Part shown: positions 1 to 64,000 of the stretch, one piece after another
How the letters are laid out: each line of letters opens with the position of its first letter
Numbering within the stretch: position 1 is the stretch's first letter
NCBI GenBank assembly: GCA_021651055.1
Contig: JAJHOH010000001.1
Span: 1,922,001 to 1,986,000, forward strand
Direction: 5' to 3'
DNA from: Candidatus Manganitrophus morganii
GTDB lineage: Bacteria; Nitrospirota; Nitrospiria; SBBL01; Manganitrophaceae
DNA: 64,000 nt
The notes under the pieces: generated by a model
Told to the model about the DNA's origin: nothing
The model's database searches: none
The model's input: the letters and a program-made list of their open reading frames with translations, nothing else
Position numbers and translations under genes: made by a program

Positions 1-509
1 ACGGCGTGCCGCTCATCCGTTATCATATCGCCGACAAAGGGGGGGTCGTTCCTTACGAAACAATGCTCCGGTTCGTGAAGGAGAACGGCGGAGATCCGTT
101 GACCGACCTGCGCGGCGTCTATCCCCTCCCCTTCGTTTATCTCTTCGGCCGGGCCGACTTCACCGTCTCCTACTACGGCGCGAACGTCTACCCGGAGAAT
201 GTCACCGTCGCCCTGGAGCAAGAGCCGATCAAACAGTGGGTTACCGGGAAGTTCGTCCTTCAGGTGCAAGAGACCGAAACGAAAGACAAGCGCTTCAGTG
301 TGGCCGTCGAGCTCCTGCCGGGGATCACCGGCGACGAGGAGAAACGGCAGGCGATCGCCGCATCGATTCAGCGGGAGCTGCTGCGGCTGAACAGCGAGTT
401 CGCCCACTACGTTCCCGCCGCGCGCCAACGGCCGGAGGTGACGTTGAAGCCGTCCGGCGATCCCGATTATTTTCCGGTCGGGATAAAACATCGATACACG
501 AGAAAGTAG
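1..509 (+). CDS. PaaK/CapK-like AMP-dependent ligase, C-terminal part
   Basis: The reading frame is open to the window edge (codons for N-terminal ...GVPLIRY precede the first GTG), so this is the 3' end of a longer gene. The visible 167 residues match the C-terminal part of phenylacetate-CoA ligase family adenylating enzymes: PLIRYHIADKGG is the usual RY-x-x-D segment after the adenylate site, and LFGRADFTVSYYGANVYPENV is the hinge and start of the small C-terminal domain. These enzymes activate an organic acid as its acyl-adenylate and usually pass it to CoA. The substrate cannot be read from this fragment. It lies 27 bases before a flavoprotein on the same strand, so the two may be co-transcribed. 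The family is clear; the exact reaction is not. Confidence 0.8.
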   Translation, partial: GVPLIRYHIADKGGVVPYETMLRFVKENGGDPLTDLRGVYPLPFVYLFGRADFTVSYYGANVYPENVTVALEQEPIKQWVTGKFVLQVQETETKDKRFSVAVELLPGITGDEEKRQAIAASIQRELLRLNSEFAHYVPAARQRPEVTLKPSGDPDYFPVGIKHRYTRK

Positions 510-536
510 TTTGACATCCCTCATCTCAGGTTTGCA

Positions 537-1742
537 ATGCGCTACGATGTGATTGTGGTGGGGAGCGGTCCGGCCGGAAGCACCGCGGCGCGGGAGTGTG
601 CGGCGCGGGGAATGTCGGTTCTGCTCCTCGATAAGGCGACCTTCCCGCGCGACAAACCGTGCGGCGGCGGAATCACCCTCCGCGCCGCGCGTCTTTTGCC
701 GTTTGATCTTGCCCCGGTCGTCGAACGCTCGATTTGCGGGCTCGACCTGACCTTCTCCGGCCGCGGCGGCTTTGCCCGCGATGCAGCGCAGCCGCTTTTC
801 CATCTCGTCCAGCGGAACCGGTTCGATCATTTCTTAGTCGAACAGGCGGTCAAGGCCGGCGCGACTCTACGGGAGCGGACCCCGCTCCGCGAGATCGAGC
901 GGGAGCGCTCCCGGGTGATCGTCCGAACAGGCGGCGAAACATTCGAGGGCCGGACCTTGGTGGCGGCCGACGGCGCGAATGGGGAGACCGCCAAGCGCGC
1001 CGGACTCACCGTGCCCCGTTGGCGCATCCTCGCCCTGGAAGGGAACATCACCCCGGACGGCCGCTTCCCGGAGCGGTGGCAAACCCGCGTCGGGATCGAT
1101 CTCGGCGCCGTCCCCGGCGGATATCACTGGCTCTTTCCGAAGGGGAACCATCTCAACATCGGGATCGGGGGGTTGCCGTCGGTTGGATCGGCCCTGCGCC
1201 GGAAGTTCGAGGAGGCGGTCCGCGGTTACGGTTTCGACCCGGCCACGCTCTGGGGGGTCCGGGCCGCCCCCCTCCCGATACGCCGTCCCGATACGCCGCT
1301 GATCCATGGCAACCTCCTTCTGGTCGGCGATGCCGCCGGCCTGGTCGATTTGCTGACCGGAGAGGGGATCTACGGCGCGATCTGGAGCGGCCGGGCGGCG
1401 GCCAAACATCTTGCCGCACACTTGGATGGGAAGGTCTCCGATCTGGAAGGCTACCGGCAGGAGGTGGAACGGGAGTTGATCCCCGAGCTTCAGATCGCCT
1501 TCCAGATGTGGTCTCTCTTCCACCTCGCTCCCGCCGTTGCAGCCAATCTGCTCTGGCGCCGATCGATCGGGCCTCTCAGCCGGCTCATCGGCTGGACCCG
1601 CTTCTGCCGGTTGACCCAAGGGGAAGATCGTTATAGGGATATACGGAGAGACTTGCGACCGCTTTGGTCGATTCTCGATCTGGTGCTCCGGCCCACGGCG
1701 TTTCCGTTCGCCTCGAAAATCTTTGAGACGTTCCAGCGGTAG
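537..1742 (+). CDS. Geranylgeranyl reductase family FAD-dependent oxidoreductase
   Basis: A 401-residue flavoprotein of the geranylgeranyl reductase family, which saturates isoprenoid double bonds or acts on related lipids using FAD and a reductant. The N-terminus carries the Rossmann FAD motif VGSGPAGS (residues about 8-15) and an acidic residue ending the second strand (LLLDK). KPCGGG near residue 41 is typical of the family. The second FAD motif LLVGDAAGLVDLLTGEGI sits near residues 261-278. The C-terminal 100 residues are mostly helical and basic. The start ATG follows the ligase stop closely. Whether the substrate is menaquinone, a membrane lipid or a bacteriochlorophyll-type tail cannot be told here; there are no photosynthesis genes nearby, so a lipid or quinone substrate is more likely (inference). 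Confidence 0.85.
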   Translation: MRYDVIVVGSGPAGSTAARECAARGMSVLLLDKATFPRDKPCGGGITLRAARLLPFDLAPVVERSICGLDLTFSGRGGFARDAAQPLFHLVQRNRFDHFLVEQAVKAGATLRERTPLREIERERSRVIVRTGGETFEGRTLVAADGANGETAKRAGLTVPRWRILALEGNITPDGRFPERWQTRVGIDLGAVPGGYHWLFPKGNHLNIGIGGLPSVGSALRRKFEEAVRGYGFDPATLWGVRAAPLPIRRPDTPLIHGNLLLVGDAAGLVDLLTGEGIYGAIWSGRAAAKHLAAHLDGKVSDLEGYRQEVERELIPELQIAFQMWSLFHLAPAVAANLLWRRSIGPLSRLIGWTRFCRLTQGEDRYRDIRRDLRPLWSILDLVLRPTAFPFASKIFETFQR

Positions 1743-1763
1743 GGCTCACATGAATGATCGGGA

Positions 1764-2885
1764 TCAGAGGAAAGCGACGGCGACCTCATCCGCCAAAAGC
1801 AGCCCTTTAGGGGTCAGCCGGATCTCTTGTTGATCGATCAAAAGAAGCCCCTCCAAGATGAGTCGGTCGGCGGTCCTTCGGAGGGAGGGGTCTTCCTCCA
1901 GGAATTCGAGCGGAATTCCTTCCGTCTTTCTCAACCCGAAGATGATCCGGTCTTTCCGCAACATCTCCGGGCTCACCTTTTCGGTGCGATCGACCGGAAG
2001 ATGCCCCGACGCGATTTTCTCCAAATAGGCCTGGAGCGAGTCGGTGTTCGCGCGGTGTTCCCGATCGAGGTAGGTGTGGGCCGAGAGGCCGACGCCGAGG
2101 ACCTCGCTCCGATCCCAGTAGAGAAGATTGTGGCGGCATTCGTAACCGGGCCGGGCGAAGTTGGATATTTCATAGTGCCGATAACCGGCGGCCCCCAGGC
2201 GCGCTTGCGCGGTTTGATACTGCATGATCGCCTCCTCCTCGGTGGGAAGAGAGAGAAGCCCGGTGCGGGCTTTCTTATCAAAGAGGGTTCCCTCTTCGAT
2301 CGAAAGCCCATACAAAGAAAGATGCTCCGGGGCAAGGTCGATCGCCGCCCGGAGGGTGGCCTCCCAGGCTGAACAGGATTGATCCGGGAGCGCATAGATC
2401 AGATCGATCCCGATGTTAGCAAAACCGGCTGCCCGGGCCGCGGCGAAAGCGGCGCGCGCGGCCTCCGCCGTGTGGCGCCGGCCGAGCGCTTCGAGGTGCG
2501 CATCGGAGAATGACTGCACCCCCATCGAGAGGCGATTGATTCCTCCCTCCCGAAGCGGCAAGAGATTCCCGGGATGGATCGTCGCCGGATGCGCCTCCAA
2601 CGTCACCTCGGCATCGGGGGCGACAGGAAACCGTTTCCGACAGAGCGCCACAAGACCGGCAAGGACCTCCGGCGCGTAGAGACTCGGCGTCCCGCCTCCT
2701 AAATAAATAGTGGCGATGACCCGATCCCGCCAGAGCGGCGCGTCGGCATACGCGGCGATCTCCTTTTGAAGGGCGTCGGCATACCGCGATGCAAACCCCT
2801 CCCGGTATCCCTGAATATTGAAGGCGCAGAACGAGCAACGGGAAAGACAAAAAGGGAAATCGATATAGAGTCCGATCGGCTTCAT
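1764..2885 (-). CDS. hemW: Radical SAM heme chaperone HemW-like protein
   Basis: A 373-residue radical SAM protein of the HemN/HemW group. The chosen ATG gives MKPIGLYIDFPFC, and the CX3CX2C cluster motif is at Cys13, Cys17 and Cys20 (CLSRCSFC). YLGGGTPS follows near residue 64, as usual in the family. The absence of the N-terminal HemN extension and the short C-terminal winged-helix region favour HemW, which inserts heme into client proteins, over true coproporphyrinogen oxidase. A longer upstream frame exists, but it would begin inside the preceding gene. The chosen start overlaps the stop of the upstream glycosyltransferase as ATGA, which suggests translational coupling. Family is near certain; HemW versus HemN is a reasoned choice. 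Confidence 0.85.
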   Translation of the reverse strand: MKPIGLYIDFPFCLSRCSFCAFNIQGYREGFASRYADALQKEIAAYADAPLWRDRVIATIYLGGGTPSLYAPEVLAGLVALCRKRFPVAPDAEVTLEAHPATIHPGNLLPLREGGINRLSMGVQSFSDAHLEALGRRHTAEAARAAFAAARAAGFANIGIDLIYALPDQSCSAWEATLRAAIDLAPEHLSLYGLSIEEGTLFDKKARTGLLSLPTEEEAIMQYQTAQARLGAAGYRHYEISNFARPGYECRHNLLYWDRSEVLGVGLSAHTYLDREHRANTDSLQAYLEKIASGHLPVDRTEKVSPEMLRKDRIIFGLRKTEGIPLEFLEEDPSLRRTADRLILEGLLLIDQQEIRLTPKGLLLADEVAVAFL

Positions 2886-3592
2886 CCCCCTCCCCCTTCT
2901 CGGCCTTCCCATGAAAGGGAGCGAAGGAACTGGTGCGTCTCCTTCGGAAGCGGGGCTCCTTGCCGCTCGTGGAGGGCGAGCGTCTCTTTAAGAAAGATCA
3001 AATCGCCCGGCCGGTCAATGTCATACCAGAAGGGAAGCAGCGCGCAGCCGCGCTTCTCGGCATTGATCCTTCGCAGGGTCGAAATCAAGACCTGATCGCT
3101 CCCCCATTGAATCCCGCTGAAGAGATCGGGGAGCGGCGGCCGCGCGCCGATCAGATAGTAGCCGCCATCGAGACTCGGCCCGATCACGAGCGGCGACTGT
3201 TCGAGGCGATCGACCGCCTGCCGGATCAGATCGGCCGGCAGAGTCGGCGCATCACACCCGATGAGGACCACCCGCTGAAACCCCTCCCCGAACCCCCAAT
3301 CGAAGGCGTTCTTCATTCGCTCTCCCAGGGTTTCTCCTTCCTGTGAAATCAGCGGAATCGACCGCTCCCGTCCGCACCGGACCAGGAAAGGGTGACTGGC
3401 CGGCGGGGCCGACGCCAACGCCCGTTGAACCGGGAGAGAATCGGTCAGGGCAAGGGTATCGAGGATCATGGCGGCTTGCAGCCGGGCCCGTTCCTCCGGA
3501 TGAAGAATCGATTGAAGACGGCTCTTCACCGATCCCGGTTCGGGAGCTTTGGCGAAGATGATGATGATCGCCTTTTTTTGCGTCTCGGTCAT
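2882..3592 (-). CDS. DUF2064 / TIGR04282 family glycosyltransferase
   Basis: A 236-residue nucleotide-diphospho-sugar-transferase-like protein. Family hallmarks are IIIFAKAPEPGSVKSRL at the N-terminus, GERMKNAF, the metal-binding-like IGCDAPTLP, and SLDGGYYLIG. Members were first named in arsenosugar clusters, but they are widespread and most are uncharacterised. No arsenic gene is present here. An AGGAA-like ribosome site lies 7 bases before the ATG. The stop overlaps the hemW start by four bases, so the two genes form one minus-strand unit, divergent from the PBP gene at 3.7 kb. The substrate is unknown. Confidence 0.8.
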   Translation of the reverse strand: MTETQKKAIIIIFAKAPEPGSVKSRLQSILHPEERARLQAAMILDTLALTDSLPVQRALASAPPASHPFLVRCGRERSIPLISQEGETLGERMKNAFDWGFGEGFQRVVLIGCDAPTLPADLIRQAVDRLEQSPLVIGPSLDGGYYLIGARPPLPDLFSGIQWGSDQVLISTLRRINAEKRGCALLPFWYDIDRPGDLIFLKETLALHERQGAPLPKETHQFLRSLSWEGREGGGG

Positions 3593-3668
3593 GGAGGGTT
3601 CCTACAAGATTCTTCGGTCGAGGATTATCATGATTCACCGCGCCTGTCAACGGAAACAGCCTTTTCCA

Positions 3669-3697
3669 TTGAATTTACAAGGAAAAGATGGTATAAA
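3669..3697 (+). promoter_or_regulatory. Sigma70-type promoter before the PBP gene
   Basis: TTGAAT (3669-3674), a 17-base spacer and TATAAA (3692-3697). Transcription would start near 3704, which overlaps the annotated first ATG (3697) and almost touches the ATG at 3706. No Shine-Dalgarno sequence sits at a useful distance from either ATG. Confidence 0.5.
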
Positions 3698-6000
3698 TGC
3701 TTCTAATGAAGAAAAAACGAAAAAGCCGACCTCTCCGCATTTTCCTGGGATTCTTTCTCCTGATTCTCTCTTTCACTGCGGTCTACATCGCCTACCTCGA
3801 TTATCAGGTGGTGAAAAAGTTCGAGGGCCAACGGTGGAAGCTCCCTTCCAAAATCTACTCGGCACCGCTTGTCCTCTCTCCCGGCCTCGATATTGATAAG
3901 AGCCACGTGATCTCCCGCCTCAAACGATTGAACTACCATTCTGTAAAACGGCCGGTCAAAAGGTCAGGGGAATACTACCTCTCTCAAAGCGGGTTGGAGA
4001 TCTTCCTCCACGACTTCGCCTACCCCGACCGTCTCCAGCAGGGAATCCCCGTCAGCCTCTCGTTCTCTTCGGGAAAGCAGATCGATCGGATCGTCGATCT
4101 TTCTCTGGCGGAGGATCTCGACCGGGTTCCGATCGAGCCGGAAGTGATCGGGGGATTTTATGAAGGGACCTGGGAAGAGCGAAGCTTAATCGGGCTGTCG
4201 GAAGCCCCGCCGATTTTGATCGACGCCATCCTCGCCATGGAAGATCGCCGCTTCTACGAACATGGAGGAATCGACCCGCGCGGGATCTTGCGCGCCGCTT
4301 GGGCCAATCTTCGCGCAGGCGGGATCGTCCAGGGAGGAAGCACCCTCACGCAGCAGCTGGTCAAAAATTTTTATCTCGACAGCGAGCGGACCTGGAACCG
4401 AAAACTCAATGAGGCGATCATGGCGCTCCTCCTGGAGCGGCACTACAACAAGGAAGAGATCCTCGAAACTTATCTGAACGAAATTTATCTCGGCCAAAAC
4501 GGGATCATGGGAATCTATGGGATCGGCCAGGGGTCGTGGTTCTACTTCGGCAAGCCGCCGGGCGAGATGACGATGGGAGAGTCGGCGCTCCTGGCCGGGA
4601 TCATTCGCTCTCCGAATACCCTCTCCCCTCAGAAAAATCTGAAGAAGGCGATTCAGCGCCGCAACCTGGTCCTGGAAACCCTCTTCGCGGGAGAGAAGAT
4701 TACCCTTCCTCAATACATCAACGCCCGCGCCGAGACCGTTTCCGGCCGCAAGGTGAAAGAGCGGTTGAATGCCGCCCCCTATTTCGTCGATGAGGTTCGG
4801 CAGCGTCTGGCGGCGGCCTACCCCGGTGATCTTTTGAACTCCGGCGGGCTTCGGATCTTCACCGCGCTCGATGTGGAGCTTCAGCGGATCGCCGAGGAAA
4901 AGCTCCGCAACGGGCTTCAGATGCTGGAGCGGCAATATTCCCACCTGAAGCGGGCCGAACCGGGTCGGCAGATTCAAGGGGCCTTGGTGGCGATCGATCC
5001 CAGGACCGGGGAGGTTCGGGCGCTGGTCGGGGGACGCGACTACGGCACCAGCCAATTCAACCGGGTGACGCAGGCGCGCCGCCAGCCGGGATCGCTCTTC
5101 AAGCCGTTCGTCTATCTGGCCGCCTTCGAGGAGGCGGCCAATGGAAGAGGGCCGTATACGCCGATCAGTCAAGTGGAGGATGCCCCGATCACCCTGCAGG
5201 CGGGGGGCCGCGACTGGTCGCCGCAGAATTACGATCGGAATTATCTCGGGCCGGTGACGCTGCGGGCCGCGCTCGAGCAGTCGCTCAACACCGCGACCGT
5301 TCGTCTGTCGCAAGAGGTGGGGATCGAGAAGATCAGCAACGTTGCCCGCGCGTTGGGGGTGACCAGCCCTTTGAAAGACCTCCCTTCCCTGGCGCTCGGG
5401 ACCTCGGAGGTTTCGCCTCTGGAGATGGCGGTCGCCTATGCGACATTGGCGAGTCAGGGAATCAAGCGGGATCCCCTCTTTGTGGAGGGGGTCATCGATC
5501 CGGCCAATCTCCGCCTCGACTCCCCCGATTCGGAAGAAGTTCTTTTCCCGGAAGTGATCTCGCCGCAGGCGGCCTTTCTCGTCACCCATTTGATGAAGGG
5601 GGTGATCGAATCGGGCACCGGGCAAGGGGTTCGGAGGCTCGGTTTCGATCGTCCGGCTGCCGGGAAAACCGGAACCACCAGCGATGAGCGGGACGCCTGG
5701 TTTGCCGGCTATACCCCCGATCTGGTGACGGTCGTTTGGGTCGGGTTCGATCAGAACGACCCGGTGGAGTTGACGGGAGCCACGGCGGCATTGCCGATTT
5801 GGACCGCTTTTATGAAAGAAGCGGTCGCGGCGACATCGCCGACCGACTTTTCCCCGCCGGCCGGGATCGTCTTCGAACGCGTGAACGAAAATGGAAAGAC
5901 CTGTCTCGATGGGAAAGAAGAGGCCTTCATCGAGGGAACGGAGCCGACGCAATCATGCCGAGGGGGAGTTTTTAAATGGTTCGAGCAGCTTTTCTTTTAA
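3697..6000 (+). CDS. Class A penicillin-binding protein (PBP1B-like)
   Basis: A 767-residue bifunctional peptidoglycan synthase in the inner membrane. Numbering is from the ATG at 3697. A basic cytoplasmic tail precedes one membrane anchor (about 14-33), followed by a small UB2H-like region. The glycosyltransferase domain starts with catalytic Glu182 in EDRRFYEHGG and has GGSTLTQQLVKN and the ETYLNEIYLG segment. The transpeptidase domain has all three motifs: Ser466-x-x-Lys (SLFK), Ser529-Leu-Asn and Lys657-Thr-Gly. It therefore both polymerises lipid II and cross-links stems. The start is uncertain: a good promoter ends on this ATG, so the ATG at 3706 (MKKKRKSRP) may be the true, near-leaderless start. 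The 3' end overlaps the next gene by 25 bases. Confidence 0.93.
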   Translation: MLLMKKKRKSRPLRIFLGFFLLILSFTAVYIAYLDYQVVKKFEGQRWKLPSKIYSAPLVLSPGLDIDKSHVISRLKRLNYHSVKRPVKRSGEYYLSQSGLEIFLHDFAYPDRLQQGIPVSLSFSSGKQIDRIVDLSLAEDLDRVPIEPEVIGGFYEGTWEERSLIGLSEAPPILIDAILAMEDRRFYEHGGIDPRGILRAAWANLRAGGIVQGGSTLTQQLVKNFYLDSERTWNRKLNEAIMALLLERHYNKEEILETYLNEIYLGQNGIMGIYGIGQGSWFYFGKPPGEMTMGESALLAGIIRSPNTLSPQKNLKKAIQRRNLVLETLFAGEKITLPQYINARAETVSGRKVKERLNAAPYFVDEVRQRLAAAYPGDLLNSGGLRIFTALDVELQRIAEEKLRNGLQMLERQYSHLKRAEPGRQIQGALVAIDPRTGEVRALVGGRDYGTSQFNRVTQARRQPGSLFKPFVYLAAFEEAANGRGPYTPISQVEDAPITLQAGGRDWSPQNYDRNYLGPVTLRAALEQSLNTATVRLSQEVGIEKISNVARALGVTSPLKDLPSLALGTSEVSPLEMAVAYATLASQGIKRDPLFVEGVIDPANLRLDSPDSEEVLFPEVISPQAAFLVTHLMKGVIESGTGQGVRRLGFDRPAAGKTGTTSDERDAWFAGYTPDLVTVVWVGFDQNDPVELTGATAALPIWTAFMKEAVAATSPTDFSPPAGIVFERVNENGKTCLDGKEEAFIEGTEPTQSCRGGVFKWFEQLFF

Positions 6001-7118
6001 TCGCAATTTTCGCAAGCGTCCTCGCCGGCTGTCAGAAGGAAGCGGCGGGTCCTTCCGAGATTGTCATCGGCGTCGCCGGTCCGATGACCGGCGATCAGAG
6101 CAAGCTCGGGGGGGATATCGAACGGGGCGCCCGCCTGGCGGTGGAGGAGTGGAACGCGCGCGGCGGGATCAACGGGAAGAAGATCCGCTTGGAGGTCGGC
6201 GACGATCAGCACGACCCCAAGCAGGCCGTCTCTGTGGCGAACAAGCTGGTGAATTCCGGCATCGTCGGGATGGTCGGACATTTTAATTCGAGCGCGTCGA
6301 TCCCCGCCTCGGCTGTCTATCATTCGTCCGGGGTCCCGATGATCACCCCCGGATCGACCAACCCGAAACTGACCGACCAGGGATTTTGGAACGTCTTCCG
6401 CGTCTGCGGCCGGGACGATCAGCAGGGAAAGGTGGCTGCCGACTTCGTCGGAGGACAACTCAAGTTAAAGAGAGTGGCCATCCTCCACGACAAGACGACC
6501 TACGGCCAGGGGCTGGCCGAGGAGTTCCGAAAAAGTCTTGCCGCCCATCCGGAGAGCGAGGTCGTCTCCTTTGACGGGGTCACTCAGGGGGACAAAGATT
6601 TCAGGGGCATCCTTACCTCGATCAAAGGGAAGAATCCGGAGCTTTTTTTCTTCGGCGGGGTCTTTCCGGAGGGGGGACAGCTCGCCAAGCAGGCGAAAGA
6701 GGTCGGCCTCACCGCCCCGATGCTCAGCGGCGACGGGGTCATCGATCCGAAGTTTATCGAGATCGCCGGAGCGGCGGCGGAAGGGACCTATCTCACCTTC
6801 ACCCCCGATCCCGAAAACATGCCGGAGGCAAAAGGATTTTTGGAAAAATACAAGGCCAAACATGGAAACGAGCTCGCCCCCTACGCCATCTACTCCTATG
6901 ACGCCGCAAACATCCTTCTGACTGCGCTCGCGGAAGCCGAGAAGGAGGGAAAGATCAAAGATGGGAAGCGGGTCGCCGAGATCATGCGGAATGTGAACTA
7001 TGACGGGGCGCTCGGCCACATCGAGTTCGACGAAAAGGGAGACGTCAAGAAGTCCCCCTACATCGTCTGGATCACCAAAAACGGCAAGTTCGAGGAGTTT
7101 TGGAAACCGCAGGGATAG
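5976..7118 (+). CDS. livK: Liv-type ABC transporter substrate-binding lipoprotein
   Basis: A 380-residue periplasmic binding protein of the branched-chain amino acid type (type I fold). It starts with a lipoprotein signal whose lipobox is LAGC (Cys19). Mature-protein hallmarks are IGVAGPMTGDQSKLG, the VGHFNSSASIPAS segment, MITPGSTNP, VFRVCGRDDQQG, HDKTTYGQGLAEEF and the C-terminal SYDAANIL. These are typical of ligand-binding residues for amino acids bound through the alpha-amino group. It overlaps the PBP gene. The matching permeases lie at 8.7-10.8 kb and the ATPases are 18 kb away (28.8-30.3 kb). The ligand is likely a branched-chain amino acid or related amide; the exact ligand is not readable. 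Confidence 0.9.
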   Translation: MVRAAFLLIAIFASVLAGCQKEAAGPSEIVIGVAGPMTGDQSKLGGDIERGARLAVEEWNARGGINGKKIRLEVGDDQHDPKQAVSVANKLVNSGIVGMVGHFNSSASIPASAVYHSSGVPMITPGSTNPKLTDQGFWNVFRVCGRDDQQGKVAADFVGGQLKLKRVAILHDKTTYGQGLAEEFRKSLAAHPESEVVSFDGVTQGDKDFRGILTSIKGKNPELFFFGGVFPEGGQLAKQAKEVGLTAPMLSGDGVIDPKFIEIAGAAAEGTYLTFTPDPENMPEAKGFLEKYKAKHGNELAPYAIYSYDAANILLTALAEAEKEGKIKDGKRVAEIMRNVNYDGALGHIEFDEKGDVKKSPYIVWITKNGKFEEFWKPQG

Positions 7119-7451
7119 ATGATGGTCAACGATACAGGTTTCCGAAATTTAATTGACGAGATTATCGGAAAGATCGTGAAGGAATACCGGCCCGAAAAGA
7201 TCATCCTCTTCGGCTCCTACGCTTATGGGACCCCGGATCAAGACAGCGATATCGACCTTCTCATCATCAAGGATACGCAAGAGCGTCCGATTGACCGGCG
7301 GGTGGCTGTATCAAAAATCATCTATGACCCCAAATTGCGCGTCTCCATTGAGCCGATTGTTATCACTCCAGAAGAAATAAACCAACAAGGCATGAAAGAT
7401 CCTTTCTTCAGAGAGATCCTGACAAGAGGCCGTACACTCTATGCAGCGTGA
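7119..7451 (+). CDS. MNT-type minimal nucleotidyltransferase (antitoxin-like)
   Basis: A 110-residue DNA polymerase beta-like minimal nucleotidyltransferase. The motif GSYAYGTPDQDSDIDLL is the GS-X10-D-x-D pattern that binds metal and NTP. It starts immediately after the livK stop, with no gap, and overlaps the next HEPN gene by 11 bases. This is the classic two-gene MNT/HEPN arrangement, in which MNT proteins act as antitoxins, in studied cases by nucleotidylating the HEPN partner. Composition is AT-richer than the flanking transporter genes, which suggests later insertion into the operon. No own promoter is evident, so it is probably expressed with livK. Confidence 0.85.
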   Translation: MMVNDTGFRNLIDEIIGKIVKEYRPEKIILFGSYAYGTPDQDSDIDLLIIKDTQERPIDRRVAVSKIIYDPKLRVSIEPIVITPEEINQQGMKDPFFREILTRGRTLYAA

Positions 7452-7848
7452 AGATTCGGTTAATCCAAAAGACTGGTTTCGAATTGGTGATAAAGAAATC
7501 AAGCGGGTTGAAATTCTTCTCAATGCGGGCGATCTCGAAGGTGCAGGTTTTAATATCCAGCAAGCACTCGAAAAATATCTCAAAGGATATCTTCTCTCCA
7601 GAGGCTGGAAACTCCGAAAGACCCATAACCTCATTCTATTGCTCAACGAAGTCATTGTTCATGGACCTTCGTTCAGCACGTATATCGACCCTTGCCAAAA
7701 GATTACTCAATACTACGTTGAAGAGCGCTACCCCTCCTTTATGGAATCGAGATTCTCTCCAGAAGAAATAAAAGAATCATTGCAGATCGCTAAAAAGATC
7801 ATCGATCAAATCAGAACCTTAACGAAACTTGATGAAAGAGATAGATGA
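7441..7848 (+). CDS. HEPN domain protein (toxin-like partner of MNT)
   Basis: A 135-residue all-helical HEPN domain protein. It has the conserved N-terminal helix with many charged residues, the NIQQALEKYLKGYLL helix, and KTHNLILLL, which corresponds to the conserved (K/R)THxL motif of the PF05168-type HEPN family. The RX4HXY motif of HepT-type RNases is not present, so RNase activity should not be assumed. It overlaps the MNT gene by 11 bases, which supports translational coupling of a toxin-antitoxin-like pair. The pair sits inside a Liv transporter operon, which is unusual. Alternative roles, such as a nucleotide-binding regulator, are possible. Confidence 0.82.
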   Translation: MQREDSVNPKDWFRIGDKEIKRVEILLNAGDLEGAGFNIQQALEKYLKGYLLSRGWKLRKTHNLILLLNEVIVHGPSFSTYIDPCQKITQYYVEERYPSFMESRFSPEEIKESLQIAKKIIDQIRTLTKLDERDR

Positions 7849-7909
7849 CTTACTCTGCCCATTCTGGAAAAGAGGTTGACTTGAATACCCGTGAATCTAC
7901 TAGAGAACG

Positions 7910-8743
7910 ATGGATATTCTCTTAACCCCCACCGGTCTGCGCAGCCTGGCCGGCTTCGCCGGTCTCTTTCTGTTCATGGCGATCGAGAACCTCTTCCCTT
8001 TTCGAAAACGGGTCGATCCGATTTTTCGCCACTACGGTCTGAATCTGCTGATCGCGGGGGGGAACACGCTCTTCCTCGGCATCGCCTTCGGCGGGGCGGT
8101 CGTCGCTTACGCCCGGTTTTTGGAGACGCGCGGGATCGGGCTGCTCCATCTCTTTCCGGCAGGGCTCGGCTGGAATATTTTTCTTTCCCTGCTCTACCTT
8201 GACTTCGTCACCTATTTGTGGCACATGGCGTATCATCGGGTGCCGCTCTTCTGGCGACTCCACCGGGTCCACCACACCGACCGGGACCTCGATGTCACGT
8301 CGGCCTCTCGGTTTCACCTGGCGGAGATCGGCGTATCGATTCTTCTGCGGTTGGGGGCAATCGCCCTTTTAGGGCCGCCTTGGATCTCCGTGGTGATCTT
8401 CGAAGGAGCGCTCCTTCTGGCCGCGCAGTTCCAACACAGCAACTTCAAAATTCCGGAGCCGTTGGAGTCGGCCGTGCGTTGGGTTTTCGTCACCCCCGAC
8501 ATGCACCGGGTTCACCACTCGGATGTTCCGGCGGAGACCCATTCGAATTACTCGACGATCTTCTCGTTTTGGGACCGGTCGATCGGAACCTACCGGATGG
8601 CGCCGCAGGAGCGGTTGAACATCGGCTTGAAGGAATACCCGAATCCGGAAGACCGCACTTTTTTGAAGCTGATGGTGATGCCGTTCGGCCGAGGCTGTAG
8701 CAGCGCCATCGCCGAAAGTACCCCGAAAGAGATACGGACCTAG
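7910..8743 (+). CDS. Sterol desaturase / fatty acid hydroxylase family membrane protein
   Basis: A 277-residue integral membrane di-iron enzyme. Three or four hydrophobic spans surround the family's histidine clusters: HMAYH (HX3H), HRVHH (HX2HH) and HRVHHSD near residue 200, with HSNFK between. These histidines hold the two irons used for O2-dependent hydroxylation or desaturation of lipids. The natural substrate is unknown; bacterial members act on carotenoids, hopanoid-like lipids, ether lipids or fatty acids. The gene is placed between the HEPN gene and livH, and its stop nearly touches the livH start. Co-transcription is therefore likely although a link to transport is not obvious. Confidence 0.87.
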   Translation: MDILLTPTGLRSLAGFAGLFLFMAIENLFPFRKRVDPIFRHYGLNLLIAGGNTLFLGIAFGGAVVAYARFLETRGIGLLHLFPAGLGWNIFLSLLYLDFVTYLWHMAYHRVPLFWRLHRVHHTDRDLDVTSASRFHLAEIGVSILLRLGAIALLGPPWISVVIFEGALLLAAQFQHSNFKIPEPLESAVRWVFVTPDMHRVHHSDVPAETHSNYSTIFSFWDRSIGTYRMAPQERLNIGLKEYPNPEDRTFLKLMVMPFGRGCSSAIAESTPKEIRT

Positions 8744-8744
8744 C

Positions 8745-9647
8745 ATGTTTTTACAACAATTGATCAACGGCCTTACCCTCGGCGCGGTGTATGCGCTGGT
8801 GGCGCTCGGCTACACGATGGTCTACGGCATTTTGGGGCTGATTAACTTCGCCCACGGCGAGATCTACATGATCGGCGCCTATCTCGGGATCATTTTCCTC
8901 GGCCTCTTCACCGTCGCCGGCCTGACCGAATCGCATCTTTTCCTCTCGCTCATTCTGACCTTTCTCCTCTCGGCGGTGACCTGCGCCGGATATGGGATGA
9001 CGTTGGAACGGATCGCCTACCGGCCGCTTCGGCACGCTCACCGGCTCGCGCCGCTGATCTCGGCGATCGGGATGTCGATCTTTCTTCAAAATTATGTGAT
9101 GTTGACGCAGGGATCGGGCGACAAGGTTTTTCCCCACATTCTTCCGACCGGTCCGATCGCCGAAACGGGCCTTCCGATCAGCGGGATTCAGATCTTCATC
9201 CTCCTCGCTTCGGTCGTCCTGATGGGGGCGCTGCAATTCTTTATTCGAAAGACCCGCTTAGGGAAGGCGATGCGGGCGACGGCGCAGGATAAAACGATGG
9301 CGTCGCTCTGCGGCATCCCGATCGACCGGGTGATCATGGTGACCTTTGCGATCGGGTCGATTCTCGCCGCCGTCGCCGGGGTGATGGTGGCGATGTATTA
9401 CGGGGTGGTCCATTTTTTTATCGGCTACGTCGCCGGCATCAAAGCCTTTACCGCGGCGGTCCTCGGCGGGATCGGAAACATCCCGGGCGCCATGGTCGGC
9501 GGGCTGCTGCTGGGACTGGTCGAAAGCCTCGGCGCCGCCTACATCTCCAGCGAATTTAAAGACGGCTTCGCCTTTTTGATTTTAATCTTCGTCCTCATCT
9601 TCCGTCCCTCGGGCCTGCTCGGCGAAAAGGTACCGGAACGGGCGTGA
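8745..9647 (+). CDS. livH: Liv-type ABC transporter permease LivH
   Basis: A 300-residue inner-membrane permease with about eight hydrophobic spans. Hallmarks are LINGLTLGAVYALVALGYTMVYGILGLINFAHGEIYMIGAY at the N-terminus and KAFTAAVLGGIGNIPGAMVGGLLLGLVES near the C-terminus, the coupling-loop region of the LivH/UrtB family. It forms a heterodimer with LivM and would import the ligand caught by the upstream binding protein. The start ATG follows the upstream stop by a single base, and livM follows after 13 bases. Confidence 0.92.
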   Translation: MFLQQLINGLTLGAVYALVALGYTMVYGILGLINFAHGEIYMIGAYLGIIFLGLFTVAGLTESHLFLSLILTFLLSAVTCAGYGMTLERIAYRPLRHAHRLAPLISAIGMSIFLQNYVMLTQGSGDKVFPHILPTGPIAETGLPISGIQIFILLASVVLMGALQFFIRKTRLGKAMRATAQDKTMASLCGIPIDRVIMVTFAIGSILAAVAGVMVAMYYGVVHFFIGYVAGIKAFTAAVLGGIGNIPGAMVGGLLLGLVESLGAAYISSEFKDGFAFLILIFVLIFRPSGLLGEKVPERA

Positions 9648-9660
9648 TCAAAGGAATAAT

Positions 9661-10791
9661 TTGTCGATCTCCGTGTTAAAGAATTCGCTATTGATCGGCC
9701 TCTGGATGGGGCTGCTCACGCTTCCCTTCATGGGGTGGCAAGAGGCGGGGAAACTCGCCTTGATCCTGGCGGCCGGCGGGATCTTCTGGCAGGGGATGAT
9801 GATCTGGGGGAGGAGCGAGCCTCTCCATACCGGAATGACCCTCTTTCGAAGGCGGGTGAGGGAAATTGGAGAGACGATCGCCCGGGTGAATCGGGCGGCG
9901 CTCTTCGCCGGAGGGGGTGCCCTCTTCCTCGTCCTTCCTCTTTTTCTGAACAACTACTATATCGACATCCTGAGCCTGGCGGGACTCTACGCATTGCTGG
10001 CGGTCGGGCTGAACATTACGGTCGGTTACGCCGGTCTTCTCGATCTCGGTTACGCCGCCTTCTATGGGATCGGGGCCTATGTTTATGCCCTCCTCTCCAC
10101 CGGCATCGGCCTCTCTTTCTGGCTCGGTCTTCCGCTCGGCGGGGCGATTGCCGCCGCGTTCGGCGTGATCCTCGGGATGATCACGCTGCGCCTCCGGGGG
10201 GATTATCTGGCGATCGTGACCCTCGGATTCGTCCAGATCATCTACCTGGTCTTCAATAACTGGGACTCGGTCACGAGCGGCCCAAATGGAATCTTGAGTA
10301 TCGGGCGGCCGGAGCTGCCCGGATTCGTCCTCCGTCAGCCGATTCATTTTTATTACCTCGTTCTCGCGCTCCTCCTCGTCACGGTCCTGGCCATCTACCG
10401 ATTGACCCATTCTCAAATCGGCCGGGCCTGGATCGCGATCCGGGAGGATGAGCTCGCCGCCTCGGCGATGGGGATCAACACCACCCAGATGAAAGTCCTC
10501 GCCTTCGCATTGGGGGCCGGGATCGCCGGGGTGGCGGGGGTCTTCTTTGCGGCCAAGTATACGTTTGTCTCGCCGGAGAGCTTTACCTTTCTCGAATCGG
10601 TCCGGGTCCTCTCGATGGTCGTATTGGGGGGGATGGGGAGTCTTCCCGGCGCGATCCTCGGCGCTTTCCTCCTGACCGTCTTGCCGGAGCTTCTCCGGGG
10701 CCTGGCGAGTTATCGGATGCTGATTTTCGGCGCGGCGCTGGTGGTCATGATGATCTTCCGTCCTCAGGGTCTCCTCGGAAAGCGTCATTAG
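9661..10791 (+). CDS. livM: Liv-type ABC transporter permease LivM
   Basis: A 376-residue permease. The core begins near residue 100 with LSLAGLYALLAVGLNITVGYAGLLDLGYAAFYGIGAY, and the C-terminal part has VLGGMGSLPGAILGAF and MIFRPQGLLG, all typical of LivM. About 95 residues with two extra hydrophobic segments precede the core, a length seen in many LivM proteins. The chosen start is TTG, with AAAGGA 6-7 bases upstream; no ATG fits the full membrane domain. It completes the permease pair, but no ATPase follows; livG and livF are at 28.8-30.3 kb. Confidence 0.9.
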   Translation: MSISVLKNSLLIGLWMGLLTLPFMGWQEAGKLALILAAGGIFWQGMMIWGRSEPLHTGMTLFRRRVREIGETIARVNRAALFAGGGALFLVLPLFLNNYYIDILSLAGLYALLAVGLNITVGYAGLLDLGYAAFYGIGAYVYALLSTGIGLSFWLGLPLGGAIAAAFGVILGMITLRLRGDYLAIVTLGFVQIIYLVFNNWDSVTSGPNGILSIGRPELPGFVLRQPIHFYYLVLALLLVTVLAIYRLTHSQIGRAWIAIREDELAASAMGINTTQMKVLAFALGAGIAGVAGVFFAAKYTFVSPESFTFLESVRVLSMVVLGGMGSLPGAILGAFLLTVLPELLRGLASYRMLIFGAALVVMMIFRPQGLLGKRH

Positions 10792-10867
10792 ATCTACGTA
10801 AGGCAGCTTGCGAAAGGGCGGGGGCTGTGATAAAAACGAGTAAGACCGAAATAAAGGAGAAAATCAG

Positions 10868-11374
10868 ATGAGAAAGAGCCTTTCCTTCGTGATGGTGCTT
10901 CTCTTCTCCCTTTTCTTGATGGGAGGGGTCCACGCGGATGCCGGCGGCCCCAAAGTCCCGCCGTTTGAGCTTCTTTCCCTCGACGGGAAAAAATACACCG
11001 ACAAAGACCTGCTCGATAAGCCGACCCTGCTTATCTTCTGGGCCTCTTGGTGCGGGACCTGCCAGCATGAGCTGCCGAAGGTCCGTGACCTCACAGAAAA
11101 GATGAAGGGGAAGCCGTTTCAGGTCATTGCCATCGGGTTTAAAGATTCGGAGGCGAACATCCGGGGCTATGTAAAATCACACCCCGATGTTTTCAATTTT
11201 CCCGTCCTCTACGATCCGAACGATCGGATCTCCACCCGATTCGGAGCGCAGTTCACCCCCACCCTCTTTCTATTGAATAAAAAGGGGGAGCTGGTCCTGC
11301 ATCATTTTAGCGGAGGCTTCTTCGAACGCCGGGAATTCCAGGAAGCATTGCAACAACTCTTAAAAGAGGCCTAA
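10868..11374 (+). CDS. TlpA-like periplasmic thioredoxin
   Basis: A 168-residue secreted thioredoxin-fold protein. A Sec signal peptide (about 1-23, cleavage after VHA) leads into a redoxin domain with the active site WCGTC near residues 60-64 and the cis-proline loop FTPTLFLL. This is the TlpA/ResA pattern of membrane- or periplasm-facing thiol reductases used in cytochrome c maturation or thiol repair. A strong ribosome site AAGGAG lies 7 bases before ATG. It is followed within 23 bases by RNase D on the same strand. The precise client is unknown because no cytochrome-maturation gene is adjacent. Confidence 0.87.
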   Translation: MRKSLSFVMVLLFSLFLMGGVHADAGGPKVPPFELLSLDGKKYTDKDLLDKPTLLIFWASWCGTCQHELPKVRDLTEKMKGKPFQVIAIGFKDSEANIRGYVKSHPDVFNFPVLYDPNDRISTRFGAQFTPTLFLLNKKGELVLHHFSGGFFERREFQEALQQLLKEA

Positions 11375-11397
11375 CCAAACTGGACTGTCAGACTGAA

Positions 11398-12549
11398 ATG
11401 GATTTTCATTACGACTACATCACCACACCGGACGCCTTCCGCGAAGCGATTGATGCCTTGCGCGGCGCCCCTATCATCGGCGTCGATACGGAGGGGGACT
11501 CTCTCTACAGCTATCAGGAGAGGGTCAGTCTTATTCAGATCTCCGGAGCGGAGCGGCACTTCATCTTCGATCCGCTCCTTCTTGAAACGGTGGAACCGCT
11601 CGGCGCGCTTCTCGAAGAACGATCGATCTTAAAAATTTTTCACGGCGCCGACTATGATCTGGTGTCGTTGAAGCGCGACTTCGGGTTCAACATCGGCCCG
11701 ATCTTCGACACCGCCTTGGCGGCGCGCGCGTTGGGGGTTCGAGAATTCTCCCTTCAGAATCTGATTGCGCGTTATTTCCAATTAAACCTTTCGAAGACCC
11801 ATCAAAAATCGAACTGGTCGATCCGTCCCCTTCCGAAGGATCAATTGGATTACGCCGCCCAAGACACCGCCTACTTGGTTCCGCTCTACGAGCTTCTGAA
11901 AAAGGAAATCGAGGAAAAAGGGAGGATGGACCAAATCGAAGAGGAATGCCGGCTGCTGGAAGCGATCACTTGGAGCGGGAAAACCTTCGAGCCGGATGAT
12001 TACCTGCGCATCAAAGGGGCGCGCGTCCTTCCCGCCGCTTCTCAAAAAGTTTTGCGGGAGCTCGCCGTAGTGCGCAACCAGCTGGCTAAAAAGAGAAACC
12101 GCCCGCCGTTTAAAATCATCTCTAATGATGATCTCATTAAGATGGCCAAAGAATCGCCCCAATCCGAGGAGGATTTGAAGCGGCTTTTCCCCAGGGAAAC
12201 GGCGCCGGTCTTTCGAAATCCGGCCCTCTGGCTGAATGCCGTGGCAAAGGGACTGACAACGACCGATCCGCTCCCGAAAGTCGAGCGAAACGGCAGCGCC
12301 CCGCTTACTCCCGAACAAGAACGATTGTTGACCCGCTTGAAAGAGTGGCGAAACAAACAAGCGGAGCAAGAAGGGGTGGAGCCGGCGATGGTGGTCACCA
12401 GCGGCGTGCTGCGCGATATCGCCAAGCGGACGCCGAAATCGATCGAGGCGCTCCGGGAAGTCGCATCCCTTCGGGAGTGGCAGATCCACCGCTACGGAGA
12501 ACTCCTCATCAAGGAAATCTCCACCCCGCCCAAGGCCCGTAAAGAGTGA
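11398..12549 (+). CDS. rnd: Ribonuclease D
   Basis: A 383-residue 3'-5' exoribonuclease. The N-terminal DEDD domain has IIGVDTEGDSL (first Asp/Glu), FHGADYDL (second motif) and YAAQDTAYLVPLYE (the Tyr/Asp of the third motif), making it a DEDDy nuclease. An HRDC domain lies near residues 300-370 (TPEQERLLTRLKEWRN... and GVLRDIAKRTP), the arrangement of RNase D, which trims tRNA 3' ends and other structured RNA. The gene converges on the LEA-like lipoprotein gene, 11 bases apart. Confidence 0.92.
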   Translation: MDFHYDYITTPDAFREAIDALRGAPIIGVDTEGDSLYSYQERVSLIQISGAERHFIFDPLLLETVEPLGALLEERSILKIFHGADYDLVSLKRDFGFNIGPIFDTALAARALGVREFSLQNLIARYFQLNLSKTHQKSNWSIRPLPKDQLDYAAQDTAYLVPLYELLKKEIEEKGRMDQIEEECRLLEAITWSGKTFEPDDYLRIKGARVLPAASQKVLRELAVVRNQLAKKRNRPPFKIISNDDLIKMAKESPQSEEDLKRLFPRETAPVFRNPALWLNAVAKGLTTTDPLPKVERNGSAPLTPEQERLLTRLKEWRNKQAEQEGVEPAMVVTSGVLRDIAKRTPKSIEALREVASLREWQIHRYGELLIKEISTPPKARKE

Positions 12550-12560
12550 CCCCCTCCGGA

Positions 12561-13016
12561 TTACCTCTTTCCAGCATGATGAAGCTGAAAACGCTTCTCC
12601 GTCCCCATTGCCTGCAAGGTGATCTCCCCCTCTAATCGATAGTCGATCTCCTCCGTTTTTTGTCTCAATAGCGGCGCCAGCTCACGCGCCTCTTTGAAGC
12701 TCATCTGCACCGGCAGGACAACATCGATCGATTCGTGCCTCGGCAGCTCGAAGGGAGATGTTATCTCTCCCTCCGCAATTTTCACTTCATGTAAATAAAA
12801 CTGATACGTCAGATGCCGGACGGTCACGCCGACGGGGTTCGGATTGATAATGCGTAGAGCCAGACCCACCGAGGCCCCCGAAAGATCGATCCGGTCGATC
12901 CGAATTCCCTGCAGGCGCCATTCCGGCTTGGAAAGAAACCGGGCCGGCGAGCAGCCGAAGAACGCCTGGAGGAAAAAAAAGACAAAAAGGGAGGAGGATA
13001 CAAACCGTTTCTGCAT
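12561..13016 (-). CDS. LEA14-like (water-stress domain) lipoprotein
   Basis: A 151-residue lipoprotein: signal MQKRFVSSSLFVFFFLQAFFGC with lipobox Cys22, then a single immunoglobulin-like LEA type 2 (WHy) domain with the usual IRIDRIDLSGASVGLALRIINPNPVGVTV start and a C-terminal EGEI strand. Such domains are found in plant LEA14 and in many bacterial envelope lipoproteins; their function is structural or protective and mostly untested. It sits alone, convergent with rnd. Its promoter region is shared with the divergent riboswitch-controlled gene. Confidence 0.82.
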   Translation of the reverse strand: MQKRFVSSSLFVFFFLQAFFGCSPARFLSKPEWRLQGIRIDRIDLSGASVGLALRIINPNPVGVTVRHLTYQFYLHEVKIAEGEITSPFELPRHESIDVVLPVQMSFKEARELAPLLRQKTEEIDYRLEGEITLQAMGTEKRFQLHHAGKR

Positions 13017-13076
13017 CCGTTGAGACTACGGCATTGAACAATCTTTGTCAAAGGTCTCTTTTTTCCTCTTCCGCCC

Positions 13077-13104
13077 TTGACAAAATATTACTTTTTGGTA
13101 TCTT
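13077..13104 (+). promoter_or_regulatory. Sigma70 promoter of the c-di-GMP riboswitch leader
   Basis: A consensus TTGACA (13077-13082), a 16-base spacer and TATCTT (13099-13104). A start near 13111 would place the whole riboswitch in the transcript. Confidence 0.7.
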
Positions 13105-13127
13105 TTACCACGAACAAAGTCTGAATC

Positions 13128-13222
13128 CAAGATAAAGGCAAACCAACCGAAAGGTTGGGGCGCAAAGCTTCAAGGCTTCGCCGGGCGAAAGGAATCGCCG
13201 GCATGCTAGTTGGGCTGCCCTG
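13128..13222 (+). ncRNA. GEMM / cyclic-di-GMP-I riboswitch
   Basis: The sequence has the GEMM-I core in order: GGCAAACC, a helix capped by a GAAA tetraloop (AACC-GAAA-GGTT), GGGGCGCAAAGC, and a second helix arm with a receptor-like side, closed by a distal TGCC that pairs with the 5' GGCA. This is the two-helix, tetraloop-docked fold that binds c-di-GMP; some close variants bind cyclic AMP-GMP. It is transcribed from a good promoter 17 bases before the predicted RNA start and is followed by an intrinsic terminator and the lipoprotein gene. It therefore probably works by transcription termination. The exact ligand of this variant cannot be set by eye. Confidence 0.85.
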
Positions 13223-13259
13223 GATAAATAAGAATCGCTCTATCCTTATTTATATGCGC

Positions 13260-13294
13260 AGCCCATTTCTAGAGTTTGGAAATGGGCTTTTTTA
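13260..13294 (+). terminator. Riboswitch-associated intrinsic terminator
   Basis: GCCCATTTC (13261-13269) pairs with GAAATGGGC (13279-13287) around a 9-base loop and is followed by six T residues. It lies between the riboswitch and the ATG at 13375. A second possible stem, ATAAATAAG with CTTATTTAT (13224-13252), lies between the aptamer and the terminator and may take part in switching. Confidence 0.8.
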
Positions 13295-13374
13295 TTTTGC
13301 AAGGATGCAAACGAGATGCTGCCCGTTTCAGGTCGTCCGAGAGAACACATCGAAACACAAACAGGAGACAACAC

Positions 13375-16068
13375 ATGAATAGGTTACTTGCAGTGGCTTC
13401 GGCTTCATTGATCTTGAGCCTCAGCCTGGCTGCCTGCGGCGGCGGGGGCGGAGGAAGCAGTTCATCGGGGGGCGGAGGTTCTCAGTCGGCCGGTTTCGAG
13501 GTGCCGACCGAAATATCCGCAGTCCCGACCAACCTTTCCGGAAGCGTCGGAGGGGTCACCAAGCCCGGCCTCAGATCGAAGCTTTCCGCGTTGAAACAGG
13601 CCGCGACCGACCCGAATACCGACTACAGCAAAGCGCAGACGGTAAAGTTCGTGAATGAGCACACCTTGGAACAGTTCGACATCATCGAACAGGTCCTCTC
13701 GGCGCTGGCCCAGACGAACTACGCCGACGAGGCCAACGTGAATCAAGGTCCTTATAAAGCGATGGTCGCCTTCCAGGACGAACAGAACGGCATTGAGACG
13801 AAATCGCTCGAGCCGTGGGTGGTTGACTCGGCGATGATCGAGGAGGACGGCCAAGATGTCAATCGCGTCCGACTCTGGATCGAGGAGTCGCGGGACGGGG
13901 TGACCATGGTGGTCAAAGGCGAATTTAAGATCTTTCAATCGGCCACACGTCGAGACGATGGCTCTTACAGTGACTACGGCGTCTGGACGTTGAATGTCCG
14001 GTTCGGCGACTCGGCTTCCGACTTCTTCGCAGCATCCGCCGACATCGACGCAGACGGCCGTGCGGTCATTAAGATCAATGAGAGCAGCCCGGGCGGCCCA
14101 GGTGGCAGCCATCAGATGAAGGCGGTCATGAACCGCTCGGAGACAGACGGCTTCGGGAAGGTGATGTTCCCCGACTTCGAGAGCTGCACTCAGCCCAACT
14201 GCACGCCGGACCCGGTGGAAGCGAAATATGCCTACAACACGGCCCATCTCGCCATTCAAAAAGGGGCGGGTGCCGTCCAGTATAAAGACCGGACCTCCAT
14301 CACCGAGATGACTCATCGGTATGGAATGTTCGATAGCGAGACCGGACAGGATGTCATGAAGAGCAAGTCGTTCGGTTTCCCGGTGGAGTTCACCGACACC
14401 GAGGGACACCGCCAGTTCGCCTACTACGGGGCTTGGCAAGGGCGCCATCAGCTCTGGGCCGGCAACGGAGCGGTCCCCGCCGGAACCACCGTCAAACGTC
14501 AAGACCGGGGCAATCAGGATACCGCGGAGACCTACACCGTCGCGACGCAGCTTGACGGAACCTTCACCAAGCGAACGCTGGTGCCGGGCGCCCTGAACGA
14601 CATCAGAGGGATCGCCGTCGAGACCTGGATCAATAAACACTTTAACCTTCTGCATAATGGGTCGACGTGGCAGGCCTGCGACGGATGGATCGACCGCTTC
14701 GATCCAAACAACCCGATCTGCACCAGCGGATCATTTTCTACTTTCGCTGATTTCGACATACTGGTGGTGAGCGAAGGCGACCGCAAGTTCGTCAATATCG
14801 GCCGCTGGGATAATGTTAATAATATGCCGGAGAATTACGTCTATCTCAACGCCGATCCCGGCTTGAGCGGCTATAACGGCGTCGGTTTCTATAAGGCTCA
14901 GTTCCCCGAGCCCGGCACCCCGGGAGGCATGACACCGGTCAGCCCCGCTGTAAAGCTTGCTGAAACCGACGGCACCGACCTTTTTGTCGATATCGGCGGC
15001 TCCATTTACATCTCCTACACAGGAGAATTCGGCGGGCCGACCACCACGACCGGCTGGGTGCAGAAAGAGTTGACCGGTTTCGATGAGAGCACCTGGACGC
15101 CGGAGTTCGGCACCGGAGATGCGGCCTTTACCCCGGATCCGGGACGTGAGTATTACATCAACAGCCACGGAGCCAACTTCATCGTGCGCCGTAAAAACAA
15201 CAGCGTCATGGATGCAAACGCTTATGACGTGATGATTGAGCTGCAGAGCGCCGCCAATCCGACCAACGTTGCATCGATGCTTCCTTCGGGGGCTGATTAT
15301 CTCCGCTCTCCGTGGCGGCAAGATGTGCGTTACACCTTCATTACAAGCGCCGGTACGAACTTCCTCCTCTTACAGTATCTCTCGGATGATCCAAATACCC
15401 CGGATGTGGATGAAAGCGCCGTGCCGACCGTCGTCACCAACGGCGAATGGGGTCTGCAGGCCTATGACACAAACGGCACGCCAAACGACTTTACCGACGA
15501 CACACCGCTTCAAGCGGATGGCACGCCGGTAACCGTCGATCAATGGGGCATTCCCACGGATCCGACCATTCGGCCGGTGCAGTTCAACTGGGAATATGCT
15601 CAAGAAGGGACCGGTTGGGGCGCACAGCAGTTCTTACTCGACGCGAGCAGCAACTACGTCCTGCTGAGCGATCCGATTCGTCTCGTTCCGGTGACACTGA
15701 CCAGCAATGCGGGAGAGGAGAAGTCTCTCGCGCTTCAGTATGACGGCTGGATGCATGGGTTGCCGGATCTCTTCCATGAACTCTTCAAGAACGGCCACGT
15801 GATGACTGATGATATTTCGGACAAGATCATCAATATCCCGGCCGGTACCGAGGTCACCGATGCCGATGACGCGGCTAAGAGCTACCTGGTCAAACCGCTC
15901 GAAGTCAGTCAGTTCCTGGATGTCGTTTCCGATCCGGGCACCCTCGACATCAGCGTCGCCGATGCCATCGACCTGAACACGGTTCCCGTGTTTGTCGAGC
16001 ACAATATGGGTGCCATGCCGGAGACCACCGGCGTGAAGTACTCGGAAGGTGTTTTAGTAGAGGAATAG
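13375..16068 (+). CDS. Large orphan lipoprotein under c-di-GMP riboswitch control
   Basis: An 897-residue secreted lipoprotein. The start is set by AGGAG 9 bases before ATG at 13375. An upstream in-frame extension would run into the terminator and is rejected. The signal MNRLLAVASASLILSLSLAAC gives lipobox LAAC (Cys21), followed by a flexible Gly/Ser linker (about 22-38). The rest is rich in Asp, Thr, Gly and aromatic residues with no membrane span and looks like beta-rich surface modules. I see no CxxCH heme motif, no repeat and no known enzyme motif, and I do not recognise the family. A Cys pair (CTQPNC) lies near residue 280 and another (CDGW...CTSG) near 445-460. Only the riboswitch suggests a role: a surface or biofilm component. 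Confidence 0.85.
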   Translation: MNRLLAVASASLILSLSLAACGGGGGGSSSSGGGGSQSAGFEVPTEISAVPTNLSGSVGGVTKPGLRSKLSALKQAATDPNTDYSKAQTVKFVNEHTLEQFDIIEQVLSALAQTNYADEANVNQGPYKAMVAFQDEQNGIETKSLEPWVVDSAMIEEDGQDVNRVRLWIEESRDGVTMVVKGEFKIFQSATRRDDGSYSDYGVWTLNVRFGDSASDFFAASADIDADGRAVIKINESSPGGPGGSHQMKAVMNRSETDGFGKVMFPDFESCTQPNCTPDPVEAKYAYNTAHLAIQKGAGAVQYKDRTSITEMTHRYGMFDSETGQDVMKSKSFGFPVEFTDTEGHRQFAYYGAWQGRHQLWAGNGAVPAGTTVKRQDRGNQDTAETYTVATQLDGTFTKRTLVPGALNDIRGIAVETWINKHFNLLHNGSTWQACDGWIDRFDPNNPICTSGSFSTFADFDILVVSEGDRKFVNIGRWDNVNNMPENYVYLNADPGLSGYNGVGFYKAQFPEPGTPGGMTPVSPAVKLAETDGTDLFVDIGGSIYISYTGEFGGPTTTTGWVQKELTGFDESTWTPEFGTGDAAFTPDPGREYYINSHGANFIVRRKNNSVMDANAYDVMIELQSAANPTNVASMLPSGADYLRSPWRQDVRYTFITSAGTNFLLLQYLSDDPNTPDVDESAVPTVVTNGEWGLQAYDTNGTPNDFTDDTPLQADGTPVTVDQWGIPTDPTIRPVQFNWEYAQEGTGWGAQQFLLDASSNYVLLSDPIRLVPVTLTSNAGEEKSLALQYDGWMHGLPDLFHELFKNGHVMTDDISDKIINIPAGTEVTDADDAAKSYLVKPLEVSQFLDVVSDPGTLDISVADAIDLNTVPVFVEHNMGAMPETTGVKYSEGVLVEE

Positions 16069-16081
16069 ATTCAACGGAGTA

Positions 16082-16101
16082 CCCCGCCCGCCAGGGCGGG
16101 G
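16082..16101 (+). repeat. GC-rich hairpin after the orphan lipoprotein gene
   Basis: CCCCGCCC-GCCA-GGGCGGGG, a perfect 8-bp stem with no T-run. A second weaker hairpin (CCACG...CGTGG) follows at 16106-16129. Confidence 0.5.
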
Positions 16102-16155
16102 GATCCACGGCGTCGGGCAACGTCGTGGGATGATACACCCTCCTGTGCCCGCGCG

Positions 16156-16191
16156 AAGAGGGGACGCCGAAAGGCGCCCCCTCTTCTCTAT
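16156..16191 (+). terminator. Hairpin terminator between convergent genes
   Basis: AAGAGGGG-A-CGCC, loop GAAA, GGCG-C-CCCCTCTT, then CTCTATTTAT. The stem is very stable. It ends just before the ureG stop codon and can serve the plus-strand lipoprotein gene; a minus-strand role is less clear because the T-run there is absent. Confidence 0.6.
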
Positions 16192-16881
16192 TTATGGACG
16201 AGGAAGAACCGCTTTCTTCTCTACCGATAGCGCCTCGGCAAGAATTTCTTCGACCCACCGGCAGACCTCATCCAGGCCTTCCAGCTTTTTGAGATTGGTG
16301 AAGATGTAGGGACGATCGGCGCGCATTCTTTTCGTATCCCGGTCCATGACACCGATGTCGGCTCCGACATATGGGGCGAGATCGATTTTGTTGATGACGA
16401 GCAGGTCGGATCGGGTGATCCCCGGTCCCCCCTTTCTCGGAATTTTATCCCCGGCCGAGACATCGATCACATAAATCGCCCGATCGGCCAACTCCGGGCT
16501 GAAGGTGGCGGCGAGGTTATCCCCGCCGCTCTCGACGAAGATTAATTCCAAATCGGGAAACCGATGAACCAGCTGATCGATGGCATGAAGGTTTCCCGAG
16601 GCATCCTCCCGGATCGCCGTGTGTGGACAGCCGCCGGTCTCGACGCCGATGATCCGCTCTTTTTCCAAAGCCCCCGCCCGGATCAGAAACTCGGCATCCT
16701 CCCGGGTGTAGATGTCATTGGTCACGACCGCCAGCTGATACCGATCCCGCAGCCGCATGCAGAGCCGTTCAGTGAGGGCGGTTTTCCCGGAACCGACCGG
16801 ACCGCCGATCCCGATACGGACCGGCAGACGGAGCTGCCGCGGCGTCGGAGCGACTGGTTCATGATGATGAAATCCTCCCAT
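16192..16881 (-). CDS. ureG: Urease accessory GTPase UreG
   Basis: A 229-residue GTPase that delivers nickel to apo-urease with UreF and UreD. It has the P-loop [13 protein letters not shown], the ETGGCPHTA nickel-site motif, [17 protein letters not shown] and the NKIDLAP base-recognition motif. The start is [14 protein letters not shown] at 16881, with AAAGGGA upstream. A longer frame adds 29 residues read from a palindromic repeat and is rejected. The N-terminal HHH is short but may bind metal. It is the last gene of the urea operon. No ureE nickel-chaperone gene is present in the cluster. Confidence 0.95.
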
Positions 16882-16911
16882 GACGTCCCTTTCTAAAATT
16901 GATCGGTTTTC

Positions 16912-17000
16912 GTAGGGGCGATCCTTGTGATCGCCCTTTGTTCCCATATCAATATTGGGCGAATACACGATGATACAGTGCAGGCAAGATTCGCCCCTAC
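16912..17000. repeat. Composite GTAGGGG palindromic repeat, ureF-ureG junction
   Basis: Begins GTAGGGGCGATC, ends ATTCGCCCCTAC. Inside are two hairpins, GGGCGATC...GATCGCCC and GGGCGAAT...ATTCGCCC. It fills the gap between the ureF stop and the ureG start. Confidence 0.75.
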
Positions 17001-17001
17001 A

Positions 17002-17703
17002 TCACGATTGAAACAGTCTCATCTCGGCCATTTCATGCCGCATGCTGCGAATCTCCAAAGCGGGCTGGAACGAAGCGGGGGCCGCATCCCGTTCCGAGAG
17101 AACGTGCTCCAGCGCTCCCCCCTCGCAAACCTCTTTCCAAATCCGAGCGAGAATCCGTTGCCCCTCCCCCTGGCCGATCGGCAAAAGCCGCAGCCCCGCC
17201 GAGACCTGCCCTGACGCCATTCCATAAACGTAACCGATCAGCGTCGGAACAAGCGCCCGTTCAGAGGCCACGCCCGCCAGCGCAAAAGCCACGGCCGGAT
17301 CGCCCCGAAGTTGTCCCTCCTTCAATGCTTCCAGACATCCTCTCGTCCACGAAGAGGGATAAAGATCGGCCGTCATCTGAATCCATCGCCGCCCGATGGC
17401 CCGGCTCCCCTCCCGAAATTCCATCGGCAGCCGCATCGCCATTCCCTCTTCATCCAAAGCGGAGAGCGTCTTCAAGTCCGCCTGCACGGCTGCCGCATAC
17501 GCTTTCCTGATGAGGACGCACTCCCCTGGAAAGACGGAATGGGCCATCTTCGCCCGAATCGACCGGAAAAGCCCTTCCCCATCCCGGACCGCTCCCTCCC
17601 GGACCGCTTCTTCGAGACCGAAGGAGTGGGCATAGCCCCCTGCCGGGAAGAGAGAATCGCACCATTGAAGGAGACCGAGGAGATCTTTTGGAGAAAGGTT
17701 CAT
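17002..17703 (-). CDS. ureF: Urease accessory protein UreF
   Basis: A 233-residue helical accessory protein that bridges UreD and UreG in the nickel-loading complex. Family hallmarks are LLQWCDSLFPAGGYAHSFGLEEAVREG at the N-terminus, AGVASERALVPTLIGYVYG in the centre and the C-terminal EIRSMRHEMAEMRLF, which is the conserved end of UreF. The chosen start is MNLSPKDLLG at 17703. Two ATGs 15 bases further upstream lie at the edge of a palindromic repeat; the longest frame would translate that repeat and is unlikely. The gene lies between ureC and ureG, with repeats on both sides. Confidence 0.93.
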   Translation of the reverse strand: MNLSPKDLLGLLQWCDSLFPAGGYAHSFGLEEAVREGAVRDGEGLFRSIRAKMAHSVFPGECVLIRKAYAAAVQADLKTLSALDEEGMAMRLPMEFREGSRAIGRRWIQMTADLYPSSWTRGCLEALKEGQLRGDPAVAFALAGVASERALVPTLIGYVYGMASGQVSAGLRLLPIGQGEGQRILARIWKEVCEGGALEHVLSERDAAPASFQPALEIRSMRHEMAEMRLFQS

Positions 17704-17721
17704 TTCCAATCCATGCATGTA

Positions 17722-17748
17722 GTAGGGGCGTATTGCATACGCCCCTAC
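17722..17748. repeat. GTAGGGG palindrome, ureC-ureF junction
   Basis: A 27-base element: 12-base arms GTAGGGGCGTAT / ATACGCCCCTAC around TGC. Its reverse complement differs at one base from the copy inside the RNase P RNA gene. Confidence 0.85.
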
Positions 17749-17753
17749 ACCGT

Positions 17754-19472
17754 TTAAAACAAAAAATACCGCTGGGCCATCGGGAGTTTCTCCGCCGGCT
17801 CGCAACGGAGGAGGACCCCATCAGCCCGGACCTCATAGGTTTCCGGGTTCACCTCGATCCGCGGGAGCGCATCGTTCAGCCACATCTCCCGCTTTCCGAT
17901 CCGCCGGCAGCCCTGCACCGCAACGGTCCTCTTTCTCAGTTCCAGGCTCGCCGCAAGGTCGCTCTCCGCCGCCGCCTTGGAGAGAAAGGTGATGCTGTTT
18001 TCATAGGGCGCCCCGCCGAAGGCGCCGAACATCGGACGATAGAGAACCGGCTGCGGGGTGGGGATCGAGGCGTTCGGATCGCCCATCGCCGCCCGGAGAA
18101 TCATCCCCCCCTTGACCACCCGCTCCGGTTTCACCCCGAAGAAAGCCGGCCGCCAGAGGACCAGATCGGCCAACTTTCCCACTTCGAGCGATCCGACCTC
18201 TTCGGAGATCCCATGCGCAATCGCCGGGTTGATCGTGTATTTGGCGATGTACCGCCGCGCGCGGAGGTTGTCGCTCCCCTCCCCCTCCTCCGGCAGCGGG
18301 CCGCGCTGTCCCTTCATCTTGCTCGCCGTCTGCCAGGTCCGGAGGATCACCTCCCCCACCCGGCCCATCGCCTGGGAGTCGGAGGCCATAATCGAAAAGG
18401 CGCCGAGGTCGTGAAGAATATCCTCCGCCATGATCGTCTCGGGGCGAATCCGGGAGTCGGCAAAAGCGACATCTTCCGGGAGCGAAGGATCGAGGTGATG
18501 GCAGACCATCAGCATGTCGAGATGTTCGTCGATCGTATTGACGGTGAACGGCCGGGTTGGATTGGTCGATCCGGGCAGGATGTTCGGCTCCCCGCAGAGG
18601 CGGATAATATCGGGGGCATGGCCGCCGCCGGCCCCTTCGGTGTGATAGGCATGGATCGTTCGCCCGGCGATCGCTTCGATCGTCGCCTCCACGAAGCCGG
18701 CTTCGTTCAACGTATCGGTATGAATCGCCACCTGGACATCATATCGATCGGCGACCGTCAGCGCGGTGTCGATGGCGCGCGGGGTGCTCCCCCAATCTTC
18801 ATGGAGCTTCAACCCGATCGCCCCGGCGAGGATCTGCTCCTCCAGCGGCGCCGTCGACGACGCGTTCCCCTTTCCGAGAAAACCGAGGTTGATCGGAAAG
18901 CCGTCGGCCGCCTGGAGCATCCGGGCCAGATTCCAGGGCCCGGGGGTGCAGGTGGTCGCGTTGGTCCCGGTGGCCGGACCGGTTCCGCCGCCGATCATGG
19001 TCGTGATCCCGGAGGTGATGGCTTCGTCGATCTGCTGCGGGCAGATGAAGTGAATGTGGGAGTCGATCCCGCCGGCGGTGACGATCATCCCCTCGCCGGC
19101 GATCACTTCGGTGGCGGCGCCGACCACCATCCCGGCGGTCACGCCGTCCATGATCTCCGGATTCCCCCCTTTTCCGATCCCGACGATCCGGCCCCCTTTG
19201 ATCCCGATATCGGCCTTCACGATCCCCCAGTAATCGAGGATCAACGCATTCGTGATGATCAGATCGAGCGCCCCCTGGTCCGACGTCGCTCCCGATGACT
19301 GGCCCATCCCGTCGCGGAGGACTTTCCCCCCGCCGAACTTGCACTCATCCCCATAAACGGTCAGGTCCCGTTCGACGCGGATAATTAAATCGGTGTCGGC
19401 CAGGCGAACCCGGTCTCCGGCCGTCGGCCCGAACATCTCGGCATAGACCCGCCGCGGGATCTTTAACGCCAT
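17754..19472 (-). CDS. ureC: Urease catalytic subunit alpha UreC
   Basis: A full-length 572-residue urease alpha subunit, the nickel enzyme that hydrolyses urea to ammonia and carbamate in the cytoplasm. All active-site residues are present: metal ligands His139 and His141 (SHIHF), the carbamylated Lys222 (GLKLHEDWG), His251, His277, Asp365 (MASDSQAMG), substrate-side His224, and the mobile-flap Cys324-His325 (MVCHHLD). The C-terminus is the canonical AQRYFLF. ureA, ureB and ureC are separate genes, the usual bacterial three-subunit layout. The gene lies after ureB, separated by a perfect palindrome. Confidence 0.98.
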
Positions 19473-19494
19473 TGTCTCTTCTCCATCATGAATT

Positions 19495-19522
19495 GTAGGG
19501 GCGACGCATGCGTCGCCCCTAC
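19495..19522. repeat. GTAGGGG palindrome, ureB-ureC junction
   Basis: A perfect 28-base palindrome with half-site GTAGGGGCGACGCA. Its terminal GTAG supplies the TAG stop codon of ureB on the minus strand. Confidence 0.88.
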
Positions 19523-19890
19523 GTTCTCCCCTCCTGAAATCCTTTTTCCCGAAGCCGCTTCAACGCCGCGCTCTTCTGCGCCGATCCCGCCGGTCCATCG
19601 GTGAGGCCATTTAAACCCCGGACGGTCCGGGTTCCGCCGAGCTCTACCAGGACAATTCGCTTCTTCTCCCCCGGCTCGAACCGGACCGCGCCGCCGGAGG
19701 GGATATTTAACCGCATCCCGAATGCGGCCTCCCGATCAAAAGAGAGCGATCGGTTCGCTTCAAAGAAGTGAAAGTGGGAGCCGACCTGGACCGGCCGGTC
19801 GCCGGTGTTCGTGACGATCAGCTCGATCGTCCGCCGGCCTGCGTTCGCCTCAATCTCGCCATCGGCGATGAAATATTCTCCCGGGATCAT
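19519..19890 (-). CDS. ureB: Urease subunit beta UreB
   Basis: A 123-residue urease beta subunit. It begins with the canonical [19 protein letters not shown] and carries [54 protein letters not shown], the conserved core that packs against the alpha subunit. The C-terminal 20 residues are less conserved. The stop codon is contributed by the palindromic repeat at 19495-19522, so the repeat has probably reshaped the very end of the protein. It lies between ureA and ureC in the urea operon. Confidence 0.96.
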
Positions 19891-19913
19891 TATGTTTTCC
19901 TCATTAGGTCTCT

Positions 19914-19942
19914 GTAGAGACGTCCCGGCGGGACGTCTCTAC
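19914..19942. repeat. GTAGAGACG palindrome, ureA-ureB junction
   Basis: GTAGAGACGTCCC-GGC-GGGACGTCTCTAC, 13-bp perfect arms. It has the same terminal GTAG/CTAC and size as the other junction palindromes but a different inner sequence. Confidence 0.8.
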
Positions 19943-19973
19943 CATACAGAGGACGACACCCTGCAACCCCATT

Positions 19974-20276
19974 TCACGGGATCGGATCGTGAATCGTCAC
20001 CAGCTTGGTTCCGTCGGGGAAGGTCCCCTCCACCTGGATCTCCTTGATCATTTCCGGCACCCCTTCCATGACGTCCTCGCGCGAGAGAATCTTCCTCCCC
20101 ATCTCCATCAGCTCCGAAACGCGCTTTCCGTCGCGAATCCCCTCCATCACCGCCGAGGTGATGAGTGCCACTGCCTCCGGGTAATTGAGCTTGAGGCCGC
20201 GTCCCTTCCGCTCCTTTGCCAATTGGGCCGCCAGGTAGATCAGGAGCTTCTCCTGCTCCCGGGGTGTTAAATGCAT
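19974..20276 (-). CDS. ureA: Urease subunit gamma UreA
   Basis: A 100-residue urease gamma subunit, complete from [27 protein letters not shown] to the C-terminal [15 protein letters not shown]. It has the family signature [22 protein letters not shown] and the loop [18 protein letters not shown]. With UreB and UreC it forms the urease trimer unit. It is the first structural urease gene in the minus-strand operon, following the transporter gene urtE after a palindromic repeat. Confidence 0.97.
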
Positions 20277-20288
20277 TTAATCTCCTCT

Positions 20289-20316
20289 GTAGGGGCGTAT
20301 TGCAATACGCCCCTAC
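20289..20316. repeat. GTAGGGG palindrome, urtE-ureA junction
   Basis: A perfect 28-base palindrome with half-site GTAGGGGCGTATTG, lying between the urtE stop and the ureA start. Confidence 0.88.
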
Positions 20317-20328
20317 CCATCCGAATCA

Positions 20329-21018
20329 TTACACCGTCAAATGCCGGCGGACCACCTCGTCGGTTAATTTTTCAACCGGCCCTTCCGCCGCAATCGCCCC
20401 CTTCTCCATCACGTAAAATGAATCGGCCACCTCACGAACCAACGAGAGGTACTGTTCGACCAAAAGAATCGCCATCTTTCCATCCCCCTTGATCCGGCGG
20501 ATCACCGCCACGATCTCCTTGATGATCGACGGCTGAATCCCCTCGGTCGGCTCGTCGAGCAAAAGCAACCGCGGGCCGGAGACGAGCGCGCGGCCAATGG
20601 CGAGTTGCTGCTGCTGTCCGCCGCTGAGGTCTCCGCCGCGCCGGCCGAGCATCGTCTTCAGAACGGGGAAGAGGTCGAAAACCTCCGCCGGGATCGTTTT
20701 CCCGCCCGACGCCTCCAGACCGATCAACAGATTTTCTTCGACCGTCAGGCTCGGAATGATCTCCCGGCCCTGGGGAACATAACCGATTCCGCGCCGGGCG
20801 CGCAAATAGGGGGGCGCCTTCGTGATCTCCTCCCCAGCCAGCGTGATTCTTCCCCCCTTGGGGGCGAGGAGGCCGATGATGGTTTTCATCAAGGTCGTCT
20901 TCCCGACTCCATTCCGACCCATCAGACAGACAACCTTCCCCGCCGGGATGTTCAGATGAACCCCCCGAAGCACCTGGCTGTCTCCGTAAGAGACGTTGAG
21001 CCCCTGCACCTCAAGCAT
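20329..21018 (-). CDS. urtE: Urea ABC transporter ATPase UrtE
   Basis: A 229-residue LivF-type ATPase. Walker A is GRNGVGKTT, the signature is LSGGQQQQLAIGRAL, Walker B is LLLLDEPTEGIQP and the switch histidine is replaced by Gln in LVEQYLSL, as usual for this subfamily. The start at 21018 (MLEVQGLNVSYGDSQVLRG) overlaps the end of the urtC-urtD fusion by 8 bases; a longer frame into the fusion gene is rejected. It pairs with the fused UrtD domain to drive urea uptake. The TEGIQPSI segment and position beside urease support UrtE rather than LivF. Confidence 0.94.
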   Translation of the reverse strand: MLEVQGLNVSYGDSQVLRGVHLNIPAGKVVCLMGRNGVGKTTLMKTIIGLLAPKGGRITLAGEEITKAPPYLRARRGIGYVPQGREIIPSLTVEENLLIGLEASGGKTIPAEVFDLFPVLKTMLGRRGGDLSGGQQQQLAIGRALVSGPRLLLLDEPTEGIQPSIIKEIVAVIRRIKGDGKMAILLVEQYLSLVREVADSFYVMEKGAIAAEGPVEKLTDEVVRRHLTV

Positions 21019-22981
21019 GGGCCTCCTGCTCCCGTCCGAGATAAACCTCGACCACCCGCGGATCGTTCTGGACCTGCAACATCGGCCCCTCGCAGAGGAC
21101 CGTTCCTTCATGGAGGACAGTCACCTTTTTCGCGAAATGGCGGACGAACTCCATGTCATGTTCGATCACCAACACCGAATGCTCCCGGGCAATTCCCTCT
21201 AAAAGCAAGCCGGTCTCCTCCCGCTCTTTTCCGGTCATCCCCGCCACCGGCTCATCGATTAAAAGAAGCTCCGGCTCCTGCGCCATCACCATCCCGATCT
21301 CCAGCCACTGCCGCTGGCCGTGGGCGAGGGTGCCGGCGAACCGCTCGGCATGCTCCGCCAGCCCGATCCATTGGAGGATCGCCTCGATCCGCTCGCGCTC
21401 CTCCCGTCCCCGCCGTCCGAAGAGAGACGGGATCACCCCCTTCTTCCCCCTCAGCGCGAGGGCGAGATTATCGAAGACGGTATGGTGCGGGAACGCGGTC
21501 GGGGTTTGAAATTTTCGGCCGATCCCCCGGTTGGCGATCTGGTGCTCTCTCAACGGGAGAAGATCGGTCCCCGCTTCGAAGATGACCCGGCCCTTCGCCG
21601 GCTTGACCTTCCCGGAGATCACGTCCAGCAGGGTCGTCTTCCCGGCCCCGTTCGGACCGATGACGAACCGGAGCTCTCCCCGCTCCATCATAAAATTTAG
21701 ATCGCGCAGCGCCAAGAACCCCTCGAAGCTGACCGTCACCGCCTCCAGATAGATGATCGTCTCCCTCGGAGAAGCCGTTGCTTTTTCTTCAATGACGGCG
21801 ACATCGACCGGAACATCTTTCCTGCTTCGATCAATTTCTTTTGGCTGGCCGTTCGAGGAAAGTCCCTCCCCCATCCCGCTTGCAGATTTCACTCTTCCGA
21901 ACCTTCGTTTTACCCACTGTTGGATCTGAGCCGGCAATCCGACCAATCCGTTCGGAAAAAAGAGGACCCCTGCGACAAAAAGCCCGCCGAGGAGAAAGGG
22001 CCAGAGCTGCGGGACTTTGGTCGTCAGATAGGTCCGCAGGCCGTTGACGACGACGGCGCCGAGGGCCGCGCCGATCAACGTCCCGCGCCCTCCGAGCGCG
22101 ACCCAGACGACCACCTCCAGCGAGGGGAGAACCCCCATCTGGCTGGGGGTGATGATCCCGACTTGCGGCACATACAAAGCGCCGGCCACCCCCGCCAAAA
22201 CGGCCGAGACGGAAAAGACGAAAACCTTGAATCCGGTCGTGGAGAAGCCGCAAAAATGAAGGCGGCGCTCGTTGTCCCGGATCGCACGAAGGACCTTCCC
22301 CAGCTTGGAGTCGACGATCGACCGGCAGAGAAGATAGGCCCCGATGAGGAAAACGACCGTTGCGATGTAGAGTCCCCGCTGCGTCGCCGGATCGTGGAGG
22401 GAAAACCCGAGGAGGGTCTTGAAATCGGTGAGGCCGTTCGTTCCGCCGAGGTTCATTTCGTTTCGATTGAAGAGGAGCCAGGCGGCGAAAGCAAGCGCCT
22501 GCGTCAGGATGGAGACATAGACCCCTTTGATCCGGCTGCGGAAGGTGAGATAGCCGAAGATCCCCCCGAAGAGGGCCGGGATCAAGATCACTCCGATCAT
22601 CGCGAATCCGAAATGCTCGAACGGCTTCCAGAACCAGGGGAGCTCCGCCACCTGGTTCCAGACCATGAAATCGGGAATCGCCTCGCCGTATTTACTCTGC
22701 TCCGACCCGATCTCCAGCATCAGATACATCCCGATGGCATATCCGCCGAGGCCAAAAAAGACCGCCTGGCAGAGGCTTAAGATCCCGGCATAACCCCAGA
22801 GCAGGTCCATGCCGATCGCCAGGATCGCCAGCGAGAGATATTTCCCAAGAAGGGTTAGATAAAAGTCGGGAAGATGGAGCGCGGAGCCGGCCGGAAACAG
22901 GTTGAGGATCGGAAAGATCACCCCCAGGACGAGGGCCGTTGCAAGCAGCCCGATCTCTCCTTTCTTCAGATCGATCGACAT
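21011..22981 (-). CDS. urtCD: Fused urea ABC transporter permease-ATPase UrtC-UrtD
   Basis: A single uninterrupted 656-residue frame. Residues about 1-360 are a UrtC/LivM-type permease with multiple membrane spans (LLGKYLSLAILAIGMDLLWGYAG; VALGGRGTLIGAALGA; FFPNGLVGL). Residues about 361-407 are a charged, low-complexity linker. Residues about 408-656 are a UrtD/LivG-type ATPase with Walker A GPNGAGKTT (442-450), signature LAHGQRQWLEIG (552-563), Walker B LLLIDEPVAG (572-581) and the EHDME switch region. In most operons these are two genes. The fusion appears real because both halves keep every motif and no frameshift is needed. It starts one base into the urtB stop (TAATG) and overlaps urtE. 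Confidence 0.93.
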   Translation of the reverse strand: MSIDLKKGEIGLLATALVLGVIFPILNLFPAGSALHLPDFYLTLLGKYLSLAILAIGMDLLWGYAGILSLCQAVFFGLGGYAIGMYLMLEIGSEQSKYGEAIPDFMVWNQVAELPWFWKPFEHFGFAMIGVILIPALFGGIFGYLTFRSRIKGVYVSILTQALAFAAWLLFNRNEMNLGGTNGLTDFKTLLGFSLHDPATQRGLYIATVVFLIGAYLLCRSIVDSKLGKVLRAIRDNERRLHFCGFSTTGFKVFVFSVSAVLAGVAGALYVPQVGIITPSQMGVLPSLEVVVWVALGGRGTLIGAALGAVVVNGLRTYLTTKVPQLWPFLLGGLFVAGVLFFPNGLVGLPAQIQQWVKRRFGRVKSASGMGEGLSSNGQPKEIDRSRKDVPVDVAVIEEKATASPRETIIYLEAVTVSFEGFLALRDLNFMMERGELRFVIGPNGAGKTTLLDVISGKVKPAKGRVIFEAGTDLLPLREHQIANRGIGRKFQTPTAFPHHTVFDNLALALRGKKGVIPSLFGRRGREERERIEAILQWIGLAEHAERFAGTLAHGQRQWLEIGMVMAQEPELLLIDEPVAGMTGKEREETGLLLEGIAREHSVLVIEHDMEFVRHFAKKVTVLHEGTVLCEGPMLQVQNDPRVVEVYLGREQEAHA

Positions 22982-24663
22982 TATGCCGACTCCGCCGCGC
23001 GGCCTTTGGCCGGGAAGAGACCGGAGGGCTTTCGTTGAAGAAAGAGGATGATGGCCGCGAGGAGAAAGATCTTGGCATAAATCGCCCCGCCGGTTCCGCC
23101 GATCATCGGCTCCAGAATTTTATTCAACATCCCGAGTCCCATGGCCGAAACCACCGTCCCGGCGAGCTTGCCGACCCCGCCGACGACCACCACCATGAAC
23201 GAATCGACGATATAGGTTTTCCCCATCTCCGGATCGACATTCCCCACCAGGCTCAAGGCGCATCCTGCCAGCCCCGCCAGCCCCGCTCCCAAAGCAAAGG
23301 TCCATCCATCGACACGGCGGGTCGAGATCCCCAGGCACGCGCTCATGTCGCGGTTTTGCGTGACCGCCCGGATCTTCAGCCCCCAGCGGGTCCGCGAGAG
23401 GAGAAGAGAAATACCGACCAGCCCTGCGATGCTCAAGAGGATGATAAAGATCCGATTGTAAGGTAAAACCAGACCGACCGTCGCCTGAACGCCGCCGCGA
23501 ATCCAGGTCGGCGCGTTCACACTCGTCAGATCGCCGAAATACCACCGCGCCGCCTGCTGCAGAATCATGCTGATCCCCCAGGTCGCCAGCAGCGTCTCGA
23601 GCGGCTTTCCGTAGAGAAACCGAATCACCCCCTTCTCCAAAAGCCACCCGACCACGGCGGCCACAAGAAAAGAGAGCGGGAGCGCCGCGATAAAATAGAG
23701 ATCGTGATACCCCGCCGGAAAGCGCGTTCTGAAAATCTCCTGCAGGACGAAGGTCGTATAAGCTCCCACCATCATCATCTCGCCGTGGGCCATGTTGATC
23801 ACCCCCATCAGCCCAAAGGTGATCGCCAGGCCAAGCCCCATCAACAACAGGATCGATCCGAGGCTGATCCCGCTGAAGAGCGTTCCCAGAAATTGCTCTC
23901 GGGCCTGATACCGCTCGATCTGTGTGACCGCCGCCTGCATCGCCCCCCGCACGGCGGGGTCGGCTTCGGCCGGCGCTTCCGAAAGGAGCGCTTTCAATTT
24001 CGGGAGCCCCTGCTGGCTGTGGATCTCCCCCAGCCTCATTGCCGCCTCGCTTCGGACTTTCGGATCGGGATCGGAGAGCTGAAGCTGTCCGATCGCTTCC
24101 TCCATCGCATGTTTTGCCCATCGATCGCTCTCCCCGGCCAAGACACGGGTCAGCGTGTCGATCGCGGAGAGATCCGACCCGTTTCCGATTTTGGTCGCCG
24201 CCGACCGCCGTACTTCCGGGGAGGGATCGGAAAGCTTGATCCGGTCGAGCGCCGCCGAAAGCCAACGCCGCCCCTCGGGCGATCCGACCGAGATCATCTC
24301 AAATCCCTCGTCGGTTCCGTCTCCCTCGCCGACCCGCTGCCCGGTGAGCGGATCGACCAGAACCCCTTTCCGCTCCCCCTCCGGCGACTCGATCATCTCG
24401 ACAAGGACCACCCGGACCCCTTCTGCGGTCGTCCATCGATAGAGGCTCCCCTCGTGCAGCGCCGTGAGAAGGGGAAGAATCGCCGGATCCCCCCCCTCGG
24501 CCAATTCCTTCAGCACCGCCGCCTGAACCTCCGGATCATCCCCGGCGATCTGCTGAAGGAGCAGCGCCTTATCTCCACCGGCGGGAGGGGACGCCTCCGA
24601 CCAAGCAGACTGAAGCGGCCCAAAAAGAAAAATGAAGACCAGAACGATTATTTGTAATCTCAT
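22981..24663 (-). CDS. urtB: Urea ABC transporter permease UrtB
   Basis: A 560-residue permease. A signal sequence (MRLQIIVLVFIFLFGPLQSAWSEA) is followed by a periplasmic region of about 270 residues with HEAT-like helical repeats (DPEVRRSAATKIG; DPKVRSEAAMRLGEI), which is characteristic of UrtB. The C-terminal 290 residues are the LivH-type membrane domain (LGSILLLMGLGLAITFGLMGVINMAHGEMMMVGAYTTF and MVVVVGGVGKLAGTVVSAMGLG). Start 24663 was chosen because it begins the signal peptide; the frame extends further upstream into a GC-rich hairpin. The stop overlaps the start of the urtC-urtD fusion as TAATG. Confidence 0.94.
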   Translation of the reverse strand: MRLQIIVLVFIFLFGPLQSAWSEASPPAGGDKALLLQQIAGDDPEVQAAVLKELAEGGDPAILPLLTALHEGSLYRWTTAEGVRVVLVEMIESPEGERKGVLVDPLTGQRVGEGDGTDEGFEMISVGSPEGRRWLSAALDRIKLSDPSPEVRRSAATKIGNGSDLSAIDTLTRVLAGESDRWAKHAMEEAIGQLQLSDPDPKVRSEAAMRLGEIHSQQGLPKLKALLSEAPAEADPAVRGAMQAAVTQIERYQAREQFLGTLFSGISLGSILLLMGLGLAITFGLMGVINMAHGEMMMVGAYTTFVLQEIFRTRFPAGYHDLYFIAALPLSFLVAAVVGWLLEKGVIRFLYGKPLETLLATWGISMILQQAARWYFGDLTSVNAPTWIRGGVQATVGLVLPYNRIFIILLSIAGLVGISLLLSRTRWGLKIRAVTQNRDMSACLGISTRRVDGWTFALGAGLAGLAGCALSLVGNVDPEMGKTYIVDSFMVVVVGGVGKLAGTVVSAMGLGMLNKILEPMIGGTGGAIYAKIFLLAAIILFLQRKPSGLFPAKGRAAESA

Positions 24664-24681
24664 CTTTTCGCCAGACCACAC

Positions 24682-24716
24682 GGGGGCCGGGAGACGTTTC
24701 CGCCCCCCGGCCCCCG
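24682..24716 (-). promoter_or_regulatory. Strong hairpin between urtA and urtB
   Basis: GGGGGCCGGGAG pairs with CCCCCGGCCCCC on the other side of a short loop. There is no T-run. Such hairpins often protect the 3' end of a highly expressed binding-protein message from decay; that role is inferred. Confidence 0.5.
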
Positions 24717-24730
24717 ACACCTGCTTTAAA

Positions 24731-26125
24731 CTACATCGGCTCGATCGGCATCGCCGCAGGATCGAGGAAGACCTTCTGGCCCCCCTTCATGTCGAACGAC
24801 CCTTTGCCCCCCTTGCTCCAATCACATTGGCGATCGGGATAGGTATACTCGCTCCACGGTTCCGGCGTCACGAGCCCTTTCGACTGCCAGATGATCTCGA
24901 ATTGGCCGTTGGCCAAGATCCGACCGATATAAACCGGCTTCGCGGTGTGATGGTTCCGCGTATCGGCCACGATTTTTCCCGCCGCCGTTTGGACCTCCAG
25001 TCCGGGATAGGCCTTCAGCACCGCATCGACATCGGTGCTTCCCGCCTTTTCGACCGCCGCCTTCCAAAGATAGAGGCCGTTATACCCCCAGAACATCGGA
25101 TCATCCACCACACGGCTCGCCCCGCCGGGGAGGTTGTTCTTTTTGGCGAAGTCTTTGAACTTCTTGACCAGCTCCTTATTCTGCGGCGTGTTGACCGTTT
25201 GGAAATAGTTCCACGCCGCCAGATGGCCGACCAATGGTTTGGTGTCGAGGCCGCGCAGCTCATCTTCCGCCACGCTGAACGACATGACCGGACACTCGTC
25301 CGCTTTTACCCCGGTGTTCGCCAGCTCTTTAAAGAGGGGAACGTTGGAGTCGCCGTTGACGGTGTTGATCACCGCCGCTTTCCCGCCGGCGCAGAACCGT
25401 TTGATCTTGGCGACGATCGTTTGATAGTCCTGGTGATGGAACGGGGTGTACTCTTCCATGATGTCCTTCTCGGAGATTCCTTTCTTCAGGAGCATCGCCC
25501 GGAGGATCTTGTTCGTGGTCCGCGGATAAACGTAGTCGGTGCCGAGCAGGTAGAATTTTTTCTTCTCTCCGCCCTCTTTGCTCAGGAAATATTCCACGGC
25601 GGGAACGGCCTGCTGGTTGACCGACGCGCCGGTGTAGATGATGTTCCGGGAGCACTCTTCCCCTTCATACTGCACCGGATAGAAGAGAAGGCCGTTGTTT
25701 TTCTCGACCACCGGCAACACCGACTTCCGGCTGACCGAGGTCCAGCAGCCGAAGATCACCGGAACCTTGTCCTGAACCAGAAGCTTCTTTGCCTTCTCGG
25801 CGAAGAGGTCCCAGTTGGAGGCGGGATCTTCCACGATCGGCTCGATCTTCCGTCCGAGCACCCCCCCTTTGGCATTGATCTCCTCGATCCCCATCATCAT
25901 GATGTCTTTGATCGACTGCTCGCTGATCGCCATCGTTCCGCTGAGCGAATGGAGAATGCCGATCTTGATCGGCCCTTTCTCCTCGCCCGCCGCGTTTGCC
26001 ACCTGCCTTGCAGCGAAGGTCCCGACGACCCCCACCGCCAAGAGAACCAGAAGACCGAATAATGTCGGCTTCAGATAACGCCGTTTTGTTTTGACCCCTT
26101 CCGTTGATTTTTTTTCTCCCACCAT
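24731..26125 (-). CDS. urtA: Urea ABC transporter substrate-binding protein UrtA
   Basis: A 464-residue periplasmic urea-binding protein. The start at 26125 (MVGEKKSTEGVKTKRRYLKPTL) has a strong AGGAGAGGAGAG upstream; longer frames lack this. An N-terminal hydrophobic segment (about 20-42) acts as a signal or anchor and has no lipobox. The mature part has the UrtA hallmarks IKIGILHSLSGTMAISE, FGCWTSVSRKSVLPVVE, YPVQYEGEECSRNIIYTGA, LGTDYVYPRTTN and FSVAEDEL. These match the urea/amide branch rather than amino acid binding proteins. It is the usual first transporter gene, with ureD and a porin before it in the same operon. Confidence 0.95.
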   Translation of the reverse strand: MVGEKKSTEGVKTKRRYLKPTLFGLLVLLAVGVVGTFAARQVANAAGEEKGPIKIGILHSLSGTMAISEQSIKDIMMMGIEEINAKGGVLGRKIEPIVEDPASNWDLFAEKAKKLLVQDKVPVIFGCWTSVSRKSVLPVVEKNNGLLFYPVQYEGEECSRNIIYTGASVNQQAVPAVEYFLSKEGGEKKKFYLLGTDYVYPRTTNKILRAMLLKKGISEKDIMEEYTPFHHQDYQTIVAKIKRFCAGGKAAVINTVNGDSNVPLFKELANTGVKADECPVMSFSVAEDELRGLDTKPLVGHLAAWNYFQTVNTPQNKELVKKFKDFAKKNNLPGGASRVVDDPMFWGYNGLYLWKAAVEKAGSTDVDAVLKAYPGLEVQTAAGKIVADTRNHHTAKPVYIGRILANGQFEIIWQSKGLVTPEPWSEYTYPDRQCDWSKGGKGSFDMKGGQKVFLDPAAMPIEPM

Positions 26126-26215
26126 CTCTCCTCTCCTTCTGATAGTGATCTTCCCTTGACTTACTTCAGGGCGACAAACGATGCCCCCATCAATCACATG
26201 TGTCGATCGATTCGC

Positions 26216-27034
26216 TTAAGAATGGTCAATATTTTCGAACGGGGGGGAGGGATCTCCCCAGCACCTCCTTTCGAAAAAGGTCCCAGAGGTTAAAAAAAAA
26301 CCGTGAAGGGCCGGGGTGTCGTGGGCCAGCGCCCGGACCGCCAGACCCCGGCGGGAAAGGAGTGTCGCCCCCCAGAAGAGATCGACCCGTTCGACCGATC
26401 GGAAAGCCGTAAGAAGCCTCATCCGGGCCGACTCCGGGCAGAAGAGATAAAGGGTGCCGAGATGACTGAAGCCTTCCATCACCCCGCTCTCCTCCAACGG
26501 GCGTTCGGAAGGAACCAGCCGAAATCGCTCTTGAACCAGAACCCCTTCCGGATCGACAATCCGCAATTGATTCTCATAAAGCCGGTAGGCAAACGATTCC
26601 CCCCGTCCGAGCCTTCCCGGACCGAGGAGGTCGGCGTAAAAAAGGGTGGCCTGCTCCTCCAGAAAAATATCGGTCTCTTGATGAAAAGCCGATCCGGCAT
26701 AGGGGAGAACCGGCTCGGCCAGATATTCCAGGGTGGCGCCGGGACCGACGGAGAGGGTGGTCCGCTGGCGGGCCTCCCCCGACGGCGTCGGATGGACCCG
26801 CGTCGCCGCCGGTGTCGTCACGACGGCGTGGGTCCCCTTCTCCAGACGGAGGGAGATCTCGAGTTGGTCCCCCTCCAGAATTCCCGCCGTGGCGTTGAGA
26901 AGATAGAGATGGGCCGGCCCCTCCCCTTCGGGATAAAAGGGCCGAATCACCCGAAGCGGCGCCTGCTGGCGGATCTCCCGCGCCACCGTCTTCTCTCCAC
27001 AACAATCAAAAGTAATGTCTAGAATTCCGTGCAT
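26216..27034 (-). CDS. ureD: Urease accessory protein UreD
   Basis: A 272-residue UreD (UreH), the scaffold that binds apo-urease and recruits UreF and UreG. Hallmarks are LYLLNATAGILEGDQLEISLRLEKGTHAVVTTPAATRVHP, the conserved core, followed by GATLEYLAEPVLPYAGSAFHQETDI and FYADLLGPGRLGRGESF. The start MHGILDITFDCC at 27034 has GGAAGG upstream; the longer frame would read through the palindromic repeat. Its position upstream of urtA, far from ureF and ureG, is a rearranged order compared with the usual ureDABCEFG. Confidence 0.93.
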   Translation of the reverse strand: MHGILDITFDCCGEKTVAREIRQQAPLRVIRPFYPEGEGPAHLYLLNATAGILEGDQLEISLRLEKGTHAVVTTPAATRVHPTPSGEARQRTTLSVGPGATLEYLAEPVLPYAGSAFHQETDIFLEEQATLFYADLLGPGRLGRGESFAYRLYENQLRIVDPEGVLVQERFRLVPSERPLEESGVMEGFSHLGTLYLFCPESARMRLLTAFRSVERVDLFWGATLLSRRGLAVRALAHDTPALHGFFLTSGTFFERRCWGDPSPPFENIDHS

Positions 27035-27078
27035 GGGCCTTCCAAAATAAAAACGTGCGGTAAATGCATATTGGTTAT

Positions 27079-27137
27079 GTAGGGGCGCACCAATGTGTGC
27101 GCCCTCAGGCAGGGGCAGACACACAGGTCTGCCCCTA
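27079..27137. repeat. Composite GTAGGGG palindromic repeat, porin-ureD junction
   Basis: Outer GTAGGGG...CCCCTAC enclosing two hairpins: GGGGCGCAC...GTGCGCCC and GGGGCAGAC...GTCTGCCCC. It lies between the porin stop and the ureD start. Confidence 0.85.
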
Positions 27138-27150
27138 CCCACAGGTTTCG

Positions 27151-28281
27151 CTATATCTGAAACTGGAGCCCTAGTTTGATGATGTCGAATTCTTCCGCGG
27201 CGCCTCCCGGATCATCCTGGGAATAGACGAGGGTGATTCGGGCGTTGTGCCCGCTGATGATGTAGCTCAATGCCACGTCGAGCCGGGTATGTTCGGCGCC
27301 GGCCGGCCCTTCGCTCTCAAAACTCTGATAGCGAATCAGCGGTTGCAGTTGCCCCTGCATCTTTTCCCCGCCGATTTTCGCAGGGAGGAGATAACTGACG
27401 AGCGCAAAGTAGCCGTCCCCTTCCGTAGCGAACCCTTCGTTATCGTAGTCGTAGTAGGCCCCTTCAAGGGTCGCGACCCCCGCTGAACCGAGATTCCGCT
27501 CGGCCAGAAAATCGACGTTCCATCCGGTAAAGTCGCCTGGCGTCGTCGCGTCCCCGACCGCATTCTTCTGTGTCATCGCCGCAACGCCGATCGCCAGAAC
27601 ATTCATCGATCCGTAGTAGGTACTGCTGTTGTAGTAGCCGGCCTCCGGATCCCAGAGATTGAGGGTAAGACGTCCGGCGTAGAGAAAGTTATCATCCTGA
27701 TTGGGACCCCCCGCTGCATCGCCCAGCCCTTCAAAGGCGCCGACCTGATATTTAAACCGCCCGTCGCCGATCTGCCCCCAAACCGCCGCCCCATTGTCCC
27801 GGCCTGCAAAAATCGCCGGATACATTTGAACGAATGGAAAATCCCAGGAGTTGAGATAGTAGGGACCGCTGAGATTCGAGCGGTCGCTCGGAGGAAGAAA
27901 GCGGCCGACCCAGATGTTGACGTAATCGCTGAATCCGAATTTAATCACGGCGTCGAGAACGCGAATATCCTCCGTTCCGGCCGGCGCGGTGTCGTAATCG
28001 GTATTGAATTCAAAACCGATGATGGAGTGGAGTTGTCCGGCCAGGTAGAACCGGAAGCTGTCGAGGTTAAAATCCTTGGACCAATCCTCTCCGCTCGGGG
28101 CGGCATCTTCGATCATGTTGAAGCTGGTCCGGAGCCCCATCCCGACGCTGACGGAGCGCACGTCGTCGATTTTGATCGTTCCCCCCGCGTGGGCCGTCGA
28201 AGGCCCTGTTGCCAATGAGGAGAGAAGAATTCCGAGAAGTCCCAGGAAAACGAAGATGCGCCCAAGGCGATATCGTATCAT
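27151..28281 (-). CDS. Outer-membrane porin, first gene of the urea operon
   Basis: A 376-residue beta-barrel porin with a Sec signal (about 1-33, ending STAHA) and alternating aromatic/polar strands to an end in GLQFQI. Segments such as SFRFYLAGQLHSIIGFEFNTDYD, VNIWVGRFLPPSDRSNLSGPYY and RLDVALSYIISGHNARITLVYSQ resemble phosphate-selective porin O/P-type barrels. The ATG at 28281 is preceded by GGAGG about 11 bases away; an ATG at 28299 lacks a ribosome site. Being first in an operon with ureD, urt and ure genes, it probably lets urea or short amides across the outer membrane (inferred from context). It follows an attenuator-like leader. Confidence 0.85.
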   Translation of the reverse strand: MIRYRLGRIFVFLGLLGILLSSLATGPSTAHAGGTIKIDDVRSVSVGMGLRTSFNMIEDAAPSGEDWSKDFNLDSFRFYLAGQLHSIIGFEFNTDYDTAPAGTEDIRVLDAVIKFGFSDYVNIWVGRFLPPSDRSNLSGPYYLNSWDFPFVQMYPAIFAGRDNGAAVWGQIGDGRFKYQVGAFEGLGDAAGGPNQDDNFLYAGRLTLNLWDPEAGYYNSSTYYGSMNVLAIGVAAMTQKNAVGDATTPGDFTGWNVDFLAERNLGSAGVATLEGAYYDYDNEGFATEGDGYFALVSYLLPAKIGGEKMQGQLQPLIRYQSFESEGPAGAEHTRLDVALSYIISGHNARITLVYSQDDPGGAAEEFDIIKLGLQFQI

Positions 28282-28339
28282 TTGCTTTTTTTCCTCCATG
28301 TGTCGGTTGTGGTGATCGGTTGGGTCGGTCGTCTTTCAT

Positions 28340-28396
28340 TTTTGGGCAAAAAAAAAGTGCATCACCCACACGCACCACGCTGGGATGAGGCACCTT
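28340..28396 (-). terminator. Attenuator-like terminator in the urea operon leader
   Basis: Read on the minus strand: GTGCCTCATCC pairs with GGTGATGCAC (ten of eleven positions, one mismatch and one G-T), extended inward by CA/CG pairs, and is followed by nine T residues (28348-28356). It lies about 60-115 bases before the porin start codon and on the sense strand, so it could stop transcription before the operon. Confidence 0.6.
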
Positions 28397-28679
28397 GCCT
28401 GCACGGAGATTACATCCTCGTAATCGACCGCTTGTCGTACATAATTCTCTTGGTGCAATTGCTATACCGATCAAATCTGTAAGCGCGCTTACTTTCCCCA
28501 AAAGGCTCGAACCCCCTACAACCGCGTGTCATTTATTTGACAGCGGGGATAGAAATAGGCCATCAAAAATGCAATCCCGAAAAGTAACCAGGCCGAACGA
28601 TTTTGTCGCGAAACGAACAAATCTGTTTTTTTTGTCTCCACTGTGTCGCCCGAATTCGACTCGGAAAATGTTCTTCTTC

Positions 28680-28707
28680 TTGACCCTTCATCGGCCGCTG
28701 TGATAAG
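28680..28707 (+). promoter_or_regulatory. Probable sigma70 promoter of livGF
   Basis: TTGACC (28680-28685), a 16-base spacer and GATAAG (28702-28707) with an extended -10 TG (TGTGATAAG). A start near 28714 would give a leader of about 50 bases before livG. Confidence 0.5.
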
Positions 28708-28761
28708 GTGCTCGCGTTTTGACTTCCTCCCTCAAATGTGTTATCCAAAAGAGCGGGAATC

Positions 28762-29574
28762 ATGTCTCAACAGGCTTTTTTGGAAATAGAGGGGCTGACC
28801 AAAACCTTCGACGGGCTGAAGGCGCTCGAAGGGGTTGCGCTCTCGATCGAAGCGGGGAAGGTGACCAGCCTCATCGGGCCGAACGGCGCGGGGAAAACGA
28901 CCTTTTTCAACTGTATTACCGGCCTGATCCCGCCGACCGCCGGCCTGATTCGGTTTCGAGGGGAGCCGATCGGTTCTCTCCCGCCGCACGAGATCACCCG
29001 TCGCGGGGTGGCGCGGACCTTCCAGAACATCCGGCTTTTTTCGGAGATGACGGTTCTTGAAAATGTCATGGTCGGCCGGTATCCGCGAAGCGCTCCCCCG
29101 CTGATCGGCACTTTTATCGGCGCGCTTTTGCAGAACCGGCACTTTCGAGGGAAAGAACGGCGGCTCCGCGAGGATGGGCTTCAATCGTTGGAATTTGTCG
29201 GCCTGGCCGACCGGCACGACCTCACGGCGCGCCATCTCTGTTACGGCGACCAGCGGCGCCTCGAGATCGCCCGGGCGCTGGCGTCGGAGCCGGGCCTGAT
29301 CCTCTTGGACGAGCCGGCGGCCGGAATGAACCCCCGGGAGACCGAGGCCCTCATGGTCCTGATCGGCCGGATCCGCGATCAGGGAATTACCCCGTTTCTG
29401 ATTGAGCACAACATGAAAATGGTGATGAAGATCTCCGACCGGATCTTCGTCCTCGACCATGGGGTGAAAATTGCCGAAGGAACGGCGCAGGAGATTCAAG
29501 GCAATACCAAGGTCATCGAGGCCTACCTGGGGAAGGCGGAGACGGGAGGTGAGGAGCAGTCGAAACTTCCCTGA
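28762..29574 (+). CDS. livG: Liv-type ABC transporter ATPase LivG
   Basis: A 270-residue ATPase. Walker A GPNGAGKTTFFNCITG, the family segment GVARTFQNIRLFSEMTVLENVMVG, a signature region reading LCYGDQRRLEIARAL, Walker B LILLDEPAAGMNP and EHNMKMVM identify LivG. The start is ATG 28762 (MSQQAFLEIEGLTKTFDG) with GGGA upstream; a GTG start 24 bases earlier is less likely. With LivF it supplies the energy for the permeases LivH and LivM at 8.7-10.8 kb, which lack adjacent ATPases. It is divergent from the urea operon. Confidence 0.92.
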   Translation: MSQQAFLEIEGLTKTFDGLKALEGVALSIEAGKVTSLIGPNGAGKTTFFNCITGLIPPTAGLIRFRGEPIGSLPPHEITRRGVARTFQNIRLFSEMTVLENVMVGRYPRSAPPLIGTFIGALLQNRHFRGKERRLREDGLQSLEFVGLADRHDLTARHLCYGDQRRLEIARALASEPGLILLDEPAAGMNPRETEALMVLIGRIRDQGITPFLIEHNMKMVMKISDRIFVLDHGVKIAEGTAQEIQGNTKVIEAYLGKAETGGEEQSKLP

Positions 29575-29593
29575 CCCCGCGCTCCTTTTTTAA

Positions 29594-30310
29594 ATGCTCG
29601 CAATAAATGATCTGCGCGCTTCCTACGGCGCGGTGACGGTTTTGAATGGGATCTCCCTGGAGGTCGCATCGGGCGAGGTCGTCGCGCTCATCGGCGCGAA
29701 CGGCGCCGGAAAGACGACCACCCTGATGACGATCTCGGGAATCCTACCGAACCGCTCAGGAAGCATTCTTTTTTGCGGGGAGGAGATCTTGGGTCTTCCC
29801 CCCCATCGGATTGTTGAGAAGGGAATCTGCCATGTCCCGGAAGGGCGGCGGATTTTTCCAAGGCTTTCGGTCTTAGAAAACCTGGAGATGGGAGGCTACC
29901 TTCAAACCGGCCCCAAGCAGGCCGAGGAAGATCTCGAGCAGATCTTCACCTTCTTTCCGATTTTAAAAGAGCGTCGATTTCAGCGGGGAGGAACCCTCAG
30001 CGGGGGGGAGCAGCAGATGCTGGCGATCGGCCGGGCGCTGATGTCGCGGCCCAAACTCCTCCTTCTGGATGAGCCCTCTCTCGGCCTCTCCCCCTTGATG
30101 GCCGAGAAGATTTTTGAGATGATTAGGGAGATTCGTCGGCAGGGGAAGACGATCCTTCTGGTAGAGCAGAACGCGCACGCGGCGCTGACATTGGCCGACC
30201 GCGGCTATGTGATGGAGACCGGCCAGATCGTCTTATCCGATCCGGCGTCGAAGCTCTTGCTGAACCCGCGAGTTCAGTCCACCTACTTGGGATCGGGATC
30301 TTCCCTCTAA
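29594..30310 (+). CDS. livF: Liv-type ABC transporter ATPase LivF
   Basis: A 238-residue ATPase. Walker A GANGAGKTTTLMTISG, CHVPEGRRIFPRLSVLENLEMGGY, signature LSGGEQQMLAIGRAL, Walker B LLLLDEPSLGLSPLMAEKIFEMI and LVEQNAHAAL are all diagnostic of LivF. It lies 19 bases after livG and probably forms an operon with it. gcvT begins 34 bases downstream on the same strand, so read-through into the glycine cleavage genes is possible. Confidence 0.93.
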   Translation: MLAINDLRASYGAVTVLNGISLEVASGEVVALIGANGAGKTTTLMTISGILPNRSGSILFCGEEILGLPPHRIVEKGICHVPEGRRIFPRLSVLENLEMGGYLQTGPKQAEEDLEQIFTFFPILKERRFQRGGTLSGGEQQMLAIGRALMSRPKLLLLDEPSLGLSPLMAEKIFEMIREIRRQGKTILLVEQNAHAALTLADRGYVMETGQIVLSDPASKLLLNPRVQSTYLGSGSSL

Positions 30311-30344
30311 AGAGCGCCACACACAACCGAACCGTTCGAGGTGG

Positions 30345-31439
30345 ATGATGAAGAGAACTCCTCTCTATGAGAGACATGTAAAGTCAGGCGCGAAGATCGT
30401 CCCCTTTGCCGGGTGGCAGATGCCCCTTTCTTATACGGGCGTCACGGATGAGCATCAGTCGGTTCGGACGGCGGCGGGGCTCTTCGACATCAGCCATATG
30501 GGACGTTTCGAGCTCTCCGGCAAAGGGGCCGAAGCCTATCTGGAACGGCTGACCCCCGGCCCCGTCCACAAAATGCAGCGGGGAAGCGCCCAATATTCGA
30601 TGCTCTTGAACGAGACCGGCGGCATCCTCGATGACATCTACCTCTATAAGCGGGGGGTCGATAAGTTTTTTGTGATCGTCAATGCGGCCAATCTGGACAA
30701 AGATTTCAAGTGGATGACGAGCCATCTTCCCGCCGGGGTCGATCTGAAGGATGTCAGCGGGGAGACGGCGCTGCTGGCCTTACAGGGCCCTAAATCGTGG
30801 GAGGTGCTGGTTCAGATCATTCCTTTCGGTAAAACCGAGATCGCCCTTCGAAACTTCATTGAAACCGAGCTGGTCCCGGCGCGCGGCGCCAAAGGAATCA
30901 TCGCCCGGACCGGCTACACCGGGGAAAAGGGATATGAGCTGGTCGTCCCGGCGGAGGCCGCCGAAACGGTCTGGAATGCCCTGCTGGAGGCCGGCAAAGC
31001 GGAGCGGATCAAACCGGTCGGGCTCGGCGCGCGGGATACCTTGCGGCTTGAGATGGGCTATCCCCTCTACGGGCACGACATGGATGAGAAGACAAGCCCC
31101 ATTGAGGCCGATCTGGAGCGTTTCATCGATTTTGAGAAAGATTTTATCGGAAAAGAGGCTTTGATCGGTCAACGGGAGAAGGGCGCTCAACGAAAGCTGA
31201 TCGGCTTTGAACTTCTCACCGGGGGGGTCCCCCGGGAGGGCCATACGATCTATTCCGATCAGAAGATCATCGGCAAAGTCGCCTCGGGGAATTTCTCCCC
31301 CTCGCTGCGAAAGGGAATCGGCATGGGTTATGTCGATCCCCGCTACAGCGAGATCGGGAGCGAGATCCTGATCGACATCCGCGGAAACGCCACCCCGGCA
31401 ATCATTGTCAAACGGCCTTTTTATAAAAAGAAGAAATAA
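30345..31439 (+). CDS. gcvT: Aminomethyltransferase (glycine cleavage T protein)
   Basis: A 364-residue T protein, which transfers the aminomethyl group of glycine from the H protein to tetrahydrofolate. Recognisable segments are TPLYERHVKSGAKIVPFAGWQMPLSYTGVTDEHQSVRTAAGLFDISHMGRFELSGKGA, the folate-binding RTGYTGEKGYELVVP and GLGARDTLRLEMGYPLYGHDMDE. Two adjacent ATGs follow GAGGTGG; the second (30348) has the better spacing. It heads a run with gcvPA, gcvPB and two unrelated hydrolases, but no gcvH or lipoamide dehydrogenase is in the window. Confidence 0.96.
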   Translation: MMKRTPLYERHVKSGAKIVPFAGWQMPLSYTGVTDEHQSVRTAAGLFDISHMGRFELSGKGAEAYLERLTPGPVHKMQRGSAQYSMLLNETGGILDDIYLYKRGVDKFFVIVNAANLDKDFKWMTSHLPAGVDLKDVSGETALLALQGPKSWEVLVQIIPFGKTEIALRNFIETELVPARGAKGIIARTGYTGEKGYELVVPAEAAETVWNALLEAGKAERIKPVGLGARDTLRLEMGYPLYGHDMDEKTSPIEADLERFIDFEKDFIGKEALIGQREKGAQRKLIGFELLTGGVPREGHTIYSDQKIIGKVASGNFSPSLRKGIGMGYVDPRYSEIGSEILIDIRGNATPAIIVKRPFYKKKK

Positions 31440-31457
31440 AAGACGGACGGAGGTTTC

Positions 31458-32801
31458 ATGGAATATATTCCGAAAACGGCGGCAGAAGAAACGGCGATGC
31501 TGGAGGCGATCGGCGTCTCCTCCTTCGAACAACTCTTGGAGATTCCCGCCGGCCTGCGGCTGAACCGGCCCCTCGCGCTTCCCCCTCCCCTCTCGCAGAT
31601 GGAGCTGCGGCGGGAGCTCTGGGAGATCAGCCGAAAAAACCTTGATACGACCACCGCCCTCTCTTTTCTCGGCGGGGGGAGTTACGATCACTTCGTTCCG
31701 AGCACCGTGGGGCATGTTCTCTCCAAATCGGAGTTCTACACCTCTTACACCCCCTATCAGGCTGAAATGAGCCAGGGACTTCTCCAAACGATCTATGAAT
31801 ACCAGACGATGATCTGCCAGCTGACCGGCATGGAGGTCTCCAACGCGTCGGTTTATGACGGCGCCTCGGCGCTGGCCGAGGGGGCCTTGATGGCGATGCG
31901 GGTCACCAAGCGGAGCAAGGTCATCCTCGCTCGGACCGTTCATCCCCACTATCGGCAGGTCGTGAAGACTTACCTCTCCGGCCTTCCGGCGGCCCGGATC
32001 AAGGAAGCCCCCTTTCATGCCGGATCGACATCGATCGAACGGCTCGGCGAGCTGATCGACGATCAGACCGCCGCCGTCCTGATTCAATACCCGAATTTCT
32101 TCGGACAGTTGGAAGAGGTCGAAGAGATCGAACGGCTCGCCCATGCGCGCGGCGCGCTTCTGGTGATGGCGGTCGATCCGATCTCTCTCGGCATTCTGAA
32201 GTCTCCCGGTGAATTCAATGCCGATATCGCCGTCGGCGAAGGACAATCGATGGGAAATGCCATCAGCTACGGCGGCCCCTATGTCGGCTTCTTCGCCACC
32301 CGGCGCGATTTCATCCGGCAAATGCCGGGACGGGTGGTCGGCGCCACCACCGATGGACAGGGGCGGCCCGGATTCTGTCTCACCCTCCAGACCCGCGAGC
32401 AGCATATTCGCCGGGAGCGGGCCACGTCGAATATCTGCACCAATCAGGCCCTCAACGCGCTGGCAACGGCGGTTTATCTCGCCACCGTCGGGAAGGAAGG
32501 GCTCCGTGATGTGGCGATGCTCTGTCTGGCCAAATCGCACGCGGCCCAAGAGAAGATCGCCGCGGTTCCGGGGTTCAGCGTTCCCTTCCCCGCCCCTTTC
32601 TTCAAGGAATTTGTGGTCAAACTTCCGGTTCCGGCCTCGCGGCTTCTCAAGAAAGCGCGCCGCGCCGGCATTCTGGCCGGCATCGACCTCGGCGCCTATT
32701 ATCGCGAGCTGAAGAATCATCTCTTGATCTGCGCCACGGAGAAGCACCACCCGGAAGATATTGAGCGTTTGATCGCGCAGTTTAAATCTTTTAACGTGTG
32801 A
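31458..32801 (+). CDS. gcvPA: Glycine dehydrogenase (decarboxylating) subunit 1
   Basis: A 447-residue N-terminal half of the P protein, present as its own gene. It begins MEYIPKTAAEETAMLEAIGVSSFEQLLEIPAGLRL and has FLGGGSYDHFVPSTVGHVLSKSEFYTSYTPYQAEMSQGLLQTIYEYQTMICQLTGMEVSNAS, the classic signature, plus GEGQSMGNAISYGGPYVGFFA. It forms a heterotetramer with GcvPB to decarboxylate glycine. The ribosome site GGAGG lies 7 bases before ATG. Its stop overlaps the following peptidase start as GTGA. Split P proteins are found in Gram-positives, thermophiles and several Gram-negative phyla. Confidence 0.96.
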   Translation: MEYIPKTAAEETAMLEAIGVSSFEQLLEIPAGLRLNRPLALPPPLSQMELRRELWEISRKNLDTTTALSFLGGGSYDHFVPSTVGHVLSKSEFYTSYTPYQAEMSQGLLQTIYEYQTMICQLTGMEVSNASVYDGASALAEGALMAMRVTKRSKVILARTVHPHYRQVVKTYLSGLPAARIKEAPFHAGSTSIERLGELIDDQTAAVLIQYPNFFGQLEEVEEIERLAHARGALLVMAVDPISLGILKSPGEFNADIAVGEGQSMGNAISYGGPYVGFFATRRDFIRQMPGRVVGATTDGQGRPGFCLTLQTREQHIRRERATSNICTNQALNALATAVYLATVGKEGLRDVAMLCLAKSHAAQEKIAAVPGFSVPFPAPFFKEFVVKLPVPASRLLKKARRAGILAGIDLGAYYRELKNHLLICATEKHHPEDIERLIAQFKSFNV

Positions 32802-33745
32802 TAACGATGTTGGAGCGCACCCCTGTCCCTTCAGATCGGAAGGCATTCATCGCCTCCCACATCGCTCAGATCAGCGAGGAGCGGCTTCTCGGCCACCTCG
32901 AATCGTTGGTCGGCGTCCGGCACCCCGTGACCGCCCCGGAAGGGCTGCGGGCCGGCGGAGCGTATATCGCGGGGCAGATGAAATCGTTCGGCCTCGACCT
33001 CCTCGAAGAAGCGATCGAGGGGGAGCACAACGAGCGGTTCGTCAATTTAATCGGACGGGAAAGCGGGGGCCGTTCCGGGAAGAAAATTCTGGTGATCGGA
33101 GCCCATTACGACACCGTCGCGGAGTCGCCCGGCGCCGATGACAACGCCAGCGGCTTGGCGGTGATGTTGGAAGTGGCCCGGATTCTCGCGCCGTTGCGCG
33201 GGAAGCTGACGCCGCAATTCGTCGCCTTCTCCTTGGAGGAGGAAGGCTTCTTGGGAAGCGATCATTATGCGCGGCAGGTTCGCCGGAACAAGGTCCCCCT
33301 CTGGGGGGCGATGATTCTCGAATGCGTCGGCTACACCGATGCGCGTCCCGGCTCGCAGACGGCGCCCGCCGGCCTGCCGATCAAGCTGCCGAGCCAAGGC
33401 GATTTCATCGGCTTGGTCGGCAATGCCGCCGCGGAGCCGATTCAGAAGGCGTACGAAGCGGCCGTCGCGACCTACTGCCCCGAGCTTCCCTGCGTCAGCC
33501 TGTTGGTCCCTGGCAAAGGAGAAGCCCTTCCCGACTCCCGGCGCTCGGACCATGTGCCGTTCTGGGACCGCGGATACCGCGCGGTGATGCTGACCGACAC
33601 CGCCGATTTCCGGAATCCGAATTACCACAAAAAGAGCGATCAATTGAAGACGCTCGATCTTGCCTTTATGACCCGCGTCGCGCGGTCGCTGGCGGCCGCC
33701 GTCATCGATCTTGCCGAGCTCAATCTAGTAGAAGCAAAATCATGA
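32798..33745 (+). CDS. M28 family zinc aminopeptidase
   Basis: A 315-residue M28 peptidase without a signal peptide, so it is likely cytoplasmic. Metal and catalytic motifs appear in order: GAHYDT (first His and catalytic Asp), GADDNASGLAV (bridging Asp), SLEEEGFLGS (Glu base and ligand), DHVPFW and a late His in NYHKKSD. The frame opens at GTG 32798, overlapping the gcvPA stop, and ATG 32807 (MLERTPVPSD) is an alternative start; neither has a strong ribosome site. It sits between the two halves of glycine dehydrogenase, which is an unusual place. Substrate unknown. Confidence 0.87.
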   Translation: MITMLERTPVPSDRKAFIASHIAQISEERLLGHLESLVGVRHPVTAPEGLRAGGAYIAGQMKSFGLDLLEEAIEGEHNERFVNLIGRESGGRSGKKILVIGAHYDTVAESPGADDNASGLAVMLEVARILAPLRGKLTPQFVAFSLEEEGFLGSDHYARQVRRNKVPLWGAMILECVGYTDARPGSQTAPAGLPIKLPSQGDFIGLVGNAAAEPIQKAYEAAVATYCPELPCVSLLVPGKGEALPDSRRSDHVPFWDRGYRAVMLTDTADFRNPNYHKKSDQLKTLDLAFMTRVARSLAAAVIDLAELNLVEAKS

Positions 33746-33761
33746 GGCGGAAAATCGGACG

Positions 33762-34286
33762 ATGACGCGCGAAATTTATCGAGGGAAAATTGTCCATCTC
33801 TTCGTCGAGTCGGCCGACTTGCCGAACGGCAAGACCTTTGAGCTGGAAGTGGTCCGGCATCCGGGAGCTTCGGCGGTTGTTCCTCTGAAAGAAGACGGCA
33901 AAGTCGTTCTGATCTACCAATACCGCCATGCCGCCGGAGGGTTTATCTACGAGGTTCCGGCCGGAAAACTCTCGCCGGGAGAGGCCCCCGAGTCGTGCGC
34001 GGAACGGGAGGTCGAGGAGGAGGTCGGCTACAAAATCGGCAAGCTGGAGAAGCTGACGACGATCTTCACCGCCCCCGGCTTCTGCGACGAGCAGATCCAT
34101 CTCTTTCTCGGAACGGAGCTCGTCTTCAGCGGCCAGCAGCTGGGGGAAGATGAAGTGCTGCAGGTGATCGAGATGCCGTTTGAAGAGGCGATGAATCGGA
34201 TTGAAGACCAGACGATCCGCGACGCCAAAAGCATTGTGGCGTTGGAATTGGCGTACCGCCGGGCGAAAAAGCGGGGCTGGATTTAA
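33762..34286 (+). CDS. NUDIX hydrolase, ADP-ribose pyrophosphatase-like
   Basis: A 174-residue NUDIX protein. The complete Nudix box GKLSPGEAPESCAEREVEEEVGY (G-x5-E-x7-REV-x-EE-x-G-Y) starts near residue 67. The upstream strand segment ELEVVRHPGASAVVPLKEDGKVVLIYQYRHAAGG and the FTAPGFCDEQIHLFLG loop are typical of ADP-ribose pyrophosphatase (NudF-type), which hydrolyses ADP-ribose to AMP and ribose 5-phosphate. It lies between the M28 peptidase and gcvPB with short gaps, so it is probably in the same transcript. Confidence 0.88.
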   Translation: MTREIYRGKIVHLFVESADLPNGKTFELEVVRHPGASAVVPLKEDGKVVLIYQYRHAAGGFIYEVPAGKLSPGEAPESCAEREVEEEVGYKIGKLEKLTTIFTAPGFCDEQIHLFLGTELVFSGQQLGEDEVLQVIEMPFEEAMNRIEDQTIRDAKSIVALELAYRRAKKRGWI

Positions 34287-34307
34287 AAGATAATGAAGGA
34301 GGAATAG

Positions 34308-35756
34308 GTGCCAGAGAAATTAATTTTTGAAAAAAGTGTCGCGGGACGTCGGGGAGCGACCTTCCCGACCGAGGCGCTACAGGGGTTTTCGATCGACCAG
34401 GTGCTGCCGAAGAAACATCAGCGCCAGATCCCGCTGCCGCTGCCGGAGGTGAGCGAAAACGAGCTGATGCGCCACTACACCCGTCTCTCGCACGAGAACT
34501 ACGGCGTCGACACCGGCTTCTACCCGCTCGGCTCCTGCACGATGAAGTACAACCCGAAGATCAACGAAGATGTCGCCCGCTTCCCCGGCTTTGCGCAGAT
34601 TCATCCCCTCCAGCCGATCGAAACCGTTCAAGGCGCGCTGCAGCTGCTGTATGGGCTCGAAAAAATCCTCGCGGAGATCGCCGGGATGGCGCGGGTGTCC
34701 CTTCAGCCGGTGGCGGGGGCGCAGGGAGAGCTGGTCGGCATGTTGATCACCCGCGCCTACCATCAACAACAGGGACGGCAGCGGAAGAAGGTGGTCATTC
34801 CCGATTCGGCGCACGGGACCAATCCCGCCAGCGCCGCCCTCGCCGGCTACACGATCCAGACGGTTCATTCCAACGCCGACGGGCTGATCGACGTGGACGA
34901 TCTTGCCAAGGTGGTCGACGAAGAGACCGCCGCCTTCATGCTGACGAATCCGAACACGCTCGGCCTGTTTGAACGGGAGATCGAAAAGATCGTCCGGATC
35001 GTTCATGACGCGGGGGCCTTGATGTATCTCGACGGCGCCAACCTCAACGCCCTTTTGGGGCTGACCCGTCCCGGCGACATGGGGTTCGATATCGTCCACT
35101 TCAACCTCCACAAGACCTTCTCCACTCCCCACGGGGGGGGCGGGCCGGGGGCCGGGCCGGTCGGTGTCGCGGAGCGGTTGGTCCCCTATCTCCCTTCGCC
35201 GACGATTGAAAAGAAGGGGGAAGAATATTTTCTCGATGAACGTCACCCCCAATCGATCGGGCGGATTCATGGTTTTCACGGCAACTTCGGGATCTTGGTC
35301 CGCGCCTACACCTACATCAGCCGGCTCGGCGCCTCGGGTCTCTCTGCAATTAGTCGAAACGCCATCATCAACGCCAACTATCTTCGAAAGCAGCTGGAAG
35401 GATCGTATCCGGTTCCGTTCAACCGTCCCTGCATGCACGAGTTCGTCCTCTCGGCCAAGAAGTTTCGGGAGAAAGGAGTCCATGCCTGGGATATCGCAAA
35501 ACGGCTGATCGATTACGGTTTCTACCCGCCGACCGTGAACTTCCCGCTCGTCATCGAAGAGGCCTTGATGATCGAGACCCCGGAGAGCGAGCCGCGCGAG
35601 GTCCTGGATGCCTTCGCGGAAGCGATGAAGTCGATCCGAAAAGAGATCGACGACGATCCGACCCGCTTGACCGGCGCGCCGCATACCCGTCCGGTCGGCA
35701 GAATGGACGAGGTCCAGGCGGCGAAGCGGCTCGATGTGAATTACCAAAAGAAGTAG
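34308..35756 (+). CDS. gcvPB: Glycine dehydrogenase (decarboxylating) subunit 2
   Basis: A 482-residue C-terminal half of the P protein, which carries the pyridoxal phosphate. The cofactor lysine is Lys269 in NLHKTFSTPHGGGGPGAGPVG. Other hallmarks are HYTRLSHENYGVDTGFYPLGSCTMKYNPKINE and FHGNFGILVRAYTYI. The start is GTG, fixed by GGAGGAATAG immediately upstream. It pairs with GcvPA, encoded 1.5 kb upstream with two unrelated genes in between. Confidence 0.96.
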   Translation: MPEKLIFEKSVAGRRGATFPTEALQGFSIDQVLPKKHQRQIPLPLPEVSENELMRHYTRLSHENYGVDTGFYPLGSCTMKYNPKINEDVARFPGFAQIHPLQPIETVQGALQLLYGLEKILAEIAGMARVSLQPVAGAQGELVGMLITRAYHQQQGRQRKKVVIPDSAHGTNPASAALAGYTIQTVHSNADGLIDVDDLAKVVDEETAAFMLTNPNTLGLFEREIEKIVRIVHDAGALMYLDGANLNALLGLTRPGDMGFDIVHFNLHKTFSTPHGGGGPGAGPVGVAERLVPYLPSPTIEKKGEEYFLDERHPQSIGRIHGFHGNFGILVRAYTYISRLGASGLSAISRNAIINANYLRKQLEGSYPVPFNRPCMHEFVLSAKKFREKGVHAWDIAKRLIDYGFYPPTVNFPLVIEEALMIETPESEPREVLDAFAEAMKSIRKEIDDDPTRLTGAPHTRPVGRMDEVQAAKRLDVNYQKK

Positions 35757-35795
35757 ACTGTATGGCAGAGAGGCAATCGTCTTTAGGAGAAAGCA

Positions 35796-37466
35796 ATGCC
35801 ATTGGAGCATGATGTTCTCATCGTCGGCGCCGGCCTCGCGGGGATGCGTGCGGCGATCGCCGTTCCCGCGCATCTCAACGTCGGCGTGATCTCGAAGGTC
35901 CATCCGGTCCGGAGCCACTCGGTGGCGGCGGAGGGGGGGATCAACGCGGCGATCCGTCCGGAGGATTCTTGGGAATCGCACATGTACGACACGGTGAAAG
36001 GGAGCGATTGGCTCGGCGATCAAGATGCCATCGAAATCCTCTGCCGGGAAGCGCCGAGCGACATCATGGAGCTGGAGCGGATGGGGGCCCTCTTCTCGCG
36101 CGACCCGCAGGGGCGGATCGACCAGCGGAACTTCGGCGGCCTCGGCTTTCCCCGCACCTGCTACGTCGCCGACCGGACCGGACATGCCCTGGTCCATCTT
36201 CTTTATGAACAGCTCGTCAAACGGGCTGCGCAGGTTTATGAAGAGTGGTACGTCACCTCGCTCATTGTGGAGGAGGGGGTCTGCCGCGGCGTCGTCGCGC
36301 TGAATATCTTCAACGGCGAGTTGACCGAGATTCGCGCCAAGGCGGTGCTCCTGGCGACCGGAGGGTATGGGCGGGTCTATCTGATCTCCACCAACGGGCT
36401 GATCAACACCGGCGACGGCATGGCCCTCGCTTATCGCGCCGGGGTCCCCCTGCAGGATATGGAATTCGTTCAGTTCCATCCGACGACGTTGAAAGAGACC
36501 GGCATTCTGATCACCGAAGGGGCGCGCGGCGAGGGAGGCTATCTCTTCAACGCCCGCGGCGAGCGGTTCATGGAAAAGTATGCGCCGAAGATGATGGAGC
36601 TGGCGAGCCGGGATGTCGTCTCCCGGGCCGAGTACCAGGAAATCCTGGAAGGCCGCGGCGTCGACGGCTGCGTGATGCTCGATCTGCGGCATCTCGGCAA
36701 GGCGAAGATCATGGAGAAGCTCCCCCAGATCTGGGAGCTTTCGATCACCTATGTCGGGGTCGATCCGATCGAAGCCCCCATTCCGGTGACCCCCGGGGTT
36801 CACTATTCGATGGGAGGGATCTTAACCGACATCCACGGCGCAACACCGATTCGGGGTCTCTTTGCCGCCGGGGAATGCGCCTCCGTCTCGGTCCATGGCG
36901 CCAACCGGCTCGGCGGAAATGCGCTGATGGAGACGATCGTCTACGGCCGGCGGGCCGGGACCCGCGCCGCCGAATACGCGGAGCAGACGCAACCGACACC
37001 CTCTTCAGGCCGGGTGTTTCAGCAGGAGCGTGAGCGGATCGGAGCAATCCTCTCCCGGAAAGAGGGGGAGCGGGCCGGGTTGCTCCGGGAAGAGATCGGA
37101 AAGATCATGGCGGACCATTTCGGCATTCTGAGAACACGCGAGCGGATGGAGGAGGGGAAACGGAAGCTGGCGGAGATCCGGCCGAGGCTGGAAAAGATCG
37201 CCCTCCACGACCGGGGAAAAACCTTCAATCTCGAATTGATCGATGCGCTGCAGATTTTCTCGATTATGGATCTGGCGGAGTGCATTGCCGAAGGAGCGGC
37301 CGTTCGGGAAGAATCGCGCGGCGCCCACGCCCGCCCCGACTTCCCCAAACGGGACGATGTGAATTGGCTGAAACATACGCTGGCGTATCGATCAGAGGCC
37401 GGCCCCCGGCTCGATTACCGCCCGGTGACGATCACGCGGGTGCCGCTGGGGGAGCGCAAATACTAA
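35796..37466 (+). CDS. sdhA: Succinate dehydrogenase/fumarate reductase flavoprotein subunit
   Basis: A 556-residue flavoprotein that interconverts succinate and fumarate. The N-terminal FAD motif is VGAGLAGMRAA, the covalent flavin histidine is in RSHSVAAEGGINAA, and active-site segments include FVQFHPTT, TEGARGEGGYL, GVHYSMGGI and GANRLGGNALMETIVYGRRAG. RBS AGGAGAAAGCA precedes ATG. The C-terminal domain is complete. No sdhB iron-sulfur or sdhC/D membrane genes follow; the gene converges 3 bases from a minus-strand lipoprotein gene. Partners must lie elsewhere, or this is a soluble paralogue such as an L-aspartate oxidase relative; sequence features favour SdhA. Confidence 0.9.
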   Translation: MPLEHDVLIVGAGLAGMRAAIAVPAHLNVGVISKVHPVRSHSVAAEGGINAAIRPEDSWESHMYDTVKGSDWLGDQDAIEILCREAPSDIMELERMGALFSRDPQGRIDQRNFGGLGFPRTCYVADRTGHALVHLLYEQLVKRAAQVYEEWYVTSLIVEEGVCRGVVALNIFNGELTEIRAKAVLLATGGYGRVYLISTNGLINTGDGMALAYRAGVPLQDMEFVQFHPTTLKETGILITEGARGEGGYLFNARGERFMEKYAPKMMELASRDVVSRAEYQEILEGRGVDGCVMLDLRHLGKAKIMEKLPQIWELSITYVGVDPIEAPIPVTPGVHYSMGGILTDIHGATPIRGLFAAGECASVSVHGANRLGGNALMETIVYGRRAGTRAAEYAEQTQPTPSSGRVFQQERERIGAILSRKEGERAGLLREEIGKIMADHFGILRTRERMEEGKRKLAEIRPRLEKIALHDRGKTFNLELIDALQIFSIMDLAECIAEGAAVREESRGAHARPDFPKRDDVNWLKHTLAYRSEAGPRLDYRPVTITRVPLGERKY

Positions 37467-37469
37467 AAC

Positions 37470-40400
37470 TTAGTTCACCCCGCCGGAACCGGTGTGAAGG
37501 AGAACCCCGTTATTTCCGACCGCCCATCCTTCCAAGCCGCCCGGAGCAAAGTACAGACCATTCAGATTCTGATTTGTTCCGACCTGTGATTGCCGTGTCC
37601 AGGTGGACCCGCCGTTCTGTGTATACAAAACCATTCCCGCCGCCCCGACCACCCATCCATTATTGGCATCCGAGAAACGGACGGCAAAAAGAGCCGATGT
37701 TGTTGTCGATGTCTGAGGTGACCAGGTAACCCCTCCATCGGTGGTCCGATAAATCCTCCCAGAGTTACCAACGGCCCAGCCGGTCGATGCGCTAATAAAG
37801 TGAACCGCATTCCAGGTGGTGGTCGTCGGAGTGGCCTGGGTGCAGGCCCAGCTTGCTCCCCCATCGGTGGTGCGGGCGGTCCACCCACTGGTTCCGACCA
37901 TCCAGCCCCTGCTGGCATCAAGGAAATAAATGCCGTTCATCGTCGCCGCCGCGGGAATACAGGCACTCGCTTGCGGCGACCAGGTCGTCCCGTTGTAATA
38001 ATAAACCTGCCTCGTCGTGGCCCCGTTGACGACCCGACCGACCGCCCAGCCATTCGTCGCATTGGCGAAGTGAACCCCTTTCAGGCTTCCGGAACTGGTC
38101 AGGGTGGTGTTGAGCCCCCAAGCGCCGCTGCTGTAATGATAAATCTGCCGGTTACTGGTGACGGCCCAGGCGTCGGTTGCGGAAACCACGGAGAGGCTGT
38201 TAAAGTCGCTGGCGCCCGCAGACTGTTTTATCCAGCTGGATCCCCCAGTCGATGTCGTCAAAACGGTCCCGGCGTCACCCACCGCCCAACCGTTGACCCC
38301 GTCCAGAGCGAAACCAACAGACTTTAAATGATTCATGGAGGGTCCGGAGACATTATCCCAGGCGGTCCCGTTAAAACTGGTAAAGACCATCCCGGAAAGA
38401 CCGGCGGCAACCCCGTTTCCATTATTGGAAGCAACCCCCCTAAAATATTTGGCGGAAGGAAGCGACGGATCACCGGCGTTAAAGGTCACAGGGAGCCACG
38501 CCGCTCCATTCCATTGGAGAATGGTTCCGGCCCCCGTGTTATCGTCTCCCCCGATGGCCCAACCGAGACTGGGAGTAGACATAAAAACATCCAGAAGCGT
38601 CGAAGTGGTACCGCTGGCGACCATCTCCGTTGTCCAGGGTTCCGCACCGGTATCCGAATAGATGTGAAGAATCGATCCGTTCCCGCCCAAATCGGGGGCG
38701 CCGACCGCCCATCCTTCCAACCGATCGGGAAAGGGGGAGTTCGGATCTTTGGGAAGAAAAAAGAGAGAGTAGAGTTGTCTGGCGGACTTCCGATCCTGCG
38801 GGAGAATGCCGGCCCAGTTATCGTCCGTCCATAAGATCGAATCGTTCGCATTGTTCGTGGTAATCCACCCGTGCGTTGCATCGTTCATGAAGACATGGGT
38901 CAATTGGTCGGTCCTTCCGGAAGCGATCGGCGCCCAAGATCCCCCTCCATCCCGATAAAGAATGGTTCCCGCGTCTCCCACCGCCCATCCATGAGACGCG
39001 TCGAGAAAATAAACCGACTGAAGCGGTTGGGTGGTCGAACTGCTCTCCGTCTCCCAAATCGCCCCGCCGTTGCTGCTGTGAAGGATGGTGCCGCCGTCGC
39101 CGACGATCCATCCTTCCAACGGATTGACGAATCGAATCGCGCGAAGATCTTCCCCCGTACCGCTGACCACCGGAATCCAATTGTTCCCGTAATCGGGGGA
39201 GTCGGGAGGGGAGCGGAGAATCGTCCCGCTATCGGCGACCGCCCAGGCCACCCCTTCTTCAGAGAAGGTCACATCGTTGATCGGATAGCTGGTCGGCTTC
39301 GGATTTTGATGCTTCCATGCGACCGGATTGCTCAGGCCGACTTCGATCGTCTTCGACTGCACCGGAGAGAGCGCGCTTCCGCCGGAGGTCGCCGTCAGCG
39401 TGAGGGTGGCCGAATGGGCCTGTCCGCAGGTCAGCGTCGATGCATCCACGGTCACGGTGATATCGGTCGAGGTGGCGCCGGCCGCCACCGTCCCGCCGGT
39501 GATATCGAGGGTGACCCATCCTGTCTCCGCGCCCGCATAGGTCACCGCCGCGCTCCAACCGAGGGAGCTTCCGCCGTTGTTCTGAATGGTAAATGGTTGC
39601 GGGTCGGGGCTCCCCTTGCAAGCGGTCGCAAAGAAACCGAGGGCAGAGGCACTCGGCGTGATATTCGCCGCCGAAGGGACCACCACTTCCACGGTGACGC
39701 TCTGGGGAGAATTTCCCGCCTCGGCCGAGGTGAGGGTGATCGTTCCCGAAGAGGTCGCTCCGCAGGGAAGATCGGCCGTGTCGACATTCGCCACCGTCAC
39801 CGTCGCTCCGTCGGTCCCGCTTGTGGGAGCAAATTGAATCCAAGCGGCGCTCCCCGCGCCGCTCCAACTGAAGCCGCCGTTTCCGTCGCTGGTGATCATA
39901 AACGAAGGCGATCCGCTGGTTGCGACCCCGCCGCAGGAAGAAGCGGTAAAGGTCACTTTCAGTTTATCTGTGATGATCGCCGGACGGGGCGGAACGATGA
40001 CTTCCACGGTGACGCTCTGCGGAGAAACGCCTGTCGCCGTCGAGCTGATGGTGATCGTTCCCGATGAAGTCGCTCCGCAAGGGAGGGTGGCGGTGTCGAT
40101 ATCCGCCACGGTGACCGTCGCTCCGTCGGTCCCGTTCGTCGGGGCGAACTGAATCCAGGGCTGGCTTGCCGTTGCGCTCCAATGGAAGCTTCCGTTTCCA
40201 TCGCTGGTGATTGTAAATGACGGCGATCCGCTGGTCGCGATCCCGCCGCAGGAAGAGGCGGTGAAAGTCACCTTCGGTGTGTCCGTGATAATCGCCGGAG
40301 GCGGTGTCGTCGGCGCCGGGATCGTCAAGGTCACCGTCAAAGAGACCGGTGTGTTGCCGGCGTCAGGGGCTTCAATATGAACCGTTTGCGAATAGTCCTC

Positions 40401-40718
40401 GCCGCAAGAAAGACCGGTCGTGTCGATCTGCGCCGTCACCGTCGTGGGAACCGTCCCGCCGGAAGGGGTCAGCATCAACCAGGAAGGAACATTGGAAGTC
40501 GACCAGGTGAATGTTCCCTTTCCGGCATTGGTAACCTCAAACGTCTGGCTGGCCGGATTCGATCCGCAGCCGGCGCCGGTGAAGGCCAGCTCCGCCGCGC
40601 TCAGTTGAATGAACGGAGAAAAAGGGGTCGGAGACGGGAATGTCCAATCCTTTTGGCCGCTGCCGTCGTTACAGCCAGCCAAATAAATTAAGAAGATCAA
40701 AAGGGTAAGTTTCTTCAT
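37470..40718 (-). CDS. Secreted lipoprotein with four Ig-like (BACON-like) domains and YCF48-like propeller repeats
   Basis: A 1082-residue lipoprotein: MKKLTLLIFLIYLAGC gives lipobox Cys16. Residues about 35-450 hold four repeated Ig-like units of roughly 100 residues, each with a pair of conserved cysteines (for example SSCGG...LPCGATSSGTI). The second and third units are very similar at protein and DNA level, so they arose by recent duplication. Residues about 460-1080 hold about 14 copies of the GWAVGDAGTIL(Y/H)-type motif of YCF48/HCF136 and BNR propellers, enough for two seven-bladed propellers. It is exported to the envelope; such proteins are often adhesins or assembly factors, but the function here is unknown. 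Confidence 0.85.
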   Translation of the reverse strand: MKKLTLLIFLIYLAGCNDGSGQKDWTFPSPTPFSPFIQLSAAELAFTGAGCGSNPASQTFEVTNAGKGTFTWSTSNVPSWLMLTPSGGTVPTTVTAQIDTTGLSCGEDYSQTVHIEAPDAGNTPVSLTVTLTIPAPTTPPPAIITDTPKVTFTASSCGGIATSGSPSFTITSDGNGSFHWSATASQPWIQFAPTNGTDGATVTVADIDTATLPCGATSSGTITISSTATGVSPQSVTVEVIVPPRPAIITDKLKVTFTASSCGGVATSGSPSFMITSDGNGGFSWSGAGSAAWIQFAPTSGTDGATVTVANVDTADLPCGATSSGTITLTSAEAGNSPQSVTVEVVVPSAANITPSASALGFFATACKGSPDPQPFTIQNNGGSSLGWSAAVTYAGAETGWVTLDITGGTVAAGATSTDITVTVDASTLTCGQAHSATLTLTATSGGSALSPVQSKTIEVGLSNPVAWKHQNPKPTSYPINDVTFSEEGVAWAVADSGTILRSPPDSPDYGNNWIPVVSGTGEDLRAIRFVNPLEGWIVGDGGTILHSSNGGAIWETESSSTTQPLQSVYFLDASHGWAVGDAGTILYRDGGGSWAPIASGRTDQLTHVFMNDATHGWITTNNANDSILWTDDNWAGILPQDRKSARQLYSLFFLPKDPNSPFPDRLEGWAVGAPDLGGNGSILHIYSDTGAEPWTTEMVASGTTSTLLDVFMSTPSLGWAIGGDDNTGAGTILQWNGAAWLPVTFNAGDPSLPSAKYFRGVASNNGNGVAAGLSGMVFTSFNGTAWDNVSGPSMNHLKSVGFALDGVNGWAVGDAGTVLTTSTGGSSWIKQSAGASDFNSLSVVSATDAWAVTSNRQIYHYSSGAWGLNTTLTSSGSLKGVHFANATNGWAVGRVVNGATTRQVYYYNGTTWSPQASACIPAAATMNGIYFLDASRGWMVGTSGWTARTTDGGASWACTQATPTTTTWNAVHFISASTGWAVGNSGRIYRTTDGGVTWSPQTSTTTSALFAVRFSDANNGWVVGAAGMVLYTQNGGSTWTRQSQVGTNQNLNGLYFAPGGLEGWAVGNNGVLLHTGSGGVN

Positions 40719-40917
40719 ATCCTTTCAAAGTATAGCCCAGCATCCCTATCTTGTCTGCGCGCGGAGAAGAGGAAGGCGGGTCAAAGATAGAAACCCCGTA
40801 CAATCGCCAATCTTGTCAAATCGTCAGGGAAAAGAAGAAACTGGAAGTGTCTTATGGAACCACGAGAGGGGGAAATAAGCGGTTGGTAAACTTGGGACGG
40901 ATGGTCTTTGTATCTGA
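40719..40917. other. Intergenic, no gene seen
   Basis: Promoter-sized gap between the YCF48-like lipoprotein and the FHA gene. A minus-strand TTGACA box is present (about 40814-40819), but I find no convincing -10 at the right spacing. Confidence 0.3.
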
Positions 40918-41295
40918 TTACGCCTGATAATACTGCCCTTCGAGATTCCCTCCGCCGACGAATTTGAAGACGGTGGTTCCGATCCGGATGAGATCGCCGT
41001 CTTTCAACGCGGAACCGATGACCCTGATATCGTTGACATAAATTCCGTTCTTGCTGTGGAGATCCTTGACCATCGTTTGATTATTCTTCCGATAAAACTC
41101 GGCGTGATTTCGCGAGACGGTCTTCTCATCGATCGAGATCTGGGCCTGATCCCCCCGGCCGACCACGATCTGTTTCTGGTCTAGCATATATTTCTTCCCA
41201 AGTGTTTTACCCGAGATGACAACCAGGCAGGGAAGGCACTTTCGAGGATCGGTCACCGGAGATGCCTCGGGATGAATCGTATCCTCATTATCCAT
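40918..41295 (-). CDS. FHA domain protein
   Basis: A 125-residue protein that is almost entirely one forkhead-associated domain. It begins after a 25-residue tail with LVVISGKTLGKKYMLDQKQIVVGRGDQAQISIDEKTVSRNHAEFYRKNN, carrying the phosphothreonine-binding GR, SRNH and KNGIYVND motifs. FHA domains bind phosphothreonine peptides from Ser/Thr kinase signalling; no kinase gene is near. A conserved-looking CLPC pair precedes the domain. The gene stands alone between a lipoprotein gene and comEC on the minus strand. Confidence 0.9.
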   Translation of the reverse strand: MDNEDTIHPEASPVTDPRKCLPCLVVISGKTLGKKYMLDQKQIVVGRGDQAQISIDEKTVSRNHAEFYRKNNQTMVKDLHSKNGIYVNDIRVIGSALKDGDLIRIGTTVFKFVGGGNLEGQYYQA

Positions 41296-41437
41296 GCTGG
41301 ACCCCTTTTCACAATCTTTCTATTGAGTTCGGATGGCTATCCCAAAAGAGGATAAGCCAATTACCTAACCAAGTTTATAATAAAATAGTAAATTGTCAAA
41401 TGCGTCGCCTTCGTGCGCGCGGATCGACGCGTCTCTC

Positions 41438-43936
41438 CTAGAACCGTGAGAACGCCCTTTTTAAATTCTCCCACTCTTGAGTCGGAAGGGAAGAACGCCA
41501 GCGGATTTTTTGTATCCGGCTCTCTCGATAACGCTTCAATCGCCATCCCGCCGAGTCGGTCTCGATCACGACGGCGCCGTCTCGATCGGTCCGATAAATC
41601 TCGGCGGGAAGGGCCTGGTAGGCGGCAAGCACATCGGGATGCGGATGCCGGTATGGATTGTTTCGGCCGACCGAAAAGAGCGCCGCCTCGGGCGAGACGG
41701 CGGAGAGAAACAAAAGATCCAAGGAGCTGATGCTCCCATGGTGAGGAACTTTCAGGACGGTGCTCTTCAGATCTGTCCCGCTTTCCAGCAGGCGTCGCTC
41801 CCCGCCCCGTTCGATATCCCCGGTGAGGAGAAGAGAGAATCCCTTTCCGCCCAGATCGGGACAAACGAGCCGGAGAACGATCGACTGATCATTGAGCTCC
41901 TCTTCCTCGAAGGGATCGATTGCGGGAGGATTGAGGAAGAAAAGCCGGCAGCCGTCGATCTCCATCGGCGGCGCTTCGGAGGAGATCACCTTCGGTCGAA
42001 GCCCCTTCGCTTCAAGCGCCTCGGAGAAGGCCTGATAGAACGGAAGATCGCGCGGCCGGCCGTTGGTCCAGGCCTCTTTGACATCGAATTTCCGAATGAT
42101 GTAGGAGAGCCCGCCGATATGATCCATCTGCGGGTGGGTCCCGACCAGATAGTCGATCGTTCGAATTCCCCGCTCCCAAAGGTAGGGGGCGACGGCGATC
42201 CTTCCGACGTTGAACCCGCCCCCTGCCCCCCCGTCGACCAACATCGTCTTCCCACGGGGGAACTCAATCAGCGTCGCATCCCCCTGGGCCACGTCGATGA
42301 AGCTGACCCGCAGCCGCTCCGGAGGAAATCGAACGCTCCCCACCCCGAGAAAAAAAATGAAGAAAGTGGCGACGGACGGCGCCATCCATTTCCAGGAGAC
42401 CCCGCGGGCGAGCATCCAGATCGTCACCCCGTAAAAAAGGACGATGATCCAGAGCGGAGGCGCGGCGGCGTGGAAATCGGCGCCCGGGAACTCGGCAAAA
42501 AATCCGGTGAGGCGATAATAAAACGATCCGAGGAGTTGATGCCCTCCGGCCAAGGGAAACCCCTCTCCTCCGAAAAGGGAGAGGAGGGCGGAGAGAAGAC
42601 CCAAGGGAACGATGATCCAACCGGCGAGGGGGATCAGAAGAAGATTGGCCAACAGTCCGATCCAGCTGAATTGATGGAAATAGAAAAGGGTCAGCGGCGC
42701 GGTTCCCAATGTCGCCCCCAGGGTCGAGAGGAGCATCAGCCGCCCCGGCTCGATCAAATAAGTCCGATAGCGCGATCGCTCTTTTTCCGCCGGGACGGTT
42801 GGGAAAACCCCCTTCCACCAGGAAAAGGTCAACGCGATCATCAGGACCGAAAGGAAAGAGAGCTGGAACGAGAGGTTGAAAACGGCTTGCGGATGAACGC
42901 CGACGATCAGAAGCGCCGCCAGGGAGAGGGTCGTTTTCACCTCGCCGCTTCGGCCGATCCAGATCGAAAAAAGGTAAACCGAAATCATCACCAGCGAGCG
43001 GATCGTCGCGACCTCTCCCCCGGCCAAGAGGGCGTAGAGGGCGACCGGCCCCGCCGTCGCCAGGGCGGCCCACTGGGAGGGGATCTTCCAGAGAGAGAGC
43101 CGAAGCAAAAGGGGGGCGGGAAGATGAAGGAGAAGCCACCGCGCGGCGCCGAAAATCAAGACCGAGACCAGCGCCAGATGCGAGCCGGAAATGGAGAGAA
43201 TGTGGGTGGTCCCCGAGGCCGAGAAGCGCTCCCGGATCGGATCGGTCAAATAACCGGTCTCGCCGATGATCAGCGCCAGCAGGAGGGCCGCCGGCGCCCC
43301 TTCCAGCGAGGCGAGGATCTTCCGCCGAATCCGCTCACGCCCCCGGTAGATCGACTTGAGGACCGGATTTCCTTCCTCTCCGATTTTTTGAATCCGGCCG
43401 AGATCGGAGAGGCCCGCCGACCCGCTCCAACCTTCCCGCTCACGGTAGTCGGCGTAGGGGAAGGCCCCCGGCGTGCCGAATTGTTGGGGACGGCGCAGGT
43501 GAATCCGCATCCGGAGCCGATCGCCGTATTCGAAGGGGGCATCGGGTTGATAAATCGTGAGCCGAAAGGCGCCGTGGACCGGTTGGATGGAATCGCCATG
43601 GATCTCGATCCCCTCCATCTGAAGAAGGACCTGTTTCGCGAAATGCTGCGGGGGCCGATCGACCCGGGCCACAAGATCGATCTCCCCCCGGTCGATATAC
43701 CGCCTCAGGTCTCCCGCGCGAAAGGGGGTCGAGACGAGTTGCTGGAGAAGCAATCCGGCGCCGGCGCAGAAGAGGAGCGCGATGGGGAGAAGCGCTCCCT
43801 GCTTAAATCGCCGGTCGAATAACAGAAAGCAGAAAAGAAAAAAGATCAGGGTGAGCGGGAAATACGAGAAGAGTTCTCCGAGCGCCAGGCCGGTGATGAA
43901 CGAAACGGTGATCGCGATGAAGGGTCTTTTCCCCAA
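41438..43936 (-). CDS. comEC: ComEC/Rec2 family DNA uptake channel
   Basis: A full 832-residue ComEC. The N-terminal part has two or three membrane spans and a DUF4131-like region (LVARVDRPP...); the middle is the Competence membrane domain (LLLALIIGETGYLTDPIRERFSASGTTHILSISGSHLALV). The C-terminal 300 residues are a metallo-beta-lactamase-like domain beginning LRVSFIDVAQGDATLIEFPRGKTMLVDGG, with GTHPQMDHIGGL as the metal motif and VPHHGS later. This protein transports single-stranded DNA across the inner membrane during natural transformation. The second position of the HxHxDH-type metal motif is Gln, a substitution I cannot judge as functional or not. Confidence 0.93.
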   Translation of the reverse strand: MGKRPFIAITVSFITGLALGELFSYFPLTLIFFLFCFLLFDRRFKQGALLPIALLFCAGAGLLLQQLVSTPFRAGDLRRYIDRGEIDLVARVDRPPQHFAKQVLLQMEGIEIHGDSIQPVHGAFRLTIYQPDAPFEYGDRLRMRIHLRRPQQFGTPGAFPYADYREREGWSGSAGLSDLGRIQKIGEEGNPVLKSIYRGRERIRRKILASLEGAPAALLLALIIGETGYLTDPIRERFSASGTTHILSISGSHLALVSVLIFGAARWLLLHLPAPLLLRLSLWKIPSQWAALATAGPVALYALLAGGEVATIRSLVMISVYLFSIWIGRSGEVKTTLSLAALLIVGVHPQAVFNLSFQLSFLSVLMIALTFSWWKGVFPTVPAEKERSRYRTYLIEPGRLMLLSTLGATLGTAPLTLFYFHQFSWIGLLANLLLIPLAGWIIVPLGLLSALLSLFGGEGFPLAGGHQLLGSFYYRLTGFFAEFPGADFHAAAPPLWIIVLFYGVTIWMLARGVSWKWMAPSVATFFIFFLGVGSVRFPPERLRVSFIDVAQGDATLIEFPRGKTMLVDGGAGGGFNVGRIAVAPYLWERGIRTIDYLVGTHPQMDHIGGLSYIIRKFDVKEAWTNGRPRDLPFYQAFSEALEAKGLRPKVISSEAPPMEIDGCRLFFLNPPAIDPFEEEELNDQSIVLRLVCPDLGGKGFSLLLTGDIERGGERRLLESGTDLKSTVLKVPHHGSISSLDLLFLSAVSPEAALFSVGRNNPYRHPHPDVLAAYQALPAEIYRTDRDGAVVIETDSAGWRLKRYRESRIQKIRWRSSLPTQEWENLKRAFSRF

Positions 43937-43993
43937 CGATCACGCTCCTGATCGCCCCGCGAAGCCGCCGCCCCGTCGAGATCCCGGATGGGA

Positions 43994-44137
43994 CTACTGT
44001 TGGGTTTGGAGGTAGCCGGCGACGATCATCGCCACAACGATTCCGACCAGAAAAAGGACAACGCAGCCGCAGCCCCATCGGTTGGTCTGCTGAACGTCTT
44101 TCGCCAGCGCCGTCTTGGTGTTTTTTCGTTTGATCAA
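43994..44137 (-). CDS. Small single-span membrane protein
   Basis: A possible 47-residue protein with a basic N-terminus (IKRKNTKTALAKDVQQTNRW) and one hydrophobic span (CGCVVLFLVGIVVAMIVAGYL). The TTG start at 44137 has GAGGAG about 11 bases upstream. The open frame extends further upstream without a better start, so the start is uncertain. It lies between comEC and a coiled-coil gene, all minus strand. No family is recognised. Confidence 0.45.
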   Translation of the reverse strand: MIKRKNTKTALAKDVQQTNRWGCGCVVLFLVGIVVAMIVAGYLQTQQ

Positions 44138-44159
44138 GGATGAACCGGCTCCTCGGCAG

Positions 44160-44408
44160 TCACAGGCGTTGCTGCCGTCCTCTCTCCGCGGCCGGCATGC
44201 AGTCGGTCTCCTCTTCGAGCCGTCGGGCCTCCTCGGCAACCCCTTCGAGCTTCGTCCGAAGGGCCGCGATGCGCGCCAGCAGATCGGGCGGGGGATGGAG
44301 CCGTTCGACCGCCCCGAACGTCAAAAGAAGATCGGGAAGGAGCTCGCGGAGCGCCGTGACCAAACGGAGCATTTCCTTTTGTTGCCCTTTTCTCTGCTGA
44401 GTGCTCAT
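44160..44408 (-). CDS. Small helical coiled-coil protein
   Basis: An 82-residue, mostly helical protein from ATG 44408 (MSTQQRKGQQKEMLRLVTALRELLPDL) with heptad-like ARIAALRTKLEGVAEEARRLEEET. The start lies one base after the stop of the PDZ gene (TGA-A-ATG), which suggests translational coupling with it; a longer upstream frame is only the antisense-like shadow of the PDZ gene. No family is recognised. Confidence 0.6.
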   Translation of the reverse strand: MSTQQRKGQQKEMLRLVTALRELLPDLLLTFGAVERLHPPPDLLARIAALRTKLEGVAEEARRLEEETDCMPAAERGRQQRL

Positions 44409-44409
44409 T

Positions 44410-44772
44410 TCAAGCCGCTTCCCTCGGCGGAGCGCCGACCGAGATCTGAACCGTTCTCTCTTGCTGATCGCGGTAGAGGCGCACCGCAATCGATGTGCCG
44501 GGGGAGATCTTGGAAACTTCCTGGCGAAGCGCCTCGGGACTGGCGATCTTTTTTCCGTCGAGGGAGAGAAGGACGTCGCCCGCCCGGATTCCCCCGCGGT
44601 CGGCGGGGCTCCCCGACTGAACCGCCGCCACAAAAACCCCCTCCCGAACCCGGAGGCCAAGCCGCATCGCGATCTGGGGGGTCAACTCCTGGACCGTCAA
44701 CCCCAGCCAACCGGCCGGAGGGGCTTCAACGGCGAGCCATCCTATCAGAAATAGAACGAAAAGTCTTCGCAT
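44410..44772 (-). CDS. Secreted single-PDZ domain protein
   Basis: A 120-residue protein with a short signal sequence (MRRLFVLFLIGWLAVEAPPAG) and one PDZ domain: WLGLTVQELTPQIAMRLGLRVREGVFVAAVQSGSPADRGGIRAGDVLLSLDGKKIASPEALRQEVSKISPGTSIAVRLYRDQQE. This is like the C-terminal domain of DegP/HtrA proteases but there is no protease domain; it probably binds C-terminal peptides in the periplasm. Its partner is unknown. It is co-directional with the coiled-coil gene that follows. Confidence 0.8.
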   Translation of the reverse strand: MRRLFVLFLIGWLAVEAPPAGWLGLTVQELTPQIAMRLGLRVREGVFVAAVQSGSPADRGGIRAGDVLLSLDGKKIASPEALRQEVSKISPGTSIAVRLYRDQQERTVQISVGAPPREAA

Positions 44773-44900
44773 TTTTCGAAACGTCCAAATGATCGATCTA
44801 CGAATAATGAATTGGTTATGATTATTTCAAACGTGAAAATGGATGTCAAGTTGGCATGGCAGAGGATGACCCGATCATTACGTACTTCAAACACGAGGGG

Positions 44901-44929
44901 TTGCATTCGCCGAAAGCGGGCGCTACGAT
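44901..44929 (+). promoter_or_regulatory. Possible sigma70 promoter of the histidine kinase gene
   Basis: TTGCAT (44901-44906), a 17-base spacer and TACGAT (44924-44929). The match to the -10 is moderate. Confidence 0.35.
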
Positions 44930-44955
44930 GATAAGGATGAAAGGAGTAAAGAAAA

Positions 44956-46200
44956 ATGACGTTGAAAAGTGAAATTTCCGATCTATTTTTACATCTCCCC
45001 GCCAGCAGCGCATGGATTGATTCAAAACAAACCTACCGCTTTGTCACCCCTTCTTATGCCGAGCTCTTCAGGAGAGAGCCGAAGGAGTTGGTCGGCCGTT
45101 CTCTTTACGAATTTTTTCCTGAAATGAAAGATCGGATCGAGCACGGCCTCCATCAGGCCGCCTCCGCCGGAGAGGCGGTCGAATTGAACGATCTGACTCC
45201 CTCTCTCCCCGGTGAGCCGGGTCATCGCGATCATTTCTGGAATGCAACGCTCTGGCCGATCCGGGATTCAAAAGGAATGACCGCCGGCTGGATGATCTCA
45301 ATGACCGATCTGGCCCAAGAGGTTGCGATTCAAACCCGGCTGGAAGAGACCCTCGCTGAGCTGGAGGAGGAACGGGAACGGCTTCAGATGGACGTTCGGG
45401 AGCGGGAGCGAATCATGTCCCTTTTGGACCAGTCCCACCTCGACCTCGCGGCGCAACATCTCGAGCTTGAGCAGGCAAATCAATATAAAAACCACCTCCT
45501 GACCGACCTCTCCCATGAAATTCGAACGCCGCTCAACATCATCCTCGGCTACGGCCAGCTCCTCCAGGATGAAAAGTTCGGGAAGGTCACCCCGGCCCAG
45601 CGCGACGTGGCCCAGCGGATCGTCGCTTACACCCGGTCGCTGTCGAAACTGGTCGACCGTCTGCTCGATCTCTCCCGAGCACAAAGCCGCCCGATGCCGG
45701 TTCTGACGACGGAGGTCTCTCTTCCCCAGCTTTTAGAGAGCCTTTTTGCCTCGATCCGTCCCCTCCTTCGCCAGAGACGGGTCCGTCTGAAGTGGAAGGA
45801 TGGAACGGCGCCGCCGAACATCGTGAGCGACCCGATCCGGCTCCGGAGGATCTTTTTTAACCTCGCAAGCAATCTCATCAAGTTTATTCATCATGCGACA
45901 TTAACCATCAGCGTGAGAGATCTGCCGGAGAAAAGGAGCGTCGCGGTCACCTTGACCGGAAGCGGGAAACGATTGGAACCCCTCTCCGATGTGTTTGAAG
46001 ATTTTTTCCGCGTCGCGGCGCATCGCCAGGGAGAGAGCACCGGCCTCGGTGTTGCCGTGGTGAAGGAGTTGCTCGATCAAATCGGCGGCAAGATTGAGAT
46101 GAATCGGCGGGCGAGGGGACACCCCGCATTTACCATCACGCTCCCTTACCACCCTCCTCAAGAAAGCGAAACATTGCTGGGGCAACGGGAAGCGGCCTGA
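44956..46200 (+). CDS. PAS-domain sensor histidine kinase with degenerate ATP site
   Basis: A 414-residue soluble histidine kinase with no membrane span. Residues about 10-115 form a PAS domain (WIDSKQTYRFVTPSYAELFRREPKELVGRSLYEFFPE). A coiled coil (about 120-175) leads to a HisKA domain with phospho-acceptor His187 in LSHEIRTPLNIILGYG. The HATPase_c domain has the N-box (FFNLASNLIKF) and a G2-like GESTGLGVAVVKEL. The G1 box reads LTGSG where DxGxG is expected, so the adenine-binding Asp is replaced by Leu333. RBS AGGAG precedes ATG. There is no response regulator gene next to it. It may be catalytically weak or a regulatory partner. Confidence 0.88.
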   Translation: MTLKSEISDLFLHLPASSAWIDSKQTYRFVTPSYAELFRREPKELVGRSLYEFFPEMKDRIEHGLHQAASAGEAVELNDLTPSLPGEPGHRDHFWNATLWPIRDSKGMTAGWMISMTDLAQEVAIQTRLEETLAELEEERERLQMDVRERERIMSLLDQSHLDLAAQHLELEQANQYKNHLLTDLSHEIRTPLNIILGYGQLLQDEKFGKVTPAQRDVAQRIVAYTRSLSKLVDRLLDLSRAQSRPMPVLTTEVSLPQLLESLFASIRPLLRQRRVRLKWKDGTAPPNIVSDPIRLRRIFFNLASNLIKFIHHATLTISVRDLPEKRSVAVTLTGSGKRLEPLSDVFEDFFRVAAHRQGESTGLGVAVVKELLDQIGGKIEMNRRARGHPAFTITLPYHPPQESETLLGQREAA

Positions 46201-46209
46201 AAAAGAAAG

Positions 46210-46240
46210 CGAGGCGGGGCGAGGCGCCGCCTCGCCCCAA
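46210..46240 (+). terminator. GC-rich hairpin after the histidine kinase gene
   Basis: GGGGCGAGGCG pairs with CCGCCTCGCCCC. No long T-run follows; next come imperfect repeats of ACGCCTTACGCCA up to the MOSC gene. Confidence 0.4.
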
Positions 46241-46278
46241 CGCCTTACGCCAATGCCTTACGCCAACGCTTACGATTG

Positions 46279-46827
46279 ATGAAAAAACAGAAAAAAGAAA
46301 CCGGACGGGTCGTCGCCGTCTGCCGAAGCCCGACCGCGGGACTGCTCAAACAACCGGAGGATCAGATCCTCATCGGCCGATACGGCGTGGAGGGAGACGC
46401 TCATGCCGGTCCGAAGCGGCGGAGCCGCCGGACCGGTCTGATAAAGCGAAATGACCGCCAAATCAGCGTCGTGGCCAAAGAGGTGATCGATGATCTCCAG
46501 CGCCGGCTCGGGATCGCCATTCCGCACGGAGGCTTCGGAGAGAATATTCTCGTGGAGGGAATCGGAGACCTCTCGAATCTCTCCGAGGGAGATCAGCTCT
46601 CTTTTGAAAGCGGGGCCGTTGTGGAAGTGACCGAGCAGAACGAGCCGTGCGCCAATCTAAACGTCTGGCACAAGCGCGTTCTTTATGAAGTGATGGGGAA
46701 ACGCGGCATTGTCGGCGTCGTCAAGAAAGGGGGAACCCTTCGCCCGGGCGACGCGGTGGCAATAAAAATCGGCCGCTCAAGGGGGCGATCCCCTTCAGCG
46801 GCCGGAAACAACAACGGCGTTACTTGA
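46279..46827 (+). CDS. MOSC domain protein
   Basis: A 182-residue MOSC domain protein, related to the C-terminal domain of molybdenum cofactor sulfurase. Residues [36 protein letters not shown] and the conserved cysteine in [15 protein letters not shown] are typical. It probably binds or transfers a sulfide ligand linked to molybdenum cofactor, or acts on N-hydroxylated substrates; no molybdenum gene is nearby. A TTG-ATG pair is present at the start, and ATG 46279 is preferred. The gene overlaps the convergent FKBP gene by 8 bases. Confidence 0.85.
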
Positions 46828-47245
46828 TGTCTATCAGTTCCACGTCAAAGACGAGGGTCGCATTCGGGGGGATGACCCCGCCGGCGCCCCGCTTGCCGTA
46901 GCCGAGATCGGGCGGGATGGTCAGTTTCCGCTTCCCGCCGACCTTCATCGTGGAGACCCCTTCGTCCCATCCTCGAATCACCTGCCCGACGCCGATTTGA
47001 AAGGCGAACGGCTCATTTCGGTCGACCGAGCTGTCGAATTTTTTCCCATCGGTCAGCCAGCCGGTGTAGTGGACGATCACCGTCTGTCCCTTTGTGGGGC
47101 TGGCCCCTTTTCCCTCTACCAAATCAACGTATTCTAAACCAGAGGCCGTCTTCACCACATTCTCCTTTTTTACATCGCCGGCAGCTCCGAGCGGAGAGAC
47201 CACGGCCAACGTTAAAATTGTAAAAAGAATGACAAGCAGTCGCAT
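46820..47245 (-). CDS. FKBP-type peptidyl-prolyl cis-trans isomerase
   Basis: A 141-residue secreted FKBP. Start ATG 47245 ([23 protein letters not shown]) with GGAG upstream gives a Sec signal of about 22 residues; a longer frame is rejected. The single FKBP domain has [65 protein letters not shown] and ends FDVELIDI. It accelerates proline isomerisation during protein folding in the periplasm. The gene is convergent with the MOSC gene. Confidence 0.93.
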
Positions 47246-47339
47246 CGATTCTCCAGTGCTGTTTCGGTCCCCGATGGACCGGATCAATTCGGGCTGAGTT
47301 TAATCTGAAATAAAAAGAGAATCAAGGGAAATTACTGTA

Positions 47340-47590
47340 GCGGGGCTGCTCGCCCCACACCCCCGCCGCGGGGGGTGCGTGCCCACCCCCCTTCGGATTC
47401 CCAGGGCAGCGGGGGCTACCGCCCCCCAGCACCCCCCACGGTCAGAACTCGCACAACGCACGGAAGAGCACCGTGGATTGTGCTTCAAACATGCTGACCT
47501 GAAGCGGTCGATAATACGTCTGACAGAAGAAACGCAGGAGAATAGGGGGCACAGGACGCCCATGACGCGCAGTCTCCTTACTCTCTTATT
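47340..47590. repeat. GC-rich intergenic repeat, copy A (inverted)
   Basis: A block of about 250 bases that matches, in reverse orientation, the block at 55285-55540 with high identity by eye (for example GCACAATCCACGGTGCTCTT and TTCCGTGCGTTGTGCGAGTT on its minus strand). It contains several GC-rich hairpins and no credible gene. It fills most of the gap between the FKBP gene and copy B. Confidence 0.8.
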
Positions 47591-47699
47591 TTTTATTTAA
47601 GGGTGATGTTCTGTGGGCCTCTGCGCCCGCAGCGCAAGGGACCCACTGGGGGATGGGTGGAGCGAGGATGCAGAGGCCCACTACAAATCAAAACGTTCC

Positions 47700-47876
47700 A
47701 CCTACCAAATTAGGTCAGCTGTCTGAAGCACCATCCACGGTGTACTCCCGTGGGGGTGCGAGTTCTGACCGTAGACGGGGGGAGCAGGGGGGGTTCTTTC
47801 CCCCCGCTGCCTGGGGAAGCCGGAGGGGCTGTGGCAAGACAGCCCCACGGTGGGGCTTGGGGCAACGCCCCATTCA
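47700..47876. repeat. GC-rich intergenic repeat, copy B (diverged)
   Basis: A diverged copy in the same orientation as the 55.2 kb copy. It shares AGGTCAGC, TGAAGCAC, ATCCACGGTG, GCGAGTTCTGACCGT, GGGGGGAGCAGGGGGGG and the terminal GGGGCTTGGGGCAACGCCCC (47852-47871). It ends just before the stop of the next minus-strand gene. Between copies A and B, GTGGGCCTCTGC (about 47610) pairs with GCAGAGGCCCAC (about 47672). Confidence 0.7.
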
Positions 47877-47888
47877 ATCTTTACCGCT

Positions 47889-48125
47889 CTATTTCTTCGC
47901 CGGCGCCAGCATATACGCGTCGACGGCGCTCCAAACCGCCATCGCCACGAGGATCATCTGCAAAGAAAGCGAAATATTTCCCTCTCCCATCGCCTGACGC
48001 CGGACGACCCCGCTGATCACCATTGCGATTACCAGGAACACGGCCCCCTTGACCCATCGGTGTTGAAGCAGTTGGCCGGCCCCGGGTAAAATCGTTGAAA
48101 GAATTGCAGTCAGTATCCGTTCCAT
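47889..48125 (-). CDS. Small TM2-like membrane protein
   Basis: A 78-residue membrane protein with two or three hydrophobic segments: ILTAILSTILPGAGQLLQHRWVKGAVFLVIAMVISGVV and LQMILVAMAVWSAVDAYMLA. The PGAGQLLQHRWVKG turn is like TM2-domain small proteins. A strong ribosome site AGGAGGAAGAGATC precedes the ATG. Function unknown. It stands alone between the repeat block and a DUF1440-like gene. Confidence 0.75.
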   Translation of the reverse strand: MERILTAILSTILPGAGQLLQHRWVKGAVFLVIAMVISGVVRRQAMGEGNISLSLQMILVAMAVWSAVDAYMLAPAKK

Positions 48126-48226
48126 GATCTCTTCCTCCTTCTGTTCAATTCCTTCAAAGTATACCCGAAAATCAGGAGGAGAGAGATCCGCTTTCCGATC
48201 GTTATCTCAAGGCAAGAGGGAGAAGG

Positions 48227-48727
48227 TTACACGGAGAGGAGCCGTCTTTTCTTGAAGAATCCCTGCTTTTTTTCGTAGCTTTGAAGCACCGCCGCGGCCG
48301 CCAACCCATAGGCCAGATGCGAGAGAATCGGCATGGCCGCCTGCATCGGCGCTTTTTTCCAGGGGGGACGCTCCGCCCCGATTCCGGGAACCCATCCCGA
48401 AAGCCCGATCGCCCAGAGGGCCAACCCGAAGAGCGGCCCCGAAACCCAAGGAGAGACATTCAGCTTGGGGGCCGACCAGCCGTAAAGCGCTCCCATGAGG
48501 GTCCCATACGCGAAGTTCGATCCCTGAACGGCGGCCGTCTCCGCGTTCCCGCTCAGCCGCCCCTGAATCCCGAAAAAGTTTTCGGCTTTCTTCACCACCT
48601 TGTGCGGAAAGAGGGCATTGTGTTTTTGCCCCCAGGGCAACGCCCTCTTTTCCAACTGCACAACGGCGGTCAACGCCGCCGTCCCGGCGACGCCGGCCAG
48701 AAGTCCCATTCCGATCTGCTTCATCAT
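48227..48727 (-). CDS. YagU/DUF1440-like inner-membrane protein
   Basis: A 166-residue integral membrane protein. The N-terminal span MKQIGMGLLAGVAGTAALTAVVQLEKRALPWGQKHNALFPHKVV and the later GTLMGALYGWSAP and HLAYGLAAAAVL segments fit the YagU-type DUF1440 family, whose members are linked to acid or envelope stress in a few species. I see about four membrane spans and a basic C-terminal tail. RBS AAAGGAG precedes two adjacent ATGs. The family assignment is tentative. Confidence 0.65.
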   Translation of the reverse strand: MMKQIGMGLLAGVAGTAALTAVVQLEKRALPWGQKHNALFPHKVVKKAENFFGIQGRLSGNAETAAVQGSNFAYGTLMGALYGWSAPKLNVSPWVSGPLFGLALWAIGLSGWVPGIGAERPPWKKAPMQAAMPILSHLAYGLAAAAVLQSYEKKQGFFKKRRLLSV

Positions 48728-48857
48728 CGTTTACTCTCCTTTATCATGCGGATGATCAGGTTGTGCCGAATACTTCCATCGTACGATAAAAAAATTTGGC
48801 GGATCAATCACCCGATTGGATTAGTCAGCGCTTTTCTTAAAGATACCGAAGCGAACG

Positions 48858-48927
48858 GAGGGTCAGGTCTTGCGTTAACAGAGGCACTCTGACCGACATT
48901 CATATTGGGTTGCAAGACCTGACCCTC
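48858..48927. repeat. Inverted repeat GGGTCAGGTCTTGC, REP/MITE-like
   Basis: Two perfect 16-base arms, GAGGGTCAGGTCTTGC (48858-48873) and its reverse complement (48912-48927), around a 38-base loop. It lies in a gap without genes, downstream of the 48972-49541 gene. No transposase is attached. Confidence 0.75.
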
Positions 48928-48971
48928 CCGAGGTGCGGGTCCGTCGACGCGCCGCGTTTCAGCCCGATCCG

Positions 48972-49541
48972 CTAAAAACGAATCTTTAACAACGAGGTTC
49001 CGACCGCGATCTCCTGGGTCTCGGGTTTTTCGGTGGAAAGAACACGAACATTTACATCGGGGACATTGAACGCGAACCGCTCGTTCTCCCATTCCAGAGC
49101 GGCCGTCTGTTGCTCCAGAGAAGTAATGACGTAAGCACCATAAAGCAGACCGACCCCCGCCCCGACCGCCGCCGACGTGGAAAGCTTCCGACTGGCATCC
49201 TCGTTATCGATCGCGACCAAGATTCCGCCGACCAATACACCGGTGAGCGCTCCGAAAAAGGTATTTTTAAAAAGCTCCGCCATCGGATTTCCAATACGGC
49301 GCTCAACGCGGACCTCCCGGCGCTCCCTCTCCTCGCTCCGGTCGGTCTCTTCGACGGCCGGGGGCGGAACCTCCGTTCCCCGCTCCATGTTTTCCTCCTT
49401 TCTTATCTCAATCTCCGATTCGGCCAACAGGATCGACGGAATGGAGGAGACGAGAAAGAGAACCGTTAACGAAAGGGCAATAAACCGCCGCGTCGACTCT
49501 TTCGGCGCGCCGATGCGTGTCATGGTATTTTGGCTCATCAT
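48972..49541 (-). CDS. Exported protein with glycine-zipper-like segment
   Basis: A 189-residue exported protein: basic N-terminus and hydrophobic signal (about 18-40, ending LLAES), a charged Glu/Arg-rich stretch (about 42-85), then a glycine-rich hydrophobic segment FFGALTGVLVGGILVAI and AAVGAGVGLLYGAYVI like a glycine zipper. The last 50 residues are soluble. A GGGAGAG ribosome site is 6 bases from the ATG at 49541. No family is recognised. Confidence 0.65.
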   Translation of the reverse strand: MMSQNTMTRIGAPKESTRRFIALSLTVLFLVSSIPSILLAESEIEIRKEENMERGTEVPPPAVEETDRSEERERREVRVERRIGNPMAELFKNTFFGALTGVLVGGILVAIDNEDASRKLSTSAAVGAGVGLLYGAYVITSLEQQTAALEWENERFAFNVPDVNVRVLSTEKPETQEIAVGTSLLKIRF

Positions 49542-49998
49542 CTATTCTCTCCCAATTCGGTTTTAGATTCGGATTTTTAGCTGCGCGGTCGACTGCTACA
49601 GGACCGCTCATGAGGCGTTCAATACAGTGGGCTTGGCACTTTGTCTTCGCTACAGTGAGCAGGGAAATGCATCCCCGGCCTCCGCCGGCCTAAAAATCCC
49701 ATAAAAATATCGTAGCAAGATGCAATCTTGGCTGTCAAGAAATGGAGCCCGGGGGAGGATAATACCAAAGGATTATTCGTCGGAAACGGCTATCCCCTCC
49801 TTGACTTTTTTTCCCTGGTTATGTTTGAAGGCTAAAATTGTCTTGGGCCATTTATTCAATCCTTTCACACACTGAATCTACTGCTTCACGGAATTGCGCT
49901 TTGCAATGTAATTCGTTATGATTCGGAACGAATCATCACCTGCTAGACCTTTGATCCCTACCCACTTACGCTTTTAAAAATTTAACAGGAGGATGCCG
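49542..49998. other. Gene-free region of about 460 bases with promoter and operator
   Basis: I find no credible gene. It contains AT-rich stretches and, near its right end, TTGCGC (49894-49899), a 17-base spacer and TATGAT (49917-49922), a good promoter for the gene at 49999. The palindrome ATGATTCGGAACGAATCAT (49918-49936) covers the -10 and start site. Confidence 0.5.
49894..49936 (+). promoter_or_regulatory. Promoter with overlapping palindromic operator
   Basis: TTGCGC-N17-TATGAT, with the 8-3-8 palindrome ATGATTCG-GAA-CGAATCAT placed over the -10 and start site, as for a repressor operator. The regulator is not in the window as far as I can tell. Confidence 0.5.
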
Positions 49999-50604
49999 AT
50001 GAGCCTCACCGATGAATGGATCGCATCGACGCGGAAATTCGCGACCCGGCTTGCCGAACAGGCAGGGCGGATCAAGGCCGTTCCCCAAAAAGATATTGCG
50101 GCGCTGCGGGGCGAAGGGCAGACGCTCCTTCGGACGCTGATCGACGGACTTCCCCTGCTCCCCGACTGCGAAGCGATGAGTGCCGTGCGCTCGTTCGGCG
50201 CCGCCGCCGGGAAGATCGATCCGGCGTCTGCAGAACGGCTCGGCCCGGTCCTCGATGTCTCGAATCGATTGATGACATTGACCGGCAGCGGCGGCCCCGG
50301 CCCGACGGTCTGGGCGCAGGAGCGATCCGGTTTGCCCGACCTGCTCAAGGGGATTCCGCTTCCGGAAAAAGAGCGGCGGGTCGTCGACAATATGTTGTGG
50401 ACGCGGGAGATGTTCGAGTCGTCGACGAAGGCGCTGGAAGGGGTCGGCGAGGAGATCGAGCGGCAGGACGGCTCGGGGGAGCGCAAGGCGAAAGAGGCGG
50501 CACGTGAGATCGAGGAGAAAGCGCAGAACCCGCCGGTGAAGCCGGGGTTCCTTCAGCAGGTGGCGACGGCGATTGCGAATTTGTTTGGGGCGATTTTTGG
50601 GTAG
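49999..50604 (+). CDS. Hypothetical helical protein
   Basis: A 201-residue cytoplasmic protein of unknown family. AGGAGG sits directly against a first ATG (49993) but six bases before ATG 49999, so the latter is the start (MSLTDEWIASTRKFATRLAEQAGR). It is mainly helical with a charged C-terminal coil (EEIERQDGSGERKAKEAAREIEEKAQ) and a hydrophobic end (FLQQVATAIANLFGAIFG) that could associate with the membrane. It has its own promoter with a palindromic operator. No function is proposed. Confidence 0.65.
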   Translation: MSLTDEWIASTRKFATRLAEQAGRIKAVPQKDIAALRGEGQTLLRTLIDGLPLLPDCEAMSAVRSFGAAAGKIDPASAERLGPVLDVSNRLMTLTGSGGPGPTVWAQERSGLPDLLKGIPLPEKERRVVDNMLWTREMFESSTKALEGVGEEIERQDGSGERKAKEAAREIEEKAQNPPVKPGFLQQVATAIANLFGAIFG

Positions 50605-50746
50605 GCGGGTCCTTCATCCGTCGACATTTTCGCAACGTTCTTTTCGTTCATGGGGTGTGCCGGATGAAGGAAAGGGACAGGACGATGATTGACCCGTGCT
50701 TGCGCATTCCGTTAAAGTAGAAGTGAAACATACTGAGGAGGCGTCG

Positions 50747-51013
50747 ATGGATCCCCAAAAGCAGCAAGAGGTCGATCAGCTCAAGGCCGCCGCACCGGAG
50801 GTCGATAACAAAATTTCGCTCGCGGCCGATGAGGCGATGGTCTCTGAAGACGTCGAGAAGGTCAAAGGATTGGTGGCCGGTTTTATTTCGAAGTACGAAC
50901 ATGTGATGAAAGATTTAAGCCCGAAGGATCAGAAGGAGTTGGTGCGGATCATCGGGTCGAAGGTGGAGGAGATCGAAGATAAACTGACGGAGCTCCGGCA
51001 AGCGCCCGAGTAA
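50747..51013 (+). CDS. Small acidic helical protein; its 3' end is duplicated downstream
   Basis: An 88-residue charged, helical protein from ATG 50747 (MDPQKQQEVDQLKAAAPEV) with GAGGAGG 5-6 bases upstream. The last 38 codons (KDLSPKDQKELVRIIGSKVEEIEDKLTELRQAPE) recur at 52870-52983 with a few changes. No family is recognised. An AT-rich block that looks inserted lies between this gene and the second copy of its end. Confidence 0.65.
   Translation: MDPQKQQEVDQLKAAAPEVDNKISLAADEAMVSEDVEKVKGLVAGFISKYEHVMKDLSPKDQKELVRIIGSKVEEIEDKLTELRQAPE
50900..51013. repeat. Direct repeat of 114 bases, left copy
   Basis: Begins TGTGATGAAAGATTTAAGCC and ends GGCAAGCGCCCGAGT. The right copy at 52871-52983 differs at about five positions. 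The two copies flank a block of about 1.86 kb with unlike composition. Confidence 0.8.
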
Positions 51014-51173
51014 CGCCGGTGGCCCGAACCCTTTCCGCGTTTGCATTCCTGCCGCGCGTCGGCGATGGCTTCTTGTTCGAGGTCATCGCCGACGCGGCTT
51101 TTTTAAATATGGTGTCTCCAGAATTCGCAGAAGAATTCCTATTCAATGAGTTCAATGAATTAAAGCGTGCGTT

Positions 51174-51836
51174 ATGAAGCAAAAGTGGTCAACAGGATTT
51201 CGAAAGTTCCATACCTCTTTAGGGGTTTTAATCGTTTTAAATTTAGTCGCGTCTGGATGTGCCGCACGACCAATTTCTCAAATTCATAGATTCATGTATA
51301 AGGATCATCTTGATTCTGACAGCATACACTACATCTCAAAAGTAATTGAGCCTGCAATCCAGTTATATATTCCTGGTGGCCATTGGAACGTAGTACAAAA
51401 ACCCACTTTTACCGTTTTTGAAACTATAAAAGGTCCTCGAAAGATTATTAATATTTTTGAATTTGAGGATAGTTTTTTGAAACGTAAATTTCACAAAATT
51501 GGCTTTACGGGAAAGCAAGCCCTTGAAGAATACTATCGGATAGAGTCCGAACATCTAATTTCAAAGAATGCTAAACAAAAAAGTAAAATTATTGCAGTAA
51601 ATATTGACGGGTTAATTACTCCAAATATCTTGTGGTTAGTAGAGGGGCCAGATAAGCAAACATTCTTCATCTCTGCAAGTAAAAATCGGCGTTTAATCTC
51701 TATTTCATTCCAGGATTTAGATAATCCTCCAAATGGACAAGAGAGTGTAACTAGAATTTTCCAATCTATGAAATTTTTATCGGAAGAAAAGGTAAATGAA
51801 AAATGGAGACAGCTCTTTAAAATAGACGGCCAATAA
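51174..51836 (+). CDS. Hypothetical lipoprotein, AT-rich
   Basis: A 220-residue lipoprotein: N-terminal MKQKWSTGFRKFHTSLGVLIVLNLVASGC with lipobox Cys29. The rest is a mixed alpha/beta soluble domain with no known motif. The gene is much more AT-rich than its surroundings, a sign of transfer. It lies inside the block flanked by the duplicated gene end. No homologous family is recognised. Confidence 0.7.
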   Translation: MKQKWSTGFRKFHTSLGVLIVLNLVASGCAARPISQIHRFMYKDHLDSDSIHYISKVIEPAIQLYIPGGHWNVVQKPTFTVFETIKGPRKIINIFEFEDSFLKRKFHKIGFTGKQALEEYYRIESEHLISKNAKQKSKIIAVNIDGLITPNILWLVEGPDKQTFFISASKNRRLISISFQDLDNPPNGQESVTRIFQSMKFLSEEKVNEKWRQLFKIDGQ

Positions 51837-51867
51837 TAAACTAATAAAAAAGAATGTAAAGTCGTTG

Positions 51868-52010
51868 TTTGATCTGACCGGAGCGAATGGCGTGGTTCAT
51901 GAAATCATCAAGAGCACGGTGGAACGGACATTAAAAGCGGAACAGGAAGCCCATTTAGGTTATGAGCCTTTTAAAAAGGTGGACAGTGACAACGCAATTT
52001 GTTTGAGGCG
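51868..52010 (+). pseudogene. IS256-type transposase fragment
   Basis: Translation near 51865-51975 reads VHEIIKSTVERTLKAEQEAHLGYEP, which matches the N-terminal part of IS256-family transposases (typical ...LEAELDEHLGYE). Only about 35 codons are recognisable; the DDE domain is absent and the frame continues into unrelated sequence. This is a remnant of a lost insertion sequence within the accessory block. Confidence 0.65.
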
Positions 52011-52038
52011 ATCTTTGGGTAAGCAGTTGTTCATTCGT

Positions 52039-52066
52039 GGGAAAATAAATCCGTCCCCTTTTCACC
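52039..52066. repeat. 28-base direct repeat, left copy
   Basis: Starts GGGAAAATAAATCCGTCCCC and is identical to 52843-52870. The two copies bracket the lipoprotein gene at 52072-52827 in the same orientation. Confidence 0.8.
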
Positions 52067-52071
52067 TTTTA

Positions 52072-52827
52072 TTACAGCTTCTCATAAATGCTGTAGCCGT
52101 TGCGATTCATCCATTCTATTTTCCCATGACGGAGACCGATCGCTGCCTTGTCCCACTGAGAACCGGAGGCTTCAAAAATCATGACTTCATAATCGGAATT
52201 TAAATTTGTTCGCGCCACCCGAGGATTACCGAGCCGTGCGATGACTGATTCTCTGGAAAGGTCAAGGGGGAGTTTTGCCCATGCGTCATTAAATCGCTTC
52301 AAGCGGTTTGAATCAGCAATAATGACAGGAATCAGAACCGGAGATAAGGGAATCGCAATCCAAGACCAGGCAAGCGCTTCATTGATCCCGGCAAGGGTTG
52401 AGCGCTTCGATTCCGCACGCGCGGCCATATCGACATCGCTGAAACTCACCTGATCCAACTTGATGATGTTTGGAACCAGCGCCCGATGCAATGCATCGAA
52501 GCCATGTTCATATGGCAATTGATCGCCGGCTGAAGCCGTCCAACTCTCCATAAGCTTCTCAAGCGGGGTTACAGCTGCAAGACGGTCGTCCTCGAAAATA
52601 AGGCAATATTTTCTGAAGGTATCCTCTACCTCATAATAAATTCCAAAATAATGATTTCCGCCGCGCTTTCCTCTGAAGAGGAGCGCACCCTCATGATTCA
52701 ACGCCTCATGGACCTCTGAAGAAGGCATTCCATATTGAAGGCGGCTCATCGATTCAGGAGTGGTCTTGGGAACGCTCGCGCAGCCGGCGACAAGAAAAAG
52801 AACAAGGAGAATAAGGCTTTTCTGCAT
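52072..52827 (-). CDS. SmpA/OmlA-like lipoprotein
   Basis: A 251-residue lipoprotein from ATG 52827: MQKSLILLVLFLVAGC with lipobox Cys16. The N-terminal domain ESMSRLQYGMPSSEVHEALNHEG...HYFGIYYEVEDTFRKYCLIFEDDRLAAVTP resembles SmpA/OmlA-type small lipoprotein folds; a second similar motif (LSRESVIARLGNPRVARTN) is near the C-terminus. A hydrophobic segment, ALAWSWIAIPLSPVLIPVIIA, lies between them. Longer frames would begin in the 28-base repeat. The gene is bracketed by that repeat and faces the opposite way to its neighbours. Function unknown. Confidence 0.7.
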   Translation of the reverse strand: MQKSLILLVLFLVAGCASVPKTTPESMSRLQYGMPSSEVHEALNHEGALLFRGKRGGNHYFGIYYEVEDTFRKYCLIFEDDRLAAVTPLEKLMESWTASAGDQLPYEHGFDALHRALVPNIIKLDQVSFSDVDMAARAESKRSTLAGINEALAWSWIAIPLSPVLIPVIIADSNRLKRFNDAWAKLPLDLSRESVIARLGNPRVARTNLNSDYEVMIFEASGSQWDKAAIGLRHGKIEWMNRNGYSIYEKL

Positions 52828-52842
52828 TGGTTTTCCAATTCT

Positions 52843-52870
52843 GGGAAAATAAATCCGTCCCCTTTTCACC
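52843..52870. repeat. 28-base direct repeat, right copy
   Basis: Identical to 52039-52066. It touches the second copy of the duplicated gene end, so it marks the edge of the block. Confidence 0.8.
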
Positions 52871-52983
52871 CTGTGATGAAAGATTTAAGCCCAAAGGATC
52901 AGAAGGAGTTGGTGCGGATCATCGGGTCGAAGGTGGAGGAGATCGAAGAAAAATTGACGGAGCTCCGGCAAGCGCCCGAGTGA
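52870..52983 (+). pseudogene. Second copy of the 50747 gene's 3' end
   Basis: Reads VMKDLSPKDQKELVRIIGSKVEEIEEKLTELRQAPE then a stop, nearly identical to codons 53-88 of the gene at 50747-51013, with synonymous and a few amino acid changes. It has no start codon or ribosome site of its own. Confidence 0.75.
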
Positions 52984-52995
52984 TGTAGGATACAT

Positions 52996-53508
52996 CTATA
53001 TACCAAAAGCTACTTGTAGATCATACGTTACTTTGCAAGTAGGTTTACAAACTGCAGCAATATTTGCATCGCATAGTAAATTTTTATTGCTATTACTTGT
53101 ATATATCTTGGGTTTGTTAACACCTTTTGGGTAAAGGCTATTCCGTTTTAAATAAGGAATTGCTTCCTTGTCGTTTGTGCACACAAGTAAGCACCCGGAT
53201 ACCACAACTATTCCGATGAGATGAGCATCATTAAACTTCGATTTCCTAACTTTTTCTTCTATCTGTTTTTGATATTTATCTACTTTCGAACCATCAACCT
53301 CTACTATCTTTCCTGCTTTCCTTAACTCTGAAAATAATCCCAAATAACGCCCAGCTGTTTTAAGTTCTCTTTTGTAGCGCGTTCCTCCATAAACAGCTTT
53401 GCCTTTGCCTTTGATTAGCCATCTGAGAACAGGCTGGAAAAGAGAATGGTCGGCCACCTTGGAGTCGAATACTGAAGAGAAAGTACAAGAGTCTAAGATT
53501 ATACACAT
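52996..53508 (-). CDS. PIN-like domain protein
   Basis: A 170-residue protein that fits a PIN nuclease fold. It starts CIILDSCTFSSVF with Asp6, then Glu48 in YGGTRYKRELK, then KFNDAHLIGIVVVSGC with Asp94, and TNDKEAIPYL with Asp113, which is the order of the four acidic metal ligands. The C-terminal 50 residues have several cysteines. It lies 2 bases after the stop of an AAA ATPase gene and is AT-rich like it. PIN domains cleave RNA; here it may be an effector controlled by the ATPase. The fold assignment is by motif only. Confidence 0.65.
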   Translation of the reverse strand: MCIILDSCTFSSVFDSKVADHSLFQPVLRWLIKGKGKAVYGGTRYKRELKTAGRYLGLFSELRKAGKIVEVDGSKVDKYQKQIEEKVRKSKFNDAHLIGIVVVSGCLLVCTNDKEAIPYLKRNSLYPKGVNKPKIYTSNSNKNLLCDANIAAVCKPTCKVTYDLQVAFGI

Positions 53509-53510
53509 TA

Positions 53511-54818
53511 TTATAGCCCCAATAATCGCATGTCTTCTTTGATAAAAAAATCTCTATAACCTCTGGGTTGATCATGCGGGAGCTCACCATTATTCTGAAT
53601 TTCAAGCTGATAAACTTTATTTCCTTGAGACCTACGCTCAAAATACAAGATTTGAGCACGCGGAGCTTTCGCGATACTTTTCTTCATCTTATAATTAAGA
53701 CGAAATCTATCAATAGTGTAGTCACTATGTGTCTCAATTATGAATTTCTTCTTTTCCTTAACTGCAAGTTCAAAAAACACGTCACCAAGTGCGGCTTGAG
53801 CCCTTGGATGTAAATGCACCTCTGGCTGTTGTATTGCAAACCATGTGTTCTTCCGGCCGGTAAATACTTCAACAATCACAGGTAATGCCTGAGAAACTCC
53901 ATAACCCACATTGCTGATGCTTATTGCTTTACCATTGATCATTACGTCTAATTCAAATGGGGCAGTCGGACCAGGACCATAATTTTTTGTTTGAATAGTC
54001 TCGAATAGACCACTATCTCGACCTACACGATCTAAAAATTTCTTAAAGGTTTTAGATGTCGATCTTTTTTCTAAAGTTCTTTTTACCAAATACGGTGTGT
54101 GATCTCCTTGTGAAGAAAACTCAAGCTTATATTCATCGTAAGTGCGACGTGGCTTTGTTCGGATAGGTGCAAGCCACACCATCTCGTCTAAAAAGGTCGG
54201 GATTGTCGCACTATATCCTCCAGAGAAACGGCTGGTTTTTTTCTTCGTTAACTGTTCAATTTCTGATGCAATAAAAATAGGAGACTCAGAAAAGTGTTTG
54301 CGCCTTCGGGGCAATTTCACGTAATCGGTTTTTTCCTCTGCATGCGCTGTCACCCAATTACTAAATATTTCACGTACAAAAGTCTTAATGTCTTTATAAG
54401 GTAATGTCGATCGTTCCTTGTATCTAATCTTCTTTGATGTCATATCTATTCTAATTTCATTCCCACCGAAGCTATATGCATAAAGTGAAGGACGTGGAAT
54501 TCCCTGAAATTTAGAGAACGTTAGTAAGAACCCGTCGACCTCTTTATCCGCTTTTTTATCAATACTATTGATTAATCCTATGCTGAAATAACGCCGATCT
54601 TTAGCGCTGACACTGACAATATCATCAAAGTGGCCGAAATTAACATCATCAGTGTTAAATTCATGTTTAAACCAAAACGCCGGGTGCGCTAAAAGTTTCA
54701 TGAGTCCAAGTATTGATGTCTTACCGGTACTATTTTCACCTACCAGAAAGTTGACATCATGAATCGGGATGTATGTGTTGCTAAACCCTCTGAAGTTGTC
54801 AACGAACAAAACGCTCAT
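53511..54818 (-). CDS. AAA/ABC-type ATPase (OLD-like, AAA_15/AAA_21)
   Basis: A 435-residue ATPase of the kind found in OLD, PARIS and similar defence proteins. It begins VDNFRGFSNTYIPIHDVNFLVGENSTGKTSILGLMKLL, with Walker A at residues 27-35. The Walker B-like region is WFAIQQPEVHLHPRAQAALGDVFFELAVKEKKKFIIETHSDYTIDR, and the signature-like NVGYGVSQALPVIVE precedes it. There is no TOPRIM domain. A PIN-like gene follows in an apparent operon. The pair is AT-rich and lies next to tRNA-Leu and repeats, a usual setting for a mobile defence module. Confidence 0.85.
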   Translation of the reverse strand: MSVLFVDNFRGFSNTYIPIHDVNFLVGENSTGKTSILGLMKLLAHPAFWFKHEFNTDDVNFGHFDDIVSVSAKDRRYFSIGLINSIDKKADKEVDGFLLTFSKFQGIPRPSLYAYSFGGNEIRIDMTSKKIRYKERSTLPYKDIKTFVREIFSNWVTAHAEEKTDYVKLPRRRKHFSESPIFIASEIEQLTKKKTSRFSGGYSATIPTFLDEMVWLAPIRTKPRRTYDEYKLEFSSQGDHTPYLVKRTLEKRSTSKTFKKFLDRVGRDSGLFETIQTKNYGPGPTAPFELDVMINGKAISISNVGYGVSQALPVIVEVFTGRKNTWFAIQQPEVHLHPRAQAALGDVFFELAVKEKKKFIIETHSDYTIDRFRLNYKMKKSIAKAPRAQILYFERRSQGNKVYQLEIQNNGELPHDQPRGYRDFFIKEDMRLLGL

Positions 54819-55030
54819 TGTTTTTCCCCGAGTTTTTTGGGTACTTTGTCACACATTTTGTGATGGCGAAGAATTATATAACTTCAACATTGCTAGTCTA
54901 AATGAAGCTAGGAGCAGGTTGCTTGTCATCGGGGGATTTTAATTAGGAATGATTAAGCTTTGGTATACCACAGAGGGTAATCAAAAGCAACATATGTTGC
55001 CTGTTCAAGGAAATTGATCTTATAAGAACC
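54819..55030. other. Intergenic, AT-rich, no gene seen
   Basis: About 210 bases between the ATPase gene and tRNA-Leu. It likely contains the promoter of the AAA-PIN pair on the minus strand, but no clear -35/-10 pair was found by eye. Confidence 0.3.
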
Positions 55031-55117
55031 TGGTGCCGAAGGGGGGACTCGAACCCCCACGGGGTCACCCCCACTAGACCCTGAACCTAGCGTGTCTACC
55101 AATTCCACCACTTCGGC
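55031..55117 (-). tRNA. tRNA-Leu (anticodon CAG)
   Basis: An 87-base class II tRNA with the acceptor GCCGAAG pairing with CTTCGGC, an encoded CCA end, a D-arm, the anticodon stem CTAGG/TCTAG with loop TTCAGGG (CAG at 34-36), a variable arm and the T-arm GGGGGTTCGAGTCCCCC. It marks the right edge of the accessory block. Confidence 0.95.
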
Positions 55118-55161
55118 TTTTTAGACGGGAGGGATCGGAGGAGGTCTCCGATCCCCGCATT

Positions 55162-55190
55162 CTTATAACAAATTCGGGGGAGAGAGTCAA
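55162..55190 (-). promoter_or_regulatory. Promoter of tRNA-Leu
   Basis: On the minus strand TTGACT (55185-55190), a 17-base spacer and TATAAG (55162-55167). Transcription would begin near 55155, about 38 bases before the mature tRNA. The leader contains a GGGATCGGAG...CTCCGATCCC hairpin. Confidence 0.7.
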
Positions 55191-55205
55191 TCAATTGCGG
55201 AATTT

Positions 55206-55583
55206 GGAATGGGGCTCTTCGCCCCAAGCCCCACCACGGGGGTTAGATAATTAGGAATCTGAAAATTAGGAATTAGGAATTAGAAATCCGAGAGCAATGA
55301 GACTGCGCGTCGTGGGCGTTCTGTGCCCCCCATTCTCCTGCGTTCTTCTGTCCAGACGTTTCATCGACCAAATCAGGTCACCATTGTTTGAAGCACAATC
55401 CACGGTGCTCTTCCGTGCGTTGTGCGAGTTGTGACCGTGGGGGGAGCAGGGGGGGGCTTGCCCCCTCCGCTGCCCTGGGAATCCGAAGGGGGGTGGGCAC
55501 GCACCCCCCGCGGCGGGGGGGTGGGGCGAGCAGCCCCACGACTTTGATCCTCGCAGGCGGGGCTTGGGGCAACGCCCCATTCC
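55206..55583. repeat. GC-rich MITE-like element with terminal inverted repeats
   Basis: Copy C of the three-copy family. The ends form inverted repeats: left GGAATGGGGC...GCCCCAAGCCCC (55206-55232) and right GGGGCTTGGGGCAACGCCCC-ATTCC (55559-55583). The interior carries GCACAA...TTGTGC and CACGG...CCGTG hairpins and several G-runs. No gene is seen in the 470-base gap between the tRNA and the MFS gene. Confidence 0.8.
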
Positions 55584-55590
55584 AATGCTC

Positions 55591-56814
55591 TTACTCCCGC
55601 GTCGCCGGATCAACCAAAACATTCTCCTTCCGAAACTGAAAATAAAGAAGCAGATCATACACCCCCTTCAACCCGGCCGCCAGGAAGAACGGCGCCGCGG
55701 CCGATACCGATTGGATCAGCACGCCGGTGACCGAGGGAGCGACCGCCTGGGTGAGGTTTCGCGAAAGGAGCGTGATGGAGGCCGCCGCCGTCCGCTCCGA
55801 TGGGGCCACCAAAGCGACCGTATACGCCTGCCGGGTCGGGACGTCCATCTGGGAGAGGGCCATCCGCGCCAGATAAAACCCGACCGCGATTTCGAAATTG
55901 GGCGACAGCGGCACCAAAATGAGGAGCAGATGCGAGAGAAGATGGGTCGAGACCATCGTCTCCAAAAGACCGATCCGGTCGGCCAGACGGGCCGCAACAA
56001 GGAAGGAGAGCGACGTCAAGAGGCCGGCGACAAAGAAGAGGGTCGAGAGGGTCTGCAGCGAAACATCGAACCGGGTATAAAACCAATAGGCGACCAGACT
56101 CTGAAGGACGAAGCCGCCGGCGAAGGCATCGAGAGAAAAGAGAAGCGACAAGCGCGTGACCCGCTTCCGCGAGGTGGGGCTGAGGCGCTGCGACGAAAGG
56201 GGCGCCGTCTCCCCCTCCACCTGCCCGGTCAGCCTCCACGCCATCCAGGCCGAGACCAATCCGAGGAAAGTATAGAGAAGAAAAAGCGGCTGAAAACTCG
56301 CGACGGGAGAAAACCCGGCTCTCTCCAGCCATCCGGGGAGCCCCCCAACCAGCGTGCCGGTGGCGGTGGCAAGCAGCCCCGCCATGTTGTAAAAAGCGAA
56401 GAGCTGATTCCGCTTTCCCTCCGGCCCGACCTGCGCCAGGACCGCCTGCTCGATCGAAAGAAACGGCCCGATCTCATAGCCGGTGGCATTGATCACGCCG
56501 ATAAAGGCGGCGATGAGGAAAAAGAGCGGCCGGTCCGAAAAAGCAAAGAGGAGCCCGGAGGCCGCCATCAGCAGGCTGAAGAGAATCAAGATCCGCCGGC
56601 GCCCGAGCCGGTCGGCATAGAAGGCGGTCAGGACCGTAAAAACGGTCCCCCCCAGAATGCTGAGGGTCATCACCGCGCCGATCGCGATCTCGGAGAGGCC
56701 GCGCTGCTTTAAATAAATCGCCAGGACAAAGCTGACGAAGCCGTACGCGAAGGCGCGGAGCATCCGCGCGGCGATCAGCAGCGTTCCATCCCGGCCCAAC
56801 CAATGAAGGAACAT
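55591..56814 (-). CDS. MFS transporter
   Basis: A 407-residue major facilitator with about 12 membrane spans from ATG 56814 (MFLHWLGRDGTLLIAARMLRAFAYGFVSFVLAIYLKQRGLSEIAIGAVMTLSILGG). The loop 2-3 signature reads ADRLGRRRILI. GGAG lies 7-10 bases upstream of the ATG; a much longer frame overlaps the upstream gene and is rejected. The substrate cannot be inferred. It follows the DUF2156 gene by 14 bases, probably in one operon with it and the YkgJ gene. Confidence 0.85.
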   Translation of the reverse strand: MFLHWLGRDGTLLIAARMLRAFAYGFVSFVLAIYLKQRGLSEIAIGAVMTLSILGGTVFTVLTAFYADRLGRRRILILFSLLMAASGLLFAFSDRPLFFLIAAFIGVINATGYEIGPFLSIEQAVLAQVGPEGKRNQLFAFYNMAGLLATATGTLVGGLPGWLERAGFSPVASFQPLFLLYTFLGLVSAWMAWRLTGQVEGETAPLSSQRLSPTSRKRVTRLSLLFSLDAFAGGFVLQSLVAYWFYTRFDVSLQTLSTLFFVAGLLTSLSFLVAARLADRIGLLETMVSTHLLSHLLLILVPLSPNFEIAVGFYLARMALSQMDVPTRQAYTVALVAPSERTAAASITLLSRNLTQAVAPSVTGVLIQSVSAAAPFFLAAGLKGVYDLLLYFQFRKENVLVDPATRE

Positions 56815-56828
56815 CCCTCTCCCCCGAA

Positions 56829-57716
56829 TCAGCGCCTGGCCAGGGCGCAGCCGATTTTTCGCTCGGGCCGATACGATTCCTTCGTTTGACGAAGAGAAGG
56901 AATTCCCGAATCGTCCATCGCATTGATCCATTGAAATGCAGTCAGGCTCCGGCAGAACGACCGGAAGAGAAAGGCGGCGGCCCCCTTCCATTTCAGATCG
57001 GCGACTTCTAAGAGAATACAGAAGGTCTCGCGGTCTTGCGGGAAGCCGAAGGTATACCCGGCCAACGCGCCCGAGACTTCGACCACCCACCCCGTCAGAC
57101 CGAGGGTCTCCGCCTCCGAGAGAGCATGCCGGTGGACCGATTCCGAATCTTGGATCATCTGGCGATAGATCGGATCGGGATGCCGCGCGATTCGATCTTT
57201 GACCCAGCTTTCCAAAAGCCCCCGCGCCGCCGCTTCATCGGAAGGATGATAGGCGCGGCCGATCGGGTGATGCTTCTCGAAAGCATTACAGGCGGCCCGC
57301 TGCGCCTTGTATCGATCCCCCTTCAGCGCGGCCAGCGCGGCGCGCCGGTAGAGATACTCCGGCGCTTTCCATTCGGTCGCGAGGCCGCACGCCTGATAAA
57401 AATCGATCTCGGTCTCGGCGATGTTTTCGATCCGGGAGATCGCCCGGTCGGGATTCTTCCGGTCCATCCGGTCGAAACAGTCGAGGATCACCGTCCGATC
57501 GGGGGGGCCGAGCGGCGGGAGCGGCATATAGAGACAGCGGTCGTATTCGGCAAAGAGGAGAAAGTGGTCCCGATGAACGGTCCAGTAAAACGAAAAGTGA
57601 TCCCGCCAGAGGAAGTGGGCCGGAAAAGCGTAGGCCGAAAGGGGGGCGCCGGTCTGTTCGAGATAACTTTCGAAGAGGGGCCGGGTGTCGCGTTGAAGCG
57701 GCTTTAGGTCGATCAT
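56829..57716 (-). CDS. DUF2156 (phosphatidylglycerol lysyltransferase-like) protein
   Basis: A 295-residue cytoplasmic protein with two GNAT-like halves, as in DUF2156 / MprF C-terminal domains: PLQRDTRPLFESYLEQTGAPLSAYAFPAHFLWRDHFSFYW, EYLYRRAALAALKGDRYKAQRAACNAFEKHHP and AGYTFGFPQDRETFCILLEVADLKWKGAAAFLFRSFC. MprF-type proteins transfer amino acids to lipids using aminoacyl-tRNA, but stand-alone members without the membrane part have unknown acyl acceptors. The start overlaps the upstream YkgJ stop as ATGA. Confidence 0.82.
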   Translation of the reverse strand: MIDLKPLQRDTRPLFESYLEQTGAPLSAYAFPAHFLWRDHFSFYWTVHRDHFLLFAEYDRCLYMPLPPLGPPDRTVILDCFDRMDRKNPDRAISRIENIAETEIDFYQACGLATEWKAPEYLYRRAALAALKGDRYKAQRAACNAFEKHHPIGRAYHPSDEAAARGLLESWVKDRIARHPDPIYRQMIQDSESVHRHALSEAETLGLTGWVVEVSGALAGYTFGFPQDRETFCILLEVADLKWKGAAAFLFRSFCRSLTAFQWINAMDDSGIPSLRQTKESYRPERKIGCALARR

Positions 57717-58288
57717 GGTTGGATGGAAGAATGATCCCGGCCGACCGCCTCGGTGACCCGTTCAAGCGGCCGGACGATGATGACATCGTCCTGATAGGGG
57801 CCGATCAGCGCCGGATGGGTCGCGAGGATCGGCAGGATCGACGCCGACTCCAGGAAGGCCGCCACCGCTTCGGCATCGCCCTTCATTTCGGGATCGGCCG
57901 CATGCATCTGGATGAAGGGGCATTTGGTGTCGATCCCCAGCACCACCGCCCCTTCCGGATCGCGCATAATGGCAAAAGGATAGATCCGGCAATCGAGCGG
58001 CCGCTCGCCGTAAATTTTGCAATATTGAGTCTGAGGATCGAAGTAAGGACAGATGCACCCCTCGCCGTGGTGCTGAAGCTTGATCTTGGAGCCGGTCGCG
58101 GGGGAGTGAAAGAAGCGCGCCTGCTCGGGCCCCAGCCGCGCGATTTCTTCCCGTGTGAAGAAGGGGGCGAGAAAGCTCGTCTCCTCCGGAAAGCGGCAGC
58201 AGACGTCGCAAGTGAGACAGAGGGAGGAGGGGACGATCTGCTTGAGGGGACGATATTTTTCGGAATCTTGTTTCACGGATAAATCCAA
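57713..58288 (-). CDS. YkgJ family cysteine cluster protein
   Basis: A 191-residue protein with the CxxCxxxC-type cysteine cluster that binds zinc or iron: CLTCDVCCRFPEE at residues 24-32, CICPYFDPQTQYCKIYGERPLDCRIYPFAI and a late Cys. The family is thought to chelate metal or protect proteins; function is unproven. The stop overlaps the start of the DUF2156 gene, so YkgJ, DUF2156 and MFS form a tight operon. The upstream gap holds a composite GTAGGGG repeat and the rnpB terminator. Confidence 0.87.
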   Translation of the reverse strand: MDLSVKQDSEKYRPLKQIVPSSLCLTCDVCCRFPEETSFLAPFFTREEIARLGPEQARFFHSPATGSKIKLQHHGEGCICPYFDPQTQYCKIYGERPLDCRIYPFAIMRDPEGAVVLGIDTKCPFIQMHAADPEMKGDAEAVAAFLESASILPILATHPALIGPYQDDVIIVRPLERVTEAVGRDHSSIQP

Positions 58289-58325
58289 TTAATAAGACGC
58301 ATCCAATATTTCCGACGGGATTTAT

Positions 58326-58380
58326 GTAGGGGCGTGATTTATCACGCCCAACCGGAGGGCGCAATGAATTGCGCCCCTAC
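58326..58380. repeat. Composite GTAGGGG palindromic repeat
   Basis: Outer GTAGGGG...CCCCTAC with two hairpins, GGGGCGTGAT...ATCACGCCC and GGGCGCAAT...ATTGCGCCCC. Located between the YkgJ gene and the RNase P RNA terminator. Confidence 0.85.
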
Positions 58381-58408
58381 AAAGAAACACGATTTATTAC
58401 GTCTGTTG

Positions 58409-58440
58409 AATAAAGAAAGGGGGAGGCTTTCACCTCCCCC
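58409..58440 (-). terminator. Terminator of the RNase P RNA gene
   Basis: On the minus strand GGGGGAGG-loop-CCTCCCCC followed by TTTCTTTATT. Confidence 0.8.
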
Positions 58441-58449
58441 TGTTCAAGT

Positions 58450-58870
58450 CGAAGTTGCTCATAAGCCGAGTTCTGTTCCCCGACCTGCGTCGAGGTGATG
58501 ATCATTTCTCTGGACCGTCTGTTGCCAGCCGGTTCTAGCGACCTTACCCGAGAGCTCGGGCGGGCCGCCCTTAACACCGGTAGTGGCGTATGCAATACGC
58601 CCCTACAAATGTGTGCTCTCCTATTTGGTCTTGCTCCGGGTGGGGTTTACCATGCCTTCGATGTCGCCATCGAAGCGGTGAGCTCTTACCTCGCCGTTTC
58701 ACCCTTACCGGGCATCCGTTAAGATGCCAGGCGGTTTATTTTCTGTGGCACTTTCCTTAGGGTCGCCCCCAGTCGCCGTTAGCGACCACCCTGCCCTTTG
58801 GAGCTCGGACTTTCCTCCCCCGCGCCAGGATCGTGAGACCCTGCGGAGAGCGATCATCTGAGCCACTTCG
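58450..58870 (-). ncRNA. rnpB: RNase P RNA (class A)
   Basis: The minus strand carries the universal parts: P1 CGAAGTGGCTC pairing with GAGCAACTTCG, GGGGGAGGAAAGTCCGAGC, CAAAGGGCAGGGTG, ATAAACCGCC, GGTAAGGGTGAAACGG, GGAGCAAGACCAAATAGG, GGGTAAGG and the 3' AACAGAACTCGGCTTA. It is the catalytic RNA that matures tRNA 5' ends. The P12 region is enlarged by a GTAGGGG-family palindrome (58580-58606 on the plus strand) that differs at one base from an operon copy. A terminator follows. Confidence 0.95.
58580..58606. repeat. GTAGGGG palindrome inside the RNase P RNA gene
   Basis: 27 bases with arms GTAGTGGCGTAT / ATACGCCCCTAC around GCA, one base different from the reverse complement of the ureC-ureF junction copy. 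It lies in the variable P12 stem-loop. Confidence 0.85.
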
Positions 58871-58880
58871 CCAACCGATC

Positions 58881-59300
58881 TTACACTCTTTTCGTTTTCT
58901 TGTCGATAGCCTCGTTGGCCAGGGCATCGGCCTCGCTGTTCTCCCTCCTCGGGATATAATGGAACCGGACCGCCCCCTCCGGCCACTGCCGGCGCAGCTG
59001 CTGCGCTTTCTGGACCAGCGGAATGATCCCCGGATGTTTCACCTTGTATTCTCCCGTCATCTGGCGGACGACCAATTGGGAATCGAGGTAGAAGTCGATC
59101 TCCTGCGGCCGATGTTTCCGGGCCTCCTCCAACGCGCGAATCAGCGCCGTATACTCCGCCACATTGTTCGTGGCGATGCCGAGATATTCCGAGAGGGTTT
59201 CAATCGTCTCGGCCCGCTCATTTTTAATCACCACGCCGATGCTCGCCTCCCCCGGATTGTTGCGGGAGGCGCCGTCAGTGTAGATCGATAATTTCGCCAT
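58881..59300 (-). CDS. rnhA: RNase HI-like protein
   Basis: A 139-residue RNase H. Catalytic acids are Asp9 (YTDGASRNNPG), Glu49 (NNVAEYTALIRALEEA), Asp73 (FYLDSQLVV) and Asp125 (RRENSEADALAN). It degrades RNA in RNA-DNA hybrids. Its length and the IGVVIKNE insertion are typical of the short, Rv2228c/YpdQ-type branch. It lies 3 bases after the zinc-ribbon gene and just before rnpB on the same strand. Confidence 0.93.
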   Translation of the reverse strand: MAKLSIYTDGASRNNPGEASIGVVIKNERAETIETLSEYLGIATNNVAEYTALIRALEEARKHRPQEIDFYLDSQLVVRQMTGEYKVKHPGIIPLVQKAQQLRRQWPEGAVRFHYIPRRENSEADALANEAIDKKTKRV

Positions 59301-59303
59301 GGG

Positions 59304-60011
59304 TTAGGTCGGTGCAGGGAACAAAATGCGATGGCAGTAGGTGCAGGCGAGGATTTTCTCCCCTTTCCTCACCTCGGCCACCAATTGGGGGGGTAGGCTG
59401 AAATGACAACCGCTGCAGATGTTTCCTTTCAGGGCCACCACGGCCAGCCCTCTTTTCGTCGCGGCCAGCCGCTTGTATTCCTGCAGGAGATTCTTTCCGA
59501 CCTTCTCGCTCAGGGCGTTCCGCTCTTGCTCAAGCCCCTTCATCGACTCCGACTTGCTCTTGAGCGCATTTTCCAACCCCTCTTTTTCGGCGCGGAACTT
59601 CTTCTCCTCCTCGGCCACCACCTTTTCTTGAGCCGCCGCCTCTTTTTTCACGGCGTCGGCCCGGTCCATCGCGACCAGAAGCTCTTCCTCGATCTTTCCC
59701 TTCTCCACATTGGCCGATTCAATCTCGTGCAGATGGGTCTGATATTCTTTGTTGGTCTTCAGCTCGGTGAGCCGTCCCTTGAGCTTGGTGATCTTCTCCT
59801 CCGCCGACTGGAGGGCCTGCTCTTTCTCCTTCCGCTCCTTGGTCACCTGATCGAGCGCGCTTTTTAATTTGGCCAGCATCTCCTTCGCCTGCTCCAACGG
59901 CTGCTGGACGATCTGGAGCCGCTCCGGAAGCATTTTCTCCTCTTCGTGGTACTGGTTCAACTGGCGGTCCAACTCTTGAAGCCCCATCAACAGTGCAAGC
60001 GGCTCTTTCAC
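59304..60011 (-). CDS. Coiled-coil C4-type zinc-ribbon protein (CT398-like)
   Basis: A 235-residue protein: a long coiled coil (about 10-185) and a C-terminal zinc ribbon with CSGCHFSLPPQL and CTYCHRILF, the CT398 pattern. CT398 of Chlamydia contacts sigma54 and FliH; the role in other bacteria is unknown. The start is GTG 60011, set by GGGAG 6 bases upstream. The open frame extends into the tRNA gene and cannot be coding there. It lies between tRNA-CAT and rnhA. Confidence 0.87.
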   Translation of the reverse strand: MKEPLALLMGLQELDRQLNQYHEEEKMLPERLQIVQQPLEQAKEMLAKLKSALDQVTKERKEKEQALQSAEEKITKLKGRLTELKTNKEYQTHLHEIESANVEKGKIEEELLVAMDRADAVKKEAAAQEKVVAEEEKKFRAEKEGLENALKSKSESMKGLEQERNALSEKVGKNLLQEYKRLAATKRGLAVVALKGNICSGCHFSLPPQLVAEVRKGEKILACTYCHRILFPAPT

Positions 60012-60055
60012 GATCTCTCCCAACGACCTTTCTCCCAGAGCAAGAACTCCGGATA

Positions 60056-60131
60056 TGGTGGGCCCACCAGGATTCGAACCTGGGACCAACCGGTTATGAG
60101 CCGGCAGCTCTAACCGCTGAGCTATGGGCCC
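60056..60131 (-). tRNA. tRNA with CAT anticodon, probably Ile2
   Basis: A 76-base tRNA with GGGCCCA/TGGGCCC acceptor and encoded CCA. The anticodon stem GCCGG/CCGGT encloses CTCATAA, anticodon CAT. The CGGCTCATAACCGG arm is like bacterial tRNA-Ile(CAU) more than elongator Met, so lysidine-modified Ile2 is preferred. Confidence 0.9.
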
Positions 60132-60217
60132 GGTTTCGTTACTCGTTATACGTTAATCGTTAAGCGTGAAGAAAAAATTTCCGAGTAACGAATACCGATG
60201 AACGATGAACGTTCACT

Positions 60218-62029
60218 TCACAGGCTTTCGACGAAACTCTTCAGCCGTTTGCTTCGGCTCGGATGGCGGAGCTTGCGCAGCGCCTTCGCTTCGATCTGCC
60301 GGATTCTCTCTCGCGTGACCTCGAAATCCTGGCCGACCTCTTCCAGGGTGTGGTCGGTCGACTCGCCGATTCCGAAGCGTTTTCTCAAGACCTTCTCCTC
60401 CCGGGGGGTCAACGTCTGAAGGACGCTGTTGATCTGCCGCTGCAGGTCGTACCGGATCGCCGCATCGAGCGGGGAGATGACTTTCTTGTCCTCGATGAAA
60501 TCGCCCAGATGCGAATCTTCTTCTTCTCCGATCGGCGTCTCCAGGGAGATCGGCTCCTTGGCGATCTTGAGGATTTTTCTCACCTTCTCGAGGGGGAGGT
60601 CCATCTTCTCCGCGATCTCTTCCGGAGAGGGCTCCCTTCCGAGCTCCTGCACCAGCTGCCGGGAGGTCCGGATCAACTTGTTGATCGTCTCGATCATATG
60701 GACCGGAATGCGGATGGTCCGCGCCTGGTCGGCGATGGCCCGTGTGATCGCCTGCCGGATCCACCAGGTGGCATAGGTCGAGAATTTATAGCCGCGCTTG
60801 TACTCGAATTTATCGACCGCCTTCATCAGGCCGATGTTTCCCTCCTGAATCAGATCGAGGAACTGGAGGCCGCGGTTGGTATATTTTTTCGCGATGCTGA
60901 CGACCAGACGGAGGTTGGCTTCCACCAGCTCGCTCTTCGCGAGCTTCATTTTCTGCTCCGCTTGAGAGAGCTGGCGAATCGAATCTTTCAGCTCATCGGC
61001 CGAGACCAACGCCGCTTCCTCTACCTCGCGGACCCGCTTACGGGCGTTCCGATAGATCTTCTCGATCTCCAGGATCTGCTCCTCCGAGAGGTTGACCTTT
61101 TTCTCGACGGCGCGCATCTCTCTTCGCCCCTGCTTCGCTTTTTTGAAGAGGGCGTTCAGCTCCTCGCTTGCGACCCCCATCTTCCGCTTGCAAAGGGTCA
61201 CCTCCCGTTCCGCATGGATAATCTTATCGGCCAGGGAGCGAAGCTCTTCGATCAGCCCCTCGATCACGCGGGGGTGCAGGTTCATCGCCTCGATCTTTTC
61301 GATCACCTTTCCCCGCCCCTCTTTGAGGGTCTCCTGGGCGAGCTTCTTCGCTTTTTCGCTTCGGGCGGAGCGTTTCGTCCGCTCCACCAACCGGACGTAA
61401 TCGCGCTGGCGGTTCTTGAGCTGATTCATCAATTCGAGCGTTTTGGTTTTGAGCTCTTTTTCGTCCTGCTCGACGACCTCGAATTCTTCCTCCGGCATGG
61501 AGACGACGTCGCCGATCGGAAGCTGATCGGTCTTGAGCTCTTCTCCGAACGTCAACACCTTTTGGATGGCGATCGGAAGCCCGAAGACGATGTTGGAGAT
61601 CTCTTTCTTCCCCTCCTCGATCCGCTTCGCGATCTCGATCTCCCCCTCCCGGGAAAGAAGCGGCACCGAGCCGATCTCGCGGAGATAAAGGCGGACCGGA
61701 TCGTCGGTCCGGCTGACCGCGCCGGGGGTCAAATCGATCTCCTTTTCCCTCTCCTCGCCGACGATCTCTTCGTCGACTTCCTCGATCTCCTCGACCTCTT
61801 CGACCTCTTCGTCCGATTCGACCGCCATCCGCTGGAACCGGCCGGCCTCCTCGGGGTCGATCACTTCGATATCCATCTCGCCGAACATCATCATGATATG
61901 GTCGAGCTGATCGGAGGAGAGGACATCGGCCGGAAGGGCGTTGTTCAATTCCTCATACGTGAGGAAGCCTTTCTCTTTGCCTAAAGAGATCAGCTGTTTG
62001 ACTTCTTCCATCTTTTCTTCTTTGGACAT
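60218..62029 (-). CDS. rpoD: RNA polymerase primary sigma factor RpoD
   Basis: A 603-residue sigma70. Region 1.1 (about 1-80) and a highly acidic stretch (about 71-105, [18 protein letters not shown]) precede region 1.2 ([29 protein letters not shown]). A long non-conserved helical region is followed by region 2 ([60 protein letters not shown]), region 3 ([12 protein letters not shown]) and region 4.2 ([31 protein letters not shown]). It directs most transcription. It follows dnaG in the yqeY-dnaG-rpoD order. Confidence 0.98.
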
Positions 62030-62066
62030 GGAGCCTCCAATAGATTTCTAAAGGACCAACCAATTT

Positions 62067-63851
62067 TTAATGCGACAAGGTCAAATGGCTGAGCTCTTTC
62101 CGAAGTTTTAGAAAGTGCTGCTGAAGAGACTTCATCAAAGAGAGATCTCCTCCCCGCTCCGCCAATTTGATCTTACTTTCAATCTCGCTGCTCTCTCTTC
62201 GGAGCCGCTTCGCCCGGAGGGAGAGAATATAGTCGCGCGCCGTTTGCTGCACATTCTCGTAACGGTTTTCACGAACGGACAGACGGCTGTACAATGTGAG
62301 GAGGGGCGCTTCGATCTCGTTCAAGCGGCTCGGCGAAAACCACCGGCCCTCCTCCCGATTCCAAAAATGAGAGAGTATCTCCCGAATCTGCGGGTCTGTA
62401 AAATCTTCCAGATCGAGCTGATCGGCAAGCGCCGAAGGATCGATTTGACTCTGGAGAAGAAGAGAGGCAATCGTTTCCTCATCGTGAGGAAGCTTCGACG
62501 CCGCGACCGGCGCCGGCCGGCTCGGAGAAACCTCTTTTTTATTCTTCCGGGTCCGGGAGGAAAATTCGGCCCGGAGGTCTCGCTCTTCAATCCGAAGTAC
62601 ATCGGACAGCCGCTTGAGGTAGTGGCTTTGTTCGACCTTGTTCTTTAATCTCTCGATGAGGGGGAAGATTTCTTCGGTTACTTTTATTTTATCATCAACG
62701 GACTTGAGAGCGGAAGCCTCCGTCATCTTAAAAATGGCGAAATCGATCGGCGTTTTTCCCTCCTCCAGTTTCTTAAGAAATCCGGCCTTCCCCTCCTTTC
62801 GAATAAACAGATCGGGGTCTTCCCCGGAAGGGAGAGAGATCACCTTGGCCAAGATCCCCTCTTCGATCAGAAGGGGGGCCGTCCGAAGCGCCGCCCGGGC
62901 GCCCGCCTCATCCGGATCGAAAATCAGAAGGACCTTTTCCGAAATTCTCCGAATGAGCCGCAGATGGTCCTGCGTCAGGGCGGTCCCCATCGTCCCGACG
63001 GCATTGGGAATTCCGGCCTGGTGGGCGGCAATCACGTCGAAATAACCCTCGACGATAATCAGCGCGTTGATGCCGGCCCCTTTGGCCCGATCCAAAGCGA
63101 ACAGGTGCTTCCCTTTGGTGAAGACGGGGGTCTCGGGGGTATTGAGATATTTCGGCTGCGCATCGTCGAGGACCCGCCCGCCGAACCCGACCACCCGCCC
63201 TTGCAGGTTCCGGATGGGGAAGAGAACACGATTTCGAAATCGATCGAAAAGTCCTTCTTCTCCCTGCGCCCCCTCTCTCCTGGAGGTCAATCCGGCCTTT
63301 TCCAAAAGAGAACGGGAAAACTGCTTGCCGAGCTGTTTGAGAAGATCATCCCGCCGCGGCAGCGCAAATCCGACGGAGAAGGCTTTGATCGTTTCGGCCG
63401 TGATCCCCCTTCCCTTCAAATAATCTCTGCAAAAAGCCCCTTCGGGCCGTTCGATCAGATTCCGGTGAAAAAAGGCGGCCGCCGCTTCGTTCAATTCATA
63501 AATTTGCGCCGCTTCACGCCGGGCCGGACTTTCCCGCTCATCCGGTCCCGCCTCGGGAAGCGCCACCCCCGCCTTGCCGGCTAGCCTTCGGAGCGCTTCG
63601 GGAAACGCAACCCCTTCGACCTTCATCACGAATTGAAAAACATCTCCCCCGACCCCGCAGCCGAAACAGTGAAAGAACTGCTTCGAGGGGTTGACGCTGA
63701 AGGAGGGCGTTTTTTCGGTGTGGAAAGGACAGAGGCCGGTGAAATTCTGTCCCGCCTTCTTGAGGGTGAGGTATTCGGAGACAACGGAGACAAGATCGCT
63801 TCTGTCCCGAATGGTTTCGACGAGTTGATCGGAAACCCTTCTTCCATTCAA
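62067..63851 (-). CDS. dnaG: DNA primase DnaG
   Basis: A 594-residue primase. The N-terminal zinc site is C41-P-F-H44...C62-F-G-C65 (CHC2). The RNA polymerase core follows, with FDRFRNRVLFPIRNLQGRVVGFGGR and the TOPRIM motifs IIVEGYFDVIAAHQAG and KVLLIFDPDEAGARA. The last 140 residues form the helicase-binding helical domain. It makes RNA primers for DNA replication. The ATG at 63851 gives the standard N-terminus MNGRRVSDQLVETIRDRSDLVSVVSEYLTLKKAG. Confidence 0.97.
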   Translation of the reverse strand: MNGRRVSDQLVETIRDRSDLVSVVSEYLTLKKAGQNFTGLCPFHTEKTPSFSVNPSKQFFHCFGCGVGGDVFQFVMKVEGVAFPEALRRLAGKAGVALPEAGPDERESPARREAAQIYELNEAAAAFFHRNLIERPEGAFCRDYLKGRGITAETIKAFSVGFALPRRDDLLKQLGKQFSRSLLEKAGLTSRREGAQGEEGLFDRFRNRVLFPIRNLQGRVVGFGGRVLDDAQPKYLNTPETPVFTKGKHLFALDRAKGAGINALIIVEGYFDVIAAHQAGIPNAVGTMGTALTQDHLRLIRRISEKVLLIFDPDEAGARAALRTAPLLIEEGILAKVISLPSGEDPDLFIRKEGKAGFLKKLEEGKTPIDFAIFKMTEASALKSVDDKIKVTEEIFPLIERLKNKVEQSHYLKRLSDVLRIEERDLRAEFSSRTRKNKKEVSPSRPAPVAASKLPHDEETIASLLLQSQIDPSALADQLDLEDFTDPQIREILSHFWNREEGRWFSPSRLNEIEAPLLTLYSRLSVRENRYENVQQTARDYILSLRAKRLRRESSEIESKIKLAERGGDLSLMKSLQQHFLKLRKELSHLTLSH

Positions 63852-63910
63852 AGAGAGAGACCTTCCCTGACAATTAAGATCAAGCCTAGAAATCGCGGCT
63901 TACCTTCGGT

Positions 63911-64000
63911 TTATTTCTGCCCAAGGCATTCTCGGACCATCTGGCTGATCTTGCTTCCTTCCGCCCGTCCCACAAGCTGCGGGACGAGGAGCTTCATCAC
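63911..64000 (-). CDS. yqeY: GatB/YqeY domain protein, C-terminal end
   Basis: The last 29 codons on the minus strand read VMKLLVPQLVGRAEGSKISQMVRECLGQK, matching the C-terminus of YqeY-type GatB/YqeY proteins (typical ...G.VMK.LMP...GRADGK...). The gene continues beyond the window. Its position before dnaG and rpoD is the common order and supports the call. Confidence 0.75.
   Translation of the reverse strand: MMKLLVPQLVGRAEGSKISQMVRECLGQK

Follow-up and report, generated by a model that had tools for sequence, protein, structure and literature searches.

A conserved GEMM-I riboswitch, a likely c-di-GMP OFF-switch, in front of a mosaic lipoprotein gene of Candidatus Manganitrophus morganii

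The locus described here raises the question "Which signal does the leader of this large lipoprotein gene sense, does that signal turn the gene on or off, and what kind of protein is controlled?" It lies in a stretch of 64,000 nucleotides of the Candidatus Manganitrophus morganii genome (the window), on the plus strand, as do all features given below by window coordinates unless stated otherwise. An earlier note on this DNA had described a promoter, a GEMM-I core, a GAAA-capped helix, a terminator and a lipoprotein gene, and every one of these parts is present where it had been placed. The promoter is a match to the sigma-70-type consensus (13077-13104, TTGACA-16-TATCTT with a TG before the second hexamer), and TTGACA is likewise present 5′ of orthologous aptamers. 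There follow a GEMM-I (c-di-GMP-I) aptamer (13128-13223), an intrinsic terminator (13260-13293, its stem at 13260-13288 and its T run reaching 13293) and, 81 nt beyond, the gene for a lipoprotein of 897 residues (13375-16068), which begins with ATG at 13375 and has AGGAG upstream. A long minus-strand ORF within that gene (13462-14655) was taken as chance.

The identification of the leader as GEMM-I was borne out by the covariance model RF01051, which gave 71.1 bits (E 9.4e-14, gathering 35 bits) in a scan of the whole genome (4,287,287 bases, a single contig), the highest of 11 matches. The aptamer has the P1-P2-P3 junction with a GNRA-capped P2, and in the 18 leaders of alignment A1, our sample for all pair counts, 94-100% of cells are paired in P2 and P3 and 74% in P1 (drawn as 13125-13129 with 13221-13225). 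Its core consists of GGCAAACC (13137-13144), the GAAA-capped P2 and then GCGCAAAGC (13160-13168). By alignment the ligand-contact bases are G20 (13137), A47 (13164) and C92 (13218), the last two invariant in the 18 leaders, and we take the same three bases to occupy these positions in Vc2 of Vibrio cholerae, which differs from the window in expression platform and gene. In known structures A47 stacks between both ligand bases and C92 pairs with a ligand guanine, while base 20 directly precedes P2, its equivalent in the cGAMP riboswitch being A14, the last base of J1/2; moreover, changing G20 to A (G20A) lets the c-di-GMP-I riboswitch bind cGAMP (PMC6274999, PMC7288161). The combination of G20, A47 and C92 therefore favors c-di-GMP over cGAMP, the same preference that had been voiced before base 20 was checked and found to be G, and c-di-GMP is the likely ligand as far as the sequence can tell.

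How would binding be read out? Control by transcription termination is predicted, as the earlier note had supposed. All stem cells of the terminator are paired (100%) in the 18 leaders. Across these leaders the aptamer and terminator together have 95.0% standard pairs, with 13 pairs showing two-sided change versus 7.3 in shuffles, and an antiterminator of eight pairs, which covaries between 13211-13218 (the P3 3′ arm plus C92) and 13258-13265 (overlapping the terminator 5′ arm), has 97.2% of its cells paired and 13 cells changed on both sides, although slid controls favor these structures, since they were drawn up on the window sequence. Most informative is leader base 99, which pairs with base 143 of the antiterminator in all 18 leaders (C-G in 11, U-A in 7), whereas its aptamer pair with the invariant A49 is broken in 11; the antiterminator was apparently maintained by selection at the expense of the A49-99 pair. 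Since the antiterminator contains the ligand-pairing C92, it and the bound aptamer are mutually exclusive. In ViennaRNA folding without ligand, the antiterminator had a probability of 0.84-1.00 in 18 of 18 leaders at the point where synthesis of the terminator 3′ arm is about to begin; in the full-length equilibrium fold, again without ligand, the window prefers the terminator (0.92) and its orthologues are mixed. Because that full-length preference is mixed, the OFF reading depends on kinetics, and the decision of the switch should be a kinetic one, as has been modeled for Cd1 of Clostridioides difficile (PMC9262584).

Cd1 is also the closest parallel in design, with a GEMM-I aptamer that can coexist with its terminator and an antiterminator that takes the 3′ side of the pocket, in Cd1 unfolding the binding pocket, to give a transcriptional OFF-switch of the kind predicted here (PMC9262584). 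The leader in the window shares the feature that marks a Cd1-like OFF-switch, a conserved antiterminator that excludes both aptamer and terminator, but it serves another gene in another host and its platform sequence is its own. We propose that the nascent RNA would, when no ligand is bound, pair 13211-13218 with 13258-13265, thereby occupying the terminator 5′ arm, so that the lipoprotein gene would be transcribed. By contacting G20, A47 and C92, bound c-di-GMP would keep the aptamer closed, the 13211-13218 strand would not be free, the terminator would form and transcription would end some 80 nt short of the start codon. On this antiterminator architecture c-di-GMP is predicted to silence the gene, and the protein, which is mainly beta-strand and recombines in its central part, would be produced while c-di-GMP is low.

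What other ligands might this aptamer bind? Its genome is predicted to make both c-di-GMP and 3′,3′-cGAMP, and the leader might sense the latter, alone or together with c-di-GMP. Among 33 GGDEF matches, a number in keeping with c-di-GMP as the signal, two proteins (L078, G000:C1:2560579-2561052, and L096, 673028-673552) carry the GHxxGS + GGDEF Hypr signature that marks cGAMP synthesis in Geobacter (PMC6456294), the same genome holds A20-type GEMM-I elements (by pattern, G20 is found in two of the ten other GEMM-I matches and A in the remaining eight) and some orthologous lipoprotein leaders have A20. It is, however, A at this base that goes with cGAMP, and the window has G at 13137 where GEMM-Ib cGAMP riboswitches have A20; G20 is also found in 15 of the 18 aligned leaders, and we consider a cGAMP-sensing aptamer unlikely. 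Could it instead belong to the variant class c-di-GMP-I-GGC, with an altered ligand preference? RF03167, the model of that class, gave 62.1 bits (E 3e-12) in the scan of the 64-kb window, above its gathering score of 59, and won the clan overlap there. Yet RF01051 gives more bits, and the RF03167 consensus has G, which on our reading of the model and its name is the defining base, at the position of A47, invariant in 18 leaders, so that we read the window aptamer as the ordinary G20/A47/C92 type and membership of the variant class is extremely improbable.

The direction of the switch invites the same scrutiny, as in the Geobacter pilM leader the ligand blocks termination. The pilM and other GEMM-Ib cGAMP riboswitches (PMC9262584, PMC6456294) have the aptamer fold in common with the window, and they have A20 relatives elsewhere in this genome, where the terminators of other GEMM-I elements overlap with the 3′ strand of P1, as in the pilM layout. 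The window, in contrast, has G20 and an OFF rather than an ON layout: its terminator does not overlap P1, formation of the aptamer leaves the terminator free to fold as well, and the helix that shows conservation and covariation is one that excludes the aptamer. An ON-switch is accordingly very unlikely, and we infer that the switch is likely an OFF-switch. Taken jointly, a transcriptional OFF-switch responding to c-di-GMP and a beta-strand lipoprotein, probably at the surface, made at low c-di-GMP is in our judgment a probable reading of the locus. It would provide a probable c-di-GMP target gene, predicted to be off at high c-di-GMP, in a lineage of manganese-oxidizing chemolithotrophs (Nitrospirota).

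Is this arrangement peculiar to one genome? A GEMM-I match lies just 5′ of the gene in 20 of the 22 Nitrospiria homologs with upstream sequence, one of them (G019) a weak match of different sequence with 37.0 bits, and the two that lack it, G006 and G007, belong to the most divergent homologs. Searches up to E = 1 found no GEMM-I at the gammaproteobacterial homolog, the Pseudomonadales homolog, the homolog from one delta MAG or the two most divergent Nitrospiria homologs. As the arrangement of leader and gene recurs before homologs at 36-95% protein identity, it is not due to chance, and it is well supported that the leader is a new representative of an already known kind of riboswitch, conserved in relatives. 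The neighbors of the window gene are absent outside the genus where flanks were read, except in L027, which keeps three of them. That the leader is kept while the neighbors mostly differ indicates that switch and gene travel as a unit, in agreement with the self-contained unit that the earlier note had seen.

The leaders are less constant at base 20, which is A in L026, L042 and L054 and C in L025 (5766-5856). Since L025 (C20) and L026 (A20) are sisters in the protein tree, this base changes over short distances, and the ligand may differ in the few orthologs that have A or C there. These orthologous switches form a natural set differing at the single base that presumably decides whether c-di-GMP or cGAMP is bound. 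A wider reading, which we put forward tentatively as the less probable course, would have two dinucleotides acting in parallel through GEMM-I switches in Nitrospiria, c-di-GMP as an OFF signal on the lipoprotein and cGAMP, through A20 aptamers, as an ON signal on fibronectin-type-III proteins, with rewiring at base 20 between lineages; if true, the changes among G, A and C in orthologous leaders would mean that the controlling signal of one gene had been rewired between lineages.

What, then, is the protein? It has a lipoprotein signal peptide with the lipobox LAAC (within LSLAAC), in which Cys21 is invariant in 14 homologs. It had been called an orphan, a description that does not hold, as homologs occur in 24 of 57 other relatives checked; homologs are found in many Nitrospiria, some Pseudomonadota and MAGs of Deltaproteobacteria/Myxococcota, and the closest named record is from Candidatus Manganitrophus sp. 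GAC4. The GAC4 copy (L020 / L129) is in more than one frame, with breaks near residues 26-38 and 781-793, owing either to assembly error or to a disrupted gene. The statement that no known family could be recognized stands in that the protein has no meaningful match in Pfam, NCBIfam or PDB sequences, nor its alignment in Pfam or PDB, but a homologous family does exist, and judged by sequence the lipoprotein is a member of an unnamed one. Structure prediction, which the earlier note had proposed, yielded an AlphaFold model of the whole protein that is mostly beta-strand with a mean pLDDT of 70; the model had no significant match in the PDB, a result that does not in itself speak for a new fold. 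In a comparison with SusC / TonB-dependent barrels the best Z was 8.5 (rmsd 6.6 over 175 residues), and Foldseek gave none with E < 0.001; the C-terminal 213 residues modeled alone had a pLDDT of 45, too low for use.

The most striking feature of the protein is its central part. Relative to G002, of the same genus, identity is 91-99% for neighboring proteins and about 99% for the leader DNA, but only 63% for the lipoprotein, with a sharp drop concentrated in residues about 421-757 (14635-15645). This block is 44% identical to that of G002, to which blastn found no match for it, versus 66% to that of L022, from another taxonomic family, and 52% to that of a gammaproteobacterial MAG homolog. The block and the flanks give conflicting trees, and AU tests rejected window plus G002 for the block (p 8e-67) and window plus L022 for the flanks (p 3e-5), p-values that are optimistic because the pairs were picked after the identities were known; the log-likelihood differences are large (124, 211). 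From these comparisons we infer that the central block was exchanged by recombination between distant species and that the lipoprotein is surface-exposed and under diversifying pressure. A near-unchanged switch joined to a protein with an exchanged center suggests just such a surface component, and the lipobox and the mosaicism are the two grounds on which we place the protein probably at the cell surface. Of the surface or biofilm role suggested earlier, the surface part is thus probable, but the OFF architecture predicts expression at low c-di-GMP, opposite to what is typical of biofilm genes.

Several further observations concern cyclic dinucleotides in this genome and its relatives. The L078 type of GGDEF protein has a signature-bearing best homolog in 10 of 11 Nitrospiria relatives, a conservation that suggests cGAMP signaling in Nitrospiria; a limited literature search found no report linking Hypr GGDEF proteins with Nitrospirota, and the main text of a comparison of Manganitrophaceae (PMC9040806) mentions no riboswitches, c-di-GMP or lipoproteins. 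At G000:C1:1017732-1017947 (L004, L009) a tandem of two GEMM-I aptamers, with G20 in the leading one and A20 in the one that follows, lies 5′ of a gene whose beginning resembles that of a fibronectin-type-III protein; each aptamer is followed by a terminator of its own, and a two-signal gate is possible there. Pairs of A20-A20 GEMM-I elements occur at 3245277/3245453 and 3250459/3250738, and several A20 aptamers (L008-L011) share the same P3 insert of >100 nt, in which GGGTGTAGGG-like repeats fold into a long hairpin. Finally, elsewhere in the window (19022-19319, plus strand) a match to RF02514 (5′ ureB sRNA, 99.9 bits) is antisense to the minus-strand urease gene ureC and may merely be conserved coding sequence.
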